Source: Stigmatella erecta (GTDB lineage Bacteria; Myxococcota; Myxococcia; Myxococcales; Myxococcaceae). From it: a stretch of 64,000 bases of DNA. Under the pieces are notes generated by a model, which did not search any database, had not been told where the DNA came from, and worked only from the letters and a program-made list of their open reading frames with translations. The translations under genes were made by a program, and so were the position numbers. Location: the NCBI RefSeq assembly GCF_900111745.1, contig NZ_FOIJ01000014.1:1-64000 (forward strand), in the 5' to 3' direction. This document shows positions 1 through 64,000 of the stretch, piece by piece; positions within the stretch are counted from its first letter, which is position 1, and each line of letters begins with the position of its first letter.

Positions 1-285
1 GCCAGCGCTCTTGCTCACTACCACCGGCACAAGCTCTTGCTTGGGCCCGGGCCCCTTGGCTCGTCGATGCGCTGCGCGCTCCCCCTTCTTCCAGGCATAC
101 AACGTTGGCTCCGACACCCCCAGGCTCTTGGCCGCCTGGCTCATCGTCCCTCCTGTCCCCACCGTATGCTCCACGTAGCGCACCGCGAAGGCTCGCAGCG
201 CCTCGGGGTAGGGCAATGCTCCTTTCTTTCTCCCGGCCTTCAATCGCTCTACTTCCTGCCGGAACTGCTCCAACTCCTTCTCCAT
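1..285 (-). CDS. IS66-type TnpA-like helix-turn-helix protein (runs off the window)
   Basis: Reading leftward from an ATG at 285, 95 codons stay open to the window edge, so the 3' end is missing. The product starts MEKELEQFRQEVERLKAGRK, continues with a segment of the type PEALRAFAVRYVEHT, then a helix-turn-helix pattern (SQAAKSLGVSEPTLYAWKK), and ends at the edge with a PGPKQELVPVVV-like stretch. This order (HTH, then a short linker with an LVPV motif) is what I know from the small accessory TnpA proteins of IS66-type elements. A putative GGAGGA ribosome binding site lies just upstream of the start. A truncated second copy follows at 357-512. The family assignment rests on motif memory only; the rest of the element would lie to the left. 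Confidence 0.6.
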   Translation of the reverse strand, partial: MEKELEQFRQEVERLKAGRKKGALPYPEALRAFAVRYVEHTVGTGGTMSQAAKSLGVSEPTLYAWKKGERAAHRRAKGPGPKQELVPVVVSKSAG

Positions 286-333
286 CGGCTCCTCCTTGTG
301 GGGAACTCGGCAGGTCTCACACTCGGCGCCTCT

Positions 334-356
334 CCGTCACGACGGGGCACGGCGAG
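334..356 (-). repeat. Putative insertion-sequence end, copy 1 of a 23-bp direct repeat
   Basis: The 23 bp beginning CCGTCACGACGGGGCACGGC occur here and again, identically, at 562-584. Each copy lies 45-50 bp upstream of a tnpA start (285 and 512), and the DNA between repeat and start is also similar in both copies. Sequence outside the repeat differs completely. That is what the outer end of an insertion sequence looks like when two copies are present. The matching other end is not in the window. Confidence 0.55.
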
Positions 357-512
357 CTGATACCTTCTTCCTCCAGCCGCCACGGTGTGCTCGGCGTAGC
401 GCACCGCGAAGGCGCGCAGTGCCTCGGGGAACGGCAACGAGCCACTGCGCCGTCCAGCCTTCAGCCGCTGCGCCTCTTGACGGAACTGCTCCAATTCCTT
501 CTCCAACTCCAC
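357..512 (-). pseudogene. Truncated second copy of the IS66-type tnpA
   Basis: From a GTG at 512 the frame reads VELEKELEQFRQEAQRLKAG and then PFPEALRAFAVRYAEHTVAAGG, closely matching the first half of the gene at 1-285. The similarity stops near 357-366, exactly where the 23-bp end repeat of copy 1 begins, and the helix-turn-helix half is absent. The simplest reading is that IS copy 1 inserted into the tnpA of copy 2. The differences between the two copies show they are diverged relatives and not a fresh duplication. Confidence 0.6.
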
Positions 513-561
513 GGACCACCTCCTGGTGTGTGGCCTCAGGTGGTCTCACGAGATGGGGAAC

Positions 562-584
562 CCGTCACGACGGGGCACGGCGAG
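562..584 (-). repeat. Putative insertion-sequence end, copy 2 of the 23-bp direct repeat
   Basis: Identical to the 23 bp at 334-356. It sits at the junction between the upstream region of tnpA copy 2 (start at 512) and the broken IS3-type transposase that begins at about 585, which implies that IS copy 2 landed inside the IS3 element. Confidence 0.55.
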
Positions 585-783
585 GTCTTACGAGAGCTTC
601 TTCAGCAGCTTGAAGCAGGAGCTGGTCTACCGAACTGACTTCGCCACGCGTCAGCAGGCCCGCTTGGCCCTCTTCGAGTACATCGAGGTCTTCTACAATC
701 GGCAGCGGCGGCACTCGACGCTGGGCTACGTCAGCCCGGTGGACTTTGAGAACGCGGCCCTACCTGTTACGTTGGCAGCTTAA
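585..783 (+). pseudogene. IS3-family transposase OrfB, C-terminal fragment
   Basis: The frame ending at the TAA at 781-783 encodes the last ~65 residues of an IS3-type DDE transposase: SFFSSLKQELVYR, then a stretch ending YIEVFYNRQRRHSTLGYVSP. This includes the final catalytic Glu region (SLKxE) and the conserved NxxRRHSxLGYxSP motif. Everything upstream (integrase core with both catalytic Asp residues, and OrfA) is missing and replaced by the end of another element at 562-584. An in-frame ATG at 526 lies in the foreign DNA and is accidental. The fragment is not functional. Confidence 0.85.
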
Positions 784-789
784 GTCCTG

Positions 790-814
790 TGTCCACTAAA
801 TCGGGGCAAGCCCA
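790..814 (+). repeat. Right terminal inverted repeat of the IS3-type element
   Basis: Seven bases after the transposase stop, TGTCCACTAAATCGGGGCAA and the following five bases resemble the common IS3-family terminal repeat (a TGTCCACT-type tip followed by a CGGGG stretch). The left partner is missing because the 5' part of the element is gone. This marks where unrelated sequence resumes. Confidence 0.5.
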
Positions 815-815
815 G

Positions 816-905
816 TGGACGCATGATCAGCGCATCGAGTACCACTCTCGGGAGCTGCACATGGCCGAGAGCGAGAAGGAGATCGCTTCACGCCGAGAGG
901 GCTGA
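816..905 (+). pseudogene. 3' remnant of an unidentified gene cut by the IS3 element
   Basis: Directly after the IS3 terminal repeat an open frame of 29 codons runs to a TGA at 903-905. It reads like an ordinary hydrophilic C-terminus (RIEYHSRELHMAESEKEIAS and so on) and is followed 15 bp later by a good intrinsic terminator (921-954). A gene tail plus terminator abutting an IS end suggests the IS removed the rest of the gene. I cannot identify the family, and chance openness is possible at this length. Confidence 0.3.
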
Positions 906-920
906 TCAGCACAAGAAGAG

Positions 921-954
921 GAGCCGGCCGTGGGCACAGGCCTGGCTCTTTTTT
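921..954 (+). terminator. Rho-independent terminator
   Basis: GAGCCGGCC and GGCCTGGCTC form a GC-rich stem around a short loop, followed by a run of six T (949-954). It lies 15 bp after the truncated frame that ends at 905, the only + strand coding remnant it could serve. Confidence 0.6.
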
Positions 955-1244
955 GATTTCATTCTGGTGCGCTTGGCATTGACAGCAAGCTCCCGCACGG
1001 TGCATTAGACCACCCGAGGGCCTGTAGAAACGGGCCGCGGCTTCTCCTGGCGGCAACGGGCCAGGACCCGCGAACTCATCAGCTTGAGGAAGGCCACCAA
1101 GCCGACCTCGGGATACGGCCGTAGTGGACAAAAACGGAGAGGCCACACCCGGCTATATGTCCGGGCTCTCTTCGGCTCCGATAGCTGACCGCACGGCGCA
1201 ACGCCGTTCCTCATCCGGTCAGTGCTTCGTAGGAAGGCGCTGGC

Positions 1245-1709
1245 GTGCCGCAGCGCATCTGTGAAGTCTTGACTCCGAAGCATGACGAGGGGCTCGACCT
1301 CCTACTGGAGATCCGAGAACTCCGGGAGGAACTGCGCACGCTGCGAGCCGATCTCGCGAGCCTGCGAGGTCACATGATCTCGCCGACGCCTGTAGTTGTC
1401 GGCGTAGAAGAAGCGGGACGCCATCTGGGCTGCGGGCGCACGAAGATCTTCGAGTTGCTGAAGTCCGGGATGCTGGAACAGGCCCCCAAGGTCGGTAGGA
1501 GCACCATGGTGACAGTGGCCAGCATCCACGCCTACCAACAAGTCGGCAGCAACGAAACCACGCAGCAGAAGCGACGGCGCAAGCTGAAGGCGAGGGCACC
1601 AGCATCCAAGGCACAGTCCTCGGGGCGTGAGGCTCGCGAGGCCATCCTCAAGCTGGTACGGCCTGCTCGACGGACGCATACGGCGGATCTTCCGGGTGTT
1701 CAAGAGTGA
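1245..1709 (+). CDS. Helix-turn-helix DNA-binding protein, excisionase-like
   Basis: A 154-residue protein starting at GTG 1245, preceded by AGGAAGG at a good distance. Residues ~15-45 look like a coiled coil (LLLEIRELREELRTLRADLA). Residues ~50-100 match the MerR-like HTH_17 fold of excisionases and phage regulators (VVVGVEEAGRHLGCGRTKIF, then a K(V)GR wing). The C-terminus is very basic (QQKRRRKLKARA). It lies tail to tail with the integrase gene and overlaps its 3' end by 62 bp (1648-1709). Position next to an integrase supports a role as directionality factor or element regulator, but that is inference. Confidence 0.6.
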   Translation: MPQRICEVLTPKHDEGLDLLLEIRELREELRTLRADLASLRGHMISPTPVVVGVEEAGRHLGCGRTKIFELLKSGMLEQAPKVGRSTMVTVASIHAYQQVGSNETTQQKRRRKLKARAPASKAQSSGREAREAILKLVRPARRTHTADLPGVQE

Positions 1710-2823
1710 TGGGCACCTTGATCATTGGAGGCACCTTGACGTTCTCGTAGAACTTCTTCGTGGTCGTCACCGACTGGTGCCCCACCACGGCGGCGATGGC
1801 GGCCAGAGGCAAGCCCCCTGATCTCGGGCGTACCTCCTGGCCGCACTCGGAAGCCCAGGTGACGAAGCTGTGGCGCAGTTCGCCGAACCGCACCGGCTCC
1901 ACGCCTGCGGACTTTGCGGCCCGGGAAACCACCTTGCGGATGTAGCTGTCCACCGGAGCTGCCCCCCGAGCCTGGAGTCGCTGCACAGCTGCAAGAGTCT
2001 GGTGGTCGATGCTCTGCACATGGACCCGGCCGCTCTTGTGGACGAACTTGATGGTGGCCGCGATTACTCCGTGCTCCCGTAGGACGGTGACCTTCCCCTC
2101 GCCCCGCGCGAGCCGCTCGATCTCCGTGCTGTGCATCCCCGTCTTGGCGTGAATGCAGAGCACGTCACGTACTGGCTGCACATCTGTCACGCGTCCCGTG
2201 CCCCTCCAGCCGTATTTCGCCGACTCCCAACCGTTAATGGCCCGGTACAAGCGCTGGATCTCCTCGATGGTATAGCCCTTCTCCCGGATGGCCTTCTCGG
2301 GACGCGCGGCGGGAACCTTGAGCGCCAGCGTGCAGTCCTCGGAAACCGGAAGCACGGCCTCGACCTCTCGAAGCCAGGCCGTGTAGGACTTCAGAGCCGT
2401 GATGCGGTTCTTCCGGGCCGTCTTGTGCCGCGCGAGTTCACGCAGCACCTCCTGGAGCGTCAGGCGGCGCAGGTCCCGGCCCACCAGCACCTCCGCCCAT
2501 CCCGCCAGATAGTAGGCGACGTTGCCCACGTAGCGTTCGGTGCGCCCCTGGGCCTTGAGGTACTCCAAGAACCGGCCCACGGTTTCGGGGTCCAGGTACA
2601 CCGCAGCGTCCTTCTGCGTCTGCTGGACCTCCGTCTTGGTCTGGTAGGCCCCGGGATCTCGGAGGAACAGCGCCAGTTCCGCCTCGGCCTCGGTCTCGTT
2701 CCGGGCGTCCAGGGTGATGGCGTAGTTCCGCCCTTGCACCATCTTGCGGAGCACATAGACCGTCCGACCATCGCCAGTCCGGTAGGTCCGGCCACCTTTC
2801 CATTTTCCCGACCACTTCGGCAT
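1648..2823 (-). CDS. Tyrosine recombinase (integrase) of the integrated element
   Basis: A 391-residue protein; the ATG at 2823 is chosen because GGGGAG precedes it at a proper distance. Residues ~75-165 resemble a core-binding SAM-like domain and ~175-365 the catalytic domain. Visible catalytic-type positions are Lys263 (FVHKSGR), Arg317 in GELRHSF, His349 in VVGHQS and Tyr359 in KKFYENV. Two usually invariant residues differ: the first Arg (TGxR) is His231 (AKTGMHSTEIERL), and the His of the HxxR box is Gly314. The gene ends 138 bp from the partial tRNA-Met, the normal place for an integrase beside its attachment site. It could be active with atypical residues or decaying; the frame itself is intact. 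Confidence 0.8.
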   Translation of the reverse strand: MPKWSGKWKGGRTYRTGDGRTVYVLRKMVQGRNYAITLDARNETEAEAELALFLRDPGAYQTKTEVQQTQKDAAVYLDPETVGRFLEYLKAQGRTERYVGNVAYYLAGWAEVLVGRDLRRLTLQEVLRELARHKTARKNRITALKSYTAWLREVEAVLPVSEDCTLALKVPAARPEKAIREKGYTIEEIQRLYRAINGWESAKYGWRGTGRVTDVQPVRDVLCIHAKTGMHSTEIERLARGEGKVTVLREHGVIAATIKFVHKSGRVHVQSIDHQTLAAVQRLQARGAAPVDSYIRKVVSRAAKSAGVEPVRFGELRHSFVTWASECGQEVRPRSGGLPLAAIAAVVGHQSVTTTKKFYENVKVPPMIKVPITLEHPEDPPYASVEQAVPA

Positions 2824-2961
2824 GCAGCACTCCCCAACGTCAGTCCCATTTGGTACCAGTTTGGTACTCCAGGCGCAAGACGCGGTGCCCCGCTCCAACC
2901 CATGGGGCTAAACGCTCATTCCTAAAAGGGAATTCCGGAGGAACAACTGCCGCAGGAAAAC

Positions 2962-3015
2962 TAGAGCGGCGGTCTCATAATCCGCAGGTAGTCGGTTCAA
3001 GTCCGACCCTGGCCA
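2962..3015 (+). pseudogene. 3' fragment of tRNA-Met(CAU): attachment site (attR-like)
   Basis: From TAGAGC in the D-arm onward the sequence matches a bacterial elongator tRNA-Met: anticodon arm 2969-2985 with loop CTCATAA (anticodon CAT at 2976-2978), T-arm 2991-3007 (GTCGG, TTCAAGT, CCGAC), 3' acceptor strand CCTGGCC and discriminator A3015. The 5' acceptor strand (GGCCAGG expected) and most of the D-arm are absent; the DNA left of 2962 belongs to the integrase side. A native-looking terminator follows. This is the usual outcome of integration into a tRNA gene, with the rebuilt whole tRNA expected at the far end of the element, outside the window. Confidence 0.8.
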
Positions 3016-3018
3016 CAG

Positions 3019-3058
3019 GCCCCGTCCCCAGGAGTTCCCGGGGACGGGGCTTTTTTTT
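3019..3058 (+). terminator. Strong terminator of the tRNA-Met transcription unit
   Basis: A perfect 11-bp stem (GCCCCGTCCCC at 3019-3029 and its complement at 3040-3050) with a short loop is followed by eight T (3051-3058). It begins three bases after the tRNA discriminator base, so it originally ended the tRNA gene. Confidence 0.9.
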
Positions 3059-3121
3059 ACCCAGGTGCCCCCTCCCCCCTCCGTGCCCATCTTGTCCCCG
3101 CCAAACCCTGGAGGGGCCTGT

Positions 3122-3352
3122 ATGTCGACGCAGTTGCCGCCGCAGACCACGCCGCCCGTCAAGGAGCCTGATCCTCAGACGCCCCGGCGGGAGCCTCCGC
3201 CCGGCCCTCCCCCAGAGAAGGACCCGCCCTCGCGCACGCCTCCGAAAGAGGACCCGCCCCCCCCGGCGCCCGAGCCTGGCAAGCCCGTTCCCGAGGTGGA
3301 GGATCCTCCCGCGCCGGGCCAGCCGCCCCGCTCGCCGGGCATCATCGCCTGA
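3122..3352 (+). CDS. Small proline-rich protein
   Basis: A 76-residue frame from ATG 3122, preceded by GGAGGGG six bases upstream. About a third of the residues are proline, interspersed with Glu, Asp, Lys and Arg (for example PPPEKDPPSRTPPKEDPP); there is no signal peptide, membrane segment or cysteine. Such composition suggests an extended, unstructured polypeptide. It is the first gene after the tRNA terminator and lies on the same strand as the ribbon-helix-helix gene 100 bp downstream. I do not recognise a family. The good ribosome binding site and acidic/basic alternation make it more credible than a random GC-rich frame. Confidence 0.5.
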   Translation: MSTQLPPQTTPPVKEPDPQTPRREPPPGPPPEKDPPSRTPPKEDPPPPAPEPGKPVPEVEDPPAPGQPPRSPGIIA

Positions 3353-3452
3353 GCACCCGCTGTGCCGTTTTTTTGACGGAACGGCGGGCCGGCCTCCTAA
3401 TTGCCGCCCACAGGCCAGTAGCGGCCTGTAGCAGCTCGCCAGGAGGTTCCTG

Positions 3453-3692
3453 ATGCAGGATGGCAACGTCAGCCCACTGAGCTCCGACACCCCTTCGGCC
3501 CCGGTCGAATCGGGGGAAGTCCGCTCCGTCCCAGAGATCGAGGTCGTCTCCACCCACGTCCTCGTCGCCGAAGAACAGGTGCAGAAGCTCCGCGAGCTGT
3601 CCCGGCGCACCCGCATCGCCCAGAGCGAGTACCTGCGCGAGGCGGTGGAGGATCTCCTCGCCAAGTACGGCAAGGCCGGAGGCCAGCCGTAA
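3453..3692 (+). CDS. Ribbon-helix-helix domain protein
   Basis: A 79-residue protein from ATG 3453 with AGGAGG nine bases upstream. The first ~33 residues are flexible (Ser, Pro, Glu rich). Residues ~36-72 fit a MetJ/Arc-type ribbon-helix-helix: a short strand (THVLVAEEQV), helix QKLRELSRRTRIAQ, and helix SEYLREAVEDLLAKY. Such proteins bind DNA as dimers and often act as autoregulated repressors or antitoxins. Its stop codon overlaps the start of the next small gene (TAATG at 3690-3694), implying coupled translation. Target and role are not visible. Confidence 0.7.
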   Translation: MQDGNVSPLSSDTPSAPVESGEVRSVPEIEVVSTHVLVAEEQVQKLRELSRRTRIAQSEYLREAVEDLLAKYGKAGGQP

Positions 3693-3856
3693 TGCCCTCC
3701 TCCCTCACCCAGGCCGCCACGCGCACCCGCGAGGTTCTCCCCACGCCCCTCGCCCGGGAGCTGGAAGGCCTGCTCGGCCCTCACGCCCGGCCGCCGGCTG
3801 GACGGCCTCCCACCATCAAGGACGCCATCATCCGCTGGCTCAACGAGGAGCTGTAA
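3692..3856 (+). CDS. 54-residue protein coupled to the ribbon-helix-helix gene
   Basis: The ATG at 3692 shares its A with the stop codon of the preceding gene. The product has an N-terminal stretch rich in Thr, Arg and Leu, a Pro-rich middle (PHARPPAGRPPT) and a helical, amphipathic end (IKDAIIRWLNEEL). It ends 20 bp before the convergent flippase-like gene. The TAATG overlap with a plausible partner is the main support; no family is recognised. It could be a partner of the DNA-binding protein (toxin, or a second small DNA-binding subunit), but nothing in the sequence decides this. Confidence 0.45.
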   Translation: MPSSLTQAATRTREVLPTPLARELEGLLGPHARPPAGRPPTIKDAIIRWLNEEL

Positions 3857-3875
3857 GCCCAGCGCCCCTCCGGCC

Positions 3876-4943
3876 TCAGGCCGTGGGGGCCGACGCTTCA
3901 TCCCCCTCGCCCTTGTCCATCTTCGTGGCGATGTCCCGGAAGGACAGGTGCCCCAGCGACAGCAGCAGCAGGCCGAAGCCCACCTGTTGCACCGTCTGGC
4001 ACAGCCACGTCACGTTCGCGTAGGCCAGGCCGCTGGAGTTCACCACCGAGGCCGGCAGGAAGAGGCTCATGCCCACCGTCGTCGCCGCCTGGAACGTCCC
4101 CATCATCCCCGGCGCCGCGGGAATCATCAGCCCCACCACCAGCACCGTCATCACCACGTAGCCCTGGAACAGCGTCAGCGTCATGGGCTGGCACGACGCA
4201 TCCAACGTGCCCGCGCAGCTGAAGGCCCGGGACAGCAGCGCCATGCCCGCCCCGTTCAGGCCCCAGTAGGCGAAGGTGTAGAGAAAGAAGCCGGTGAGCT
4301 GCTTCGCCTTGGGCAACTGCCCCATCGCCCCGACGAAGCCATCCACCACGTCGGCCATCTTGTCCGCCAGCGCCGGGACGAACCGCCCCACCGTGATGCG
4401 CACCAGGTGCACCGCGCGGTCGTGCTGCCAGCGCGCGAAGAGCAGGAACAGCAGCCCGCTGCCGAAGAAGGCGAACATCAGCGTGGAGCCCAGCTTCACG
4501 TAGCGGACTTCCGGCGTCTCCGTGGGGATGAAGAAGAGCAGCACGCGCAGGAGCGTGGCCACGAAGATCCCGTCGGTGATGCGCTCGAGCACCACCGAGG
4601 TCATCGCCGCGCTGCTGCGGATGGAGCTGCGCTGGGCGATGAGGTACGGCCGGGCGAACTCTCCCAGCCGGAACGGCATCACCAGCAGCATCATGAAGCC
4701 AATGCCCGAGGCCTGGTTGAGCGGGCGGAACGGCACCCGCTCGATCCCCGACAGCAGGCACCCCCACCGCAACGTCCGGAAGACGTGGATGAGGGTCAGG
4801 ATGCCGAAGTACGGCAGGACATAAAGGTAGTTCGCCGAGCGGAGGCTGGCCCACTGCGATCGCCAGTCCGTGTTTCGGAACGCCCACCACGAGATCAGGA
4901 GGGTGACCAGCACGCTGGCCACGAGCTTGACGGCACGCTTCAC
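3876..4943 (-). CDS. Flippase-like integral membrane protein (LPG synthase TM / UPF0104 family)
   Basis: A 355-residue protein with a short basic N-terminus and about seven to eight hydrophobic segments. Early motifs such as HVFRTLRWGCLL and MLLVMPFRLGEFARPYLIA are typical of the lysylphosphatidylglycerol-synthase membrane-domain family (YbhN/AglD-like), whose members are thought to move or build lipid-linked molecules. The basic/acidic tail (KMDKGEGDEASAPTA) is likely cytoplasmic. It starts 16 bp after the PHP phosphatase gene and is on the same strand, so the two are probably cotranscribed; that pairing hints at envelope polysaccharide or lipid work. The substrate cannot be read from sequence. 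Confidence 0.8.
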   Translation of the reverse strand: MKRAVKLVASVLVTLLISWWAFRNTDWRSQWASLRSANYLYVLPYFGILTLIHVFRTLRWGCLLSGIERVPFRPLNQASGIGFMMLLVMPFRLGEFARPYLIAQRSSIRSSAAMTSVVLERITDGIFVATLLRVLLFFIPTETPEVRYVKLGSTLMFAFFGSGLLFLLFARWQHDRAVHLVRITVGRFVPALADKMADVVDGFVGAMGQLPKAKQLTGFFLYTFAYWGLNGAGMALLSRAFSCAGTLDASCQPMTLTLFQGYVVMTVLVVGLMIPAAPGMMGTFQAATTVGMSLFLPASVVNSSGLAYANVTWLCQTVQQVGFGLLLLSLGHLSFRDIATKMDKGEGDEASAPTA

Positions 4944-4959
4944 GGCGGCGGGTATACCG

Positions 4960-5691
4960 TCACTCCTCCATGGACTCCAGCGGCTCTCCCAAGAGCAGCC
5001 GCCGGGGATGCTCCCGGAACAGCTGGACGAAAGCCCGCTCTCCTACCTGCCCCCGGAGCTCCGCCATCGCCCGCCCCACCCAGTCCCGCGCCCCCGTGGG
5101 GGCATGTAGGTCTGTCGCGGCGAGCGTGTACAGCCCCTCGTCCAGGAAGGCCCGGGCCTGCTTCTTCGCCGGCCCCCCGTAGCGGCCCATGAGCGCCCCC
5201 ACATCCATCTGAAGCAGGGCCCCGGCCCGGACGGCCTCGGCCGCGCGGCCCTTTCGCGCGAACTCCTGGCACCGCTCGGGGTGGGCGATGACGGGCCGCA
5301 CCCCCTTGAGGCGGATGCGGAACAGGATGTCCAGCAGGGCCGGGACCGGCGCCGTGTAGGGCAGCTCCACCAGCACGTAGGGGCCCGCCCCCAGCATCCG
5401 GGCCTCGGGCGTCCCCAGCCCCTTCAGGAAGGCGTCATCGAGCACGTTCTCCGCGTTGCGGCCCAGCGTTAGCGCGATGCCCTCGCGCTCCAGCGCCGCG
5501 CCCACTTCCGCCAGGCGCGTCTCGACGACATCCCGGGGAGCGTACTCGGGCCGGGCGTGCGGGCTGGGCGCCACGGTGGAGAACCCCAGGTCCACCAGCG
5601 CCCGCGCCATCTCCAGGCTGGCCTCCAGCGTCTTCGCGCCGTCATCCACCCCCGGCAACAGGTGGCAGTGCAGGTCGACCCACCCGCTCAC
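4960..5691 (-). CDS. PHP-domain phosphatase, CpsB/YwqE type
   Basis: A 243-residue protein from a GTG at 5691 that overlaps the yacG stop codon (GTGA); a longer upstream frame would be arginine/glycine shadow of yacG. The N-terminus WVDLHCHLLPGVDDG carries the metal-binding HxH of PHP domains; further metal-ligand motifs are IAHPERC and AATDLHAP near the end. Length and motif order match manganese-dependent protein-tyrosine phosphatases such as CpsB/YwqE that regulate capsule or exopolysaccharide kinases. The neighbouring flippase-like gene fits an envelope role. Whether the substrate is phosphotyrosine is inferred from family only. Confidence 0.8.
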   Translation of the reverse strand: MSGWVDLHCHLLPGVDDGAKTLEASLEMARALVDLGFSTVAPSPHARPEYAPRDVVETRLAEVGAALEREGIALTLGRNAENVLDDAFLKGLGTPEARMLGAGPYVLVELPYTAPVPALLDILFRIRLKGVRPVIAHPERCQEFARKGRAAEAVRAGALLQMDVGALMGRYGGPAKKQARAFLDEGLYTLAATDLHAPTGARDWVGRAMAELRGQVGERAFVQLFREHPRRLLLGEPLESMEE

Positions 5692-5891
5692 GCGTCGCCG
5701 CCCCGCTCGGGATAGCCCGGCGGCAGCTCGTCCTCCTGCTCGTCCACCTGGCGATCCGGCACCCGGTATTCCTCGCCCAGCCAGCGGCCCAGGTCCACGG
5801 CCCGGCACCGTCGGGAGCAGAACGGATAGGAGGGATTTTCCGCCCGGGGGGCGGAGGGCTTCTGGCAGATGGGGCAGGCAGGACGCGACAT
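5688..5891 (-). CDS. yacG: DNA gyrase inhibitor / zinc-binding protein YacG
   Basis: A 67-residue protein from ATG 5891. It has the YacG zinc ribbon: CPIC at residues 6-9 and CSRRC at 25-29, followed by AVDLGRWLGEEYRVP, a signature of this family, and an acidic C-terminus. In E. coli the protein binds GyrB and inhibits gyrase. The gene overlaps the next one by four bases (5688-5691), so translation is probably coupled. An in-frame upstream extension exists but has no homology-like features. Confidence 0.88.
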   Translation of the reverse strand: MSRPACPICQKPSAPRAENPSYPFCSRRCRAVDLGRWLGEEYRVPDRQVDEQEDELPPGYPERGGDA

Positions 5892-5988
5892 GATGGACTC
5901 CCAGGCTTCATAAGCCGTGAGGCTCTCCCGGGCCAGGGAGTTCGGTATCCCCACTGGAGAGCAACCAGGCTTCTCGCCGAGGTGTCCC

Positions 5989-6978
5989 ATGCACGTGTTC
6001 CGAACCACCGGCGCAGGCGGTCCCGAGGTCCTCTCCTTCGAGGAACGGCCGGACCTCACCCCCGGCCCCTCCGAGCTGCTCATCCGGGTGCGCGCCACCG
6101 CGCTCAACCGGGCCGATCTGCTCCAGCTCAAGGGCCACTATCCGCCCCCCCCGGGCGCCCCCCCGGACATCCCCGGCCTGGAGTACGCCGGCGAGGTGGT
6201 GGCCGTGGGCTCCCGGGTGCGCCGCTTCCAGCCAGGCGCCCGCGTCATGGGGCTGGTGGCGGGCGGGGCCTGGGCCGAGCAGCTCACCGTCCATGAGCGC
6301 GAGGCCATTCCCCTGCCCGAGGGCCTGGACTTCACGGACGCGGCGGCCCTCCCCGAGGTCTACCTCACGGCATTCGATGCCCTGGTGCTCCAGGGCGGCC
6401 TGCGCCCCGGGGAGACGGTGCTCGTCCACGCCGTGGCCAGCGGCGTGGGGTCCGCGGCCGCCCTTCTGTGCCGGGCCATGGGGGCCCGCGTGGTGGGCAC
6501 GGGGCGCAACGCCTCGAAGCTGGAGCGTGCCCGGGAGTGGGGCGTGGAGCGCACCGTCCACGTCCCGGGCTCCCCGCCCCGCTTCGCCCAGGCCGTCCGG
6601 GAGGCCACCGGTGGTGCCGGGGCCGACCTGGCGCTGGATCTCGTCGGGGGCGACTACGTCCCGGAGACCCTGGAGGCGCTGGCCTACCAGGGCCGGGCCA
6701 TGCTCGTGGGGCTCGTGGCGGGCAACCAGGCACAGGTGAACCTCGGGCTCCTCCTCTCCAAGCGCCTGCGGATGACTGGCACCACGCTGCGCAGCCGCCC
6801 CCTGGAGGAGAAGATCGCCGTGGCCCAGGCCGCCGAGCGGCACCTGCTCCCGCTGTTCCGCTCCGGGGCGCTCAAGCCCGTCATCGACGCCGTGGTGCCC
6901 ATCCAGGACATCCGGCAGGCGCTCCAGCGGCTGGCGGGCAATGAAACCGTCGGAAAGGTCGTCCTTCGCTGGGGGTGA
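5989..6978 (+). CDS. NAD(P)H-quinone oxidoreductase, zinc-free MDR family
   Basis: A 329-residue protein from ATG 5989. It shows the medium-chain reductase pattern without zinc ligands: an N-terminal GroES-like half with ATALNRADLLQLKGHYPPPP and PGLEYAGEVVAVG, then a Rossmann half with the nucleotide motif VHAVASGVGSAAALL and LALDLVGGDYV. These are the hallmarks of PIG3/QorA-type quinone oxidoreductases that reduce quinones with NADPH. It is convergent with nothing and is followed 41 bp later by the agmatinase-like gene on the same strand. The divergent yacG start lies 97 bp upstream. Substrate is unknown. Confidence 0.88.
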   Translation: MHVFRTTGAGGPEVLSFEERPDLTPGPSELLIRVRATALNRADLLQLKGHYPPPPGAPPDIPGLEYAGEVVAVGSRVRRFQPGARVMGLVAGGAWAEQLTVHEREAIPLPEGLDFTDAAALPEVYLTAFDALVLQGGLRPGETVLVHAVASGVGSAAALLCRAMGARVVGTGRNASKLERAREWGVERTVHVPGSPPRFAQAVREATGGAGADLALDLVGGDYVPETLEALAYQGRAMLVGLVAGNQAQVNLGLLLSKRLRMTGTTLRSRPLEEKIAVAQAAERHLLPLFRSGALKPVIDAVVPIQDIRQALQRLAGNETVGKVVLRWG

Positions 6979-7019
6979 GAGTTGCGAAGCGGGGCCAGGC
7001 CTTTATCCTGCGCCGCGCC

Positions 7020-8057
7020 ATGGCTACCCACTTCGATCCCGGCGCCGCCGCCGGCGCTGACTCCGGCATCTTCGGCCTTCCCCACGCTCCCGAGGAGGCC
7101 CACGTCGTCCTCGTCCCCGTCCCCTTCGAGGCCACCACCAGCTACGGCGGTGGCACCTCGGAAGGGCCCGCCGCCGTGCTCCAGGCCAGCCGCCAGGTGG
7201 ACCTCTTCGATGTGGAGACCGGCCGCCCCTATGAGCGCGGCATCGCCCTGCTCCCCGAGTCCGAGGAGCTGCGCGCCTGGAACACCCGCGCCAAGGAGCG
7301 CGCCCAGGTGGTCATCGAGGCCGGGGGCGTGAACCCCTCCCAGCCGGAGCTCCAGGCCGCCGCCGATGAAGTCAACCAGCTCTGCGAGAAGATGAACGAC
7401 ACCGTCTATCGCGCCACGAAGCACTGGCTCGGCCAGGGCAAGCGCGTGGGGGCCGTCGGCGGGGACCACTCCATCTCCTACGGCATCATCCAGGCCCACG
7501 CCGAGAAGTACCCGGGCATGGGCGTGCTCCACCTCGACGCGCACGCGGACCTGCGCAACGCCTACGAGGGCTTCACCTGGTCCCACGCCTCCATCATGTA
7601 CAACGTGGTGAAGCGCATCCCGGGCGTGAAGTCGCTCGTCCAGGTCTCCGTCCGCGACATGAGCGAGGAGGAGAACCAGGTCATCCAGGACTCCCAGGGC
7701 CGCATCCGCTCCTACTTCGATGCCACGCTCCAGCAGCGGCGCTTCGATGGCGTGCCCTGGAACCGGCAGGTGGACGAGATCATCTCCCACCTGCCCGAGC
7801 ACGTGTACCTCTCCTTCGACATCGACGGCCTGGATCCGGTGCTCTGCCCTCACACGGGCACGCCGGTGCCCGGCGGCCTGTCCTTCCCGGAGGCCATCGC
7901 CCTGCTCTCCGGCGTGGTCCGCTCGGGGCGCACCATCGTCGGGTTCGATCTCACCGAGGTGGCCCCGGATCCCGAGGGCGGCGAGTGGGACGGCAACGTG
8001 GGCGCGCGGCTGCTCTACAAGATGATCGGCTGGATGCTGAAGTCCCAGCGCGCCTGA
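7020..8057 (+). CDS. speB: Ureohydrolase family enzyme (agmatinase/arginase type)
   Basis: A 345-residue protein from ATG 7020. The binuclear manganese site motifs are complete: GGDHS (residues 147-151), HLDAHADLR (171-179) and SFDIDGLDP (265-273). Proteins of this family hydrolyse agmatine, arginine or related guanidines, releasing urea. Agmatinase (polyamine synthesis) is my first choice, but arginase or guanidinobutyrase cannot be excluded from motifs alone. It is about 30 residues longer than E. coli SpeB, with extra length around residues 100-130. It is convergent with the signalling gene at 8059; the stop codons are only a base apart. Confidence 0.8.
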   Translation: MATHFDPGAAAGADSGIFGLPHAPEEAHVVLVPVPFEATTSYGGGTSEGPAAVLQASRQVDLFDVETGRPYERGIALLPESEELRAWNTRAKERAQVVIEAGGVNPSQPELQAAADEVNQLCEKMNDTVYRATKHWLGQGKRVGAVGGDHSISYGIIQAHAEKYPGMGVLHLDAHADLRNAYEGFTWSHASIMYNVVKRIPGVKSLVQVSVRDMSEEENQVIQDSQGRIRSYFDATLQQRRFDGVPWNRQVDEIISHLPEHVYLSFDIDGLDPVLCPHTGTPVPGGLSFPEAIALLSGVVRSGRTIVGFDLTEVAPDPEGGEWDGNVGARLLYKMIGWMLKSQRA

Positions 8058-8058
8058 C

Positions 8059-9030
8059 TCAGTCCCTCGGCAAGAGCAGGCTGAAGGTGACCCCCTGGCC
8101 GGGATGGGACTCGACGGACAGCGCGCCGCCATGCAGGCGCGCCAGCTCCGAGGCGATGTACAGCCCCAGCCCCTCGCCCTCCTGGCGCGCCGGGCCCTCG
8201 TCCCGCACCCGCACGGACGCCACGGTGTTGGACACGCTCAGCTCCACGCGGACCTCGCCCTGCCCCGCCCTCCGCTGGAGGGCGTTGGCCAGCAGCGCGT
8301 CGAACACCTGGTGGATGCGCTCGGGATCATAGCGCACCACCACGGGCTCCCCGGGCACGGTGAGGCGCATGGGCAGGTCCGGCCGCTCCGCCTGGCAGGC
8401 CTCCACCGCGAGCCGCAGGCACGGCGTCAGGTCCACCGGCACCCGCTGCAACATGATGTGGCCCGAGGCCAGGCGCGCCGCGTCCTGGAAGTTCCGGCCG
8501 GCGAACTCCAGCGTGCGCAGCTGCGCGCCCAGCGTGTCCAGCGCCTGCCGGTCCACCTGGGGCGCCCCGTTCAGCCGCTGCAGCTGCTCGCGCGCCACCG
8601 CCAGCGGGCCCTGGAGCGTCTGCGACACCCAGTGGCTCAGCTGTTCCACGGGCAGGGCTTCCGCCCCCGCCGGGGGCGGCGGCACCTGGGCCAGGGACCG
8701 GCGGATGAGCGCCTCGAAGTCGTTGATCTCGAAGGGCTTGTGGAGAAACGCGGAGGCTTCGGGCGCTCCTTGCGGGAGCACCCCGCTCAGCAGGATGACC
8801 GGCACGCTCTTGAGGACGTCATCCCCGCGCAGCCGCCGGCACAGCTCCAGCCCGCTCAGCCGCGGCATGACATGGTCCGTCACCACCAGATGGGGTCTGC
8901 GGATCCTCGCCAGCCCGAAGGCTTCCTCCCCGTCCCGGGCGCACAACACGTCATGGCCCAGGTCCTCCACCACGTGACTGAGGACTTCCAACACCGCCGG
9001 CTCATCGTCCGCAACCAGGACGAGACTCAT
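8059..9030 (-). CDS. Receiver plus kinase-like ATPase signalling protein
   Basis: A 323-residue protein from ATG 9028-9030. Residues 1-115 form a receiver domain (LVADDEP, phosphoacceptor in VVTDHVMP, switch Lys in LHKPFE). Residues ~130-200 occupy the place of a dimerization domain but read LSHWVSQTLQGPL where the usual H-box would read SHELRTPL. The C-terminal ATPase keeps an N-box (HQVFDALLANALQ) and a GLGLYIA G2 box, while the G1 box is weak (VRDEGP). It may sense through the receiver and act as an unusual kinase, or only bind ATP. It is divergent from htrA with a 172-bp shared upstream region. Confidence 0.75.
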   Translation of the reverse strand: MSLVLVADDEPAVLEVLSHVVEDLGHDVLCARDGEEAFGLARIRRPHLVVTDHVMPRLSGLELCRRLRGDDVLKSVPVILLSGVLPQGAPEASAFLHKPFEINDFEALIRRSLAQVPPPPAGAEALPVEQLSHWVSQTLQGPLAVAREQLQRLNGAPQVDRQALDTLGAQLRTLEFAGRNFQDAARLASGHIMLQRVPVDLTPCLRLAVEACQAERPDLPMRLTVPGEPVVVRYDPERIHQVFDALLANALQRRAGQGEVRVELSVSNTVASVRVRDEGPARQEGEGLGLYIASELARLHGGALSVESHPGQGVTFSLLLPRD

Positions 9031-9202
9031 TCGACAACTCCTCGCTCCCCCAGCGCGGGCACCCACAACCCGCTGCTCCGGACGAATTCTTGATCTATTC
9101 GAGCGTTGCGCTTCGCATCCAGGGGGGGGCCGGGAATGCTGGCCGGTTCTCGACAGTCCAGCCGTCGTTCGCGAGACACGGCAGTGTGCACGGAGGTACG
9201 GA

Positions 9203-10531
9203 ATGAGAGTCGTGGGTAAGGGGTGGTGGTTGATGGCCGCGGTGCTGGTGGCCTCGGGCGCCCAGGCCGACATGGGCCGCCGCCGGGATGCCATCGTCGA
9301 AGTGGTGCAGAAGGCCTCCCCGGCGGTCGTCTACATCGGCACCGAACAGGAGGTGGAGTCGCGCTTCCGCGGGGGCCAGCGCTCCGCGCTGGAGGACTTC
9401 TTCAGCGGACGTGAGGAGCGGCGGCGCATCCAGGGCCTGGGCACCGGCGTCATCGTCGATGCGGCGGGCATCATCATCACCAACGAGCACGTCATCCGCG
9501 GGGCCTCCGCCATCCACGTCGTCCTGGAGGATGGGCGGACGCTGGATGCCGAGGTGCTCGGCAGCGACGCGGGCAATGATCTCGCGGTGCTCAAGGTGAC
9601 GGCGCGCGAGCCGCTGCCCACCGCGAAGCTGGGCACGAGCTCGGACCTGATGATCGGCGAGACGGTCATCGCCATCGGCAGCCCCTTCGGCCTGTCCAAG
9701 ACGGTGACCGCCGGCGTGGTGTCCGCCACCGGCCGCACCTTCCGCGCCGAGGATGGGCGCGTCTACAACGACTTCGTCCAGACGGATGCAGCCATCAACC
9801 CGGGCAACTCCGGCGGGCCGCTGCTCAACGTGGACGCGGAGATCATCGGCATCAACACCGCCATCTTCGCCAGCGCCCAGGGCATCGGCTTCGCCATCCC
9901 CGCGGACAAGGTGCGGCGCATCGTCGAGGAGCTCACCCGCTTCGGAAAGGTGCGCCCCGCGTGGGTGGGAATCGAGACCGTGGACTTGCCCCCCCAGCTG
10001 GCGGCCCAGCTCGGATGGGACCGGACCTATGGCGCGCTGGTGGCCTCCGTCGAGCCTGGCAGCCCAGCGGAGCAGGCAGGCGTGAAGCGGGGGGACGTGG
10101 TGGCCGAGATGGGCGGCTCGCGCATCGCGGACGCGGAGGATTTCGACACCCGCGTGCGGGGGTATCCGGCGCGCTCCAGCTTTGGGCTGACACTGTTCCG
10201 CGAACGCGGCACGCGCAGCGTTCAAGTCACCCCCGTGGAGTTCCCCTCCCGCCTCGTGGAAACGCTCGCTTGGGAGCGCTTGGGACTGCGCATGAAAGAG
10301 GTGCGCGGCGTGCTCGCGATCGCGGCCTTGCGGCCGGGCTCCACGGCCCAAGAAATCGGCCTGGAACCGGGCGATGTCATCCTGCGAGTGAATAATCAGC
10401 CGGTCGTCAGCTTGGATGCTTTCAGGGAAGCACTGCTCAACGCGCGACGGGGCCGTAGCGTGTTGTTGCTCGTGCGCCGGGGAAGGTATGGCTACCACGT
10501 CACCCTCCCTTTCCAGGGCCAACGCCTTTAG
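9203..10531 (+). CDS. HtrA/DegP-family periplasmic serine protease with two PDZ domains
   Basis: A 442-residue protein with an N-terminal signal peptide (WWLMAAVLVASGAQA, cut near residue 22). The trypsin-like domain has the full triad: His96 (NEHVI), Asp126 (NDLAVL) and Ser203 (GNSGGPLLN). Two PDZ domains follow (about 255-340 and 345-435; LRPGSTAQEIGLEPGDVIL is typical). The ATG at 9203 has GGAGG seven bases upstream. Family members degrade or refold damaged envelope proteins. The next gene starts within 13 bp, so the protease and the pseudokinase are probably one transcript. It is a good candidate for envelope-stress response, but no specific promoter motif is evident. Confidence 0.9.
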   Translation: MRVVGKGWWLMAAVLVASGAQADMGRRRDAIVEVVQKASPAVVYIGTEQEVESRFRGGQRSALEDFFSGREERRRIQGLGTGVIVDAAGIIITNEHVIRGASAIHVVLEDGRTLDAEVLGSDAGNDLAVLKVTAREPLPTAKLGTSSDLMIGETVIAIGSPFGLSKTVTAGVVSATGRTFRAEDGRVYNDFVQTDAAINPGNSGGPLLNVDAEIIGINTAIFASAQGIGFAIPADKVRRIVEELTRFGKVRPAWVGIETVDLPPQLAAQLGWDRTYGALVASVEPGSPAEQAGVKRGDVVAEMGGSRIADAEDFDTRVRGYPARSSFGLTLFRERGTRSVQVTPVEFPSRLVETLAWERLGLRMKEVRGVLAIAALRPGSTAQEIGLEPGDVILRVNNQPVVSLDAFREALLNARRGRSVLLLVRRGRYGYHVTLPFQGQRL

Positions 10532-10543
10532 CATGTGCCTCAC

Positions 10544-12379
10544 ATGAGCCAGGTTCGCTATCAATCTCTCGGGCCGTTGCTGTCAGGAGAAGGCTCCCGG
10601 GCCTTCCTGGGTCTCGCGCTCGAGCCAGGTGTTTCACCTCGCCCCGTGGTGCTCATCTGGGCGCCGCAAGACATCGCTCAGGATCCGGAGCTGACCGCGA
10701 GGCTCCGGCGCGAAACCCAGCGCGCGGTCGTCTTTGATCATCCGCACATCCTGCGGGTGCATGGCCTGGTGACGCTGGAGCAGGGGCTGGCGCGCATCAC
10801 CGAGTACGCGGACGGAGAGACACTGCGGCGGGTGATGGAAGTCACCCCGCGCGTTCCTCCCCCGCTGGCCGCGCGGCTGGTGGCGGACGCCGCGCTGGGC
10901 GTTCACTACGCGCACATGGCGGGCAATGACGATGGCTCGCCGCTCGTGCACGGCGACCTGCGGCCCGAGACGCTGATCATCTCGTTCCAGGGCATGTGCA
11001 AGGTGACGGGCTATGGGGCCCTCAGCGTCGCGCCACGCGAGCGCGGGGGCCGCCGCGTCCGCAACCGGCGCAAGTACAGCGCCCCCGAGCAGCTCCTCGG
11101 CGGACGCGAGGCCGTCAACATCCAGACGGATGTCTTCCTGCTGGGCCTCACCCTCTACGAGTGCCTCACCGGCAAGGTGCCCTTCAAGGACGCGAAGGAC
11201 GCGGACACGGCCACCCTCACCGAGGCCCTGCCGTCCCTGCCCCCGCCCATTCCGCGCGCGCTCGATGCCGTGGTGCAGAAGGCCACCGCCAAGCGCGCCC
11301 AGGAGCGCTACCCCTCCGCGCTCGCCCTGCGCGAGGCCATCGTGGAGGCGATGGGCGGGCTGCCCGAGACGGATGTCGTCGCGGCCTTCATGAACAAGCT
11401 CTTCCCGGCGCAGGATGAGGCGCGCGGCGCCCGGGCCAAGGTGCTCGAGCTGGGGATCGCGGATGTCGTCCGCCGCGAGGGACTCCCCGCGCCCGTGCCC
11501 GCCCAGGCCGTGGCCCCCGCGCCCGTCCCGGTGGCCGCAGCCACGCCGAAAGCCGTGGCGCCTCCGCCCGCGGCGAAGGCTCCCGCCGCGGCGCCTGTTG
11601 CTCCGGCTCCGGCTCCGGCCCCGCAGGCGGTGACCGCGGCGCCTCCGGCCGTGGCCGCCGTGCCGCCGGCTCCCGTGGCACCGGTCGCGGCGAGCCCGCA
11701 GGTCCCCGCGAGTCCTCCCGCCAAGAAGTCTTCACGGGGCGCTCGCGTCTCGCTGGTGGTGGCCTCCCTGGCGCTGGCGTCCGTGGCGGCCGTCGTCGTC
11801 TCTCGGGATCAGCTTCCGCCCAACCTCCGCTCCTATCTGGACTCGCTGTCCGCCACGGATGCCTCGGAGCCTCCCCCCGAGGCCACGGCGGAGGCCCTCG
11901 GGCTCGCCGACGCGGGGACGCCCGATGGGGGCGTCGACGCCGGGGTGACGACCGTGCTGGAGCTGATCGTGGATCCCCGCGTGGAGGCTGGGCTCTCCGA
12001 TGGTGGAACCCTGGGCCGGACGCCCCTGTCGGCGACGCTCCCGCCGGGCCGCCATGTCATCTCCTTGAGCAGTGCGTCCCTGGGCATCCAGACATCGCGC
12101 ACGCTCACCGTGAACCCCACGGGCCGCACCACGCACCGCGTCTACCTGAACAAGGGCTTCGTCACCGTGAAGGCGCCCCCGGGGGCCTTGGTGCAGGTGG
12201 ACGGGCGGAAGATTGGCATCGCCCCCATCGAGGAGCTGGACCTGTACGAGGGCTTCCACCGGCTCCTCGTCACGGTGGACGGGGCGCGCTGGCAGAAGAA
12301 CTTCCAGCTCACCCCCAGCCAGCGCCTCGTGTTCGATGTGGACTTCGAGGAGCCTGCCTCGGACGCCGACGCGGAGTAA
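10544..12379 (+). CDS. Membrane-anchored Ser/Thr pseudokinase with PEGA-like C-terminus
   Basis: A 611-residue protein (ATG 10544; GTG 10535 in frame is an alternative). Residues ~1-270 have a eukaryotic-type kinase fold, but key residues are missing: the VAIK Lys is replaced (VVLIWAP), the catalytic loop near 136 reads HGDLRPET with no Asn, and the DFG Asp is lost (VTGYGAL). The activation-segment APE (SAPEQ) and the helix F Asp (QTDVFLLGLTLYECL) remain. An Ala/Pro-rich linker (~320-400) leads to one membrane helix (VSLVVASLALASVAAVVV), then an extracytoplasmic PEGA-like region (GFVTVKAPPGALVQVDGRKI). It probably signals by binding and not by phosphorylation. It sits 13 bp behind htrA. Confidence 0.82.
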   Translation: MSQVRYQSLGPLLSGEGSRAFLGLALEPGVSPRPVVLIWAPQDIAQDPELTARLRRETQRAVVFDHPHILRVHGLVTLEQGLARITEYADGETLRRVMEVTPRVPPPLAARLVADAALGVHYAHMAGNDDGSPLVHGDLRPETLIISFQGMCKVTGYGALSVAPRERGGRRVRNRRKYSAPEQLLGGREAVNIQTDVFLLGLTLYECLTGKVPFKDAKDADTATLTEALPSLPPPIPRALDAVVQKATAKRAQERYPSALALREAIVEAMGGLPETDVVAAFMNKLFPAQDEARGARAKVLELGIADVVRREGLPAPVPAQAVAPAPVPVAAATPKAVAPPPAAKAPAAAPVAPAPAPAPQAVTAAPPAVAAVPPAPVAPVAASPQVPASPPAKKSSRGARVSLVVASLALASVAAVVVSRDQLPPNLRSYLDSLSATDASEPPPEATAEALGLADAGTPDGGVDAGVTTVLELIVDPRVEAGLSDGGTLGRTPLSATLPPGRHVISLSSASLGIQTSRTLTVNPTGRTTHRVYLNKGFVTVKAPPGALVQVDGRKIGIAPIEELDLYEGFHRLLVTVDGARWQKNFQLTPSQRLVFDVDFEEPASDADAE

Positions 12380-12397
12380 CGAGGCCTCCAGAGCGCT

Positions 12398-12448
12398 CAG
12401 GGCCCCGCAGGGCCTTGTTCCTCTCCAGGCTATTCCGGGCTGGAGAGG
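12398..12448. terminator. Double hairpin between kinase-like gene and pseudogene
   Basis: Two adjacent stem-loops: 12398-12417 (CAGGGCCC, loop CGCA, partner GGGCCTTG, with G-U pairs) and 12420-12448 (perfect 9-bp stem CCTCTCCAG / CTGGAGAGG). They lie just after the pseudokinase stop at 12379 and at the 3' end of the converging pseudogene. There is no long T-run, so termination in either direction is likely but not certain. Confidence 0.5.
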
Positions 12449-12953
12449 AGGCCATCGAAGACGCCGTACGCATCGAGGGCCGCGAAGGCGTAGGCCCTAC
12501 CAGATCGGACGCACTGAACCCCCTGACTGGGCCTGCGTCCTCCGCGCTGTACTTGCCATCGGCGCCTCGCAGCGCCAGCGCGCTCCCCAGGGAAGCCGCG
12601 GACAGCACGAAGAACGCTCCCTGCGAGACCGCCCGCGCGGTGCCCTTCCCTGGCTTCCCGTGCTGAAAGTGCCCCACTCCAAATGGCACCAGGGACCAGC
12701 TCTGGACACCGTGGCGGCCCTGGGCGAGCTACGAAGGCGATGAAATCCGGCGAATAGAGCAGCGGCTCCACCTCGGGGGCCACGGGCGCCAGCCACTGGG
12801 CCAGCTCGCGGAGGCTCTCCCCAGCTCCTGTTCCAGCGGGTACCGGCCCGCCAGCAATTCACCCATCATCTCGGGCGCATTCCGCTCAGGCACCGCTCCT
12901 CGCCGACGCTGGCGGTGCCTCGCGAAGGCCGGGATCACCTTCACATACACCAC
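12430..12953 (-). pseudogene. Frameshifted remnant of a membrane protein gene
   Basis: On the minus strand protein-like text jumps between frames. From ATG 12953: NAPEMMGELLAGRYPLEQEL; then, one frame over, LRELAQWLAPVAPEVEPLLY and SPDFIAFVA; then another frame: LVPFGVGHFQHGKPGKGTA, VSQGAFFVLSAASLGSALAL and DGKYSAEDA; then back for AYAFAALDAYGVFDGLLSSP before a stop. The third piece (a 'PFGxGQFxNGxxxKG' motif followed by a hydrophobic helix) resembles DUF5683-like membrane tails common in myxobacterial proteins. At least three shifts are needed, so the gene is dead, unless sequencing errors are involved. Its exact family is uncertain. Confidence 0.55.
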
Positions 12954-13281
12954 AGCATTGAGGGTTTTCCAAAAAGACGTGCAGGCCTAGCGGCACGGAT
13001 TGATCCATCGACGAGGAGCGCTACAAACAAGCGCTGAAGGGCAGAGCGCCGCTCATCGTCCATACTGTTTTTCTGCATAGCCTGCCTGCTGGGTGGCTCT
13101 TCAGGGTGCGCACCAAAACGCCATCAGGGGGCCGTGTCCTTCTCCGCCCAACCACCAGCTTGGCTCACGCGGGAAGCAAATGCTTGTCCGGCCTTTGGAC
13201 ACAGCTTCGCCATGGGCCGTTCTGCGCCGCAAGCATTTGTCCCAGCCCAAACAGTATGCCTCTCTCAACCACAGGAACTAC
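12954..13281. other. Non-coding stretch upstream of the VCBS lipoprotein gene
   Basis: About 330 bp without a convincing gene; GC content is visibly lower than in neighbouring genes. It holds a perfect 10-bp inverted repeat, CAAATGCTTG at 13177-13186 and CAAGCATTTG at 13230-13239, whose arms are 43 bp apart. The open frame running in from 13093 has no ribosome binding site and its product has no sensible N-terminus. Promoter elements for the gene at 13282 probably lie here, but I cannot point to a clear pair. Confidence 0.4.
13177..13239. repeat. Inverted repeat ahead of the VCBS lipoprotein gene
   Basis: Two perfect 10-bp arms, CAAATGCTTG and CAAGCATTTG, separated by 43 bp and ending 42 bp before the ATG at 13282. 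Both arms are followed by GTCC on their right-hand side, so the similarity is 'inverted arm plus direct GTCC'. It could be an operator pair or the base of an mRNA hairpin; no known regulator site is recognised. Confidence 0.35.
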
Positions 13282-15846
13282 ATGCACCGTACCCCTCAGA
13301 AAAAGCCTCTCTTCCTGGCCTTGAGCTTCTGGGCCGGTCTGGCCGGATGTACGTCTCAGGACGGAGAGGAGAAGACGGTTAACAGCGGCGCGGAAATGCG
13401 CAACGCGGAACGCTGCGAAGTCATTCCCCCTTTCACGGGTAACTTCGATCCAGAGCTGGAATGGGCTTGGAGTGGCAGCTTGCTCATGCCCAGTCACGAC
13501 CAAGTGATGATGACCCCCGTGGTCGTGGAGGTGAACGGAGATGGAATTCCAGACGTGGTGTTCAACACATTCTCGGGGGCCGAGTACACGAAAAACGGCA
13601 TCCTGCGTGCCATCAGTGGCAATGACGGACACGACCTCTGGGCGGTGACGGATCCGGCACAGCGTGTGAACCCTGGCGCCAACATCGCTGCAGGCGACAT
13701 CGACAACGACGGACTCGTCGAAATCTGCACTGTAGGACAGAACGCCAACGAGCTGTTGTGCTTCGAAAACACTGGTGCCCTCAAGTTCCGGGCTGTGACC
13801 AGCCAAACGGCCAACTATGGCGCTCCCGCGTTCGCCGATCTCAACGGCGATGGCCGGACCGAGATCCTCCTTGCCGCCGATGTTTTCGACAGCCAAGGCA
13901 AGCTTCTCTGGACGCGCGGATCCGCGAGCCCCTTTCCCTTCGCAGCTGACATCGATCAAGATGGGAGCCAAGAGGTAATCATCGGAGGACGTGTGTACTT
14001 TGCCGATGGCACCTTGAAGTGCTCGGGGGGGGCTCCGGAAAGCTTCTCGGCCGTGGGGAACTTCGACTCGGATCCTCGTGGAGAGATTGTTCTGGTGAAT
14101 GCGGGCGTGGTCTCAGTCATGGACGATAACTGCGCCACCCTTTGGTCGAAGCCCGTCCCTGGAGGAGGTGGTGGTGCTCCAAATGTCGCGGATTTCGACA
14201 ACGATGGACAGCCAGAGATCGGCGTCGCTGGCCGGGCTTTCTATTCCGTGTTCGAGACCAATGGTGGCGTCAAGTGGTCAAGCCCAACGCAGGACTTCAG
14301 CTCGCAGGTGACAGGCTCTTCCACATTTGACTTCGAAGGAGATGGCCGATCGGAAGTAATCTACGGCGACGAAGTCCGCCTGCGAATCTATGACGGCGCC
14401 ACGGGTGCCATCCGTTTTAATGTGCCGCACGCTTCGGGCACCATCTACGAGAACCCCGTCATCGTGGACGTGGATGGCGACAACAACGCGGAAATTGTCA
14501 TGCCCGCTAACAACTATGCCTTCCAAGGTCCCACGGGTATCCGCGTGTTCCGAGACAAACGGGATGGCTGGGTGAACACCCGCCGAATCTGGAACCAGCA
14601 CGCGTACTCCGTCACCAACGTCAACGAGGATGGAAGCATTCCCGCACATCCTACGACAAACTGGCTCACGCCAGGCCTTAACACATTCCGCTCCAACAGT
14701 CAGGGGACTGGCACTACCAGCCCATTCGCGGCATCGGATCTGGTGGCCTCGGAAGTGACGGCCTCGTGCGACAGCACCACCGAGCAGGTGACTCTCAGCG
14801 CACATGTTCGTAATCAGGGAGACTCAGCAGCATCCGCAGGTTTGAAGGTGGCTTTCTTCCGGGGTAACCCCGCCCAGGGAGGCACGCTGCTCGGCGTGGC
14901 AACGATTGCCAACGTGCTCCCCTCCCAAGGAAGTGCAACCGCCACGATCACCTTGAATCCCATTCCCGGTGGACTTGCTGAGGTGTTCGTGGCTGCCGAT
15001 AACGACGGCACAGGCATTGGCCGCGAGCAGGAATGCCGCGAGGACAACAATACCGCGTCCGCTCAAGTGAGCCTTGCATGCAGCAGATGCGCGGAAATCC
15101 GTTTGAACGACGCCAACCTTTTCCTGCTCGAGAACTATACGGGGGGCCACGACGTCCAAGGGAAAGTGGCCGCTGGCGGCAACATCGAGATGACTGACTT
15201 CGCAGTGGGCGCGGGGCTTCCGGATACCGATACCGCTAACACACTGGTGGCGGGCAAGAACCTGACTCTCTCACGCGGCGGGGTATGGGGAGAGGCTTGG
15301 TATGGCAGCCACTACAGTGCCGACATGGCCGTGGTCTATTCCCGAGGGATCGCGACGCAAGGTACGCCTATCAACTTCGCTGCCCGTTTCAGTGAATTGC
15401 GCAGGCTGTCTTCGCGGCTAGCGGGCTTGACGGCAAACGGCACCACCACGCGTGAGTCCTGGGGTGGCGTCATGCTGACCGGTACAGACTCGAACGTGAA
15501 CATCTTTGACTTGAGTGCTGACACCTTCAACGGGGCTGTGTTGTGGTCTATTCACGCACCAGCAGGTTCCTTCGTCGTGGTGAACATCCGCGGCGCCTCC
15601 GCCTCTTTCAACAGCTTCAGCATTGCTTTCAGCGGAGGCATAAACCAGCACCGCGTGCTCTATAACTTCGTGGACGCCGAGAGCATCACCGCCCAAGGCT
15701 TCGGCTTCTGGGGGACGGTGTTGGCGCCGTACGCTCACGTCAGCTTCAACAATGGCAGTTGGGACGGCGGCATCTACGCCCGATCGCTGACTGGCAACGC
15801 GGAAGGCCACATCAATCCGCTGGACCCGCGCGACATCTGCGAATAG
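13282..15846 (+). CDS. Surface lipoprotein with FG-GAP/VCBS repeats and a choice-of-anchor A domain
   Basis: An 854-residue protein. ATG 13282 is preferred over upstream starts because it begins a lipoprotein signal peptide (LFLALSFWAGLAGC) and has AGGAA seven bases upstream. Residues ~60-450 hold repeated VCBS/FG-GAP units with calcium-binding-like motifs (VEVNGDGIPDVVF, GDIDNDGLVEI, ADLNGDGRTEI, DVDGDNNAEIV), implying a beta-propeller. Residues ~490-600 resemble a CARDB-type domain (LSAHVRNQGDSAASAGLKV). The C-terminal ~250 residues match choice-of-anchor A proteins (FLLENYTGGHDVQGKVAAGG ... GFWGTVLAPYAHVSF). It stands alone between a pseudogene and a convergent cellulase. A cell-surface or extracellular adhesive role is likely. 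Confidence 0.8.
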   Translation: MHRTPQKKPLFLALSFWAGLAGCTSQDGEEKTVNSGAEMRNAERCEVIPPFTGNFDPELEWAWSGSLLMPSHDQVMMTPVVVEVNGDGIPDVVFNTFSGAEYTKNGILRAISGNDGHDLWAVTDPAQRVNPGANIAAGDIDNDGLVEICTVGQNANELLCFENTGALKFRAVTSQTANYGAPAFADLNGDGRTEILLAADVFDSQGKLLWTRGSASPFPFAADIDQDGSQEVIIGGRVYFADGTLKCSGGAPESFSAVGNFDSDPRGEIVLVNAGVVSVMDDNCATLWSKPVPGGGGGAPNVADFDNDGQPEIGVAGRAFYSVFETNGGVKWSSPTQDFSSQVTGSSTFDFEGDGRSEVIYGDEVRLRIYDGATGAIRFNVPHASGTIYENPVIVDVDGDNNAEIVMPANNYAFQGPTGIRVFRDKRDGWVNTRRIWNQHAYSVTNVNEDGSIPAHPTTNWLTPGLNTFRSNSQGTGTTSPFAASDLVASEVTASCDSTTEQVTLSAHVRNQGDSAASAGLKVAFFRGNPAQGGTLLGVATIANVLPSQGSATATITLNPIPGGLAEVFVAADNDGTGIGREQECREDNNTASAQVSLACSRCAEIRLNDANLFLLENYTGGHDVQGKVAAGGNIEMTDFAVGAGLPDTDTANTLVAGKNLTLSRGGVWGEAWYGSHYSADMAVVYSRGIATQGTPINFAARFSELRRLSSRLAGLTANGTTTRESWGGVMLTGTDSNVNIFDLSADTFNGAVLWSIHAPAGSFVVVNIRGASASFNSFSIAFSGGINQHRVLYNFVDAESITAQGFGFWGTVLAPYAHVSFNNGSWDGGIYARSLTGNAEGHINPLDPRDICE

Positions 15847-15864
15847 CGGAAACAAACTCGTCGC

Positions 15865-15911
15865 CCGGAGAGAGGTGCCGCCGCAGGGCCTTGGCGGTGG
15901 CTTCTCTCCGG
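15865..15911. terminator. Hairpin between convergent lipoprotein and cellulase genes
   Basis: A 9-bp perfect outer stem (CCGGAGAGA 15865-15873 with TCTCTCCGG 15903-15911) encloses a further GC-rich partial stem (GCCGCC / GGCGGT). It lies 19 bp beyond the + gene's stop and 60 bp beyond the minus gene's stop. No T-run follows on either strand. Confidence 0.45.
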
Positions 15912-15970
15912 TACGACAGGGCCATCGGGCAGAAGGAGCACGGGCAGGCGGGCCGCCAGCGCCGCCGCCT

Positions 15971-17179
15971 CTACGGGAGGGTCCGGGTGCGCTCCTCGAC
16001 GGCGCCCTGGTACTCGATCCGGAACGTCACCGTGCCCGGCTGGGTATACGCGAAGGTACCCTTGTCCTTGCGCACCCACTGCACCCCGGCCGTGTTGGAG
16101 ACGATGGTCAGGGTCGCGTTCCAGGTCACCTCCTGCCCCGCCACGTAGACCTTGAGGATGTGGTCATTCAGCATGATGTCCAGTGGGGGCGCGGGCTGGG
16201 CCAGCTCCATCGCCTCCAGGTACTGGGCCAGCACCGGGCTCATCACGCCGTTCGTCGGGTTGAGCGAGAAGTGGTACTTCGCGATGCCGCCGAACCAGTT
16301 GCCCCCGCCCCAGAACGCGTACCCCGCCCAGATCTCCGGATGGGCGTGGATCTTCGTGAGGAGCGCCGTCAGCTCGGGCATGCACTGCGCGAAGGTGCCC
16401 GCGGCGAACTCGCCCAGGAACAGCTGCACGCCCTCGGCGGCGGCCCAGGCCACCACCTTGTCGATGCGGTTGTTCGAGCCCACGTCACAGGTGCCGTCGC
16501 CCCCGTCCGAGCCCGAGTCCAGGTACTGGTGCACCTCGAAGGCGAAGTTGTTCAGCGGATCCTGGAAGTTCGCCATCGCGGCCGCGTTGCCGCTGCTCAC
16601 CCACGAGTGCGCCCCCGTCCAGGCCGTGCCCGGCACCAGCATCTTGTTCTGGAAGCCCAGGCGGCGCAGCTCCGTCACCGTCGCCTGAACGAAGGTGAAC
16701 CACTGCTGCGCGGTGTGGCTGTGCGGCTCGTTCTGCAGGCCAATCCAGAGGTTCGGCTGGGTCTTGTACTTGCCGAGCAGCTTGTGGAGGAAGTCCGCGA
16801 ACGCCACGGGCGTCGCCTCCCCCGTGCCCAGCAGCGTGCTCACCCGGTACCCGTAGTCGTGGATGTCCGGCACCACGACGAACCCCTTGGCCAGGGCATA
16901 GTCGATGGACTTGTGGTACTCGGTATATTCGTCCTTCAGCGGCCCCCCGACGGTGGCCTGGAGCCGCCGCCACTTCGCCGGCAGGCGGAACAGCGCAATC
17001 CCCTGCGCCGCGAAGTAGTCGATCTCCGAGGTCTTCGGGTACGTGTAGTCCTTGTTCAGGATGCCCGGCATCGCGCTGCCGTTGAACTCCGCGCCCGCGA
17101 TGTTGACGCCCGGCACCTGCGCCGCCGCGGGGCTGGCCAGCCCCAGGGCCAGCAGAAGGGTCACAAGCCGTCTCAGCAT
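15971..17179 (-). CDS. Secreted glycoside hydrolase family 5 (cellulase-type)
   Basis: A 402-residue protein; ATG 17179 is chosen because it starts a clean signal peptide (LVTLLLALGLASPAAA, cut near residue 20) and has GGGAG upstream. The GH5 barrel spans about 22-330: start-of-barrel motif GVNIAGAEFNG, acid/base Glu151 in LQNEP and nucleophile Glu257 in LFLGEF. A small beta-type C-terminal domain (~335-402, VTWNATLTIVSNTAGVQW) may be a carbohydrate-binding or spacer module. Such enzymes cut beta-1,4-glucans outside the cell. It stands alone; the next minus gene ends 77 bp upstream. Confidence 0.85.
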   Translation of the reverse strand: MLRRLVTLLLALGLASPAAAQVPGVNIAGAEFNGSAMPGILNKDYTYPKTSEIDYFAAQGIALFRLPAKWRRLQATVGGPLKDEYTEYHKSIDYALAKGFVVVPDIHDYGYRVSTLLGTGEATPVAFADFLHKLLGKYKTQPNLWIGLQNEPHSHTAQQWFTFVQATVTELRRLGFQNKMLVPGTAWTGAHSWVSSGNAAAMANFQDPLNNFAFEVHQYLDSGSDGGDGTCDVGSNNRIDKVVAWAAAEGVQLFLGEFAAGTFAQCMPELTALLTKIHAHPEIWAGYAFWGGGNWFGGIAKYHFSLNPTNGVMSPVLAQYLEAMELAQPAPPLDIMLNDHILKVYVAGQEVTWNATLTIVSNTAGVQWVRKDKGTFAYTQPGTVTFRIEYQGAVEERTRTLP

Positions 17180-17256
17180 GAAGCACTCCCGGAGAAATTG
17201 GATAAACAGGCAATTCGCTTTTACCAGCGATTCCTGTCTGCTCCAACCCCCAGGAA

Positions 17257-17628
17257 CTATGGGCGCACGCGTTTGCCGAACGGCGCCAGGGCGAGCATGG
17301 CGAGCTTCACGTGCTGGATGGCGAAGGGGATGCCGATAACCGTGACGGCCAGGCCCAGGGCCAGGGCCAGGTGGCTCAGGAAGATCCAGATCCCCGCCAC
17401 GAGGATCCAGAAGACGTTCAGCACGCAGCCCACGGGGCTGGCCCCCGGCGCATCGGTGATGTCCTTGCCGAAGGGCAGCAGCCCGAGCCCCGCGAGCTTG
17501 AAGCACTGAAGCCCGAAGGGAATCCCGATGATGGTCAGGCAGAGCAGCAGGCCGCCAATCAGGTACTCCAGCCAGATGATGAAGCCTCCGCCGAGCACGA
17601 CCCAGAGGATGTTCAGGAGCAAGCGCAT
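17257..17628 (-). CDS. YccF-family inner membrane protein
   Basis: A 123-residue protein with the family's internal duplication: two copies of a hydrophobic helix pair ending in TIIGIPFGLQCFKLA and TVIGIPFAIQHVKLA, each followed by a PFGK motif (LLPFGKDI, LAPFGKRV). This is diagnostic for YccF. Function is unknown in the family; it is a small inner membrane protein. The gene starts 28 bp after the end of the MshEN-type gene on the same strand, so it may be cotranscribed. Confidence 0.88.
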   Translation of the reverse strand: MRLLLNILWVVLGGGFIIWLEYLIGGLLLCLTIIGIPFGLQCFKLAGLGLLPFGKDITDAPGASPVGCVLNVFWILVAGIWIFLSHLALALGLAVTVIGIPFAIQHVKLAMLALAPFGKRVRP

Positions 17629-17656
17629 GGGGCGAGCTTAACGCGGCCGCCCCGTC

Positions 17657-19447
17657 TCACGCGCTCTTGCGGCGCCGGATCATCGCTTCGTACGAGCGGC
17701 CCACACTCTGGGCGAGGATGAGCAGCTCGCCCACGTCGGTGGGGGGCGTGAGCTGGTCCGGCCCATTGTCCAGGTACAGCAGGTGGACGACCTTGCCTCG
17801 AACGAGCAGCGGCAGGATGACCGCCGTCTTGGGGTAGGTGGGGTCCGGGCGCTTGTCCGCCCCCAGCAGCCGGTAGAAGACGGCCATCGCGGCATCCCGG
17901 CGGACGGGGCCCACGTAATGCGAGCGGGTGTCCCGCACCAGGCGGAAGGTGCTCTGCTCGCGCAGCGCGACGCCGATGCGGCGCACGGCCCCTTCGCGCA
18001 CGCCCTTGCCCATGCCATGCCAGCCCGTCACCAGGCTGCCCTGGACGGACAGCAGCAGGCACCGCCGCCACTTGCCCATCGCGTAGCGCAGCACCGTGGT
18101 GGCCACGTCCTCGCGGTCGATGCTCTTGGCCAGCTGCGCCTGGGCCTCGGCGAACGAGAGCTTCGGGGGCGGCGCGGGGCGGGCGGCCGCTTCCTTCCGG
18201 GGCGCGGCCTTGCCCGGCACCGCGGGCAGGGCCTTGGCGACGGGCGGCATCGGCACCCGGGCCCGGGGCGGAGCGGCCCGGGGCGGCACCACCGGGGCCA
18301 CGGGCGGAACCACCGGCGGCACCACGGGCGCCACGGGGGGCAGCGCCGCGGCCTGCGCCGAGGGCGCGGCCACGTCCGAGGGCACCGGGATGAAGGACAG
18401 CGTCGGCCGGTGCGCCGGGGCCGGCTGGGTGAGATCCGGAATGAACGGGAGCGGCTCGGGGGGCGAGGGGGGCGGCGCGTCCAGGACCGGGGGGATGTAT
18501 TGCGGCGCGGGCACGTCCGGGACCGGCGGCGAATCCGCGAACAGCTGGCTGGCGTCCAGGTCCGCGGGCAGCGTCCACATGGGGATGGTGGTCCGGGCCG
18601 GGCCGGAGGACGCCTCTTCCTCGGGAGGTGCGTACTCCTCCGTGGGCTCGTAGACCTCCTCGCCGGTGATGACATCTTCCTCGGCGCTCGCCGCCTCGTA
18701 GTTGGGCGCGGCCTCCTCGGCCGGGGCGGCCTCCAGCCCAGAGGGGGCGGGCTCGGCCTCCGGGGCAGGCTCGGGCTCCAGGGCGGCTGCGGCCTCCGCT
18801 TCGTAGGCCACCTCTTCCCCGGTGATGACCTCTTCTTCCGCCTCCAGCAGCTCGTGGAGTTGATCCGACCGGGCACCGCCGGTGAGCGCCTGGGCGTAGA
18901 CGCTCTGGAACTCCTCCTCGCTGATCAGCTCTGTGCCCGCACCCTTGGTGGGTTTCACGGGCTCGCCCGACGCTTCCTGGAGCGTCTTCGAGGGGCGGAC
19001 CGTGTTCATGTCGACGGCGCGCAGCGGCCGGAACGCCTTGCAGTACCGGCGCAGCGACTGGTTCATCCGGAACTCGGGGACGATCACCGGCACCACGCGC
19101 TTGCCCGTCTTGAAGGCGAGCGCGTCGAGCATCGCGTAGTCCTGGGGGTTGATGACCGCCAGGCTCAGCCGCGTGGCGTCCACCCGCATGGGCAGGTAGT
19201 CACGCTTGTCCGCGTCGTTGAGGTTCACCAGCTTGAGCGCCTGGGGGTCCGGCGCCAGCTCGCCGGAGGCGTGCGCGCACCCGTGGAGCTGCCCCAGCAT
19301 GCGCGCCAGGTCCTTCTCGGCGATCAGCCCCAGCTCCAGCAGGTTCGTCCCCAGGCGTCCGCCGTGGACGACCTGGGACTCCAACGCCTCCTCCAGTCCC
19401 TGGGGCGAGATGAGCTTCTCCTGGATGAGCAATTCCCCAAGGCGCAT
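17657..19447 (-). CDS. MshEN-domain signalling protein with long Ala/Pro/Glu linker
   Basis: A 596-residue protein from ATG 19447. Residues 1-150 resemble the N-terminal MshEN/GspE-N domain (LGELLIQEKLISPQGLEEAL, GLIAEKDLARMLGQ), which in some proteins binds c-di-GMP. There is no ATPase domain behind it, so this is not a secretion ATPase. Residues ~210-430 are a low-complexity linker with two copies of the short motif VITGEEV. Residues ~445-590 look like a compact GAF-like domain (RCLLLSVQGSLVTGWHGMGK, VILPLLVRGKVVHLLYLDN). Myxobacteria have many such paralogues. It may couple c-di-GMP to another output; the partner is unknown. Confidence 0.65.
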   Translation of the reverse strand: MRLGELLIQEKLISPQGLEEALESQVVHGGRLGTNLLELGLIAEKDLARMLGQLHGCAHASGELAPDPQALKLVNLNDADKRDYLPMRVDATRLSLAVINPQDYAMLDALAFKTGKRVVPVIVPEFRMNQSLRRYCKAFRPLRAVDMNTVRPSKTLQEASGEPVKPTKGAGTELISEEEFQSVYAQALTGGARSDQLHELLEAEEEVITGEEVAYEAEAAAALEPEPAPEAEPAPSGLEAAPAEEAAPNYEAASAEEDVITGEEVYEPTEEYAPPEEEASSGPARTTIPMWTLPADLDASQLFADSPPVPDVPAPQYIPPVLDAPPPSPPEPLPFIPDLTQPAPAHRPTLSFIPVPSDVAAPSAQAAALPPVAPVVPPVVPPVAPVVPPRAAPPRARVPMPPVAKALPAVPGKAAPRKEAAARPAPPPKLSFAEAQAQLAKSIDREDVATTVLRYAMGKWRRCLLLSVQGSLVTGWHGMGKGVREGAVRRIGVALREQSTFRLVRDTRSHYVGPVRRDAAMAVFYRLLGADKRPDPTYPKTAVILPLLVRGKVVHLLYLDNGPDQLTPPTDVGELLILAQSVGRSYEAMIRRRKSA

Positions 19448-19509
19448 GTCCCACCTTGATACCCGTGGGCCCTCGCCTTGTGCAAGGCGGCCTTCCCTGC
19501 CTGGTTGGG

Positions 19510-19896
19510 TTAGTCCTCTGGATGATGGCTCAGGGCGATCCGGTTGCCCTCCGGGTCCCGGACGTAGAAGGTCCACCGGGTCTCGTGCTCCAGCGCCACC
19601 CCCGCCCGGCGGAAGGCCTCCACCGCCGCGGCCCGCCCCGCCTTGGGAATCCGGAACGCCAGCAGCAGCAGCCCCGGGTGCTCGTGACGGAAGGGCAACG
19701 GCTCCGGGGGGCCCGCCACGGCCTCGATGGCCAGGAAGCCGCCCCCGGGGACCCCCACCCAGATGCTCCGCAGGGTGCCGTCCGGCCGGTGGTGCCGGGT
19801 CAATTCGGGAAAGCCGAGCAGGTCCCGGTAGAAGGCGGTCACCCGCTCCACGTCCCTCGCCTGAATGGCCACATGGTGGAAGCCCTGAACGTCCAT
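19510..19896 (-). CDS. VOC superfamily (glyoxalase/dioxygenase-like) protein
   Basis: A 128-residue protein from ATG 19896. It has the vicinal-oxygen-chelate layout: FHHVAIQARDVERVTAFYRD at the start with a metal-ligand His, a Glu in GFLAIEAV, and the typical end TRWTFYVRDPEGNRIALS. Size is that of a single two-module VOC protein acting as a dimer. Substrate is not predictable. Its start codon is only 28 bp from the start of the divergent receiver-PATAN gene. Confidence 0.8.
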   Translation of the reverse strand: MDVQGFHHVAIQARDVERVTAFYRDLLGFPELTRHHRPDGTLRSIWVGVPGGGFLAIEAVAGPPEPLPFRHEHPGLLLLAFRIPKAGRAAAVEAFRRAGVALEHETRWTFYVRDPEGNRIALSHHPED

Positions 19897-19924
19897 GACG
19901 CGGATGCTATGGTCTTGCCCCCCC

Positions 19925-21352
19925 ATGGCGCGACTGCTCATCATCGAGGACAACCCCGAACTCGCCTCCCTGATGGTGGCCGCCGCCCAGAGCCGGGGCC
20001 ACCACGCGCAGGCGGTCCATACGGGCGAGGCGGCCCTCGCCCTGCTGCGCCCCCGTGCCTTCGACGCGGCCGTGGTGGACCTGCTGCTGCCCGACATCCG
20101 TGGCTCCGAGGTGCTCACCGCCCTGGTGCCCAACGACATCCCCGCCATCGCCATCAGCGGTGTGTTCAAGGGTGACCGCTTCGCCCAGGAGGCCGTCCAC
20201 GTCCACGGCGCCCGGGCCTTCTTCGAGAAGCCCTTCGAGCTGGACGCCCTGCTCGATGCCCTCGAACAGAAGTGTGGGCTGCCCTCCGTGGCGCTCCCGC
20301 CGCCCCCGCCCCCCGAGGCCCACGAGGCCGAGGAGGCGGTGCTCGACCTGATGGACCTGCTGGTGCCCGAGGACGAGGTGGAGGAGCTGCCCGCGCTGGC
20401 GGAGACGCCCCCGCCCCTGCCCTCCCGCCCCCGGGAAATCACCTCCCTGCCGCAGCCCGACGAGGCGGTCGAGCCCAGCGCCTCCGCCCTGCCCGAGGCC
20501 CCGCCCGAGCCGGAGATCTTCCTGCCCTTCGGCGAGCGCGAGAAGGTCTGGACCAAGCCCCCCCCGGCCGAGGCCGCGCCCGCCCCCCGGGTGCGCCGCC
20601 GGACCCTGCCCGACTGGTCGCTGGAGGGCGAAATCAAGGAAGCCACCGTTCCGCGGCTCCTCAACGCCTATTACGAGGCGCGTCACAACGGCGAGCTCAA
20701 GCTCAAGCAGGGCCAGGTGCTCAAGGTCGTCTACTTCGAGGGAGGCCGCCCGGTGTACGCCGCCTCCAACCTGGCCCACGAGCGCTTCGGCCGCTTCAGC
20801 CTGCGCCGGGGCGTGGTGACGCCCGAGGGGCTCCAGGCCGTGGCGGCGCTCGCCAAGGAGAACGTGCGCACCGGCGAGGCCCTGATTCGCCTGGGCTTCC
20901 TCGACGCCGAGCGTCACCGCCAGCTCGTCGAGGAGCAGGTGAAGGAGATCCTCTGGTCCACCTTCGGCTGGACGGAGGGCAACTACGGCTTCAGCCCCAT
21001 GCGCCTGCAGCGCTCGGGGCGAGTGAAGCTGTCCATCTTCCCGGGGGACCTGCTGCTGGAGGGGGTACTGAAGATGGAGACGCTGGTGACGCTACGGCAG
21101 AAGATGGCCGCCCCGCGCCGGCTCTTCCCCACGGCCAACCCGCCCTACGCGCTGCACGAGCTGCGGCTCTCGGGCCCCCAGGCGATGCTGCTGGCGTACT
21201 CGGATGGCAGCAAGACGGTGGACGACCTGCTCACGCTCACGGACCTGTCCGAGCGCGAGACGCTCGCCACGCTGCGCGGCCTGGAGCTGATGGGGATTCT
21301 CGAAGAGCGGCGCGAGGAGCCCAGCCGGCGCCGCATCACCTTCGGACTCTGA
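19925..21352 (+). CDS. Receiver domain plus PATAN (DUF4388) protein
   Basis: A 475-residue protein from ATG 19925. Residues 1-120 are a receiver domain (LLIIEDNP, phosphoacceptor Asp in AVVDLLLPDI, Lys in FFEKPFELD). A Pro/Glu-rich linker follows (~125-235). Residues ~240-350 match DUF4388/PATAN (LPDWSLEGEIKEATVPRLLN, LKLKQGQVLKVVYFEGGRPV), a protein-interaction module in myxobacterial and cyanobacterial regulators. The end (~400-475) is helical and winged-helix-like (DLLTLTDLSERETLATLRGL). It is divergent from the VOC gene with almost no intergenic DNA and convergent with the surface cluster. Output partner unknown. Confidence 0.8.
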   Translation: MARLLIIEDNPELASLMVAAAQSRGHHAQAVHTGEAALALLRPRAFDAAVVDLLLPDIRGSEVLTALVPNDIPAIAISGVFKGDRFAQEAVHVHGARAFFEKPFELDALLDALEQKCGLPSVALPPPPPPEAHEAEEAVLDLMDLLVPEDEVEELPALAETPPPLPSRPREITSLPQPDEAVEPSASALPEAPPEPEIFLPFGEREKVWTKPPPAEAAPAPRVRRRTLPDWSLEGEIKEATVPRLLNAYYEARHNGELKLKQGQVLKVVYFEGGRPVYAASNLAHERFGRFSLRRGVVTPEGLQAVAALAKENVRTGEALIRLGFLDAERHRQLVEEQVKEILWSTFGWTEGNYGFSPMRLQRSGRVKLSIFPGDLLLEGVLKMETLVTLRQKMAAPRRLFPTANPPYALHELRLSGPQAMLLAYSDGSKTVDDLLTLTDLSERETLATLRGLELMGILEERREEPSRRRITFGL

Positions 21353-21371
21353 GCCCTGCCCGAGGGGGGGC

Positions 21372-23528
21372 TCAGCCCTCCCGGCGGCGGCGGCGCAGGA
21401 CGAGCACCCCGGCGGCCAGCCCCAGCGCGGCGATGCCGGGGCCCGTTCCCTCACAGCCAAAGCCCGAGGCCTCGGCGTCCTCTTCCGGTTCGAGGGAGAT
21501 GGGAATGTCCCTCAGGGAGGAGCCCCCCGAGAACGCCATCTGCCCGAGCAGGTGGGGGCGGACCACGTAGGTGAGCGTCCGGGTGGCGCCCCCCTCCAGC
21601 GCCAGGCCGTTCACCGTCAGCGTGCCCTCCTCCCACACCGCCTCCACCGGCGCACCGTCGAGCCGGGCGCTGCCCTCCACGTAGTCGAGCCCCTCCAGCC
21701 GCTCCTCGTGCTTCACCTCGCTCACGCCGCAGGCGGTGGTGTTGCGCAACGCCACGGCCACGCCGAAGAGGCTCGTCTCGGAGCCGGAGCGGCTCTCGCT
21801 CACGCGGTGTACCTCCACGAAGGGGGCCGCGGCGATGGTCACCTTCTGGCGGCGCGTCTGGCCTCCCGGGGTGTCCGCCCGGACGTTCAGCTCCACCTCG
21901 CTGCCAATGAGCGCGCCGAACTCCCCCTCCTGGATGGACGCGCTGACTTCCTGCCCCCGGAGCACCGGCTGGCTGAGCGCGGGCCCGGACGCCTGCGACC
22001 AGAGGACCTCCGCCTGGGCGCAGGGGCCCTCAGGCAGGGGCTGCCGCAGGATGCCTTGCGCCCCCTGTCCACAGGAGGCGACGAGCTGCGACTCCCCGAG
22101 CGGCCCCAGGTGGACCTCGAGCGGCGGCACCTGCACCAGCCTGGGCTCCGCCGCCGTGGCCTCCTCCTCGCCCGGCCCCAGCACGCCACCGGCCCCCCAC
22201 TCGTTGACGTTCTTCGACAGGGTGCCCGTCACCCGGTAGAGGCCGCCCTCGCAGTTGTCCGCGAGGCCAAACCGCCACGGGCCGGGGATCTGGAAGGTCT
22301 GCTCCTCCACCAGGGCCTCGTCCGACACCCGCGTCAGGCGGAGCTTCGCCTCCACCCCGCCGCGCTCCTCCAGGCAGTTGAGGCGCGTCACCGTCGCGCC
22401 TCCCTCCACAGAGGAGGGCGTGGCGCTGGGCTCCTCCAGGCCCAGCCGGCCGGTCACCAAGGGCGTCCACTGGGGATCGATCGTCACCGTGCAGGTGGAG
22501 CTCTCTCCATCGAGGCCCGAGCCATCCACGGCGCGGTTCATCGCGGAGAGCCGCACCTGGGTGCCCACGCACGCCGCGGCCCGGAACTTGAGTTGCCCGG
22601 CGGTGGCGGGCCACTGGGTGACGGGCTGGTTTTTCTCGTCGAGCACCTGAAGCCCCCGCCGGGGCAAGGTGCCTTCCAGGATCGACCAGTGCGTCGTGAC
22701 CGACTCCATCAGACATTCACGCCGCTGGTCGGGCGCCACCGTCCCGGTCTGCAGCGGTTGAAAGGTGAAGTGCTTCTCCCCGGAAGGAAACGCTGGCAGC
22801 GGCTTGCCCCAGGGCAACACCTGCACCAGGAACGGCGTCTTGTCGGACTCGAGCCCGGCGTCGTCCTTCACGCTCACCGTATAGAGGTAGCTCGTGCCCC
22901 AACCCGTGCACGGATCGGGTTGGGGAGCCACATACTGGAAGAGGGCCCCCCGCACCCCGTTCTTGACGAGCAGCGGCGCCTTGTCCGTCACGGCCGTCCA
23001 CGTGTAGTCCTTGAGGGGGCACGCCGGCGTCCCGGTCTCCCTCACCGCGATGTTCACCCGCTGGGCCGGATCAGGCAGCACGCGGATCGTCGAGGTGTCC
23101 AGCTCCAGCGCGGGCTTCGCGGGCCTTTGCGTGTGGAGCACCGTGGCCTGGAGCTGCCTCCGGGTGATGTTCGATTCCTTGTCCGTGGCGACGAGGGTCA
23201 CCGTGTACGTGGTGTCCTGGCACACGGCGCCCGAGGTGAGATGAAGCCGCCAGTCGCCGGGCGCTCCTCCCGGATGGGTGGCCGCCACCAGCGCCGGGGC
23301 CCCCATCTCCGAAGAGACCTCCGCATGCACTTCGACATCGCCCTCGTCCTGCACCGTGAAGGGGAACGTCCGGGCGGTGTCCGTCCGCTCGGGGACGAAG
23401 AGGTCCGGCTCCGTGATGACGATGGTCGGCGGCGCCGCCTGCGCCCCGGGCGCGCGTCCCAGCAGTCCGGCGAGGACCCCGAGCCCCTGAAGGAACCGGG
23501 TCCTAGTAAGCCACTTCCGCCCGTACAT
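21372..23528 (-). CDS. Secreted MYXO-CTERM surface protein
   Basis: A 718-residue protein from ATG 23528; this start overlaps the upstream gene by 26 bp. The N-terminus is a signal peptide (RFLQGLGVLAGLLGRAPGAQA). The body consists of beta-rich, Ig-like segments with paired cysteines. The last ~30 residues (SGFGCEGTGPGIAALGLAAG, then an Arg cluster) are a MYXO-CTERM sorting signal: a Cys, one hydrophobic helix and a basic tail, removed by a myxosortase and leading to surface display in this phylum. It is the last gene of a seven-gene minus-strand run. No enzymatic motif is visible; a structural or adhesive role is my guess. Confidence 0.75.
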   Translation of the reverse strand: MYGRKWLTRTRFLQGLGVLAGLLGRAPGAQAAPPTIVITEPDLFVPERTDTARTFPFTVQDEGDVEVHAEVSSEMGAPALVAATHPGGAPGDWRLHLTSGAVCQDTTYTVTLVATDKESNITRRQLQATVLHTQRPAKPALELDTSTIRVLPDPAQRVNIAVRETGTPACPLKDYTWTAVTDKAPLLVKNGVRGALFQYVAPQPDPCTGWGTSYLYTVSVKDDAGLESDKTPFLVQVLPWGKPLPAFPSGEKHFTFQPLQTGTVAPDQRRECLMESVTTHWSILEGTLPRRGLQVLDEKNQPVTQWPATAGQLKFRAAACVGTQVRLSAMNRAVDGSGLDGESSTCTVTIDPQWTPLVTGRLGLEEPSATPSSVEGGATVTRLNCLEERGGVEAKLRLTRVSDEALVEEQTFQIPGPWRFGLADNCEGGLYRVTGTLSKNVNEWGAGGVLGPGEEEATAAEPRLVQVPPLEVHLGPLGESQLVASCGQGAQGILRQPLPEGPCAQAEVLWSQASGPALSQPVLRGQEVSASIQEGEFGALIGSEVELNVRADTPGGQTRRQKVTIAAAPFVEVHRVSESRSGSETSLFGVAVALRNTTACGVSEVKHEERLEGLDYVEGSARLDGAPVEAVWEEGTLTVNGLALEGGATRTLTYVVRPHLLGQMAFSGGSSLRDIPISLEPEEDAEASGFGCEGTGPGIAALGLAAGVLVLRRRRREG

Positions 23529-26500
23529 AGAACCGGTCCGCCTCATCCTGCGCCTCTCCAGACAACCCAAGACCCTTGAATCCCAGCACCGTGTAGCCTG
23601 CGGCGAACCGCAGCCCCGCGTCCACCTGGTACCCCAGCTCCCCGCGGACCGACGACAGCGACTCGCCTTCCCGGGCCGACGTACGGCGTGCGACCTCCGC
23701 CCCTACCTCCAGACCTCCCACCACTCGCACGGAGGGCCGAAGGGTTCCAGTGCCCACCCACGCCGCCTCGCTGCCCAGGCGAGAGCGGCCCAGGTGAAAC
23801 CCCGCCGCCACGGCGAACCGGTCCCCCACCCGCACCGCGGGCAGCACGGAGAGGACCTGAAGCACGCGCTCCCCGAACGCGGAGCGCACCCCGGGCACCT
23901 GCTCGCGGGTGATGCTGTAGCGCGCCACGAGCAGCCAGGGGCCCGGCCGCCAGGCCACCCCCGACGAGCCCTCCAGCAGGCGCCCTTGCAGCCCGCCGGC
24001 CCCGCCGGTGCGGGCGAAGTTCACGCGCCCCGACAGGGTCAGGTCCTCGCGCAGCAGCGTCTCCGCCGCCAGGGCCACCAGCGTCTGCACCCGGTCCACC
24101 TCCACCTGGGCCCCCCGGATGGGAACGCCCCGCTCGTGGCGCAGCTCCGTCCGCCCCTCCAGCCGGAAGCGCTCGTGGACCCACTGCCCGAAGAGGCTCG
24201 CCGTGTCGCGCGTGAAGGAGGACGGCAGCTCGAACGGGTGGCGGATGCCCCGCTCGTAGCGTCCCCCCACCTGGAATCCGCCGAAGACCACCTGCTGGAA
24301 GCCCACCGCCCGCGCCAGCCGCACCGTGTTGGCGTCATGCGCGCTGATGTCCTCCACGAAGACGCTCGTGCCGTCCTGCAGCTCCGTGCGGGCCCCCGTC
24401 ACCGCCCGCCCCACGCCGAAGTCCGGCCCATCCACGTCCACCGAGTAGCCGCCGTAGTAGACATCTGGCCCCCGGTGCATGGCCGCGTTCGCCCACACCT
24501 GAGGCCCCAGCTCCGGGCCCCAGCCGCCCCGCAGCCCCACGGTGGTGTCCGCGTCGAGGGTGACGTCCACGCCCGCCGAGGCGAACGTGTCATCCAGCTT
24601 CCCAGGCCCGTCGCCCCGCTGGACGAGCGCCTGCCGGTGGCCCGCCGAGAGCACCACCCGCTCGTGGACCCGGAGCCGCCCCTGGAGCCCCACGGAGGTC
24701 CGGCCTCCTTCGAGCACGGGGCCGTCCCCCGCAAGCTCGGGGGCGCGCAGCCAGCTGTCGCGAACTTCCACGCGCACGCCCCACGCGCCGCGCTCGTAGC
24801 CCACCCCGGCCCCGAGCGTGAGGGCGGCGATGCTCCCCGCCTCGAACGGCTCTCGCGGATCCGCCGAGCGGCGCTCATCCCCGAGCAGCGTGAAGCGCCA
24901 GGCCCCCACCGGCTGGGAGGCCCGCAGCGACAGCTGCCGGAAGAGCGCGGTCTCCAGGTGCGCGCCATCCGAGAAGCCCTGGCTCCGCCACCGGAAGGCC
25001 GCGTCCACCGAGCCGCCCCCCAGGGGCCCCGGGCCATGCACGCGCAGGCCGAGGGCCTCGCCCTCCTCCCCGCCGTTCAGCGACGGGCGCAGGTAGGACA
25101 GGCCGCCATCGTCCGAGACGCCAAACACGTTCGAGCCCACCGCCCACCCGCTGCTGCTGGCCACCTCGGCCTGCAGCGCATAGGCGCCCAGGGTGCCCTG
25201 GGCCCGCCCCGAGAGCAGCTGGTAGGGGGCGCCCACGCGCCGCTCCCGGACGCCGCCCAGGGTCAGCCGCGCGCCGAGCCACTCCGCCCAGGCCTCGCCG
25301 CCCACCGCATCCCGCGCGCCGGCGAACTCGATGGCGGCGTAGTCGGCCACGAGCACCGGCTCCGGCGCCGCCGTGAGCGCGTCCGTGCCGAACCCGGACG
25401 CCCCGGCCATGAACGACAGCGGCCGGGCCAGCAGGATGCGGCCCGAGAAGGCATCGAGCTCGTAGTCCCGCCCGCGCACCAGGTGCTGCTCCGCGAGCGG
25501 CAGGCCCGTGAGCCCGTCGCGGTACTCCACGCGCAGCAGCTCGGAGCCCTCCACGATGGCGGAGGCCCCCAGGAAGTAGAGGCTGCCGCCCGTGGCCCGC
25601 AGCTCCTCGTGCGCAGGCCGCGTGGCCACGCCCCGGACCGGATCGCTCATACCCCCGGCGAACGCATCCACGCCCACCCGGAGCGCGCCCGTCCCCGCCT
25701 TCAGCTCGGCGAAGGGGCCAAAGAGCGGATGGTGGTAGCGGCCAATCTCCCCTTCGGCCCTCAGGGCCCGGTATGTGCCGAACCCGGCGCGCCCATGCGT
25801 GTCGTGCTGAACCTCCAGCCGCAGGCGCCCCTCCGGGGCATTGGGCGTCAGGCTGACCGAGTCGTCCCCCCACTCCTCCAGGGAGAACTCCGGATCCGGG
25901 CTGCGCTCCAGGCGCTCGGGCAACCGGGGCCGCAGCCAGCCCGAGGCCGTGTCCCCGTGATGCAGGGTCCGGAAGTCCGTGTCCCGCAGGTCCACCTCGC
26001 CCAGGAGCTGGAAGGCCCCCAGCCGCGCCTCGGCATGGGCCGCCCCTCGCCCCAGGAGCTGGAAGCGCCCATCTCCGGGCGAATAGCTGCCCTCCACATC
26101 CAGCAACCCCACGATGAAGGGGCGCGCCGTGGCCACCAGCTCCACCGTGTACTTCGCGGGGGCCGCGCCGGGCCGCTCCAGCTCCACGTCCACCGTGTTG
26201 GGCCCCGGCACGAGCGTGATGGGCACCTCCACGCTGCCCGGGGCGCCCACCCGCCACTCCCCGCCCCGCAGGCGGATCCGGGTCCCCTCCACCGCCTCCA
26301 CGTGCAGCGAGACGGTGCCGCTGGGCACCGGTTCGCCCCGGCCCGCGGGCAGCCGCACCTGGCCCAGCGGCTCCAGGGCCCGGGGGGCGATGAGCCAGCG
26401 CCCCTCGCCCTGCTTCACCACGTCGGCCCGCTGGCGGGACAGGCGCACCGAGCCGCCGGGGGACACGGCGGCGATGTCCAGCACGTTCGCTCCGGGCCGC

Positions 26501-27093
26501 AGCGCCACCTGCGCGCGGTAGAGCCCCGAGGCGTCCACCTGGGCCGGGCGGCCGGAGACTCGCACCTCATCGCCCGGGGCGGCCTGGCCGGCGACGGTGA
26601 AGGAGACGCCCCCCTCGCGCACCTCGGCCTGGGGCGGCGCCTGGGGGTGCGAGAGCGCCAGCGCGCCCAGCGACTCCTGGCTCTGGCGGACCGTGAAGTC
26701 CTGAAGCACGGCCGCGCCCCAGGGCACCTCCACGGTGACGGCCTCGGGGCTCACGCGGCCCCCCGCGGGAACCGTCCGCAGATCCACCTTGAGGCGGTGC
26801 CGGCCCGGGCGCAGGTGAATGCCGCCCGTGACTTCCGGGCTCCGGGCCTCCACCCCCGTGACGTGGTAGCGCCCCTGGGCATCCGTGCGCACCTCGCGCC
26901 CCGTGGCGAGCACCAGCCGGACGCCTGCAACCCCGGGCTCCCCGTCGCCACAGCGCCCATCCCCGTCCCGGTCCTCGCACACCCGGCCCGCCAGGGAGGA
27001 CGCGAGCGTCACCGGGTCCGCCACGGACACCTGGCCCCAGCCCACGCCGGGCACCAGCGCCAGGCCCAGCACCCAGGCCTTCCAGGCCCTCAC
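23503..27093 (-). CDS. Large outer-membrane protein with SdrD_B-like head and beta-barrel
   Basis: A 1196-residue protein from a GTG at 27093 that overlaps the preceding stop (GTGA). After a signal peptide (WVLGLALVPGVGWG) comes an SdrD_B/carboxypeptidase-regulatory-like module (GRVCEDRDGDGRCGDGEPGV) and Ig-like domains to ~330. The rest (~340-1196) is a long series of alternating strands with Gly, Tyr and Arg, including LVRGRDYELDAFSGRILLAR, and it ends in a terminal tyrosine (RFYVRAEVAY), as expected for a Bam-assembled barrel. The combination suggests an outer-membrane platform or pore with an extended domain. Translation is coupled to both neighbours. A porin, usher or adhesin exporter are all possible. 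Confidence 0.7.
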   Translation of the reverse strand: MRAWKAWVLGLALVPGVGWGQVSVADPVTLASSLAGRVCEDRDGDGRCGDGEPGVAGVRLVLATGREVRTDAQGRYHVTGVEARSPEVTGGIHLRPGRHRLKVDLRTVPAGGRVSPEAVTVEVPWGAAVLQDFTVRQSQESLGALALSHPQAPPQAEVREGGVSFTVAGQAAPGDEVRVSGRPAQVDASGLYRAQVALRPGANVLDIAAVSPGGSVRLSRQRADVVKQGEGRWLIAPRALEPLGQVRLPAGRGEPVPSGTVSLHVEAVEGTRIRLRGGEWRVGAPGSVEVPITLVPGPNTVDVELERPGAAPAKYTVELVATARPFIVGLLDVEGSYSPGDGRFQLLGRGAAHAEARLGAFQLLGEVDLRDTDFRTLHHGDTASGWLRPRLPERLERSPDPEFSLEEWGDDSVSLTPNAPEGRLRLEVQHDTHGRAGFGTYRALRAEGEIGRYHHPLFGPFAELKAGTGALRVGVDAFAGGMSDPVRGVATRPAHEELRATGGSLYFLGASAIVEGSELLRVEYRDGLTGLPLAEQHLVRGRDYELDAFSGRILLARPLSFMAGASGFGTDALTAAPEPVLVADYAAIEFAGARDAVGGEAWAEWLGARLTLGGVRERRVGAPYQLLSGRAQGTLGAYALQAEVASSSGWAVGSNVFGVSDDGGLSYLRPSLNGGEEGEALGLRVHGPGPLGGGSVDAAFRWRSQGFSDGAHLETALFRQLSLRASQPVGAWRFTLLGDERRSADPREPFEAGSIAALTLGAGVGYERGAWGVRVEVRDSWLRAPELAGDGPVLEGGRTSVGLQGRLRVHERVVLSAGHRQALVQRGDGPGKLDDTFASAGVDVTLDADTTVGLRGGWGPELGPQVWANAAMHRGPDVYYGGYSVDVDGPDFGVGRAVTGARTELQDGTSVFVEDISAHDANTVRLARAVGFQQVVFGGFQVGGRYERGIRHPFELPSSFTRDTASLFGQWVHERFRLEGRTELRHERGVPIRGAQVEVDRVQTLVALAAETLLREDLTLSGRVNFARTGGAGGLQGRLLEGSSGVAWRPGPWLLVARYSITREQVPGVRSAFGERVLQVLSVLPAVRVGDRFAVAAGFHLGRSRLGSEAAWVGTGTLRPSVRVVGGLEVGAEVARRTSAREGESLSSVRGELGYQVDAGLRFAAGYTVLGFKGLGLSGEAQDEADRFYVRAEVAY

Positions 27094-28994
27094 GGCTTCA
27101 CCTCGGCCAGGGCCGTCACGCCCGTCGCCACGTCCGCCACCGAGACGCTCACCGGCGTGCCCTGGGCGCCCGCCAGGGTGAACCGCGTGCGCCCCTCCCG
27201 CTCCTCCGGGGCCGACGCCTGTCCCGAGGACAGCGCCACGTGCACCGCCCGGCCCGGAAGCACCTGGCCCTTCAGGTCCTCGACCCAGTACGTCACCCGG
27301 GCCCCTTCCACCTGGATCTGCACGAGCACGGGAATGGCGGGCTGGATGAGCACCTGCCGCACCACCGGCACGGGAACGAGCGGCGGATCCTCCGGGTACA
27401 CGGGCCCGCCCTGCGCGAGCACGTGGAGCGTCTTGTGGAGGCCCGGCCAGACCCCATGCCCCACCTCGAGCGTCCCGGGGCTCACGGCCCCCACGCTCAC
27501 CGTCCCGTCCTCGCCCGTTTGCCAGGGCTGGCCGCCGACGCTCAGCGGCTGCTGGGGAATGGGCAGCCCGGCCAGATCCGAGACGCCAAGATGGAGCGCC
27601 CCGCCCGACATCCAGGCGGAGAGGCGCGCCGGCTCGGACCCGGCCGGCCCCCACGCGCGCACCGTCACGGGCACCTCGCCCAGGGGCCCCTCCGGGGGCA
27701 GCGTCCAGGTGGCCTGGAACGTCCCCGGCGTCTCCTCGCGCGGCGGGGACAGCGTGCCCAGGGGCGCGCCGAGCAGCACCTGCGCCCCGGGCCGCGGCTG
27801 GCCGGAGCCGTCCGCCACCGCCAGCGCGACCGGCACCTCGGCGCCCAGGTAGACCTGCGGAGCGCCCAGCGACAGGGTGAGCCGCTCGGCGGGGCCCTGC
27901 ACGAGCTGGAGCGTCATCTCCTCCTGGGAGTTCAAGCCCCCGCGCAACCAGGAGGCCTGGATGCGCTCGGGCTCGGAGGGCCTGTGCCGGGGGGCGGTGT
28001 ACAGCCACTCGAGCAGCCCGCCCTCGGCCCGCCGGGGGCCGTCGAGCGTTCCATAGCGCGCCTTCGCGGTGGCGCGCGCGTCCGGGGCGGGCTTGCCCAT
28101 GGGATCGCTCGCTGCGCACAGGATGCGCGCCCGCGCGCTGCCATCCGCGGGCAACCGCTGCGGGTTGAGCACGCAGGCCAGTCCGTCCGTCTGCGGCAGC
28201 CCGAGATCAATCGCCCGGCGCTGGACGTTGCCCGCCGGGTCCACGATCAGCCCCTGGCCCAGGCGGTGCCCCGGCGGCACCACCACGGGCACCCGGAAGC
28301 TCCCGTCGCGGGCGGCCTGCACCGGGCCGTACTTCACCCCGGCGATGACGATGGAGATGCTCGCCTCGGGCTCCGTCTCCCCGGGCAGGTTCACCGAGGC
28401 GGCCAGGGGCACCACCACCCGGCCGAAGGCGCCGTGAATGGACTGCGGGTGCGGCCACGAGGAGAGCGCCACCAGGATGGCCACCTCCGGGTAGTTCGTC
28501 TTCGGCAACAGGTAGCGGGCCCGGTAGGTGCCGGGGCCGCTCCGGGACAGCTCCTCCACCCGGCCGACGCTGGCCCGTACCACCGGCGGGGCCCCCGAAT
28601 CCTCGGGGGAGCCGTCCGGCCGGAGCATCCGCACCGTGAGGGTCGCCTCGGTGTCCCGCCCCTTCACGGGCGCGGCCGGCTCCAGGGCCAGCTCCACCCG
28701 GGAGGCCGGCGGGCCGATGACGTACTGGGCCTGGGCGTGCAGCGGCCCGGCGCGGGCCCGCAGCGCCACGCTCCGGGCACCGGGCTTGGGGAGGATGCGG
28801 TAGGAGCGCAAGGGCGGCGGCGCCGGCTCCGGACGCACCTCGGCCTCCTCGGCCACCAGCGTGGGCGAAGAGAGGGCGCCAGGGATCCCCGCGGCATCAC
28901 GGAGCACGAGTGCCACGGAGAAACCCTCCGGGGGCACGGCCTCGGAGGGCCCGAGAATGTCGAGCGTCTCCGCCAGCGCTGCGGGACCAAGCAA
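27090..28994 (-). CDS. Secreted Ig-like multidomain protein coupled to the barrel gene
   Basis: About 634 residues if the TTG at 28994 is used. The frame extends further up to a CTG at 29024, and including it would give a complete signal peptide (NRLVPVLLLLLLGPAALA). No ATG or GTG is available there, so the true start may be non-canonical. The body is a chain of beta-sandwich-like segments (for example EATLTVRMLRPDGSPEDSG, SISIVIAGVKYGPVQAARDG), with only scattered cysteines. The stop overlaps the next gene's GTG. It probably works with the barrel protein, perhaps as a periplasmic or surface scaffold. No known family was recognised beyond the general Ig/invasin-like look. Confidence 0.65.
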   Translation of the reverse strand: MLGPAALAETLDILGPSEAVPPEGFSVALVLRDAAGIPGALSSPTLVAEEAEVRPEPAPPPLRSYRILPKPGARSVALRARAGPLHAQAQYVIGPPASRVELALEPAAPVKGRDTEATLTVRMLRPDGSPEDSGAPPVVRASVGRVEELSRSGPGTYRARYLLPKTNYPEVAILVALSSWPHPQSIHGAFGRVVVPLAASVNLPGETEPEASISIVIAGVKYGPVQAARDGSFRVPVVVPPGHRLGQGLIVDPAGNVQRRAIDLGLPQTDGLACVLNPQRLPADGSARARILCAASDPMGKPAPDARATAKARYGTLDGPRRAEGGLLEWLYTAPRHRPSEPERIQASWLRGGLNSQEEMTLQLVQGPAERLTLSLGAPQVYLGAEVPVALAVADGSGQPRPGAQVLLGAPLGTLSPPREETPGTFQATWTLPPEGPLGEVPVTVRAWGPAGSEPARLSAWMSGGALHLGVSDLAGLPIPQQPLSVGGQPWQTGEDGTVSVGAVSPGTLEVGHGVWPGLHKTLHVLAQGGPVYPEDPPLVPVPVVRQVLIQPAIPVLVQIQVEGARVTYWVEDLKGQVLPGRAVHVALSSGQASAPEEREGRTRFTLAGAQGTPVSVSVADVATGVTALAEVKP

Positions 28995-29064
28995 CAGGAG
29001 CAGGACAGGAACGAGCCGGTTCAGAGCCCTGGACTCTACAAGCTCTCAACGGCTCCCCGAAATC

Positions 29065-30720
29065 CTATCGTGCACGGGGCGCGGATCTCCCCCGACGCGC
29101 GCGCACCGGCATGCACCGGGGCCCCGCGAGCCCCACCAGCACCAGCCACACGGCCAGTGCCAGGGGCCCGCTCCCGCCCTGACTGCAGCCGCCGTGGGCA
29201 ACCTGGGGCGTCTCGTCCAGGACGTCCCTCCCCACGGGTTCGGCAATTCCCCACACCTGAGGCGCGACCGCCCGGCCCGTCAGGACTTCCTCGCCCGGGA
29301 AGGGCTGCTGACAGAGCGCGCTCCCCTCCGAATCGTCATAGAGGCGCATGCGGAAGGCGCTCCCCGAGGGCCCATCGATGAGGGCCTCCAGCTGCACGAG
29401 CCCCTCGAAGGCCACCGGCCGGGCCAGGAGCCGGGACTCCTTCTGGAACGCGGAGGGCTCCAGCACGGCGGTGCCGTTGATCGTCACCCAGCCCAGGGAG
29501 GTGGCCGTCCCGGCATAGCCATTGTCCACGCACAGCAGGCCCTGGCCGGAGGCGGGAAACCGCGCCTGGAACCGCTGGGGGGCGCCGCTGAAGCGCCGCA
29601 GCGTCACGGAGGACAGCAACGGCCGCCTGCCCGGATCCGCGCACGCCGCCTCGGGGGCTGGACAGCCCGGAGGAACATCCCGCCCCTCGCCCCCGGGCAA
29701 CTGGAAGGTCAGCGCCCGCACGTCGAACCCGTTCTCCTGCGTGGTCCACAGCACGTGCACCCGGCCGGTCTCGTCCATGCCGATGTCGTTGAGGTACTCG
29801 CCGCGGAAGGTGCTCGTGAGGGCGTAGAGCGTGTGCGTCCTCAGGTCGAAGAGCATGATCTCCGGGTTGGGGAACGGCGCCGCCGGATCCCTCCACTCGA
29901 AGGCCAGCAGCGAGCCGCTCAGAATGGGGCGGGAGTCCAGGCCGGGCAGCGCCAGGCGGTACTCCAGCCCCCCCCCGACGGCCTGCCAGTAGATGTCCTG
30001 GGTGGGCATCCCCTGCTCGATGCGCCGACTCGTGTAGACCACCACCTCGCCGTTGGTCTGCGGCTGGGACTCGTCTCCCTGTGGGCCCGTCAGCGCCCGC
30101 GTCTGGAACCCGCCCTCCCCCGCCACCGCCTCCCAGATGTCGCAGTCGAGCGGCTGGGCACACTTCGTCCAGACGATGACGCGCCCATCGGCGCTCACCG
30201 CGGGGGTGCGGTCCGGCGAGTCATCGTCCGTCAGGCGCGTGAGGAGCCCGCTCTCCAGATCCACGGTGGCGATCTCCGGCTGCGAAGTCTCTGGCGCGTA
30301 GGAGTAGTCCTGCCACGCCACGGTGCGATGGCCGATCACCGCCCCGCGCCGGTGGGCGGAGGGCCGCGGGGCGAGCTCCACCGGAGGCCCCCGCTGCTTC
30401 AAGTCGTAGAAGAAGACGGCGCTCGCCGACGTCACCCGCGTGAAGACCATCCCGTCGCCGCTCACGTCGGCGACCACGTCGAAGCCGCCGCTGCCCGGGA
30501 TGACCCCTTCCTCGCCCGTGGTCAGCTCGTGCCAGCGCACCTCGCTGAAGCCCTGCTTCCAGTGGGTGTACACGGCCCGGGAGCCACTCACGTGCGCCTC
30601 GAACTGGTGGCCCGGCCCGGCATTCACCACCCGGCGGGTGCCCACCAAGGGCGCCCCCACGCCTTCGGCCTGGGCGCCCCCGGCCAGAATGCCCAGCAAA
30701 ACGAGAAAGAATCGAAACAT
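29065..30720 (-). CDS. TolB-like beta-propeller protein with MYXO-CTERM tail
   Basis: A 551-residue protein from ATG 30720 with a signal peptide (FRFFLVLLGILAGGAQA). Residues ~25-340 contain repeated TolB/WD40-like blades (ARPSAHRR..., DLESGLLTRLTDDDSPDRTP, VSADGRVIVWTKCAQ, PNPEIMLFDLRTHTLYALTS). Residues ~350-490 form a Cys-containing beta domain. The C-terminus is a MYXO-CTERM signal (GGCSQGGSGPLALAVWLVLV and a basic tail). It is third of the five surface genes if counted from the 3' end and is separated from the FecR gene by 63 bp. A surface-exposed protein-binding propeller is likely; there is no enzyme motif. Confidence 0.75.
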   Translation of the reverse strand: MFRFFLVLLGILAGGAQAEGVGAPLVGTRRVVNAGPGHQFEAHVSGSRAVYTHWKQGFSEVRWHELTTGEEGVIPGSGGFDVVADVSGDGMVFTRVTSASAVFFYDLKQRGPPVELAPRPSAHRRGAVIGHRTVAWQDYSYAPETSQPEIATVDLESGLLTRLTDDDSPDRTPAVSADGRVIVWTKCAQPLDCDIWEAVAGEGGFQTRALTGPQGDESQPQTNGEVVVYTSRRIEQGMPTQDIYWQAVGGGLEYRLALPGLDSRPILSGSLLAFEWRDPAAPFPNPEIMLFDLRTHTLYALTSTFRGEYLNDIGMDETGRVHVLWTTQENGFDVRALTFQLPGGEGRDVPPGCPAPEAACADPGRRPLLSSVTLRRFSGAPQRFQARFPASGQGLLCVDNGYAGTATSLGWVTINGTAVLEPSAFQKESRLLARPVAFEGLVQLEALIDGPSGSAFRMRLYDDSEGSALCQQPFPGEEVLTGRAVAPQVWGIAEPVGRDVLDETPQVAHGGCSQGGSGPLALAVWLVLVGLAGPRCMPVRARRGRSAPRAR

Positions 30721-30783
30721 GGAAAACCTCTACAACGAGGTATCCATTACAACCTAGGCGTTTCTTTCTCTTGGAGCAACACT

Positions 30784-31782
30784 TTATGGACTCTGCGTCT
30801 GAGTAGGCGCCTCCGAGGGTGAGGGATTGCCCCAGGGGAGATCCACCTTGAGCTTTTTGGGAGGCCGGGTGTCCACCTTGAACGTCTCCTGCGCCTCCTG
30901 GTCGGTGCCGCCCACGGAGTAGGCGCGGAGCCGCACGAGGTTCTCGCCCTCCTGGAGGTCCACGGTGCGCTCGAACTTCCCATCCGCGCCGGGAGAGAAG
31001 TGCTGGCCCGCCAGCTCCAACCGGCTGCCCGGCTCGGCCTCGCCGGTGACCTTGATGCGGCGCTGGTTGCGGCGGTTGTCGGGCCAGGAAATCTTGCGCA
31101 GCAGGCTGGTGGGCACCGGCGCCGGCTCCGAGGGCCCCCCGCTGGTGGGCGTCACGATGGACTGCTGGCCCGCCCGGACGATGACCACCTTGCCGTTGCC
31201 CGTGAACTGCACGGTGCCCTCGCGGGCCCCGACCGCCACGGTGCCCGCCCCGTCATTGCTCATGGTGAAGGTGCTGGCCTCCTCCGCGCGCGCCAGCGCG
31301 TCGCTGTGGGCCGCCTTCACCTCGAAGGTGTGGCGCTTGCCCGGGCGGACGATGGTCGTCGCCATACCGGTCTCGAGCAGGATGCGCGACAGCTCGTCCG
31401 TCAGCGACTCCACGGACACCTCGGTGCTGGCGCCCATGAGCACCTCCACCGCCTCGTCGCCGATGATGACCGCCGAGGACGCATCCTTGGTGCGCACCGC
31501 GTCCGTGGGATTGAGGGGCGCCCCGCGCTGGGCCGCTTCCCAGGGGCCTCCGCCCCGGCGGACCTCCACCGTGCCCTCCAGCGTCTTGAGCGACAGCTGC
31601 ACGGCCTTGCGCGGCGCGGGCGCCTCCACGGGGGGCGTGGGGGGCGGGGGCTGCACCACCACCGGGGGCGGCGGCGGGGGCTCCCGCAGGAAAACGAAGT
31701 ACCCGAGCGGCAGGGCCGCCAGGATCAGCGCGAGCCCGATGAGGAAGGGCGCCTGGCGCCTGGGTGTCTGGGATCCAGCCAT
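30784..31782 (-). CDS. FecR-domain membrane protein
   Basis: A 332-residue protein from ATG 31782: a short basic cytoplasmic start, one membrane helix (FLIGLALILAALPLGYFVF), a Pro-rich spacer, then a periplasmic FecR domain (~60-210; LEGTVEVRRGGGPWEAAQRG, AVEVLMGASTEVSVESL). The last ~110 residues look like an Ig/glucodextranase-B fold (GSRLELAGQHFSPGADGKFE). FecR domains in such proteins usually bind or sense envelope components; there is no neighbouring ECF sigma factor. It lies 35 bp downstream of the sensor kinase gene, joining the signalling pair to the surface genes. Confidence 0.78.
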   Translation of the reverse strand: MAGSQTPRRQAPFLIGLALILAALPLGYFVFLREPPPPPPVVVQPPPPTPPVEAPAPRKAVQLSLKTLEGTVEVRRGGGPWEAAQRGAPLNPTDAVRTKDASSAVIIGDEAVEVLMGASTEVSVESLTDELSRILLETGMATTIVRPGKRHTFEVKAAHSDALARAEEASTFTMSNDGAGTVAVGAREGTVQFTGNGKVVIVRAGQQSIVTPTSGGPSEPAPVPTSLLRKISWPDNRRNQRRIKVTGEAEPGSRLELAGQHFSPGADGKFERTVDLQEGENLVRLRAYSVGGTDQEAQETFKVDTRPPKKLKVDLPWGNPSPSEAPTQTQSP

Positions 31783-31817
31783 TGCGTGCCGCAGGGTAAC
31801 TCACGCGGCCGTGCGGC

Positions 31818-33652
<1,835 letters not shown>

Positions 33653-33656
<4 letters not shown>

Positions 33657-36600
33657 CCGGTGATGATCCGGCTCTCCTGCTCGCGGTCGCTGCGCAGGTA
33701 GATGGACCCCTGAATGGCCTTGGCCCGCTTCTTCATGTCCGCGGCGCGGCGCGCCAGCTCCGCGTGGTCATGCGTCACCCCGTCGCTCATCACCGCGACG
33801 ATGGAGACGCTCATGATGGGGAACTTGCGCTTCTCGCCGAAGCGGTCCTCCGCCTCGATGTGGCCCCGCTCGCGGTCCTGCCGGTCGTAGTAGAGCGGGA
33901 TGATGCGGTCGAACGCCTCGATGGCCCGCTGGCAGATGCTGTCCACGGACTCCGGCGACGAGATGAAGACGAAGTCGTCGCCCGCCACGTGGCCGAGGAA
34001 GTCTCCCTGGACGCCCTCCTGGGCGAAGATCTCCCGGAGCAAATCTCCCGTCTGGCGCACCACGCCGTCGGCCTTCGCGAAGCCGTAGTAGTCGTTGTAG
34101 GCCTTGAGGTTGTCCAGGTCGAGGTAGCAGAAGGCGAACGGACGGCGGGCCATCAACCGGCGCTGCACCTCGCGCTCGATGGCGTTGGAGCCCGGCAGCT
34201 GCGTGGTGGGCGAGGCGCTCAGCTCCTGCTCCTTGCGCCGCAGCACGCTCTCCACGCGCGCGCCCAGCTCAAGCGCGTCGAAGGGCTTGGTGATGTAGTC
34301 GTCCCCGCCCAGCTTCAGGGCGCGGATCTTCAGGGCCGTCTCCGCGCGGGCGGAGATGAAGATGACGGAGATGTGGCCGCTGGCACGCTCGGCCTTGATC
34401 TCCTCGATGAAGACGAACCCGTCCCCATCCGGCAGGCTCACGTCCAGGAGGATGACGTCGGGGCGGCGCTCGCGCAGGGAGCGCCGGGCCTCCTCCAGCG
34501 AGCCGGCCACCGCCACCTCGAAGCCCAGGCTGGCGAGCACCTCGGAGCAGATGCTGCCAATCTTCGGATCGTCGTCCACCACCAGCACGCGCCCGTGTTG
34601 CTGGCCGGTGCGGCCGCGCACCAGCGAGTCCACCGTGGCCAGCAGCTTGTCGGCCATCAGCGGGCGCAGCAGGAAGGCATCCGCGCCGGAGCGGAACGCC
34701 CGCTGCCGCTCGTCGAACGAGCTCGTCACGAGCAGCGGCGTGCGCCGCGTCTCGGGGTCATGCCGGAGAATCTCCGCCAGCCGCAGCCCATCCACGTCCG
34801 GCAGCCGCACCGCCACCAGGATGGCGTCCGGGTGCGAGACCCGGGCCGCGCTGATGCCCTCCTCCGCGGAGCCCGCCAGGCGCACGGCATAGCCGCGGCT
34901 CAGCAGCAACCCCTTGATGATGTAGCCCAGCTCCCCCTCGCCCTCGATGACGAGCACCCGGCCGCGCGGCTCGGGACGCTTGGGGGCGGGCTGGGCGGCG
35001 GTGGTGCTCTCGCCCCCCTCGGGCTTGAGCAGCTCGGCCGGCGGCTCCACGGGCACCACGGTGACGAAGCGCACCCCCTCGGTGCTGGGCTCGCACCAGA
35101 TGTGCCCGCCGTGGGCCTCGACGATGTGGCGGCAGATGGCCAGCCCCAGCCCCGTGCCGCGCACGGTGCGGTTGGACGGGGTGCGGGCCTGCTCGAAGCG
35201 GTCGAAGATGCGCTCCAGGGCCTCCTCCGCGATGGGCTCGCCGCTGTTCCAGCACGAGAGCGCCACGTAGCCGGGCAGCGCGGAGGTCGCCCGCAGCTCC
35301 AGCCGGACCTCGCCGCCCTCCGGGGTGAACTTCACCGCGTTGGTGAGCAGGTTGTTGAGCACCTGGTTGAAGCGCGAGGGGTCCGCCAGCACGCGCAGCC
35401 CGTGCTGGGGCAGCGTCATCAGCACCTTGACCCGGCGCTCCTGGAACGAGGGGCCGTACTTCTCGGCCGCGCGGCGCACCAGCTCGTCCAGGTACGTCAG
35501 CTCGAAGTTCATCCGCAGCCGGCCCTTGGCGAACTTCGCCAGGTCCAGCAGGTCATCCACGAGCGAGTTGAGCTTCTCCGTGGATTCGCGCGCCATGAAC
35601 AGGTAGCGCTGCTGCTTCTCGTTGATGTCCCCGGCGAGGAAGTTGAGCACCAGATCCAGCGCGCCGGAGATGGAGGTGAGCGGGGTGCGCAGCTCGTGGC
35701 TCACCATGGAGACGAACTCGTCCTTGCGCTCCTCCAGCATCTTCTGCTCGGTGACGTCCCTCAGCACCACGCACACGCCCTTGTGCGTGCCGCGCGCGTC
35801 GTTCACCGGCGTCACCGTGCACTGGATGTGCCGGTCGAACAGCTCCACCTCCTCCTGGAGCATCTGCGAGCCGCTGTACTCCCAGCCGCGGATGAGCTCC
35901 GAGGGCTGGAAGCCCAGGCGCTCCTCCAGCATCTGCCCGGTGAGCGCCGACACCTCTTCGGTCACCCGCAGGAGCCGGCGCGCCGCGGGGTTGATGACGA
36001 CGATGGCGTTCTGCTCGTCGGTGAGCAGCACGCCGTCGGCCATGGCCTCCACCATGCGCTCGATGCGCCGGCGGGCCTCGTCCTCCACCGCGCGCAGGGA
36101 CTGGATGGCGTCCGCGGTCTGGTTGGCCAGCGTGTCCAGCAGCACCCCGTCGTCCTCGGTGAACGCCTGGAGGCGCTGGGAGAACAGGGACAGCATGCCC
36201 ACGGGCCGCCCGCCGGCCACCAGGGACACGGTGAGCTGGCTGGGGTACACGGACGGCGCGCTCGCATCCTGCGAGATGGTGCCCGTCACGCGCGTGGTGA
36301 GCCGGTCCTCGGGCAGCAGCTGGCCCGAGCTGCGCCGGTAGGCGCCCAGCATGGACTCCTTGACGCCCAGGAGGGCCTTCTCGCCCACGGTGCCCAGGCA
36401 GCGCAGGCGCAGGATGGCGCTGCGCGAGTCGTCCGGGGCAATCAGCGCCGCGCCGCAGTCGTACGGCAGCACGCGCGCCACGGCGCTCAGCACGCGGTCG
36501 ATGATGGCCTCGTAGCTCGGCGGGTCCGAGGCGCTCGCCCGGCTGACCTCGTAGAGGACGAAGAGGGCCTCCACGCGCTGGTGGAGCTGGCGCAGCAGCC

Positions 36601-36994
36601 GCTCCTTGTCCCTTCGCAGCTGGGTGTACTCCACCGCGTTCTTCACGGTGATGAGGAGATCGTTCACCTCCCAGGGCTTGGTGATGTAGCGGTACACCTG
36701 CCCCTGGTTGATGGCGGCGATGATGTCCTCCGGGTCCGTGTACCCGGTGAGCAGCAGCGCGGTGACGTCGATTCCCTCCGCCCGGGCGGCGGCCACCAGC
36801 TCGATGCCCGTCATCTCGGGCATGCGCTGGTCGGTGACGAGGACGTCGACCGACTGCGTCCTCAGAATGGACAGCGCTTCCTGGCCGGAAGTGGCTGTGA
36901 GGACGCGGTACTGGCGCTGGAACATCCGCACGAGGATGTCCAGCACGTCCGCCTCGTCATCGACGAGAAGCAGGGTGTGTCGGAGTTCGGACAA
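33653..36994 (-). CDS. Hybrid receiver-GAF-PAS-kinase-receiver-receiver-GGDEF-like protein
   Basis: A 1113-residue protein. Order: receiver 1 (VLVTDQRMPEMTG, Lys in YITKPWE); GAF (~160-300); PAS (~305-420); HisKA with MVSHELRTPLTSISG; HATPase with NNLLTNAVKF and VRGTGLGLAICRHI; receiver 2 (~680-800, whose acceptor region reads ILVAVRLPDVDG and so lacks the usual Asp); receiver 3 (~805-925, VILLDVSLPDGDG); and a GGDEF-like end (~940-1090) whose signature reads AGDDF. The last change and an unclear metal site make cyclase activity doubtful. It is divergent from lexA across 206 bp that contain a LexA box, and its stop overlaps the sensor kinase start. Confidence 0.85.
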
Positions 36995-37102
36995 GGGCCT
37001 GTAATTCTACGCTGAGATCAGCAACCCGGCTCAAGAGATCTCGTCGCCCCCGGAAGAAGGGGGGAGACGCGGAGGGGGGGCTTGCCTACCCGCCAGAGGG
37101 GG

Positions 37103-37131
37103 TTGACTCTACACGTCTGTTCAGGAAGCAT
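37103..37131 (+). promoter_or_regulatory. lexA promoter with LexA (SOS) box
   Basis: CTACACGTCTGTTCAGG at 37109-37125 fits, at every position, the M. xanthus LexA box consensus as I remember it (CTRHAMRYBYGTTCAGS). A TTGACT at 37103-37108 directly abuts it as a -35 element; 17 bp later AAGCAT (37126-37131) would be a weak -10, so the box fills the promoter spacer. Bound LexA would block polymerase, giving autoregulation. The divergent hybrid-kinase gene starts 115 bp away and could share this control. Confidence 0.85.
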
Positions 37132-37200
37132 GGATACTGAAAGCCTGTTGCCCTCTACAGAGGCAACGAGCCGGGGACCGGCCGAGGAAGGGAGCGGGGC

Positions 37201-37866
37201 ATGGAAGAGCTGACCGACCGCCAGCGCGAGATACTGTCCTTCATCGTCAAGGAGACGGAGGCGCGGGGGTTTCCGCCCACCATCCGTGAAATTGGCGAGC
37301 AGATGGACATCCGCTCGACCAACGGTGTGAACGACCACCTCAAGGCGCTGGAGCGCAAGGGCTACCTGAACCGGGGCGAGCAGCAGAGCCGCTCCCTGGT
37401 GCCCACCAAGCGGGCCCGGATGCTGCTGGGGCTGGGGGCCAAGAAGGACTCCGGCATGGTGGAGGTGCCCCTGCTGGGCAAGGTGGCCGCGGGCGCGCCG
37501 CTGCTGGCCCAGGAGCACATGGAGGACTCGGTCAAGATCGACAGCTTCCTGCTCGGGGGCGCCGGGGGCCGCGAGGTCTTCGCGCTGCGCGTCAAGGGCC
37601 AATCGATGATCGACGATGGCATCTATGACGGGGACTACCTCTTCGTGCGCAAGACGCCCGCGGCGCAGCCCGGGGACATCGTCGTGGCGCTCATCGAGGA
37701 CGAGGCCACGGTGAAGCGCTACTACCCGGAGGGCGACCGCATCCGGTTCCAGCCGGCCAACGCCACCATGTCGCCCATCTACGTGAACAAGACGGACTTC
37801 CGCTCGACGATGCTGCTGGGGCTCGTCGTCGGGGTGTACCGGAAGCTGCCAGGCGGCCGAGGCTAG
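37201..37866 (+). CDS. lexA: LexA repressor, SOS response regulator
   Basis: A 221-residue protein from ATG 37201. Residues 1-70 are the winged helix ([20 protein letters not shown], helix 3 around [14 protein letters not shown]). The self-cleavage bond is Ala97-Gly98 (KVAAGAP), the catalytic serine is Ser135 (GQSM) and the lysine is Lys172 (TVKRYY). All are in the canonical order, so it is cleavable on RecA activation. It has an insertion near residues 112-125 ([12 protein letters not shown]), making it slightly longer than E. coli LexA. A LexA box sits in its promoter. It converges with the TPR lipoprotein gene. Confidence 0.97.
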
Positions 37867-37877
37867 GCCGCACCGCC

Positions 37878-39014
37878 TCAAGGGCAGGCAACCCCTCCCC
37901 CGCTCTTGGCGGCGACCCGGGCGCAGGCGGCCTTCTGGGTCTCCGCGTCCTTCAGCGCTCTGGCCAGGCGGGCGGTGCGAAGCTGGAGGTCCAGCTCGCC
38001 CGCGTGGTCCGGCTCGGCGGCCAGGGCCCCCAGGATGCGCAGCGCATCCGCCTTGCGGCCGAAGGTGATGAGCAGCTCGGCCAGCTCGTTCAGCTCGCGC
38101 AGGTCCGAACCCGACACGCTCTCCAGGGCGAGCGCCAGCTCCTCCTCGGCGGCCTTGGAGTCCTTCTGGGCCAGGTGCAGGCGGGCCAGGGACACGTGGA
38201 CGATGGCGCGGTTCTTCACCTTCAGGGACTCGCGGAAGGCGGCCAGGGCATCGGCGGTCTTCCCCTGGCGCATGCGGATCTCCCCCACCAGCTCCCAGAG
38301 GGACGGGTCCTTGGGTGAGCGGGTGGCGGCCTCGCGGTAGGCGGCGGCGGCCTCGTCGAGGTTGCCCGCGCGGACCTGCTGGTCCCCGAGCGCGGCGAGG
38401 ACGTCCGGGGACCGGACGCCCTGGGCCGAGAACTTCTGCAGGAGGGCGAGCGCCTCGGCGTGCTGGTTGCTGGCCTGGAGGAGCTCCGCGGCCCGCATGA
38501 GCAGCGCGGGCTTGAGGGTGTCGGGGCTGGCCTGGGCGGCGAGGGTGAAGTGGCGCACGGCCTCGTCCCGCTCATCGCGCTTCAGGTGAAGCTCTCCGAG
38601 CTGCTCCAGCGCGTTGAAGTCCTGGGGATAGAGGGCCACGGCCTTGAGCAGCGAGCTGCGGGCCTCCTCGTTCTTGCCGAGCTGGGCCTGGATGAAGCCG
38701 ATACGGCTCCAGGTGGTGGAGCGCTTGGGGTCGATCTTCAGCGCGGCCTCGAACTCCTGGAGCGCCTCCTCGAGCTTGCCCATGGAGAGGTGAATCTCCG
38801 CGATGGCGGCGGGCAGGCGGGGGTCGGCCGGGGCGTACTGCTTCATCTCGTTGAAGGACAGGAGCGCCTGCTCGAACTGGCCCTGCAGGTACTCGCTGGT
38901 GCCCTTGATGTAGAGCCCCTCGGCCCGGTCCTTGGGAGAAATCTTCGGGGTGTCGTCACACGCGGCGGTGGCGAGCAGGACGAGCAGGGACAAGGCGACC
39001 GGACGGGAGGACAT
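37878..39014 (-). CDS. TPR-repeat lipoprotein
   Basis: A 378-residue protein from ATG 39014 with a lipobox (LLVLLATAAC, lipid-attached Cys19). The mature part is almost entirely tetratricopeptide repeats, about eight to nine helix pairs (for example GKLEEALQEFEAALKIDPKR, GKNEEARSSLLKAVALYPQD). It should be a periplasmic or outer-membrane-anchored scaffold. The gene starts 15 bp downstream of the outer-membrane protein gene at 39030, so the two are likely cotranscribed. No specific partner is recognisable. Confidence 0.82.
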   Translation of the reverse strand: MSSRPVALSLLVLLATAACDDTPKISPKDRAEGLYIKGTSEYLQGQFEQALLSFNEMKQYAPADPRLPAAIAEIHLSMGKLEEALQEFEAALKIDPKRSTTWSRIGFIQAQLGKNEEARSSLLKAVALYPQDFNALEQLGELHLKRDERDEAVRHFTLAAQASPDTLKPALLMRAAELLQASNQHAEALALLQKFSAQGVRSPDVLAALGDQQVRAGNLDEAAAAYREAATRSPKDPSLWELVGEIRMRQGKTADALAAFRESLKVKNRAIVHVSLARLHLAQKDSKAAEEELALALESVSGSDLRELNELAELLITFGRKADALRILGALAAEPDHAGELDLQLRTARLARALKDAETQKAACARVAAKSGGGVACP

Positions 39015-39029
39015 GACAGGACTCCGGAC

Positions 39030-40064
39030 TCAGAAATGGAACGAGACGCCGGCGGTGAGATCGAGGTTGAGCCCATCCCCGAGCCCATCCCCGGCGAGGC
39101 CGAGCGTGGCCTGGGCGAGGTTGGTGCCCAGCTCGAGGTTCAACCCGGCCCAGTCCGCGATGCGGTACTCGGCGCCCAGAAAACCGATGACGGTGGGCAA
39201 CGGGCCGGTGGACTGGAAGATGCCGAACTGGCCGAAGGACAGCTGAACGCCAAGCCCGAGCCCCCAGTAGGGCCGGAAGGCGTGCTCCAGCCGGTGGAAG
39301 TGGCGCGCGCCCAGGACGCTGGGCACCACCTTGAGGCGGCCCTCCCTCCCCTCCTCGTTGGAGCGGATGAAGGTGAGGCCGATCTGCACGAAGGCAATCC
39401 ACTCCGGGTGGAAGGAGTAGCCCACCTCCAGGTCCGCGCCAGGGTTGAGGGCTTCCAGCTGGGAGATGAAGCTGTTGTTGACGCGCAGCCCCAGGACGAG
39501 CCCATCCCCGGGCGCCTCCCGGGCGCTGCCGAGCAGGGGCCGGCTCGAATAGGCCTTGGTGGCGGAGACCAGCTCGGAGACGAGCTGCGCCCCCACCGAC
39601 TTGGCCATGGGCAGCAGGCTCTCCGTGGCCGACGCCTCCGCCCGGGGCTTGGCGAGGCTGCGGCCCAGGACGGTATCGGTCAGGTTCGCGGTGAGCAGGT
39701 ACGTGTCCCCGAACCGGTCCAACCGGCCGGTGACGAGGTAACGGGCCCCCTTGGTGCGGGCCAGCTCCTCCAGACACGCCGCCTCGACACAGGTCCGCGC
39801 CCCCACCAGCCCGGAAGGCTCCTGCTGCCGCAGCGTGGCCTCGACATCCCACTGGGCCAGCACGTGGAGCTGGGGCACCTCGGAGAGCTGGCTCGCCAGC
39901 AGCGACGCGATGCCGGGGGCGGCCTCCTGCGCGGCGCTGTTGGCCTCCAGGGGGAAGATCGCCACGGACGGGAAGCCGGGCGCCACGGGCGCGGCCGTCT
40001 GCGCCCACGCGCCGGGAGCGGCGAGGACGGAGACGGCCAGCAAGGGGAGCAGGAGGCACTTCAC
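39030..40064 (-). CDS. Outer-membrane protein with TolB/CsgG-like N-terminal domain
   Basis: A 344-residue protein; GTG at 40064 begins a good signal peptide (KCLLLPLLAVSVLAAPGAWA), and a second in-frame GTG three codons upstream (40073) is also possible. Residues ~30-170 resemble the small alpha/beta domain of CsgG/TolB-N proteins (SVAIFPLEANSAAQEAAPGI, KGARYLVTGRLDRFGDTYLL). Residues ~190-344 are amphipathic strands ending in a terminal phenylalanine (LTAGVSFHF), a barrel signature. It probably assembles into the outer membrane, with the first domain in the periplasm. It pairs with the following TPR lipoprotein gene. Confidence 0.65.
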   Translation of the reverse strand: MKCLLLPLLAVSVLAAPGAWAQTAAPVAPGFPSVAIFPLEANSAAQEAAPGIASLLASQLSEVPQLHVLAQWDVEATLRQQEPSGLVGARTCVEAACLEELARTKGARYLVTGRLDRFGDTYLLTANLTDTVLGRSLAKPRAEASATESLLPMAKSVGAQLVSELVSATKAYSSRPLLGSAREAPGDGLVLGLRVNNSFISQLEALNPGADLEVGYSFHPEWIAFVQIGLTFIRSNEEGREGRLKVVPSVLGARHFHRLEHAFRPYWGLGLGVQLSFGQFGIFQSTGPLPTVIGFLGAEYRIADWAGLNLELGTNLAQATLGLAGDGLGDGLNLDLTAGVSFHF

Positions 40065-40112
40065 GGGCGACACTCTAGGAGAATCGCCCCGGGAGGCCAT
40101 CCCCCTGCCCGC

Positions 40113-41027
40113 TCAGGAGGCCGGGAGCGGGCCCAGATAATCGAGCGGCTCCACGGGCTTGCCCTCGACACGGACCTCGAAGTGCAGGTGGGGACCCGAC
40201 GTGCGGCCGGACTCTCCCACGGTGGCGATGACCTGGGAGCGGCGGACCGCCTGGCCCGTCTTCACCCGGAGATCGCGATTGTGGGCGTAGAGCGTCACCA
40301 GGCCGCCCGAGTGCTGGACGATGACGATGAGCCCGTAGCCCTGCTGCTCGCCCGCGTAGAGGACGGTGCCCTCCTGGGCGGTCTTCACCGGCGTGCCCGA
40401 GGGGGCCGCCAGGTCGATTCCATCGTGGGGCTCCCGGCCCTTCTTGCCGAACTTGCCGTAGAGCACGCCGCGCAGAGGCCAATCGAGCAGCCCCTTGGTG
40501 GCCGGGACCGGACGGGAAGCTCCCTTGCCCGGGCGGGGCGCGGGCCGGGACGGCGGCCGCTGCGGGGGCTCCTCGCGGGCGGCGACCCGGGGCTTGCTGG
40601 GCTTGGACCCGGATGGTGCCTCGGGTTCGGCCTGGGGAACTTCCGGCGCCTCCGCCCCCGGGATGAGCAGCTCCTGGCCCACGCTGAGGCTGCGCGGATC
40701 CGAAATGCCGTTGGCCGAGGACAGCTCCTGCACGGTGATGCCGTAGGTGCGGGCGATGCGGAAGACCGTCTCCCCGGGGGCCACGCGGTGGCGCACGGTG
40801 ACGAGCTCCGGCTCGGGGTGGGCCGCCGTCAGCTTGAAGGGCAGCACGGGCGCCTTCGTGGCGGAGGCCGGGCGCACGGCGGCGCCCGAACCTCCGGCCT
40901 CGATCCACGGCGGCTCGGACTCAGCGGGAAGCGAGGTGGCCCGGGAGGCCGCGCACCCCGCGGCCCCGAGCACCCACAGGAGCATCACGGCCCCTGCGCT
41001 GACACGCCCCCCCGCCAACAACCTCAC
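40113..41027 (-). CDS. nlpD: LysM and M23 peptidase-domain lipoprotein (NlpD/EnvC type)
   Basis: A 304-residue protein from a GTG at 41027 that overlaps the surE stop (GTGA). A lipobox is visible (MLLWVLGAAGC). A LysM module lies at ~75-125 (HRVAPGETVFRIARTYGITV). The M23 domain (~180-300) contains HDGIDLAAPSGTPVKTA and GPHLHFEVRVEG. The first zinc His (HDGID) and the HLHFE pair are present, so I cannot rule out peptidase activity, though NlpD proteins usually act by activating amidases. The surE-nlpD adjacency is the same as in many proteobacteria, which supports the symbol. Confidence 0.8.
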   Translation of the reverse strand: MRLLAGGRVSAGAVMLLWVLGAAGCAASRATSLPAESEPPWIEAGGSGAAVRPASATKAPVLPFKLTAAHPEPELVTVRHRVAPGETVFRIARTYGITVQELSSANGISDPRSLSVGQELLIPGAEAPEVPQAEPEAPSGSKPSKPRVAAREEPPQRPPSRPAPRPGKGASRPVPATKGLLDWPLRGVLYGKFGKKGREPHDGIDLAAPSGTPVKTAQEGTVLYAGEQQGYGLIVIVQHSGGLVTLYAHNRDLRVKTGQAVRRSQVIATVGESGRTSGPHLHFEVRVEGKPVEPLDYLGPLPAS

Positions 41028-41815
41028 CCACCATCCGGACGGAACCGCTGGAAGCCCTCGAGGGCCCACCCCCCGAGGTCCGTCATCTGGCGGGCATCGG
41101 TCAGGTCCAGGTGCAGCGGCGTCACCGAGGCACGGTTGTCCCGGTGCACGGCGTTGCAGTCACTGCCCGGGATGTCCTCATGCTCGTACTCGTTGCCGCC
41201 GATCCAGTAGTACTTGCGGCCCCGGGGATCGACTTTCTCCGACACGGCGTACCCATACGTGTGCCGGCCGAGCCGGGTGATGGCGTAGCCGTCCGGCTCC
41301 ACGCCGCCGGGGATGTTCACGTTGAGGAGCATCCGCTTGGGCAGGGGCCGGGAGAGCGCGGAGGCCACCAGCGCCCGGGCGAACCGCGCCGCGGGCCCGA
41401 AGTCGAAGGGCGCCCGGGACACGAGGCTGAAGGCGATGGCGGGCACGCCCAGCAGGGCCCCCTCCATGGCGGCCGCCACCGTGCCCGAGTACATGACGTC
41501 GTCGGCCAGGTTGGGGCCGTGGTTGATGCCGGAGACCATGAGCTGGGGGCGATCATCCTTGAGGATGTGGTTGATCGCCAGATAAGCGCTGTCCGCGGGG
41601 GTGCCATCCACCGCGTACCAGCGCTCGCGGATCTCCTGGATGCGCAGGGGCCGGTGCAGGGAGATGGCGTGCGAGGTCGCGCTCTGCTCGCGGTCGGGCG
41701 CCACCACCCAGACCTCACCCAGGGGCGTGACGGCTTCCACGAGGGCCCGGAGGCCCTCGGAGAAGTACCCGTCATCATTGGAGACCAGGATGCGTGGAGG
41801 CCGTGCCAAGGACAC
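41024..41815 (-). CDS. surE: SurE 5'-nucleotidase
   Basis: A 263-residue protein from ATG 41815. Its metal-binding N-terminus RILVSNDDGYFSEGL and the later motifs APDREQSATSHAISL and VSGINHGPNLADDVMYSGTV are signature SurE sequences. The enzyme removes phosphate from nucleoside monophosphates and is linked to stationary-phase survival. Only six bases separate it from the eno stop, and its own stop overlaps the nlpD-like start, so the three genes form one operon. Confidence 0.95.
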   Translation of the reverse strand: MSLARPPRILVSNDDGYFSEGLRALVEAVTPLGEVWVVAPDREQSATSHAISLHRPLRIQEIRERWYAVDGTPADSAYLAINHILKDDRPQLMVSGINHGPNLADDVMYSGTVAAAMEGALLGVPAIAFSLVSRAPFDFGPAARFARALVASALSRPLPKRMLLNVNIPGGVEPDGYAITRLGRHTYGYAVSEKVDPRGRKYYWIGGNEYEHEDIPGSDCNAVHRDNRASVTPLHLDLTDARQMTDLGGWALEGFQRFRPDGG

Positions 41816-41821
41816 GTCTCC

Positions 41822-43213
<1,392 letters not shown>

Positions 43214-43224
43214 TCATCGCCTCC

Positions 43225-44367
43225 ATGCCCCCTCCCCGCCGCCCAGCGCCCACCGGGCCTGATCCCCTCCCGGGCCAACGCAGCCGGGGCGCCCTGCTCG
43301 GCCTGGCCATCGGGGACGCGCTCGGGGCCCCCTTGCGGGGACGCAACCTCGTGGCCCCGCCCTTCCCGGGGCTGGCCGACGGCATGCGCCGCCACCTGGG
43401 ACAGGGGCGCATGCAGTCCCGCCTGCCCGCCAACCCGTTCGAGGAGGCCCCGGGTGGGTACGCGGACGACAGCGCCCAGGAGCCCGCCCAGGTGGAGCTG
43501 CGCAAGGGCCAGGTGACGGACGAGACGCACCTGGCCTGCTGCATCGCCTGGAGCCTGAAGGAGCTGAAGCACTACGACGCGGCCGACGTGGCCCGGCGGT
43601 ACCGGGCCTGGAAGCCCCACGCCTTCGACATGACGGACGCGGTCCGCGAATCCCTGGAGGAGATGGGCTCGGGCATGCCGGTGCTCAGTGCCGGCAAGCG
43701 CGTCTGGCTGCGCCACCACCGCAAGGTGTTCTGCCACGGCAGCCTCTCCCGCACCGCGCCCATCGGCGTCTTCTTCGCGGGCAACGAGCCGGCCCGCATC
43801 CAGGCCTCCCTGGAGGACTCGGCGCTCACCCACTACGATCCCCGGTGCCAGCTGGCCTGCGCCGCGCTCAACGCGGCCCTGGCCCGCGCCATCACCGGCG
43901 GGGCCTCCGTGGAGAAGGCGGACATCCTGACCGCGGCGAAGACGGGCCTGTCCGTGGGGGCGGCCACCCTGGCGCGCATGGCGCCCGAGGTGGTGAACGA
44001 GACCACGAATGCCAAGAACTTCCTCTGGGAGGACCTGGACCGGGCGCAGCAGCCCGACCCGATGCTCTACGGGCCGGAGTTGCACCTGCACCGGAACCTG
44101 GGGCACGTGCGCGTCGCCTTCCGGCTCGCCTTCTGGGAGTTCGTCCATGCCCCCAGCGTCGAGGCGGGGCTGGTGGACGTGGTGAACCGGGGGGCGGACG
44201 CGGACGCCCATGGGGCCATCTCGGGCGCGCTCCTGGGGGCCTTCCACGGTGAGGAGGCCATCCCCCAGGAATGGCGGCGCATGGTGCTCGACGCGATGAA
44301 CACGGTGCGAGGGCCGCTCTGGAACACCTACCACCCCCGGCACCTGCTGGCGCTCGTGGCGGATTGA
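43225..44367 (+). CDS. ADP-ribosylglycohydrolase (DraG-like) family protein
   Basis: A 380-residue protein from ATG 43225. The N-terminal helix and loop (GALLGLAIGDALGAPLRGRN) and the metal-site motifs place it in the DraG family. Two of these are altered: TDETHLA in place of the usual TDDT, and NRGADADAHGAISGALLGA in place of the GGDTDT-type loop. Acidic residues that bind magnesium are mostly kept. Family members remove ADP-ribose from proteins or small molecules. The target is unknown and there is no adjacent ADP-ribosyltransferase. A hairpin terminator follows. Confidence 0.75.
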   Translation: MPPPRRPAPTGPDPLPGQRSRGALLGLAIGDALGAPLRGRNLVAPPFPGLADGMRRHLGQGRMQSRLPANPFEEAPGGYADDSAQEPAQVELRKGQVTDETHLACCIAWSLKELKHYDAADVARRYRAWKPHAFDMTDAVRESLEEMGSGMPVLSAGKRVWLRHHRKVFCHGSLSRTAPIGVFFAGNEPARIQASLEDSALTHYDPRCQLACAALNAALARAITGGASVEKADILTAAKTGLSVGAATLARMAPEVVNETTNAKNFLWEDLDRAQQPDPMLYGPELHLHRNLGHVRVAFRLAFWEFVHAPSVEAGLVDVVNRGADADAHGAISGALLGAFHGEEAIPQEWRRMVLDAMNTVRGPLWNTYHPRHLLALVAD

Positions 44368-44402
44368 GCCCTCCCCCGTCGGCTTCCCCCAGAACGAATC
44401 AA

Positions 44403-44440
44403 GCCCGCGATGCCACCCCCGGGGGGATGACATTGCGGGC
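44403..44440. terminator. Long hairpin between convergent genes
   Basis: GCCCGCGATGCCACC pairs with GGATGACATTGCGGGC over about 15 positions, some as G-U pairs, with a CCCCGGGG centre that can pair with itself. It lies 36 bp after the DraG-like gene and 32 bp after the convergent small gene, fitting a shared terminator. There is no strong T-run. Confidence 0.5.
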
Positions 44441-44471
44441 CGTTCAGCGGTATCGGGCGAAACAGACGCCC

Positions 44472-44651
44472 TTACGCGAGGAGGTCAATAATGACCACAC
44501 CGCGGGGTGGCTTGTCTTCGTCTTCCGTTTCCGTGCGCTGGCGTGGACGATCCACGGGCACAGGGAGCGGCAGCTCAAGGGCGGGGCGCTCCCGCTCCTC
44601 GCGGCTGCGCTCACGGCGCTTGATTTCCTCAATGATGAAGGCGTCCAGCAT
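44472..44651 (-). CDS. Small highly charged protein, conserved-looking in myxobacteria
   Basis: A 59-residue frame from ATG 44651 to TAA. It starts MLDAFIIEEIKRRERSREER, continues with a Leu/Pro/Val stretch (ALELPLPVPV), an acidic patch (TETEDEDKPP) and ends RGVVIIDLLA. I recall many myxobacterial small proteins with the same 'MLDAFII-EI-RRER' start and 'GVV-ID' end, and their function is unknown to me. The helical, Arg/Glu-rich first half and hydrophobic ends suggest a protein-binding peptide. It is monocistronic, with 373 bp of non-coding DNA upstream. Confidence 0.7.
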   Translation of the reverse strand: MLDAFIIEEIKRRERSREERERPALELPLPVPVDRPRQRTETEDEDKPPRGVVIIDLLA

Positions 44652-45024
44652 GGGTTCGCTCTCCCTCGGCCCTACATACCCGGTGTGTCCGCCCCGTGCC
44701 CTACCCCATCTTCACGATTCTGGCTTCGCCGGATGCGACCCCAGAAGCTCACCTACCTTATCGGTACACACCTTCGGTGAGCCCGGCCACTGATGCAGCT
44801 TCCGACACCGGAAGCTGCTCCCTGTGTCAGCAATGTCACGGTGCTGCCTGACGTGGCCGTCCGATACAAGATGATTGTAATGCAGTCCGCGCGGCCCGCA
44901 AGCCGCCCAAAGTGCATCCCTGTCACGGCCGGTGCCGGTGGCAAGGCATCGCGCCATGCCCGGCTGCCCGGCAGCCAAGGTGCGCCGAGGTAGGCCTCTT
45001 CCGGGAAAATCCGGGGAAGCGCGC
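44652..45024. other. Non-coding stretch upstream of the 59-residue protein gene
   Basis: This 373-bp stretch has no credible gene on either strand and is less GC-rich than its surroundings. It presumably holds the promoter and an unusually long leader for the small minus-strand gene. Short inverted arms occur (CTTCCGACACCGGAAG at about 44807-44822), but I see no named riboswitch or RNA gene. Confidence 0.4.
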
Positions 45025-45450
45025 TCAGGTGCCCTCGGCCCGGCGCTTGAATGCCTCCAGCAGTTTGGGCAGCGACGACTCCACCAGGGTGTTGACGATG
45101 CTCTTGGGGACCAGGGCGCCGAGCACCATCTCCGCCGTGTAGGTGGCCTTGGTCTTCCCCTCACCCTCGGGCTCCAGCACCCAGCTGCCCTTGTTGTCCT
45201 TCATGAACTCACCGTCCACGAAGCTCCAGGACATCCGGGTGGGCCGCTCCTCCTTGACCCGGATGGTGTACCGGATGGTCTTCACGATATCGACCTTGTA
45301 GTGGACGTTGACCTCGTTGCCCTGGCGGTTCGAGGTGCGGACCTCCTTCACCTCGGGGAGGAACTCCGCGTACTTCTCGTACTGGGTGACGATGTCGAAC
45401 ACCTTCTCGACGGGGGCGTTGATGACGATCGAGCGGCTGGCGCCTGGCAT
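45025..45450 (-). CDS. SRPBCC (START-like) protein, RatA/COQ10 type
   Basis: A 141-residue protein from ATG 45450. The opening ASRSIVINAPVEKVFDIVTQYEKYAEFLPEV is typical of the COQ10/RatA branch of the START-like fold, which forms a hydrophobic pocket. These proteins bind ubiquinone or other lipids; one E. coli member was described as a translation inhibitor, but there is no RatB-like partner here. The C-terminal helix VNTLVESSLPKLLEAFKRRA completes the fold. It starts 38 bp after glpX on the same strand. Confidence 0.82.
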   Translation of the reverse strand: MPGASRSIVINAPVEKVFDIVTQYEKYAEFLPEVKEVRTSNRQGNEVNVHYKVDIVKTIRYTIRVKEERPTRMSWSFVDGEFMKDNKGSWVLEPEGEGKTKATYTAEMVLGALVPKSIVNTLVESSLPKLLEAFKRRAEGT

Positions 45451-45488
45451 GGCCTTCTCCGGAAGGAATCAGTGAGGGGGAAACGCGC

Positions 45489-46454
45489 TCAGGGAGCGTA
45501 ACCCGGCTTCTTGTCGAACTTGTGGCGGGACTGCACGAAACGCACGGTCCCCGTCTTGCTGCGCATCACCACCGAGTGCGTCTCGCAGCCGCCTCCGAAG
45601 AAGCGCACGCCCTTGAGGAAGTCGCTCGAGGTGACGCCCGTGGCGGCGAACATCACCTCGCCCTGGGCGAGCTCCTCCGCCAGGTAGATCTTCCCGATGT
45701 CGGTGATGCCCATCTTCTTCGCGCGGGCGATCTCCTCGGCGTTGCGCGGCACGAGCCGGCCCTGCATGTCCCCGCCCACGCAGCGGATGGCCGCCGCGGC
45801 GATGACGCCCTCGGGCGCGCCGCCGATGCCCATCAGCACGTCCACGCCGGTGTCCTCGAAGCACGTGGAGATGGCGCCCGCCACGTCCCCGTCCTCGATG
45901 AGGCGGATGCGCGCCCCCGCGTGGCGCACCTCGTTGATGAGGTCCGCGTGCCGGTCCCGGTCGAGGATGACCACGGTGAGGTCCTCCACGTAGACCTTCA
46001 TCCGCTCCGCGATGGCGCGCAGGTTCTCCGTGGGGCTCTTGCGCAGATCAATGGCGCCCCGGGCGCGGGGCCCCACCGCCAGCTTCTCCATGTACGTATC
46101 CGGCGCGTTGAGCAGCCCGCCCTTGCCGGCCATGGCCACCACGGAGATGGCGCCCGGGCGGCCGTAGGCGCAGAGGTTGGTGCCCTCCAACGGATCCAGC
46201 GCGATGTCCACCTCGGGGACCCCGGGCTCCCGCTTCCCCACCCGCTCGCCGATGTAGAGCATGGGCGCCTCGTCGCGCTCGCCCTCGCCGATGACGACGG
46301 TGCCGTCGATGTGCAGTGCGTCAAAGGCACGGCGCATGGCATCCACCGCTGCTTGGTCCGACTCGTTCTTGGTGCCGCGGCCCATGAGGCGGGCCGAAGC
46401 GATGGCCGCCATCTCGGTGACGCGCACAGCCTCGATTGCCAGGTTGCGATCCAT
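45489..46454 (-). CDS. glpX: Class II fructose-1,6-bisphosphatase (GlpX)
   Basis: A 321-residue protein from ATG 46454. Signature motifs are VIGEGERDEAPMLYIGE, the metal-binding VDIALDPLEGTNLCA, and GIGGAPEGVIAAAAIRCVGG. These define GlpX-type bisphosphatases of gluconeogenesis. Length is normal. It follows the thioesterase gene by 32 bp and precedes the START-like gene by 38 bp, all on the minus strand. Confidence 0.95.
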   Translation of the reverse strand: MDRNLAIEAVRVTEMAAIASARLMGRGTKNESDQAAVDAMRRAFDALHIDGTVVIGEGERDEAPMLYIGERVGKREPGVPEVDIALDPLEGTNLCAYGRPGAISVVAMAGKGGLLNAPDTYMEKLAVGPRARGAIDLRKSPTENLRAIAERMKVYVEDLTVVILDRDRHADLINEVRHAGARIRLIEDGDVAGAISTCFEDTGVDVLMGIGGAPEGVIAAAAIRCVGGDMQGRLVPRNAEEIARAKKMGITDIGKIYLAEELAQGEVMFAATGVTSSDFLKGVRFFGGGCETHSVVMRSKTGTVRFVQSRHKFDKKPGYAP

Positions 46455-46486
46455 GTCGGGACTCCTTCGGGTAAGACGGCGGGCCT

Positions 46487-46888
46487 TCAGGGAACCACTT
46501 CGATGAGCCGCGTGAGGAACTCCGGCATGCGCCGGGGCTTGCCATCCCGCCCCACGCAGGCATGGGTGGTGTGGCCCGTGCACAGCAGCGTGGCCAGGTC
46601 CCCCTCGCGGAACATCTCGTAGGAGAAGGTCAGCGAGGCGCGGCGCAGCTCGCTCACCTTGGGGCGGATGAGCAGCACATCGTCGTAGCGCGCGGGCACC
46701 TTGTACTGGCAGGCCAGGTCGGCGATGGGCAACAGGAACCCCTCTTTTTCCAGCTCGCGGTAGCTGCCCCCGCGGGCCCGGAAGTATTCGCTGCGGGCGA
46801 ACTCGAAGTAGCGGAAGTAGTTGGCGTGATAAACGACGCCCATCTGATCCGTGTCGCCGTAAATGACCCTCACCCGCGCTTCCACCAT
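46487..46888 (-). CDS. Acyl-CoA thioesterase, YbgC/4HBT family
   Basis: A 133-residue protein from ATG 46888. It begins VRVIYGDTDQMGVVYHANYF, carrying the catalytic Asp of the YbgC/4-hydroxybenzoyl-CoA thioesterase group, and has the typical hotdog-fold length. E. coli YbgC belongs to the Tol-Pal cluster; no tol genes are present here. It is divergent from the phosphatase-family gene with 94 bp between starts. Confidence 0.88.
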   Translation of the reverse strand: MVEARVRVIYGDTDQMGVVYHANYFRYFEFARSEYFRARGGSYRELEKEGFLLPIADLACQYKVPARYDDVLLIRPKVSELRRASLTFSYEMFREGDLATLLCTGHTTHACVGRDGKPRRMPEFLTRLIEVVP

Positions 46889-46982
46889 ACGGGCGCGGAC
46901 CGTAACAGGGCGGCCGGGGGCCACCAAGCCGCGCGCCGCCGGTTTGATTGCTTCTGACCACCTGGCGGCGAAGATGCGTCCC

Positions 46983-48629
46983 ATGGTGCGCACCCTCGCG
47001 TTGGCCCTGGCCCTGGTTTCCCTGCCCGCGTCCGCCAAGCCTCCCCGGCTGGCCCTGTTCATCTCCGTGGACGCGCTCGGCACGGATCTGCTGTTACGCA
47101 CGCGGCCCAAGCTCAAGAGCGGGCTTCGCCAGCTGATCGATGGCGGCGCGTTTCACCCGTATTGCCGCTACGAGTACGCGAGCCCCCGCACGGCCCCGGG
47201 CCACGCCACGCTCGTCACCGGCGCCAACCCGTGGCGCCACGGCATCATCGACAACCAGGTGGTGGACCGCACCAAGGGCAAGCCCCAGCCCGTGTTCCTC
47301 GACGCGGCGCACCCCGCCCTGGAGGTGCCCCTGGCCCAGGCGGTCACCATCGATGCCAGCCCCCTGCCCCTGATGGCGGAGACGGTGGGAGACCGCCTGC
47401 GGGACACCACGGCCGGCCGGGCCAAGGTGGTGGCGCTGTCGGGCAAGGGGCGCGCCGCCATCCCCATGGCGGGCCGGCTGGGCCAGGCGTACTGGTTCGA
47501 CGAGACGGTGGGCAAGTTCGTCACCGGCACCTGGTACACGAAGGAATTTCCCGAGTGGCTCAAGTCCTTCAACGCCCGCAACCTCCCGGCGAGCTACTTC
47601 ACCGAGCAGTGGACGCTGCTGCTGCCGCGCACCGAGTACACCGGCGAGGATGAGCGCCCCTTCGAGGGGGATGACGCCAACCTGGGCCGCACCTTCCCGC
47701 ATCCGCTCAACGGGGGGCTGCAGGCGCCCGGGCCCCGCTCCTACTCGGCGCTGGCGGGCTCCGCGTTCTCCAATGATGTGCTCGTCCAGGCCGCCAAGGC
47801 CGCCATCGCGGGCGAGGGGCTGGGCAAGGACGAGGTGACGGACCTGCTCGCCGTGAGCTTCAGCGGCACGGACCGGTCCTTCCACACCTATGGCCCCCAC
47901 TCCTGGGAGATGCAGGACACGCTGTACCGGCTGGACCGCGCGCTGGCGGAGCTCATCACCGCGGCCGAGCGGGCCGCGGGGGGCCGCGCCAACCTCGTCA
48001 TCGTGCTCAGCGCGGACCATGGCGGCGCGGCGGTGCCCGAGTCCTGGGCCGCCCAGGGCGTGGATGCCCGGCGGCTGAACGCGCCCGCGCTCATGGAGCC
48101 CCTCGCCCAGGAGCTGCGCACCCGCTTCGCGCTGACGGAAATCACCACCGTCCTGGAGGAGCAGAACGTGTACCTGCTGGGCAAGGGCATGGAGGCGGGC
48201 AAGGTGGACGGGGCGGCGGTGCGGCGGGCCGCGGCGGAGTGGCTCGCCCAGCAGCCAGGCATTGCCCTGGCAGTGGCGCGGGATGACCTCTTCACCGCGC
48301 CGGACGCGGCCGGAATGCTCACCCCGCTGCGGCGCGGGTACTACCCCGGACGCAGCGGCGATGTGCTCTTCGTCCAGAAGCCCTTCCACGTGCTGAGCAC
48401 CCAGCAGATCGGCACCAACCACGGGGCCCCCTACAGCTACGACCAGGTGGTCCCCGTCATCTTCGCGGGCAAGGGGGTCCGGGCAGGCACGTACATGAAC
48501 GAGATGCCCATGACGGACGTGGCCCCCACGCTGGCGGCGCTGCTGGAGCTGGGAATGCCGGCCTCCGCCGAGGGCAAGCCCCGCACGGAGATCTTCGCGA
48601 CGGGGCGCGGCGGCTCGGCCGCGCCCTGA
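46983..48629 (+). CDS. Secreted alkaline phosphatase superfamily protein (PafA/nucleotide phosphodiesterase-like)
   Basis: A 548-residue protein; ATG 46983 starts a signal peptide (RTLALALALVSLPASA), and ATG 46974 is an alternative three codons earlier. The first metal Asp lies in LFISVDALGTDLL, and the substrate-binding loop has TAPGHATLVTGANPWRHGI with the nucleophile Thr. Other metal ligands are AVSFSGTDRSFHTYGP, VLSADHGGA and IGTNHGAPYSYDQVVPVIFA. This is the type I phosphodiesterase/PafA-like arrangement. It should act in the periplasm on phosphate mono- or diesters. Substrate is unknown. Confidence 0.85.
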   Translation: MVRTLALALALVSLPASAKPPRLALFISVDALGTDLLLRTRPKLKSGLRQLIDGGAFHPYCRYEYASPRTAPGHATLVTGANPWRHGIIDNQVVDRTKGKPQPVFLDAAHPALEVPLAQAVTIDASPLPLMAETVGDRLRDTTAGRAKVVALSGKGRAAIPMAGRLGQAYWFDETVGKFVTGTWYTKEFPEWLKSFNARNLPASYFTEQWTLLLPRTEYTGEDERPFEGDDANLGRTFPHPLNGGLQAPGPRSYSALAGSAFSNDVLVQAAKAAIAGEGLGKDEVTDLLAVSFSGTDRSFHTYGPHSWEMQDTLYRLDRALAELITAAERAAGGRANLVIVLSADHGGAAVPESWAAQGVDARRLNAPALMEPLAQELRTRFALTEITTVLEEQNVYLLGKGMEAGKVDGAAVRRAAAEWLAQQPGIALAVARDDLFTAPDAAGMLTPLRRGYYPGRSGDVLFVQKPFHVLSTQQIGTNHGAPYSYDQVVPVIFAGKGVRAGTYMNEMPMTDVAPTLAALLELGMPASAEGKPRTEIFATGRGGSAAP

Positions 48630-48635
48630 CGGGGC

Positions 48636-49520
48636 TCAGGCGCGGGAGGAACGGCCGGAGCGCTGGCGCTTCGGCACCGCGGCCGTGGCGATCTCCAGCG
48701 ACAGGTCCATGGAGCGCGCCGAGTGGGTGAGCGAGCCCATGGACACGAAGTCCACACCCAGCTTGGCCAGGCGGGGCAGCCGGTCCAGGGTGACGCCGCC
48801 GGAGACCTCCAGCGGGACGCGGCCCGCGGAGAGCTGCACCGACTGGCGGATCTGCTCGTCATCCATGTTGTCGAGCATCACCACGTCCGCGCCCTCGGCG
48901 AGGGCCTCGGCGAGCTGCTTGAGGTTGGTGACCTCGATTTCGATCTTCACCAGACGGGGCGCGTGGGCGCGGGCCCGGCGCAGGGCCTCCCGGATGGAGC
49001 CCCCCACGGCGGCGATGTGGTTGTCCTTGATGAGGATTCCATCGAAGAGGCCGAACCGGTGGTTGGAGGCCCCGCCCAGACGAACCGCCTCCTTCGAGAG
49101 GCCGCGCAGACCGGGGGTCGTCTTCCGGGTATCCAGGATCTGGAGCTTCGAGCCGCGCACCGCCGCCACCGCCTGCTGGGAGAGCGTGGCGATGCCCGAC
49201 ATGCGCTGAACGATGTTGAGCGCCGTGCGCTCCGCGGCCAGCAGCGACCGCAGACGGCCGGAGACCCGGGCCGTCACGGTCTTGGGCTTCACCTCGTCCC
49301 CCTCCCGCCGGACTAGGGTGACTTCGGCCTCGGGGTCCACGAGCTGGAACACGCGGGCGAACGCGCCCAGACCCGCGAGCACCATCTGCTCCTTGGCCAC
49401 CAGCTCCCCGGAGCCCAAGGCATCCGGAGGAACCAAGGCGTTGGAGGTGACATCCCCCGCCGCCCCGAGATCCTCATCCAACGCGAGGTGAATGAGGCGG
49501 TCGAGGTAGTCGTCCTTCAC
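48636..49520 (-). CDS. nadC: Nicotinate-nucleotide pyrophosphorylase (carboxylating)
   Basis: A 294-residue protein from ATG 49520. Motifs are typical: LDEDLGAAGDVTSNAL, ERTALNIVQRMSGIAT, DTRKTTPGLR, HRFGLFDGILIKDNHI and VDFVSMGSLTHSA. The enzyme converts quinolinate and PRPP to nicotinate mononucleotide in NAD synthesis. No nadA or nadB lies nearby. It ends with a basic Arg/Ser tail (RQRSGRSSRA). Its start follows the valS stop by 11 bp, so it may be cotranscribed with valS. Confidence 0.95.
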   Translation of the reverse strand: MKDDYLDRLIHLALDEDLGAAGDVTSNALVPPDALGSGELVAKEQMVLAGLGAFARVFQLVDPEAEVTLVRREGDEVKPKTVTARVSGRLRSLLAAERTALNIVQRMSGIATLSQQAVAAVRGSKLQILDTRKTTPGLRGLSKEAVRLGGASNHRFGLFDGILIKDNHIAAVGGSIREALRRARAHAPRLVKIEIEVTNLKQLAEALAEGADVVMLDNMDDEQIRQSVQLSAGRVPLEVSGGVTLDRLPRLAKLGVDFVSMGSLTHSARSMDLSLEIATAAVPKRQRSGRSSRA

Positions 49521-49531
49521 GTCCTGTCTCC

Positions 49532-52500
49532 TTAGCGCCGGGCGCGAGCTGGGCTCTTCTTGCCAGGCTTCTTGGCAGCGGGCTTCTTGGCAGCGGGCCT
49601 CCGGGCGGCAGCGCCCTTCTTGGCCACGGCGCCCTTCTTGGCAGCGCCCTTCTTGGCCACGGCGCCCTTCTTCTGGGCTGCACCCTTCTTGGCCACGGTG
49701 CCCTTCTTCGGGGCAGCACCCTTCTTGGCCACAGCGCCCTTCTTCGGGGCAGCACCCTTCTTCGCCGCTGCACCCTTCTTGGCCACGGCGCCCTTCTTCT
49801 GGGCTGTACCCTTCTTCGCCGCAGCGCTCTTCTTCGGGGCTGCACCCTTCTTCGCCGCTGCCCCCTTCTGGGCTGGAGCCTTCTGGGCGGAGGGCTTCTT
49901 CACGGCCGCGGCCTTCTGGGCGGACGGCTTCTTGGCGGCCGGGGCCTTGCGAGCCGCGGGCTTCGAGGAGCGGCCCTCCGCTCCCGCCGGGGTGGGCGCG
50001 GAGCGCTCATCGCCACCCTGCTTGGCCTTGTCGAACTCGCGCATGGCGTCATCCACGAGCCCCATGCTCATGTACGCAACGCCCAGGTCATGGTGGTCCT
50101 TCGCGGACAACCCTTCCTTCGTGCCCTCGCGCAGCCGGTTCAACGCATCCTGAACCTGGGGATCCACCGCCGCGGGGGGCGCATCGTCCTCGAGGTCGCC
50201 CTTCAGCTCCTGGCCCAGATCCACGCCGCCCTCCGAGGGGGCCGCCGGGGCCACCTTCACCTGCGCGGATACGGGAGCCTCAAGCGGAAGTTCCTCTGCG
50301 TCGGGGCGTGTCTCTTCGGGCACGGCTTCCTCCGGGGCGATCCTGTTGAGGTGCTCCTGCAACTTGGCCTTGCGCGCCTGCAGCTCCTCGACCCGCGCCC
50401 GGTCCTTCTCCACGACCTCGGGAGGCGCCTTGGCGACGAAGTTCGGGTTCTCCAGCTTGCGCAGCACCCCGGCCAGCTCCTGCTCGGCCCGGGCGATCTC
50501 CTTGCTCAGCCGGTCCTGCTCGGCGGCCACGTCGATGAGCCCGGCCAGCGGCACGTAGATCTCCATCTCCTGGCTGACGATGGCGGCCGACTGGGGCGGC
50601 TTGCGGCCCGGGGCTTCCACGTGAATCGAGGCCAGGCCCGCCAGCGGCATCAGGTACCCACGCCACCGGTCCAGCGTGTCGCGCAGGGCGGCGTTGGGGC
50701 TCTGGATGTGGGCCACCAGCCGGGCCGAAGGCGACAGGTTGCTCTCGCCCCGGATGGTGCGAATGCCCTCGATGGCGGTGATGACGGGGGCCATCTCCTC
50801 CTCGGCGGCGGCATCCTCCAGCCGCGAATCGGGCTCCGGGTACGGCGAGAGCATGATGGAGTCGGCCGTGCGCGGCAGCGGCAGCTTCTGCCAGATCTCC
50901 TCCGTGATGAACGGCATGAACGGATGGAGCAGCCGCAGGATGCGGTCCAGGCCGAAGATGAGCACCGCGCGGGTGCTGTCCTTGGCCCGCTCGTCCTCGC
51001 CGTAGAGCGACCCCTTGGACAGCTCGATGTACCAGTCACAGAACTCGGACCAGAGGAACTGGTAGAGCGTGGAGGCGGCCTCGGCGAAGGCGTACGCGTC
51101 CAGGGACTGCCGGGTGTCCACGATGGCGCGCTGCAGCCGGGCGAGGATCCACCGGTCGGCCAGCGTCAGCTCGCGCTGCTTGATGGGCCGGGTGTCGAGC
51201 TGGAAGCCGCCCAGGTTCATGAGCGCGAAGCGGCTGGCGTTCCACAGCTTGTTGCAGAAGGCCTTGTAGCCTCCCACACGGTCCATGGAGAGCTTGATGT
51301 CGCGGCCCTGCTGGGTGAGCGAGGCCAGCGTGAAGCGCAGCGCATCCGCGCCGAACGCGGGCATGCCCTGGGGGAACTTGTTGCGCAGGGTGGGCGAGAG
51401 CGTCTCCACCGTGGCGCCCTGGATGATGTCGAGGGGATCGATGACGTTCCCCTTCGTCTTCGACATCTTCTCGCCCTTCTCGTCGCGCACCATGGCGTGC
51501 AGGTAGACGGTGCGGAAGGGCACATCCCCCATGAAGTGCAGGCCCATCATCATCATCCGGGCGACCCAGAAGAAGATGATGTCGTGGCCCGTCTCCATGA
51601 CGGACGTCGGATAGAAGGTCTTCAGCTCGGGGGTCTTCTCCGGGAAGCCCAGCGTGGAGAAGGGCCACAGCGCGGACGAGAACCACGTGTCCAGCACGTC
51701 CGGGTCCTGCGTGAAGGCATGCCCGGCGCACTGGGGGCACGCCGTGGGCTGCTGGCGCGCCACGATGGGGGTGGCCCGGGCGTAGTCGATGCCCCCCACC
51801 CTCACCGTCGGAGCCCCCTCGGGCAGGTCCGTGTCATCGCCCAGCCGGGGGCTGCACGCGTTGCAGTAATAGGCGGGCACCTGGTGGCCCCACCAGAGCT
51901 GGCGGCTGATGCACCAGTCGTGGATGTTGCGCATCCACTGGAAGTAGGTGTTCGTCCACGACTCGGGGACGAACTTCGTGCGCCCCTGCTCCACCGCCTC
52001 GATGGCGGGCTTGGCCAGCGGCTCGATCTTCACGAACCACTGCGGCGACAGCCGGGGCTCCACCACCGTGGCGCAGCGCTGGCACGTGCCGACCGAGAGC
52101 GCGTGCGGCTCTTCCTTCTCCAGGAACCCCTGGAGCGACAGCTCCTCGAGCACCCGCTTGCGCGCCTCGTAGCGGTCGAGCCCCGCGAACGCGCCGGTCT
52201 CCTTGTTGGTGCGCGCCTGCTCATCGAGGATGGAGATCATCGGCAGGTTGTGCCGGAGCCCCGTCTGGTAGTCGTTGAAGTCGTGCGCCGGCGTCACCTT
52301 CACCACGCCGGTGCCGAACTCCATGTTCACCAGCTCGGCATCCGCGATGATGGGAATGTCCCGCCCCACGAGCGGCAGCGTGACGGTGCCCCCCGCGAGG
52401 CCCTGGTAGCGAGGGTCCTCCGGGTGGATGGCCACCGCGGTGTCGCCCAGCATCGTCTCCGGCCGGGTGGTGGCCACGGTGAGCGCCCGGTCCGTGCCCT

Positions 52501-53131
52501 TCACCGGGTAGCGGATGTGCCAGATGGAGCCCTTCTTCTCCTCGTGCTCGACCTCCAGATCACTGAGCGCGGTGTGGCACGAGGGGCACCAGTTGATGAG
52601 CTTCTGGGCCCGGTAGATGAGCCCTTCCTCGTGCAGCCGGACGAAGACCTCGCGCACCGCGGCCGAGGACTTCTCGTCCATGGTGAAGCGCTCGCGGCTC
52701 CAGTCCAGCGAGGCGCCCAGAAACTTGTGCTGATCCCCGATGCGCTGGCCGTACTTCTCCTTCCACTGCCAGACCCGCTTGAGGAACTCCTGGCGGCCCA
52801 GGTCGTGACGGCTCTTCTTCTCCGTCTTCTTCAGTTCCTTCTCGACCACCATCTGGGTGGCGATGCCCGCGTGGTCCATGCCGGGCATCCACAGGGCGTT
52901 GTAGCCGCTCATCCGCTTCCACCGGATGAGGATGTCCTCGATGGTGGCGGTGAGCGCGTGGCCCAGGTGCAGGCTGCCCGTCACGTTGGGCGGCGGCAGC
53001 ACCATGCAGAAGGGAGGCTTGTCGGAGGTGGCCTCGGCGCGGAAGTAGTTGCGCTCCAGCCACCAGGCGGACCAGCGGCTCTCGACCTCGGTGGGCTCGT
53101 AAGCCTTGGACAGTTCGATGGTATCGGTCAT
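49532..53131 (-). CDS. valS: Valyl-tRNA synthetase with TPR-like and histone-H1-like C-terminal extension
   Basis: A 1199-residue protein from ATG 53131. The class I signature HLGH is at 55-58 and KMSKTKGNV near 555; the editing domain and tRNA-binding C-terminal coiled coil (EQDRLSKEIARAEQELAGVL) are present. A normal bacterial ValRS would end at about residue 930-950. Here a ~70-residue acidic linker is followed by one TPR-like unit (DHHDLGVAYMSMGLVDDAMR) and a ~150-residue tail made of Lys/Ala/Gly/Pro repeats (AAKKGAAPKKGAVAKKG). The frame is unbroken into the tail. Such tails bind nucleic acid in other proteins; here it might raise tRNA affinity, which is inference. Confidence 0.93.
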   Translation of the reverse strand: MTDTIELSKAYEPTEVESRWSAWWLERNYFRAEATSDKPPFCMVLPPPNVTGSLHLGHALTATIEDILIRWKRMSGYNALWMPGMDHAGIATQMVVEKELKKTEKKSRHDLGRQEFLKRVWQWKEKYGQRIGDQHKFLGASLDWSRERFTMDEKSSAAVREVFVRLHEEGLIYRAQKLINWCPSCHTALSDLEVEHEEKKGSIWHIRYPVKGTDRALTVATTRPETMLGDTAVAIHPEDPRYQGLAGGTVTLPLVGRDIPIIADAELVNMEFGTGVVKVTPAHDFNDYQTGLRHNLPMISILDEQARTNKETGAFAGLDRYEARKRVLEELSLQGFLEKEEPHALSVGTCQRCATVVEPRLSPQWFVKIEPLAKPAIEAVEQGRTKFVPESWTNTYFQWMRNIHDWCISRQLWWGHQVPAYYCNACSPRLGDDTDLPEGAPTVRVGGIDYARATPIVARQQPTACPQCAGHAFTQDPDVLDTWFSSALWPFSTLGFPEKTPELKTFYPTSVMETGHDIIFFWVARMMMMGLHFMGDVPFRTVYLHAMVRDEKGEKMSKTKGNVIDPLDIIQGATVETLSPTLRNKFPQGMPAFGADALRFTLASLTQQGRDIKLSMDRVGGYKAFCNKLWNASRFALMNLGGFQLDTRPIKQRELTLADRWILARLQRAIVDTRQSLDAYAFAEAASTLYQFLWSEFCDWYIELSKGSLYGEDERAKDSTRAVLIFGLDRILRLLHPFMPFITEEIWQKLPLPRTADSIMLSPYPEPDSRLEDAAAEEEMAPVITAIEGIRTIRGESNLSPSARLVAHIQSPNAALRDTLDRWRGYLMPLAGLASIHVEAPGRKPPQSAAIVSQEMEIYVPLAGLIDVAAEQDRLSKEIARAEQELAGVLRKLENPNFVAKAPPEVVEKDRARVEELQARKAKLQEHLNRIAPEEAVPEETRPDAEELPLEAPVSAQVKVAPAAPSEGGVDLGQELKGDLEDDAPPAAVDPQVQDALNRLREGTKEGLSAKDHHDLGVAYMSMGLVDDAMREFDKAKQGGDERSAPTPAGAEGRSSKPAARKAPAAKKPSAQKAAAVKKPSAQKAPAQKGAAAKKGAAPKKSAAAKKGTAQKKGAVAKKGAAAKKGAAPKKGAVAKKGAAPKKGTVAKKGAAQKKGAVAKKGAAKKGAVAKKGAAARRPAAKKPAAKKPGKKSPARARR
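49603..49860 (-). repeat. Short repeats coding the Lys/Ala tail of ValRS
   Basis: Irregular tandem copies of units such as GCCAAGAAGGGCGC (read on the minus strand) encode AKKGA-type peptides, with larger periods where APKKGAVAKKGA recurs. All units keep the reading frame. Expect length differences between strains through slippage. Confidence 0.75.
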
Positions 53132-53185
53132 TGCGGAGGGCCGGCCTCGGGACCGGCAGGCAATCAGGGTCGTGGCAGAAGCGTC

Positions 53186-54415
53186 TTAGTGCTGCGTCTC
53201 TCGGTCCTTGATCAGCCGCTCCAGCTCCTCGCGGATGATCGTCTCGGCCAGCTGCGGTACCACTTCCCAGGCGATCTTCTCGATGACCTCGCGCGACGCC
53301 TTCGACAGGGCCTCGCGCAGCTGGGCCTCGCCCCCATCCGAGGAGACCGTGGGCAACGAGGTCTCCGTGACGCCCGGCGCATCATCATCGAGGGAGAAGG
53401 CAGGCACGGGCGCGGGCGCGGGCGCGGCGGGGGCTGGCTTCGCGGGTGCCCCCAGTCCAAACGGATCCCGGCCCCGGGCCGCGGGCTGAGCCCCCGCAGG
53501 GCCCGGAGGCAGCGGTGCGCCGCCCGGAGGCGGACGCGGAAGTCCCCCACCCGGGCCACCCGGCGCCGGCGGAATGCCAGGGCCCGGAGGACGGGCCATG
53601 CCCGGAGGCGGCGCACCCGGCCCCGGAGGACGCGCGCCCGGAGGCGGAGCGCCCGGCCCCGGAGGACGCGCCATGCCCGGAGGCGGCGCACCCGGTCCCG
53701 GAGGACGCGCGCCCGGAGGCGCTCCCGGCGGCGGCATGCCGGGCCCCGGAGGACGGGCCATGCCCGGAGGCGGAGCGCCCGGCCCTGGAGGACGCGCGCC
53801 CGGAGGCGCTCCCGGCGGCGGCATGCCGGGCCCCGGAGGACGGGCCATGCCCGGAGGCGGAGCGCCCGGCCCCGGAGGACGCGCGCCCGGGGGCGCTCCC
53901 GGCGGCGGCATGCCGGGCCCCGGAGGCCGAGGGGCCGCACCCGGAGGCGGCCGCGGGCCCGCGGCGGCGGCGGGAGGAGGCTGCGGGGCAGCCCCGGCGG
54001 GCGGCCGCATCACCTGCGTGGCGGCCGAGGCGGGCATCGTGTTCGCCTTCTGGCCCACCAGCGCCTTGACCTTGTCGAGCAGCACCTGGCTCTCGAAGGG
54101 CTTGGTGATGTGGTCGTCCGCCTTGGCGGCGCGGGCGCGGTTCTCGTCGAACGCCTCGAAGGTGCCGGCCAGCAGCAGCACGGGGATGTGCTGCGTGGCG
54201 GGATCATTCTTGATCGCCTCGCAGACCTCGTAGCCGCTCTTGCCGGGCATCATCACGTCGGCAAGCACCACATCCGGGCGCAGTTCACGGGACCGGGCGA
54301 GCGCATCCAACCCGTTGTCCACTGCGGTCACCTGGAAGTCCTCGGTCGCGAAGATCATGCCGATGACCTTGCGGATGGTGAGGGAGTCATCGGCGACCAG
54401 CAGGTTCTTGGGCAT
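53186..54415 (-). CDS. Receiver-domain protein with long Pro/Gly repeat linker
   Basis: A 409-residue protein from ATG 54415. Residues 1-125 are a receiver domain (LLVADDSLTIRKVIGMIFAT, phosphoacceptor in VVLADVMMPGKSG, Lys in HITKPFE). Residues ~135-310 are a collagen-like Pro/Gly/Ala tract with an exact 29-residue repeat. The last ~45 residues form a distinct amphipathic helix pair (REVIEKIAWEVVPQLAETII), which I recall as a recurrent C-terminus in myxobacterial regulators. It lies 54 bp upstream of valS on the same strand. Output is unknown; the terminal helix probably binds a partner. Confidence 0.8.
   Translation of the reverse strand: MPKNLLVADDSLTIRKVIGMIFATEDFQVTAVDNGLDALARSRELRPDVVLADVMMPGKSGYEVCEAIKNDPATQHIPVLLLAGTFEAFDENRARAAKADDHITKPFESQVLLDKVKALVGQKANTMPASAATQVMRPPAGAAPQPPPAAAAGPRPPPGAAPRPPGPGMPPPGAPPGARPPGPGAPPPGMARPPGPGMPPPGAPPGARPPGPGAPPPGMARPPGPGMPPPGAPPGARPPGPGAPPPGMARPPGPGAPPPGARPPGPGAPPPGMARPPGPGIPPAPGGPGGGLPRPPPGGAPLPPGPAGAQPAARGRDPFGLGAPAKPAPAAPAPAPVPAFSLDDDAPGVTETSLPTVSSDGGEAQLREALSKASREVIEKIAWEVVPQLAETIIREELERLIKDRETQH
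53672..53930 (-). repeat. 87-bp tandem repeat coding 29-residue Pro/Gly units
   Basis: GCGGCATGCCGGGCCCCGGA begins at 53731, 53818 and about 53905, an exact 87-bp period; a partial unit precedes it from about 53672. Each unit codes GMPPPGAPPGARPPGPGAPP plus nine more residues. The period is a multiple of three, so copy-number change keeps the frame. Confidence 0.85.
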
Positions 54416-54532
54416 CTGTGTCGGGCCTCGGGGGTATCAACCCCCAGAATTCGTTGAGGAAACAGGGACGTCTGGAAACGTAATACACCCTGCCGTCAAT
54501 CGGGGCAGCTTAGGATTCGCGCTCCCGGCCGA

Positions 54533-55345
54533 TCAAGAAAACATGCGCGGCAGATCCAGGAAGAGCGCAGGACCCGTCAATCCCGGGGCCGTGAATTCAC
54601 CATGCGCCTCGGTGGCCTCGAAGCGCTGAAGCACGCCCAGCACCCGGTTCGCGCACAACCCGACATTGTGGCCCGCGGGCTCGGTCAGCACGAAAAAGGG
54701 CTCGGCCTCGGCGCGCTCGCCGAGCAGCGCGGGCGCCGAGAAGACCGGCCAGAGGATCTGCGCATGGGGGAAAATTCCGGCCACGGGGCCACTGCGCGCC
54801 GGCAGCATGCTGAAGGACTCCCCGCGCGCCATCACCTGGGAGACCAGCGACAGGGGCAGGCCGAACAGCCGCCCCTGCGACTCGAAGACGAGCGCCCGCT
54901 CGGGCGGCGTCTGGGCAAGGTGAATGGGCCGCCGCAGCGGCTGAAACAAGGGGGCCCCCCCCTGGGAGAGCGCCTCCGGGATGAGCTCCAGGTAGAGCCG
55001 CTCCTTGTGGAGCACGGCGCCCCGGCTGAGCGGGGCCAGGGTGTCGCCCAGCCCCGGGGGCAGCAGGAAGAAGGGGGCGCGGGCCACATCGGCCACCTCC
55101 ACCACGGAGCGCACCCGCACCGCCAGGGTAGGACTCACATCGAGCACCACCACCATGCCCGGAACGTTCTCGGGAGGGCCGCCCAGCAGGGCCGCCAGGT
55201 CCTTCACCTCCCACATCCCGCGCAGGTTGGAGCCATCCTCCCCGGGCAGGGCAACCTCCATGACGGAGGTCGCCTCGATGGCATAACGCGTGTCACCCGC
55301 CTCCACGAGCAAGCACAACCGCCGGCCGCTTTCAAAAGGAGCCAC
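54533..55345 (-). CDS. CheW-like protein with two CheW-type halves
   Basis: A 270-residue protein from ATG 55345. Both halves have the CheW strand pattern: RRLCLLVEAGDTRYAIEATS with VKDLAALLG in the first, and RALVFESQGRLFGLPLSLVS with GLCANRVLGVLQRFEATE in the second. CheW proteins link receptors to CheA kinases. No cheA, mcp or other chemotaxis gene is adjacent, so it may act as an orphan adaptor for another pathway. It is divergent from the diguanylate cyclase gene; only 47 bp separate the start codons. Confidence 0.7.
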   Translation of the reverse strand: MAPFESGRRLCLLVEAGDTRYAIEATSVMEVALPGEDGSNLRGMWEVKDLAALLGGPPENVPGMVVVLDVSPTLAVRVRSVVEVADVARAPFFLLPPGLGDTLAPLSRGAVLHKERLYLELIPEALSQGGAPLFQPLRRPIHLAQTPPERALVFESQGRLFGLPLSLVSQVMARGESFSMLPARSGPVAGIFPHAQILWPVFSAPALLGERAEAEPFFVLTEPAGHNVGLCANRVLGVLQRFEATEAHGEFTAPGLTGPALFLDLPRMFS

Positions 55346-55392
55346 GGCCGGAGGCTAGCAGCCCTGTGCCGTTTGGTGCTAAGCCACGTTCA

Positions 55393-56754
55393 ATGGCGCA
55401 CATCCTCCTCGTCGACGACGAAAAGATGGCCCGGACCCTCTATGGTGACTACCTCAACGCGGCCGGGCACTCCGTCACCGCCGTGAGTGGTCTGCAGGAA
55501 GCCCAAGAGGCCCTCGCCTCCGCCCACTTCGACGCCGTGGTGACGGATCTGATCCTCCCCGGCGGAGACGGCATGGAAGTGCTCCGCCACACCAAGGAGC
55601 GCTACCCCGGCATCGAGGTGGTGGTCATCACCGGCCTGGACAAGGTGGACCCCGCGGTGCGCGCCATCAAGAGCGGCGCGGCCGAGTACCTCGTCAAGCC
55701 CGTGGCCCCCGAGGCGCTCCAGCACGCGGTGCGCCGGGCCCTCACCACGCGGGACTTGCTGCACGAGAACGCCTCCCTGCGCCAGTACGTCTCCCTGCTG
55801 GAGATGGGGCAGCGCATCGCCACCACGCTGGACCGGGAGCGGCTCGTTCAGACGACCGCCAACGCCCTGGATGGGCAGACCGGCGCCAGCGCGGTGCTCC
55901 TGATGATGTACGAGGGCTCCACCCTGCGCCTGCACGGCAGCAGCGGGCTGGACGAGAAGCTGGTCACCACGCTGGAGCCCCTCTTCACCACGCAGCTGCA
56001 GGGGGTGCGCACCCCGCGCGCCCTGGACGGGCTGCCGTGCGACTACCCGCACGTGCTCGCCTTCCCCGCCAGCGACGGCGATCTGGTGCTGGGCCACGCC
56101 GTCCTCTTCTTCGGCGCGGCGCCGCCCGAGAACGTGGCCGAGGTGGCCGGCTACCTCTCGCGGCACTACGCCCTGGCGCTGCGCAACCTGGGCCGCTTCT
56201 CCGAGGTGGAGGATCTGGCCTACATGGATGATCTCACCCACCTCTTCAACATGCGCTACCTGCACCTCGTGCTGGACCGCGAGGTGAAGAGCGCGCTGCA
56301 GACCGAGAGCAGCTTCAGCCTGCTGTTCCTGGATCTGGATCACTTCAAGACCGTCAACGACACCCACGGCCACCTGGTGGGCTCCAAGCTGCTGGTGGAA
56401 GTCGGCCGGGTGCTCAAGAGCTGCGTGCGCGAGCGCGATGTCGTCGTGCGCTACGGCGGGGACGAGTACGTGGTGCTGCTGCGCAGCAGCGACTCCGGCG
56501 GGGCCCTCAAGGTCGCCGAGCGCGTGCGGCGCACCATGGAGAGCCACCCCTTCCTGCACCGCGAGGGGCTGTCGCTCTCGCTCACCACCTGCGTGGGCGT
56601 GGCCAGCTTCCCCGAGCACGCCCGGGACAAGGCCTCGCTCCTGGACATGGCGGACCGGGCCATGTACCGCGGTAAGCGCGGCCCCCGGAACGTCGTCTAC
56701 ATGGCCGCGCAGGATCTCGAGGCGCCGCCCTCCGAGCGCAAGGCTGCGGGCTAG
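55393..56754 (+). CDS. Response regulator diguanylate cyclase
   Basis: A 453-residue protein from ATG 55393. Residues 1-120 are a receiver (ILLVDDEKMARTLYGDYLNA, acceptor in AVVTDLILPGGDG, Lys in YLVKPVAP). A GAF-like middle (~135-275) follows, then GGDEF (~280-440). The active site is intact (RYGGDEYVVLL), and the inhibitory RxxD motif lies five residues upstream (RERD), so product inhibition by c-di-GMP is expected. This should be a functional cyclase controlled by phosphorylation. Its kinase is not obvious; the next + gene, 207 bp downstream, is a kinase-receiver hybrid. Confidence 0.9.
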   Translation: MAHILLVDDEKMARTLYGDYLNAAGHSVTAVSGLQEAQEALASAHFDAVVTDLILPGGDGMEVLRHTKERYPGIEVVVITGLDKVDPAVRAIKSGAAEYLVKPVAPEALQHAVRRALTTRDLLHENASLRQYVSLLEMGQRIATTLDRERLVQTTANALDGQTGASAVLLMMYEGSTLRLHGSSGLDEKLVTTLEPLFTTQLQGVRTPRALDGLPCDYPHVLAFPASDGDLVLGHAVLFFGAAPPENVAEVAGYLSRHYALALRNLGRFSEVEDLAYMDDLTHLFNMRYLHLVLDREVKSALQTESSFSLLFLDLDHFKTVNDTHGHLVGSKLLVEVGRVLKSCVRERDVVVRYGGDEYVVLLRSSDSGGALKVAERVRRTMESHPFLHREGLSLSLTTCVGVASFPEHARDKASLLDMADRAMYRGKRGPRNVVYMAAQDLEAPPSERKAAG

Positions 56755-56961
56755 CGGCCCCCTGGGCCCTCCCTCCCACGGCCCCTCTCGCGCCACGAGC
56801 GGTGCCTGGGGTGATGCGGCGGTATTTTTCCGAAGCCTCGCGGATGCGTGGAGCCTGATCCCACCGGACGCCCAGGTGGGTCTTGGCGCCCTCAGGGGAG
56901 GCAACGGAATCCTTCGGCGGTGCGTTGCACACAGCCACAGGGTCCGCCATGCTCCGGGGGC

Positions 56962-58473
56962 ATGGAGACTCCCGCCCCGCTCGTCCACCTCCTGCAAGCC
57001 CTGGAGGTCGGGGACCTGTCGGCCGCGAGGGCCGCCGCGGCGGCCCTTCAACGTTCTGATCCCGGCACGAGCCAGCTCGCCGCCGAGGTGTTCCACGAGC
57101 TGCGCCAGCCGCTGCTCGGCGTGAAGGCCTACGCCCAGCTGCTCGCGGAAGAGAACGGGCCCATGGGTCCGCTGAAGCTGCTGCTCGCGCAGGTGGAGCG
57201 CATGGAGCAGATCATCTCTGACTTCGTGCGCCTGTCGAGCGACCGCCCCGCCCCCCAGCAGCGCCTGGTGCTGGCGAGCGCCATCTGGGCCGCCGCCAAG
57301 CTCTTCACCCTCAACCCGGACTCGGCCCGCATCTCGCTGGAGGTGGACGCTCCGGAGAACATCGCCGTGCAGGGCAACGCCCGGCTCCTGGAGCAGCTCA
57401 CCCTCAACCTGCTCAACAACGCCCGGGATGCCATGTCCGGCCGCGGGCGGGTGAAGGTGCTCGTCACCCAGGAGGGCCCCGCGCCCATCCTGTACGTGGC
57501 GGACTGGGGGCCCGGCATTCCCTCGGACATGCGCGATCGCATCTTCGAGCCCTACGTCTCCAACAGCAAACGCGGCACCGGCCTGGGCCTGGCCGTGTGC
57601 AAGCGCATTGCCCAGGAGCACCGCGCGACGATCGACATCGCCCCGCCCAACGTGCTGCCGGATCAACCCCCGCCGGCCACGGTGTTCCGGATCGCCTTCC
57701 CCGCCACTGCCGAGACCGCCCCCAGTACGCGCAAGCGGCTGCTCATCGTGGACGACGAGACCATCATCCGCATGGTCTTCCGGGACCTGATGGGCAAGGA
57801 GTGCGAGGTGCTGGAGGCCTCCACCGCCGAGGAAGGGCTCTCCATCCTCAAGCAAGGGCCGGTGGACCTCATCGTCACCGACAAGAACCTGCCGGGCATC
57901 TCCGGGCTGGCCCTGGCGCAGCAGGCCCGCACCCTGTGCCCCAGCGCCCGCATCATCCTGATGACGGGCTACCCGTCGCTGGGCACCACGCAGGAGGCGC
58001 TGGAGCTGGGGGTAATGGACTACCTGCTCAAGCCCTTCGACGACATCCGCCAGGTGCGCGCCCTGCTCCGCTCCGCGCTGTCGGCGGCGCCGGTGCCTCC
58101 CCGCACCGTCAGCGCCCGGCGCGTGGACGTCATCGACGACAACCCCACCTCCACGCGCACCATCACCGAGGCGCTGGCGCGCATGGGGCTGGAGGCGCGC
58201 GTCATCCAGACGACCGAGATCGTCGCCCTCGATGCGCCGCTCGCCGTGGTGGTAAGCTGGGACTTCACCCCCGCGAGCGGCCGCAAGGCGCTGGAGCTGG
58301 GCAAGGCGCTCGCCCAGGGGGCGCCCTTCGTGGTGATGGTCGAGCACCTCACCATGGAGACGACGCTGGACTCGCTGCGCGCGGGCGCCGTCGGGTGTCT
58401 GCCCCGGCTCCTGTTCGATCCGCCCGCGCTCAGCCGCGAGCTGTCGCGCGCCCTGAAGATGGGCCCCTCCTGA
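56962..58473 (+). CDS. Cytoplasmic histidine kinase with C-terminal receiver domains
   Basis: A 503-residue protein from ATG 56962. There is no membrane helix. The kinase core has EVFHELRQPLLGVKAYAQLL (phosphoacceptor His), N-box LTLNLLNNARDAM and G2-box RGTGLGLAVCKRI. Then a receiver (~255-375: LLIVDDETIIRMVFRDLMG, acceptor in LIVTDKNLPGISG, Lys in YLLKPFDD). The last ~125 residues look like a second receiver that lost its acceptor Asp (VVVSWDFTPASG). Signal input must be a partner protein or the short N-terminal helix. It converges with groEL. Confidence 0.85.
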   Translation: METPAPLVHLLQALEVGDLSAARAAAAALQRSDPGTSQLAAEVFHELRQPLLGVKAYAQLLAEENGPMGPLKLLLAQVERMEQIISDFVRLSSDRPAPQQRLVLASAIWAAAKLFTLNPDSARISLEVDAPENIAVQGNARLLEQLTLNLLNNARDAMSGRGRVKVLVTQEGPAPILYVADWGPGIPSDMRDRIFEPYVSNSKRGTGLGLAVCKRIAQEHRATIDIAPPNVLPDQPPPATVFRIAFPATAETAPSTRKRLLIVDDETIIRMVFRDLMGKECEVLEASTAEEGLSILKQGPVDLIVTDKNLPGISGLALAQQARTLCPSARIILMTGYPSLGTTQEALELGVMDYLLKPFDDIRQVRALLRSALSAAPVPPRTVSARRVDVIDDNPTSTRTITEALARMGLEARVIQTTEIVALDAPLAVVVSWDFTPASGRKALELGKALAQGAPFVVMVEHLTMETTLDSLRAGAVGCLPRLLFDPPALSRELSRALKMGPS

Positions 58474-58481
58474 AAACACCA

Positions 58482-58517
58482 CGGCCCCGGCCCCTCTCGC
58501 GAGGTGAACCGGGGCCG
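58482..58517. terminator. Terminator between the hybrid kinase and groEL
   Basis: A perfect 9-bp stem (CGGCCCCGG at 58482-58490, CCGGGGCCG at 58509-58517) lies between the two stop codons. On the groEL (minus) strand it is followed by TGGTGTTTTC, a short T-run, so it best serves groEL but can act in both directions. Confidence 0.65.
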
Positions 58518-58569
58518 CGTGCGGCTGGGGGGACAGCCGGAGTGACTGGCCGTCCCCAGGCCCGAGGGC

Positions 58570-60216
<1,647 letters not shown>

Positions 60217-60258
60217 CGCAACCTCCTGGAATGATTGAAAAAGGGAACTCGCTGGCCG

Positions 60259-60285
60259 TTAGCACTCGGCCATGACGAGCGCCAA
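60259..60285 (-). promoter_or_regulatory. Degenerate CIRCE operator (HrcA site) upstream of groEL
   Basis: TTAGCACTC, nine bases, then GAGCGCCAA. The consensus is TTAGCACTC-N9-GAGTGCTAA, so one arm is perfect and the other differs at two of nine positions. Position and spacing are right for HrcA repression of groEL. The imperfect arm suggests weaker repression or loss of the site. Confidence 0.7.
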
Positions 60286-60383
60286 AATAAGGGGCCAGCC
60301 GGGGTTGTCAACACGGAAGGTGGTGCATGTCTTCGCGCGGACGGCCGGAAGCCCTCCGGAAAGCCTCGGCGGGGGCCGCAGGG

Positions 60384-60740
60384 CTACTCGGCGAAGCGCA
60401 CCAGGTTCAGCAGCTGCCCCATGTCCACCGGCTTCTGGAGGGTCAGCGCCACCCCTTTGCGCAGGCTCTTGTCGGTGACGGAGCCATCCACCACGGCGGT
60501 CATGAGCAGGACCGGAATAGACCGGAAGCGCGGGTCCGCCTTGACGATCTCGGTGAAGTGGATGCCGTCCAGGTGGGGCATGAGGTAGTCGGTGATGACC
60601 ATTCCCACGGGGTGCCGCTCCATGACATCGAGCGCCTGCAGGGCGTCCGACGCGGAGTGAACGGTGTAGCCATGCCGCTCGAGGTAGTACGAGAGGCTGG
60701 TACACAGCGAGGAATCATCATCGATGACGAGAATGTGCAC
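60384..60740 (-). CDS. Single-domain response regulator
   Basis: A 118-residue protein from a GTG at 60740 (VHILVIDDDSSLCTSLSYYL). It is a lone receiver: acidic pair in IDDDS, phosphoacceptor in MVITDYLMPHLDG, Thr in LLMTAVVDG and Lys in LQKPVDMG. There is no output domain, so it acts through a partner protein as CheY or phosphotransfer proteins do. It stands between groEL and the divergent TPR-metallopeptidase gene. Confidence 0.85.
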   Translation of the reverse strand: MHILVIDDDSSLCTSLSYYLERHGYTVHSASDALQALDVMERHPVGMVITDYLMPHLDGIHFTEIVKADPRFRSIPVLLMTAVVDGSVTDKSLRKGVALTLQKPVDMGQLLNLVRFAE

Positions 60741-60801
60741 GGGACCGGCGGTGTGGGGTGGGTGCGGCAGTGAGGCAGGAAAGTAAGCATCGCTGCGTGC
60801 G

Positions 60802-60830
60802 TTGACAACGCACCGGGGGCCTCCCATATG
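60802..60830 (+). promoter_or_regulatory. Sigma-70-like promoter of the TPR-metallopeptidase gene
   Basis: TTGACA (60802-60807) and CATATG (60825-60830) are separated by exactly 17 bp. Transcription would start near 60837, only about five bases before the ATG at 60842, so the mRNA could be nearly leaderless. No ribosome binding site is obvious between the two. Confidence 0.5.
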
Positions 60831-60841
60831 TGCCATTTCAT

Positions 60842-61915
60842 ATGGTGAAGCGGACGGAGAAGCGCGCGGAGCCGGAGGGCGTGAAGGAGCGGTTGAAGGC
60901 GGTGGAGGCGGCGTTCGAGGCGGAGGAGTTCGAGCGGGCGCTGGCGCAGGTGAACACCCTGCTGGAAGCGGCGCCGAAGCTGCCCGAGGCCCTGCACTAC
61001 CGGGCCGCGGCCCTGGTGGAACTCGGACACTTCGAGGAGGCCGCGCGCGCCTACCGCCAGGCCGTGAAGAGCCACCCCGAGGACCTGGAGTTCCTCCTGG
61101 GCGCCGCGGACTTCCTCATCTGCCGCATGGGCGAGGACCGGGAGGCGGTGGAGGAAGGTCTGGAGCTGTGTGCCCGGGGGCGCAAGCTGGCGCACCGCCG
61201 GGACGACGTGGAGGGGGTGTACGAGTTCCTCCTCTTGGAGGGCATGGGGCTGAACCAGCTCGGCGAGTGCACACGAGCGCTCGTCAGCCTGGACGCGGCG
61301 CTCGTGCACGTGCCCCGGTCGGTGGATGCGCACGTGGAGCGGGGCATCTCGCTGTTCGAGCTGTGCCAGTTCGAGGAGGCGCGCATGGCCTTCGAGGAGG
61401 TGCTGGAGGACGCGCCGGAGGAGGCCTGGGCGCACCACTACCTGGGGCTGATCGCGGAGCGGCGCGGGGACATGCGGGAGTCGCGCAAGCGCTTCGCGAA
61501 GGCGCAGGCGCTGCTGCCGCAGGAGTTCCCGCCGCCGGTGGCGCTGGCGGAGGAGGAGTTCGACCAGGCGCTGGAGGCGGCGGTGAAGGCCCTGCCCGAG
61601 CACGTGAAGGGCTACCTGGACAACGTCACCATCTCGGTGGAGGACCTGCCGTCGAACGATGACCTGCTGGCACAGTCCCCTCCCCTATCGCCGTCCATCC
61701 TGGGGGTGTTCCGCGGGACGCCGGTGGGCGAGCGCAGCGTGACGAACGCGTATGACCACTTCCCCGCCGCCATCGTGCTGTACCAGAAGAACCTGGAGCG
61801 CTTCGCGCGGACGCGAGAGGAGCTCATCGAGCAAATCGGCATCACCGTGATGCACGAGGTCGGCCACCTGGTGGGGCTGGACGAGGACGACCTGTGGGAG
61901 CGCGGGCTGGATTGA
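60842..61915 (+). CDS. TPR protein with zincin-type metallopeptidase domain
   Basis: A 357-residue protein from ATG 60842 (a GTG at 60830 is in frame). Residues ~10-230 are TPR-like helix pairs (EEFERALAQVNTLLEAAPKL, GHFEEAARAYRQAVKSHPED). The C-terminal ~120 residues match the small zincin family PF06262: an EDLPSNDDLL lead-in, GVFRGTPVGERSVTNAYDHF, and the zinc site VMHEVGHLVGLDEDDL (HExxH with a third ligand Asp). Proteins of this family are thought to be peptidases, but substrates are unknown. The TPR fusion suggests targeting of a specific protein. No signal peptide is present. Confidence 0.82.
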   Translation: MVKRTEKRAEPEGVKERLKAVEAAFEAEEFERALAQVNTLLEAAPKLPEALHYRAAALVELGHFEEAARAYRQAVKSHPEDLEFLLGAADFLICRMGEDREAVEEGLELCARGRKLAHRRDDVEGVYEFLLLEGMGLNQLGECTRALVSLDAALVHVPRSVDAHVERGISLFELCQFEEARMAFEEVLEDAPEEAWAHHYLGLIAERRGDMRESRKRFAKAQALLPQEFPPPVALAEEEFDQALEAAVKALPEHVKGYLDNVTISVEDLPSNDDLLAQSPPLSPSILGVFRGTPVGERSVTNAYDHFPAAIVLYQKNLERFARTREELIEQIGITVMHEVGHLVGLDEDDLWERGLD

Positions 61916-61930
61916 GCGGGCCGGACGGCG

Positions 61931-61960
61931 TTGACGCAGCGGGAAGGCCCCGGCACTAAT
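61931..61960 (+). promoter_or_regulatory. selC promoter
   Basis: TTGACG (61931-61936) and ACTAAT (61955-61960), 18 bp apart, precede the tRNA gene by seven bases, so transcription would start at or very near its first base. The -10 is a moderate match. Confidence 0.5.
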
Positions 61961-61967
61961 CGCGCAT

Positions 61968-62066
61968 GGTAGGGCCTCCGGATCTGGTGGCCGGCCCGGT
62001 CTTCAAAACCGGTGAGGGGCCGTGAGAACGGTCCCTGGTGAGTTCGATTCTCATGCCCTACCGCCA
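61968..62066 (+). tRNA. selC: tRNA-Sec (selenocysteine, anticodon UCA)
   Basis: A 99-base gene with CCA encoded (62064-62066). The acceptor strands are GGTAGGGC and GCCCTACC (8 bp, longer than the usual 7). The anticodon loop is CTTCAAA with TCA at 62003-62005. A long variable arm (about 62013-62035) and T-arm (GTTCGATTC loop) follow. These are the specific features of selC. It implies that the organism makes selenoproteins, although no selA, selB or selD lies here. Its 3' end abuts accessory DNA with toxin genes. Confidence 0.95.
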
Positions 62067-62068
62067 TT

Positions 62069-62550
62069 TACGCGGCTGCAACCGCCCAGGCTGCCGCGAA
62101 CAAGGTACGAGTCCTGGTCGCCGGTCAATACCAAGTTTCTCCCCGCCTTCAGCAGTGCCATGAGGAAAACGTGCCGCTCCGCTCGGAGTCAGGGGAACCA
62201 CGCGGCCGAACGGGCCTCCTCGCCATGAAGCGAATGGACAAGAACGGGGTTGCGGCCACGAAGATCGCGAAGGGCGTCACCCTGCATCCCGTGAGTGCTA
62301 TCGGTCTGTTGGAGGTTAATAGCTACCGCGCCAGCGGGATTGTTGCCGTGGGACTGTCACTGGCGGCGCCTGCCGGAGCATTACCCTGGACTGCGGCCGG
62401 AGCCGAACTGGTGGGCCCCGGGCGCCGCGCGCTGCGTGTGCGGCCTCCTTGGCAGAGTGAGCCGATCGGGCCCGGCGTGTTTACGTCCCGGGTCGTGATC
62501 GAGACAAAGGCAACGGAGCAGGAGACCCGGGGCCGCTTCACACTGGTATT
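62069..62550 (+). pseudogene. 5'-truncated DUF2381 family gene
   Basis: An open frame runs from within three bases of the selC 3' end. From about 62126 onward it matches the C-terminal half of DUF2381 (TIGR02268), a Myxococcales-specific family: QCHEENVPLRSES, GLLAMKRMDKNGVAATKI, LEVNSYRASGIVAVGLSL, ALPWTAAGAELVG and TKATEQETRGRFTLVL. The usual ~200-residue N-terminal half with its signal peptide is missing, and the frame then drifts past the normal end. It is most likely a remnant. I recall DUF2381 genes lying upstream of SitA-type toxins, possibly as their SitB helper; this copy would not be functional. Confidence 0.7.
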
Positions 62551-62552
62551 GC

Positions 62553-63824
62553 ATGAGTATGTGCTCGTCACGAGAACCAGGAGCGTTCCGCACGTGGCCA
62601 CGGTGGTGGATTCCTCTCCTGCTGGTACTCCTCACAGGATGCAGCAGCCCCCAAAGAGCGGTGCGCCTGAACACCGGCCGTGGCTCGCCCCTCGTGTTCT
62701 CACCGCACTCCGGTGCCCAGCCGGTGGAACTGGAAGAGGACGACTTCGAGCAGGCCGTGGAAGCCTTGGCCCGCGCAGTTCGGCCGTCCACTCGCCCCCA
62801 GAAAGCCGCACGACGACTGTTCGAGACGGAGCCGCGCAGCGGTTCGTACTTGTACGATCCTCGCAGCCGTCGCGTCACCCCGCTGGAACCAGGCAAACAC
62901 CTAGAGAGCGAACAACCTGCGGCAGAGGTGGAGTTGACGCGTACCTACCTGCGCTGGTGCGAGCACACTGCAAGACCCGGCGACTGCCTGCGCTTGCTGG
63001 CCGAGAGCCCCACGGTCACCGGGGATGGACGCTACGCCCTGGCCCTGGCCATGGCCCAAGGCATCGTGACCGAGGAGCTGATGGACGCTTTCAAGGACAT
63101 GGCCGACCCCCAAGCCATGCTCACCACCGTCCTCTGGACCTGGACCACGTACATGATCCTGCTCGCGGTGCCCGAACCCGTCTCGAAAGGGCTCGCCGCC
63201 GTGATGACCGCCACGCTCATCGCCTACGTGGGCGTCGACACCTTCTGGAACCTTATCGTGGGTTTCAAGCAACTGGTGGCAGCGGCCAACCGAGCCACCA
63301 CGTTTGACGAACTGCGCGTGGAGGGAGAGCGCTACGGCAAGCTCATGGGCCGAAGCGCTGCGCGTGCGTTCGCCATACTGGCCATGGCGGCCATCGGCAA
63401 CACGGCAACCGGGCTGGCGACGAAGGTTCAGAAGTTCCCAGGTGCCGCCCAGGCGGCGGTACAGGCCGAGTCGCAACTGGGCATCCGGCTCGTGGCGGTT
63501 GGGGAAGTGGAGATGGTCGCCGTGAGTGCCGAGACCGTCACCATCGCCCTGGCGCCGGGCGCGGTGGCGATGACGATGCGAGGACGGCAGACCAGCTCTA
63601 ACGCATCGGAGTCAATCAAGTCCCTGAAAGCACGACTGGTGGAACATCAGCAGAAATTGGCGGATTACAAGGGCGATCCCGATGCTTTCGACAACCAAGG
63701 CATCTTGAGGAACGCCCCCTCACCGGAGGTCCGGCAGAGGATCATCAACGGCCGGATCAAGCACTTGGAGGACGAGATCCGAGCCTTCGAGAAGGCCATC
63801 AGAGACTTGGGAGGAGAACCATGA
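62553..63824 (+). CDS. SitA5-like lipoprotein polymorphic toxin
   Basis: About 423 residues (ATG 62553; ATG 62559 also fits). A lipoprotein signal peptide ends in LLLVLLTGC. The body (~30-340) follows the SitA5 pattern as I know it: GRGSPLVFSPHSGAQPVELE, EVELTRTYLRWCEHTARPGD, ADPQAMLTTVLWTW, a long hydrophobic stretch (LLAVPEPVSKGLAAVMTATL), ATTFDELRVEGERYGKLMGR and ALAPGAVAMTMRG just before the variable domain. The last ~75 residues (AFDNQGILRNAPSPEVRQRI, GRIKHLEDEIRAFEKAI) are a separate toxin tip that I have not matched to a nuclease motif. SitA toxins are passed by outer-membrane exchange. The stop overlaps the next start (ATGA). Confidence 0.8.
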   Translation: MSMCSSREPGAFRTWPRWWIPLLLVLLTGCSSPQRAVRLNTGRGSPLVFSPHSGAQPVELEEDDFEQAVEALARAVRPSTRPQKAARRLFETEPRSGSYLYDPRSRRVTPLEPGKHLESEQPAAEVELTRTYLRWCEHTARPGDCLRLLAESPTVTGDGRYALALAMAQGIVTEELMDAFKDMADPQAMLTTVLWTWTTYMILLAVPEPVSKGLAAVMTATLIAYVGVDTFWNLIVGFKQLVAAANRATTFDELRVEGERYGKLMGRSAARAFAILAMAAIGNTATGLATKVQKFPGAAQAAVQAESQLGIRLVAVGEVEMVAVSAETVTIALAPGAVAMTMRGRQTSSNASESIKSLKARLVEHQQKLADYKGDPDAFDNQGILRNAPSPEVRQRIINGRIKHLEDEIRAFEKAIRDLGGEP

Positions 63825-64000
63825 AGATTCAGCTTTCCGGCCTGCGCCAAGCGGCAAATGCCCTGTTCGACCATCTGGAGCAAACTGGCCGTACGGAGAT
63901 CGAAGTCACCGAAGACTTTTACTGGAGCGTCCCGGAGAAGCACTTGTACTCGGTATACACACCCCCACCCGAGTCCGAGCTAACGCTGGGACAGTTGTCT
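63821..64000 (+). CDS. Presumed immunity protein for the SitA5-like toxin (partial)
   Basis: From ATG 63821, overlapping the toxin stop by four bases, 60 codons stay open to the window edge. GGAGGAGAA lies just upstream. The product starts MKIQLSGLRQAANALFDHLE and continues with EVTEDFYWSVPEKHLYSVYT and then LTLGQLS. I recall small proteins with this 'DHLE-TG ... DYYW ... LTVGQLSDD' pattern directly behind polymorphic toxins. Translational coupling and position make it the cognate immunity protein (SitI role). The C-terminus is outside the window. Confidence 0.75.
   Translation, partial: MKIQLSGLRQAANALFDHLEQTGRTEIEVTEDFYWSVPEKHLYSVYTPPPESELTLGQLS

Follow-up and report, generated by a model that had tools for sequence, protein, structure and literature searches.

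The locus analysed here raises the question how the 3' part of a tRNA-Met gene came to stand alone beside an integrase gene, and where the rest of that gene is to be found. The window, i.e. the whole analysed stretch of 64,000 nucleotides (G000:C14:1-64000), starts at base 1 of contig C14 of the Stigmatella erecta genome (G000), and the other end of the element must therefore lie on another contig. We consider it very probable that window positions 1-2961 represent the integrase end of an element that was put by a lambda-like tyrosine integrase into the anticodon loop of the only elongator tRNA-Met gene of this genome. The relevant features are, in window coordinates:

1-783: transposase remnants (HTH_Tnp_1 at 1-285, minus; rve_2 at 526-783, plus) where the contig breaks
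1245-1709, plus: HTH protein, candidate excisionase (PHROG_66 excisionase, E 5.6e-4), convergent with the integrase gene
1651-2823, minus: integrase of 391 aa with a predicted lambda-Int-like three-domain fold; stop codon at 1648-1650
2849-2867, plus: two TTTGGTAC direct repeats 11 bp apart, probable arm-binding sites, just upstream of the integrase gene
2962-3016, plus: attR, the orphan 3' part of tRNA-Met(CAU), lacking the 5' half
2962-3024, plus: exact 63-bp direct repeat, common to the rebuilt tRNA on contig C1
3018-3058, plus: original tRNA terminator of the host (alignment to the empty sites of G003-G005; fold)
3453-4943: host right flank with an RHH protein gene (3453-3692, plus) and an LPG_synthase_TM gene (3876-4943, minus), found behind the intact tRNA in G003-G005

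Orphan fragment, rebuilt gene and empty site

Window positions 2962-3016 are 100% identical to nucleotides 21-75 of tRNA-Met(CAU) (compared through locus L026; tRNA positions are counted along the 75-nt gene, in which the anticodon is 35-37), and ARAGORN finds no complete tRNA at this fragment. Behind it follow a strong hairpin and then T residues, with a fold of -30.6 kcal/mol that was as stable in 0 of 200 shuffles. The open reading frame to the left (1648-2898) matches integrase profiles, namely PHROG_1 (E 3e-18, residues 13-357) and Pfam PF00589 (E 6.7e-5, below the curated cut-off). The original prediction had claimed that only the 3' part of tRNA-Met(CAU) is present, that a strong terminator succeeds it and that an integrase lies to its left, and it is confirmed on these points.

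A complete tRNA-Met was located at C1:27112-27186 (minus) by a whole-genome search and by ARAGORN. The prediction had placed the rebuilt tRNA and the left end of the element outside the window, where both are indeed found, on contig C1. It had named the lack of a second fragment copy as the outcome that would speak against it; such a copy exists, exact over 63 bp, inside the complete tRNA-Met (G000:C1:27104-27166, minus). The end of the shared block comprises the first bases of the terminator stem, past the end of the tRNA gene. Three congeners (G003, G004 and G005; loci L007, L008 and L009) have an empty site, in which the right flank of the window, an intact tRNA-Met and the 5' flank of C1 follow each other contiguously. 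Identity to the window right flank over 2 kb amounts to 95%, 88% and 89%, respectively. About 150 bp of DNA upstream of the rebuilt C1 tRNA are found beyond the intact tRNA in all three genomes, and in G005 host DNA 8-10 kb further along C1 is likewise in place. The flanks of C1 and of the window thus bracket the intact tRNA, and the reading of the 2962 edge as an attachment site whose left side belongs to the element is supported as well. It follows from the empty sites that the host side of C1 lies to the right of 27186 and that the insert extends from C1:27111 downwards and up to window position 2961.

The terminator behind the rebuilt C1 tRNA differs in sequence from that of the window; its type is also present behind the tRNA in other genera (G013, G017, G020, G043) and in G002. 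A window terminator brought by the element was considered and rejected, as it is of the same type as those at the empty sites of the congeners. Since the window terminator is of the host type and the C1 terminator is different, the rebuilt gene consists of the 5' flank and 5' half of the host and the 3' half and terminator of the element. The integrase gene is located at the fragment end, away from the rebuilt intact tRNA. Among the 47 tRNA genes of the genome, four have the anticodon CAU, of which we take two to be initiator-type and one to be Ile2-like from sequence features, the fourth being the target gene. Because the other three look like initiator or Ile2 genes, the insertion appears to have hit the sole elongator tRNA-Met gene of the genome, and with a single elongator-type gene the rebuilt copy is necessary.

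Within 104 kb (window plus C1:1-40000) TTTGGTAC occurs three times, at window positions 2849 and 2860 and at C1:27021 (minus), the third copy being ~85 bp inside the C1 end of the element. By base composition 0.7 copies are expected in 104 kb, and the chance of finding one in a 250-bp end is 0.0017. Both ends look like those of one element because the sole third copy sits inside the C1 end, and we infer that these sites are the arm-type sites of the integrase. In the congener G002, two TTTGGTAC sites 11 bp apart are found at the matching place; their contig aligns with C1:19740-27111 over 7.4 kb at 92% identity. G002 has the 3' part of the tRNA twice (97% each): one copy joins the left part of the element and the other the right flank of the host, and in either case the contig breaks off inside the tRNA. 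With the tRNA/fragment configuration in the right arrangement, an empty site in relatives and an integrase gene inside the element, the window tRNA-Met locus has the features of a tDNA genomic island with an intact tRNA at one end, a fragment at the other, and its ends on two contigs.

The assembly represents the element by two contig ends (C1:1-27111 and C14:1-2961) with the interior unassembled; the ends share an 85% repeat in an orientation that is wrong for an overlap. Transposase remnants, which we take to be IS3-type at window positions 1-783, lie near both contig ends, and their presence beside the integrase gene suggests decay of the element. A simple composition script called 18 genes in C1:1-27111, of which 15 and one further ORF were scanned. 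Pfam matches comprise transposase pieces, a patatin-like protein, two RoxA-like cytochromes, an FMN oxidoreductase, a YhhN protein, a 1831-aa kinase/AAA/GAF/HATPase protein and a 1376-aa CHAT-domain protein. Neither a relaxase nor conjugation or phage structural genes were identified among these 16 proteins of an element known from two contig ends, and because no relaxase or phage structural gene was seen we refrain from classing it as an ICE or a prophage. In G002, C1:20001-27111 is found again at the tRNA site. Relatives of the segment C1:7982-13796 (78-80% identity) are present in G001 and G003, where they and the tRNA-Met lie on different contigs, and part of C1 may for this reason fall outside the element. 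The CHAT-domain protein and two neighbours without Pfam match (L005:431-6296, C1:20431-26296) form a gene group that is also found in G002 at the same tRNA site and is possibly defence cargo. The HTH protein of the window matches PHROG_57 terminase small subunit (E 0.0012) in addition to PHROG_66, and HTH_17 (E 0.0018) and TIGR01764 excise (E 0.01) below the cut-off; the element of G043 has an HTH_17 protein (E 8e-10) that is likewise convergent with its integrase gene.

An integrase group with histidine in place of Arg I

The reading frame of the integrase is intact and free of stops. A structure model (AF2, alignment-based, 22 sequences; pLDDT 80.6, pTM 0.49) has the three-domain fold of tyrosine recombinases of the lambda Int type, and for the N-terminal part it predicts a small beta-sheet with a helix behind it. 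Foldseek returned lambda integrase as best match (E 3e-8). A comparison of both by VIA gave Z 12.4 and an rmsd of 17.2 over 289 residues, the large rmsd probably being due to domain movement; the integrase of phage Brujita aligns at 3.9 A over 245 residues (Z 12.1).

Arg I has a catalytic role in tyrosine recombinases. At its place the window integrase has His231 (AKTGMH), and the canonical integrases of the same genome have TGLR; hhalign to these aligns TGMH on TGLR. One alignment has the histidine at the Arg I position in all of its rows (30 of 30), and so does another (25 of 25 rows) that includes relatives near 30% identity. In the HxxR motif Gly replaces His, and this His is absent from all 25 rows, so that the enzyme has neither the catalytic Arg I nor the HxxR His of the lambda Int type. 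Lys263, Arg317 (Arg II), His349 (His III) and Tyr359 are invariant in alignments of 16 and 22 rows. Two further scans for relatives used the His motif (AKTGMH) as search pattern; since the pattern contained the motif, their rows are no independent support for the histidine. Lambda integrase (PDB 1z1g, 1z1b) shares the arm-binding, core-binding and catalytic domains with the window integrase, but differs from it by an identity of only 14% and by having Arg I and the HxxR His where the latter has His and Gly.

Relatives of the integrase are present in 41 of the 96 Myxococcaceae genomes searched (group loci L027-L055 and L142-L158). No match at E 1e-5 was obtained among 50,697 phage records or 72,556 plasmid records, and PDB sequences gave weak matches only (best E 0.0027, profile); the motif-pattern scan found five relatives of 41-46% identity on IMG/VR contigs. 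In a tree of 34 rows the window integrase and 10 enzymes whose loci have a T-arm-like core are sister groups (support 100/100), and these 11 join four enzymes of the 5'-half elements described below (support 83/83); the enzyme of G016 forms a long branch. The tree was calculated without the rows L031, L041 and L048, kept 6 of 17 more distant rows, and carries a long-branch warning that includes G016.

The 11 closest integrases (L027-L037; 67-71% identity) are preceded, ~140 bp upstream of their genes, by an inverted repeat core that resembles a T-arm and consists of variants of GGCGGG-AATCGAA-CCCGCC with unrelated DNA beyond. That these enzymes also use tRNA-Met was rejected, as the core there is T-arm-like and ARAGORN finds no tRNA in those loci. 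In L052 and L053 (G087, G082), a 3' fragment of tRNA-Glu(TTC), beginning at position 30-32, and an integrase of 42-45% identity are ~80 bp apart, which is the layout of the window at another tRNA. L043, L044 and L046 have a complete tRNA-Sec (ARAGORN) ~110 bp from integrases that are 45% identical; the tRNA-Sec of the window itself is at 61968-62066.

The same tRNA site in other Myxococcaceae

The census of the tRNA-Met site covered 96 genomes of the family, 92 of them with a match, plus the junction sequences. In G043, G065, G077 and G088, the distance from a complete tRNA-Met to the start of the integrase upstream (62-64% identical to that of the window) is 106 bp, and a 5' fragment of the gene (positions 1-42) is found elsewhere: 11.1 kb away at the far end in the single-contig genome G043, and on other contigs in the drafts G065, G077 and G088. 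The orphan 5' fragment of G043 has the upstream sequence of the intact gene in its congener G041, and the upstream sequence of the complete G043 gene runs into the integrase gene. Judged from these junctions, the four elements give the tRNA a 5' half and a new upstream region, which presumably includes a promoter.

A third arrangement is present in the MAG G016, where an integrase of 51% identity lies ~440 bp from the tRNA-Met junction and the gene is split (L085 and L101). The 5' part (positions 1-41) is at C53:166615-166661 and the 3' part (from position 33) at C53:156123-156165, 10.4 kb apart on one contig, and the ends share only CTCATAATC, a 9-bp core at positions 33-41. The element carries a complete tRNA-Met(CAU) of 73% similarity ~95 bp inside, and none of the other tRNAs among 54 distinct sequences in 30 loci is an elongator-like CAU tRNA; in this survey 5 of 55 Rfam hits fall outside the 30 loci, and the isotype was judged from the anticodon arm. 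Apart from the cargo tRNA, the CAU tRNAs of G016 comprise an initiator type, an Ile2-like tRNA and an unusual one that belongs to a tRNA array on contig C72. Because the block of the window starts at position 21, that of the 5'-half elements ends at 42 and the ends in G016 share only 33-41, the crossover would be placed between gene positions 33 and 41, in the anticodon loop, which is common to all three modes.

The 5' flank of the tRNA appears to have a history of its own. In G000 and three congeners it aligns with the start of an integrase gene of the 5'-half kind, with 87% identity over 69 bp (E 1e-16) for C1 and G004, 91% over 45 bp in G003 and 80% over 255 bp in G005, where protein similarity reaches residue 235. 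A similar integrase remnant is found in G017, which belongs to another genus. The G000 flank has no match in the loci of G001 and G006, and the contig of G002 does not reach the flank; a genus-wide relic is therefore not supported, the relic being present in four of seven genomes of the genus. An ancestor of these four genomes seems to have received such a 5'-half element, which provided the tRNA with an upstream region and decayed, and the window element would have come later.

Mode of insertion and relation to known systems

We propose the following course of events for the window. The element would have carried a copy of tRNA nucleotides 21-75 and its own terminator. The crossover would have joined the 5' flank and 5' half of the host to the 3' half and terminator of the element, yielding the complete gene on C1, and the host's own 3' half and terminator would have been left as an orphan fragment beside the integrase gene. 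The window integrase was presumably the actor of the insertion, and excision may occur by reversal with the HTH protein as helper.

That the 63-bp repeat merely reflects a chance or paralogous tRNA similarity and that the fragment is a pseudogene deserves practically no credence: fragments of tRNA genes are common in genomes, but the exact repeat runs past the gene end and the empty site in three congeners refutes this reading. It is improbable, too, that another integrase made the insertion and that the one beside the fragment was carried along as a passenger or is a dead relative of repressor-like kind. Such a role would agree with the missing Arg I and HxxR His and with the phage regulators of tyrosine recombinase fold (SPbeta MrpR, YopR and phi3T SroF) among the fold matches, and G002 has the same left part of the element in an assembly in which a close relative of the window integrase was not found (best 34%). 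However, Tyr359, Arg317, His349 and Lys263 are invariant, and the relatives directly adjoin a recombined tRNA-Met junction in the four 5'-half genomes and, at the larger distance given above, in G016.

Somewhat more weight, though still a minor one, is due to the possibility that the element is dead and that its ends were parted later by rearrangement between insertion sequences, so that C1:1-27111 and C14:1-2961 no longer form one segment. The transposase remnants near both contig ends and the relatives of C1:7982-13796 away from the tRNA in G001 and G003 are consistent with this, as is the C1 cargo, which in part resembles ordinary myxobacterial genes. The intact integrase frame, the arm-like sites at both ends and the host synteny that holds on both outer flanks argue against it. 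Such a fate would alter the present state of the element but not its origin; the split, the rebuilt gene, the empty site and the arm-like sites common to both ends are seen directly in the sequences. We maintain integration into the tRNA-Met anticodon loop as the preferred reading.

Taken by itself, the window finding is a further island in a tRNA gene, which is a familiar kind; what its surroundings add is both polarities and the replacement mode, the relic flank and the absence of Arg I. The Islander compilation, in the part that concerns fragment polarity, lists 3760 tDNA islands with 3' fragments versus 159 with 5' fragments (PMC4383910). Compared with the islands outlined there, the window element agrees in having a tyrosine integrase and in that a rebuilt tRNA and a displaced fragment mark the ends, but it adds a new terminator and has its integrase gene at the fragment end, and integrases 62-64% identical to its own use the rarer 5' polarity at the same tRNA (PMC4383910). 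The arrangement in G016, with its short 9-bp core, split host tRNA and cargo tRNA of the same anticodon and isotype, recalls the tRNA-dependent lysogeny outlined by Guerrero-Bustamante and Hatfull (2024, PMC10865867); the likeness refers to the tRNA layout and implies nothing about a phage nature. Relative to that outline G016 differs in being a myxobacterial MAG whose integrase belongs to the same group as those of tRNA-rebuilding elements, and the window element itself is not of this mode. The same paper already names prophage Lj965 as a likely case outside Actinobacteria and states that it is not clear how tRNA-dependent lysogeny and canonical tRNA rebuilding are related in evolution (PMC10865867). 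The pTN3-like archaeal integrases, as sketched in a FEMS review (PMC8371274), also carry the 5' half of the tRNA, with the gene driven from the element side as in G043, G065, G077 and G088, but they are archaeal; a similar situation is, in the wording of that part of the review, seldom encountered in bacteria. A literature search at the level of titles and the beginnings of abstracts returned no paper that deals with these elements, with several rescue modes inside a single integrase group or with integrases that lack Arg I.

Taken further, the data would fit a more general picture, on which our own opinion is evenly divided: one myxobacterial integrase group, active without Arg I, would have made repeated insertions into the anticodon loop of the one elongator tRNA-Met gene, sparing its hosts in all three ways, by a 3' half (window), by a 5' half with promoter (G043, G065, G077 and G088) and by a whole spare tRNA (G016), and in G000 and three congeners this essential gene would run from a region of a decayed element of the 5' kind. 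As 3' rebuilding, 5' rebuilding and replacement are carried out by related integrases at one crossover site within one family, the switches between them can be studied by phylogeny and experiment. The apparent group-wide loss of Arg I would be a test of how far this residue is needed, and an essential tRNA gene with the integrase end of a dead element as its 5' flank is a concrete lasting effect of such insertions.

Several loci show further arrangements of the tRNA-Met gene. In G041 (L113:1400-6317, G041:C14) a complete gene has kept its native terminator, and 4.8 kb below it lies a 3' fragment with a third terminator type; an integrase of this group was not found at the locus, which does not fit the plain 3'-half model. 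In G094 (L114:3315-7100, G094:C17) a 5' fragment and a complete gene 3.6 kb apart have an identical 69-bp stretch that includes 27 bp upstream; beyond the fragment follows the left end sequence of the 5'-half elements. The genome of G094 yielded no integrase of this group, and the same upstream sequence on both tRNA copies makes it a poor fit to the 5'-half model. In G001, G006, G013, G014, G017 and G020 the complete tRNA is followed by 6-26 kb before the right-flank genes, with no second tRNA fragment near it. The contig of G073 breaks inside the tRNA, as in G002. The tRNA array of the MAG (G016:C72:160482-164285) comprises 15 Rfam tRNA hits within 3.8 kb and is possibly phage- or element-borne.
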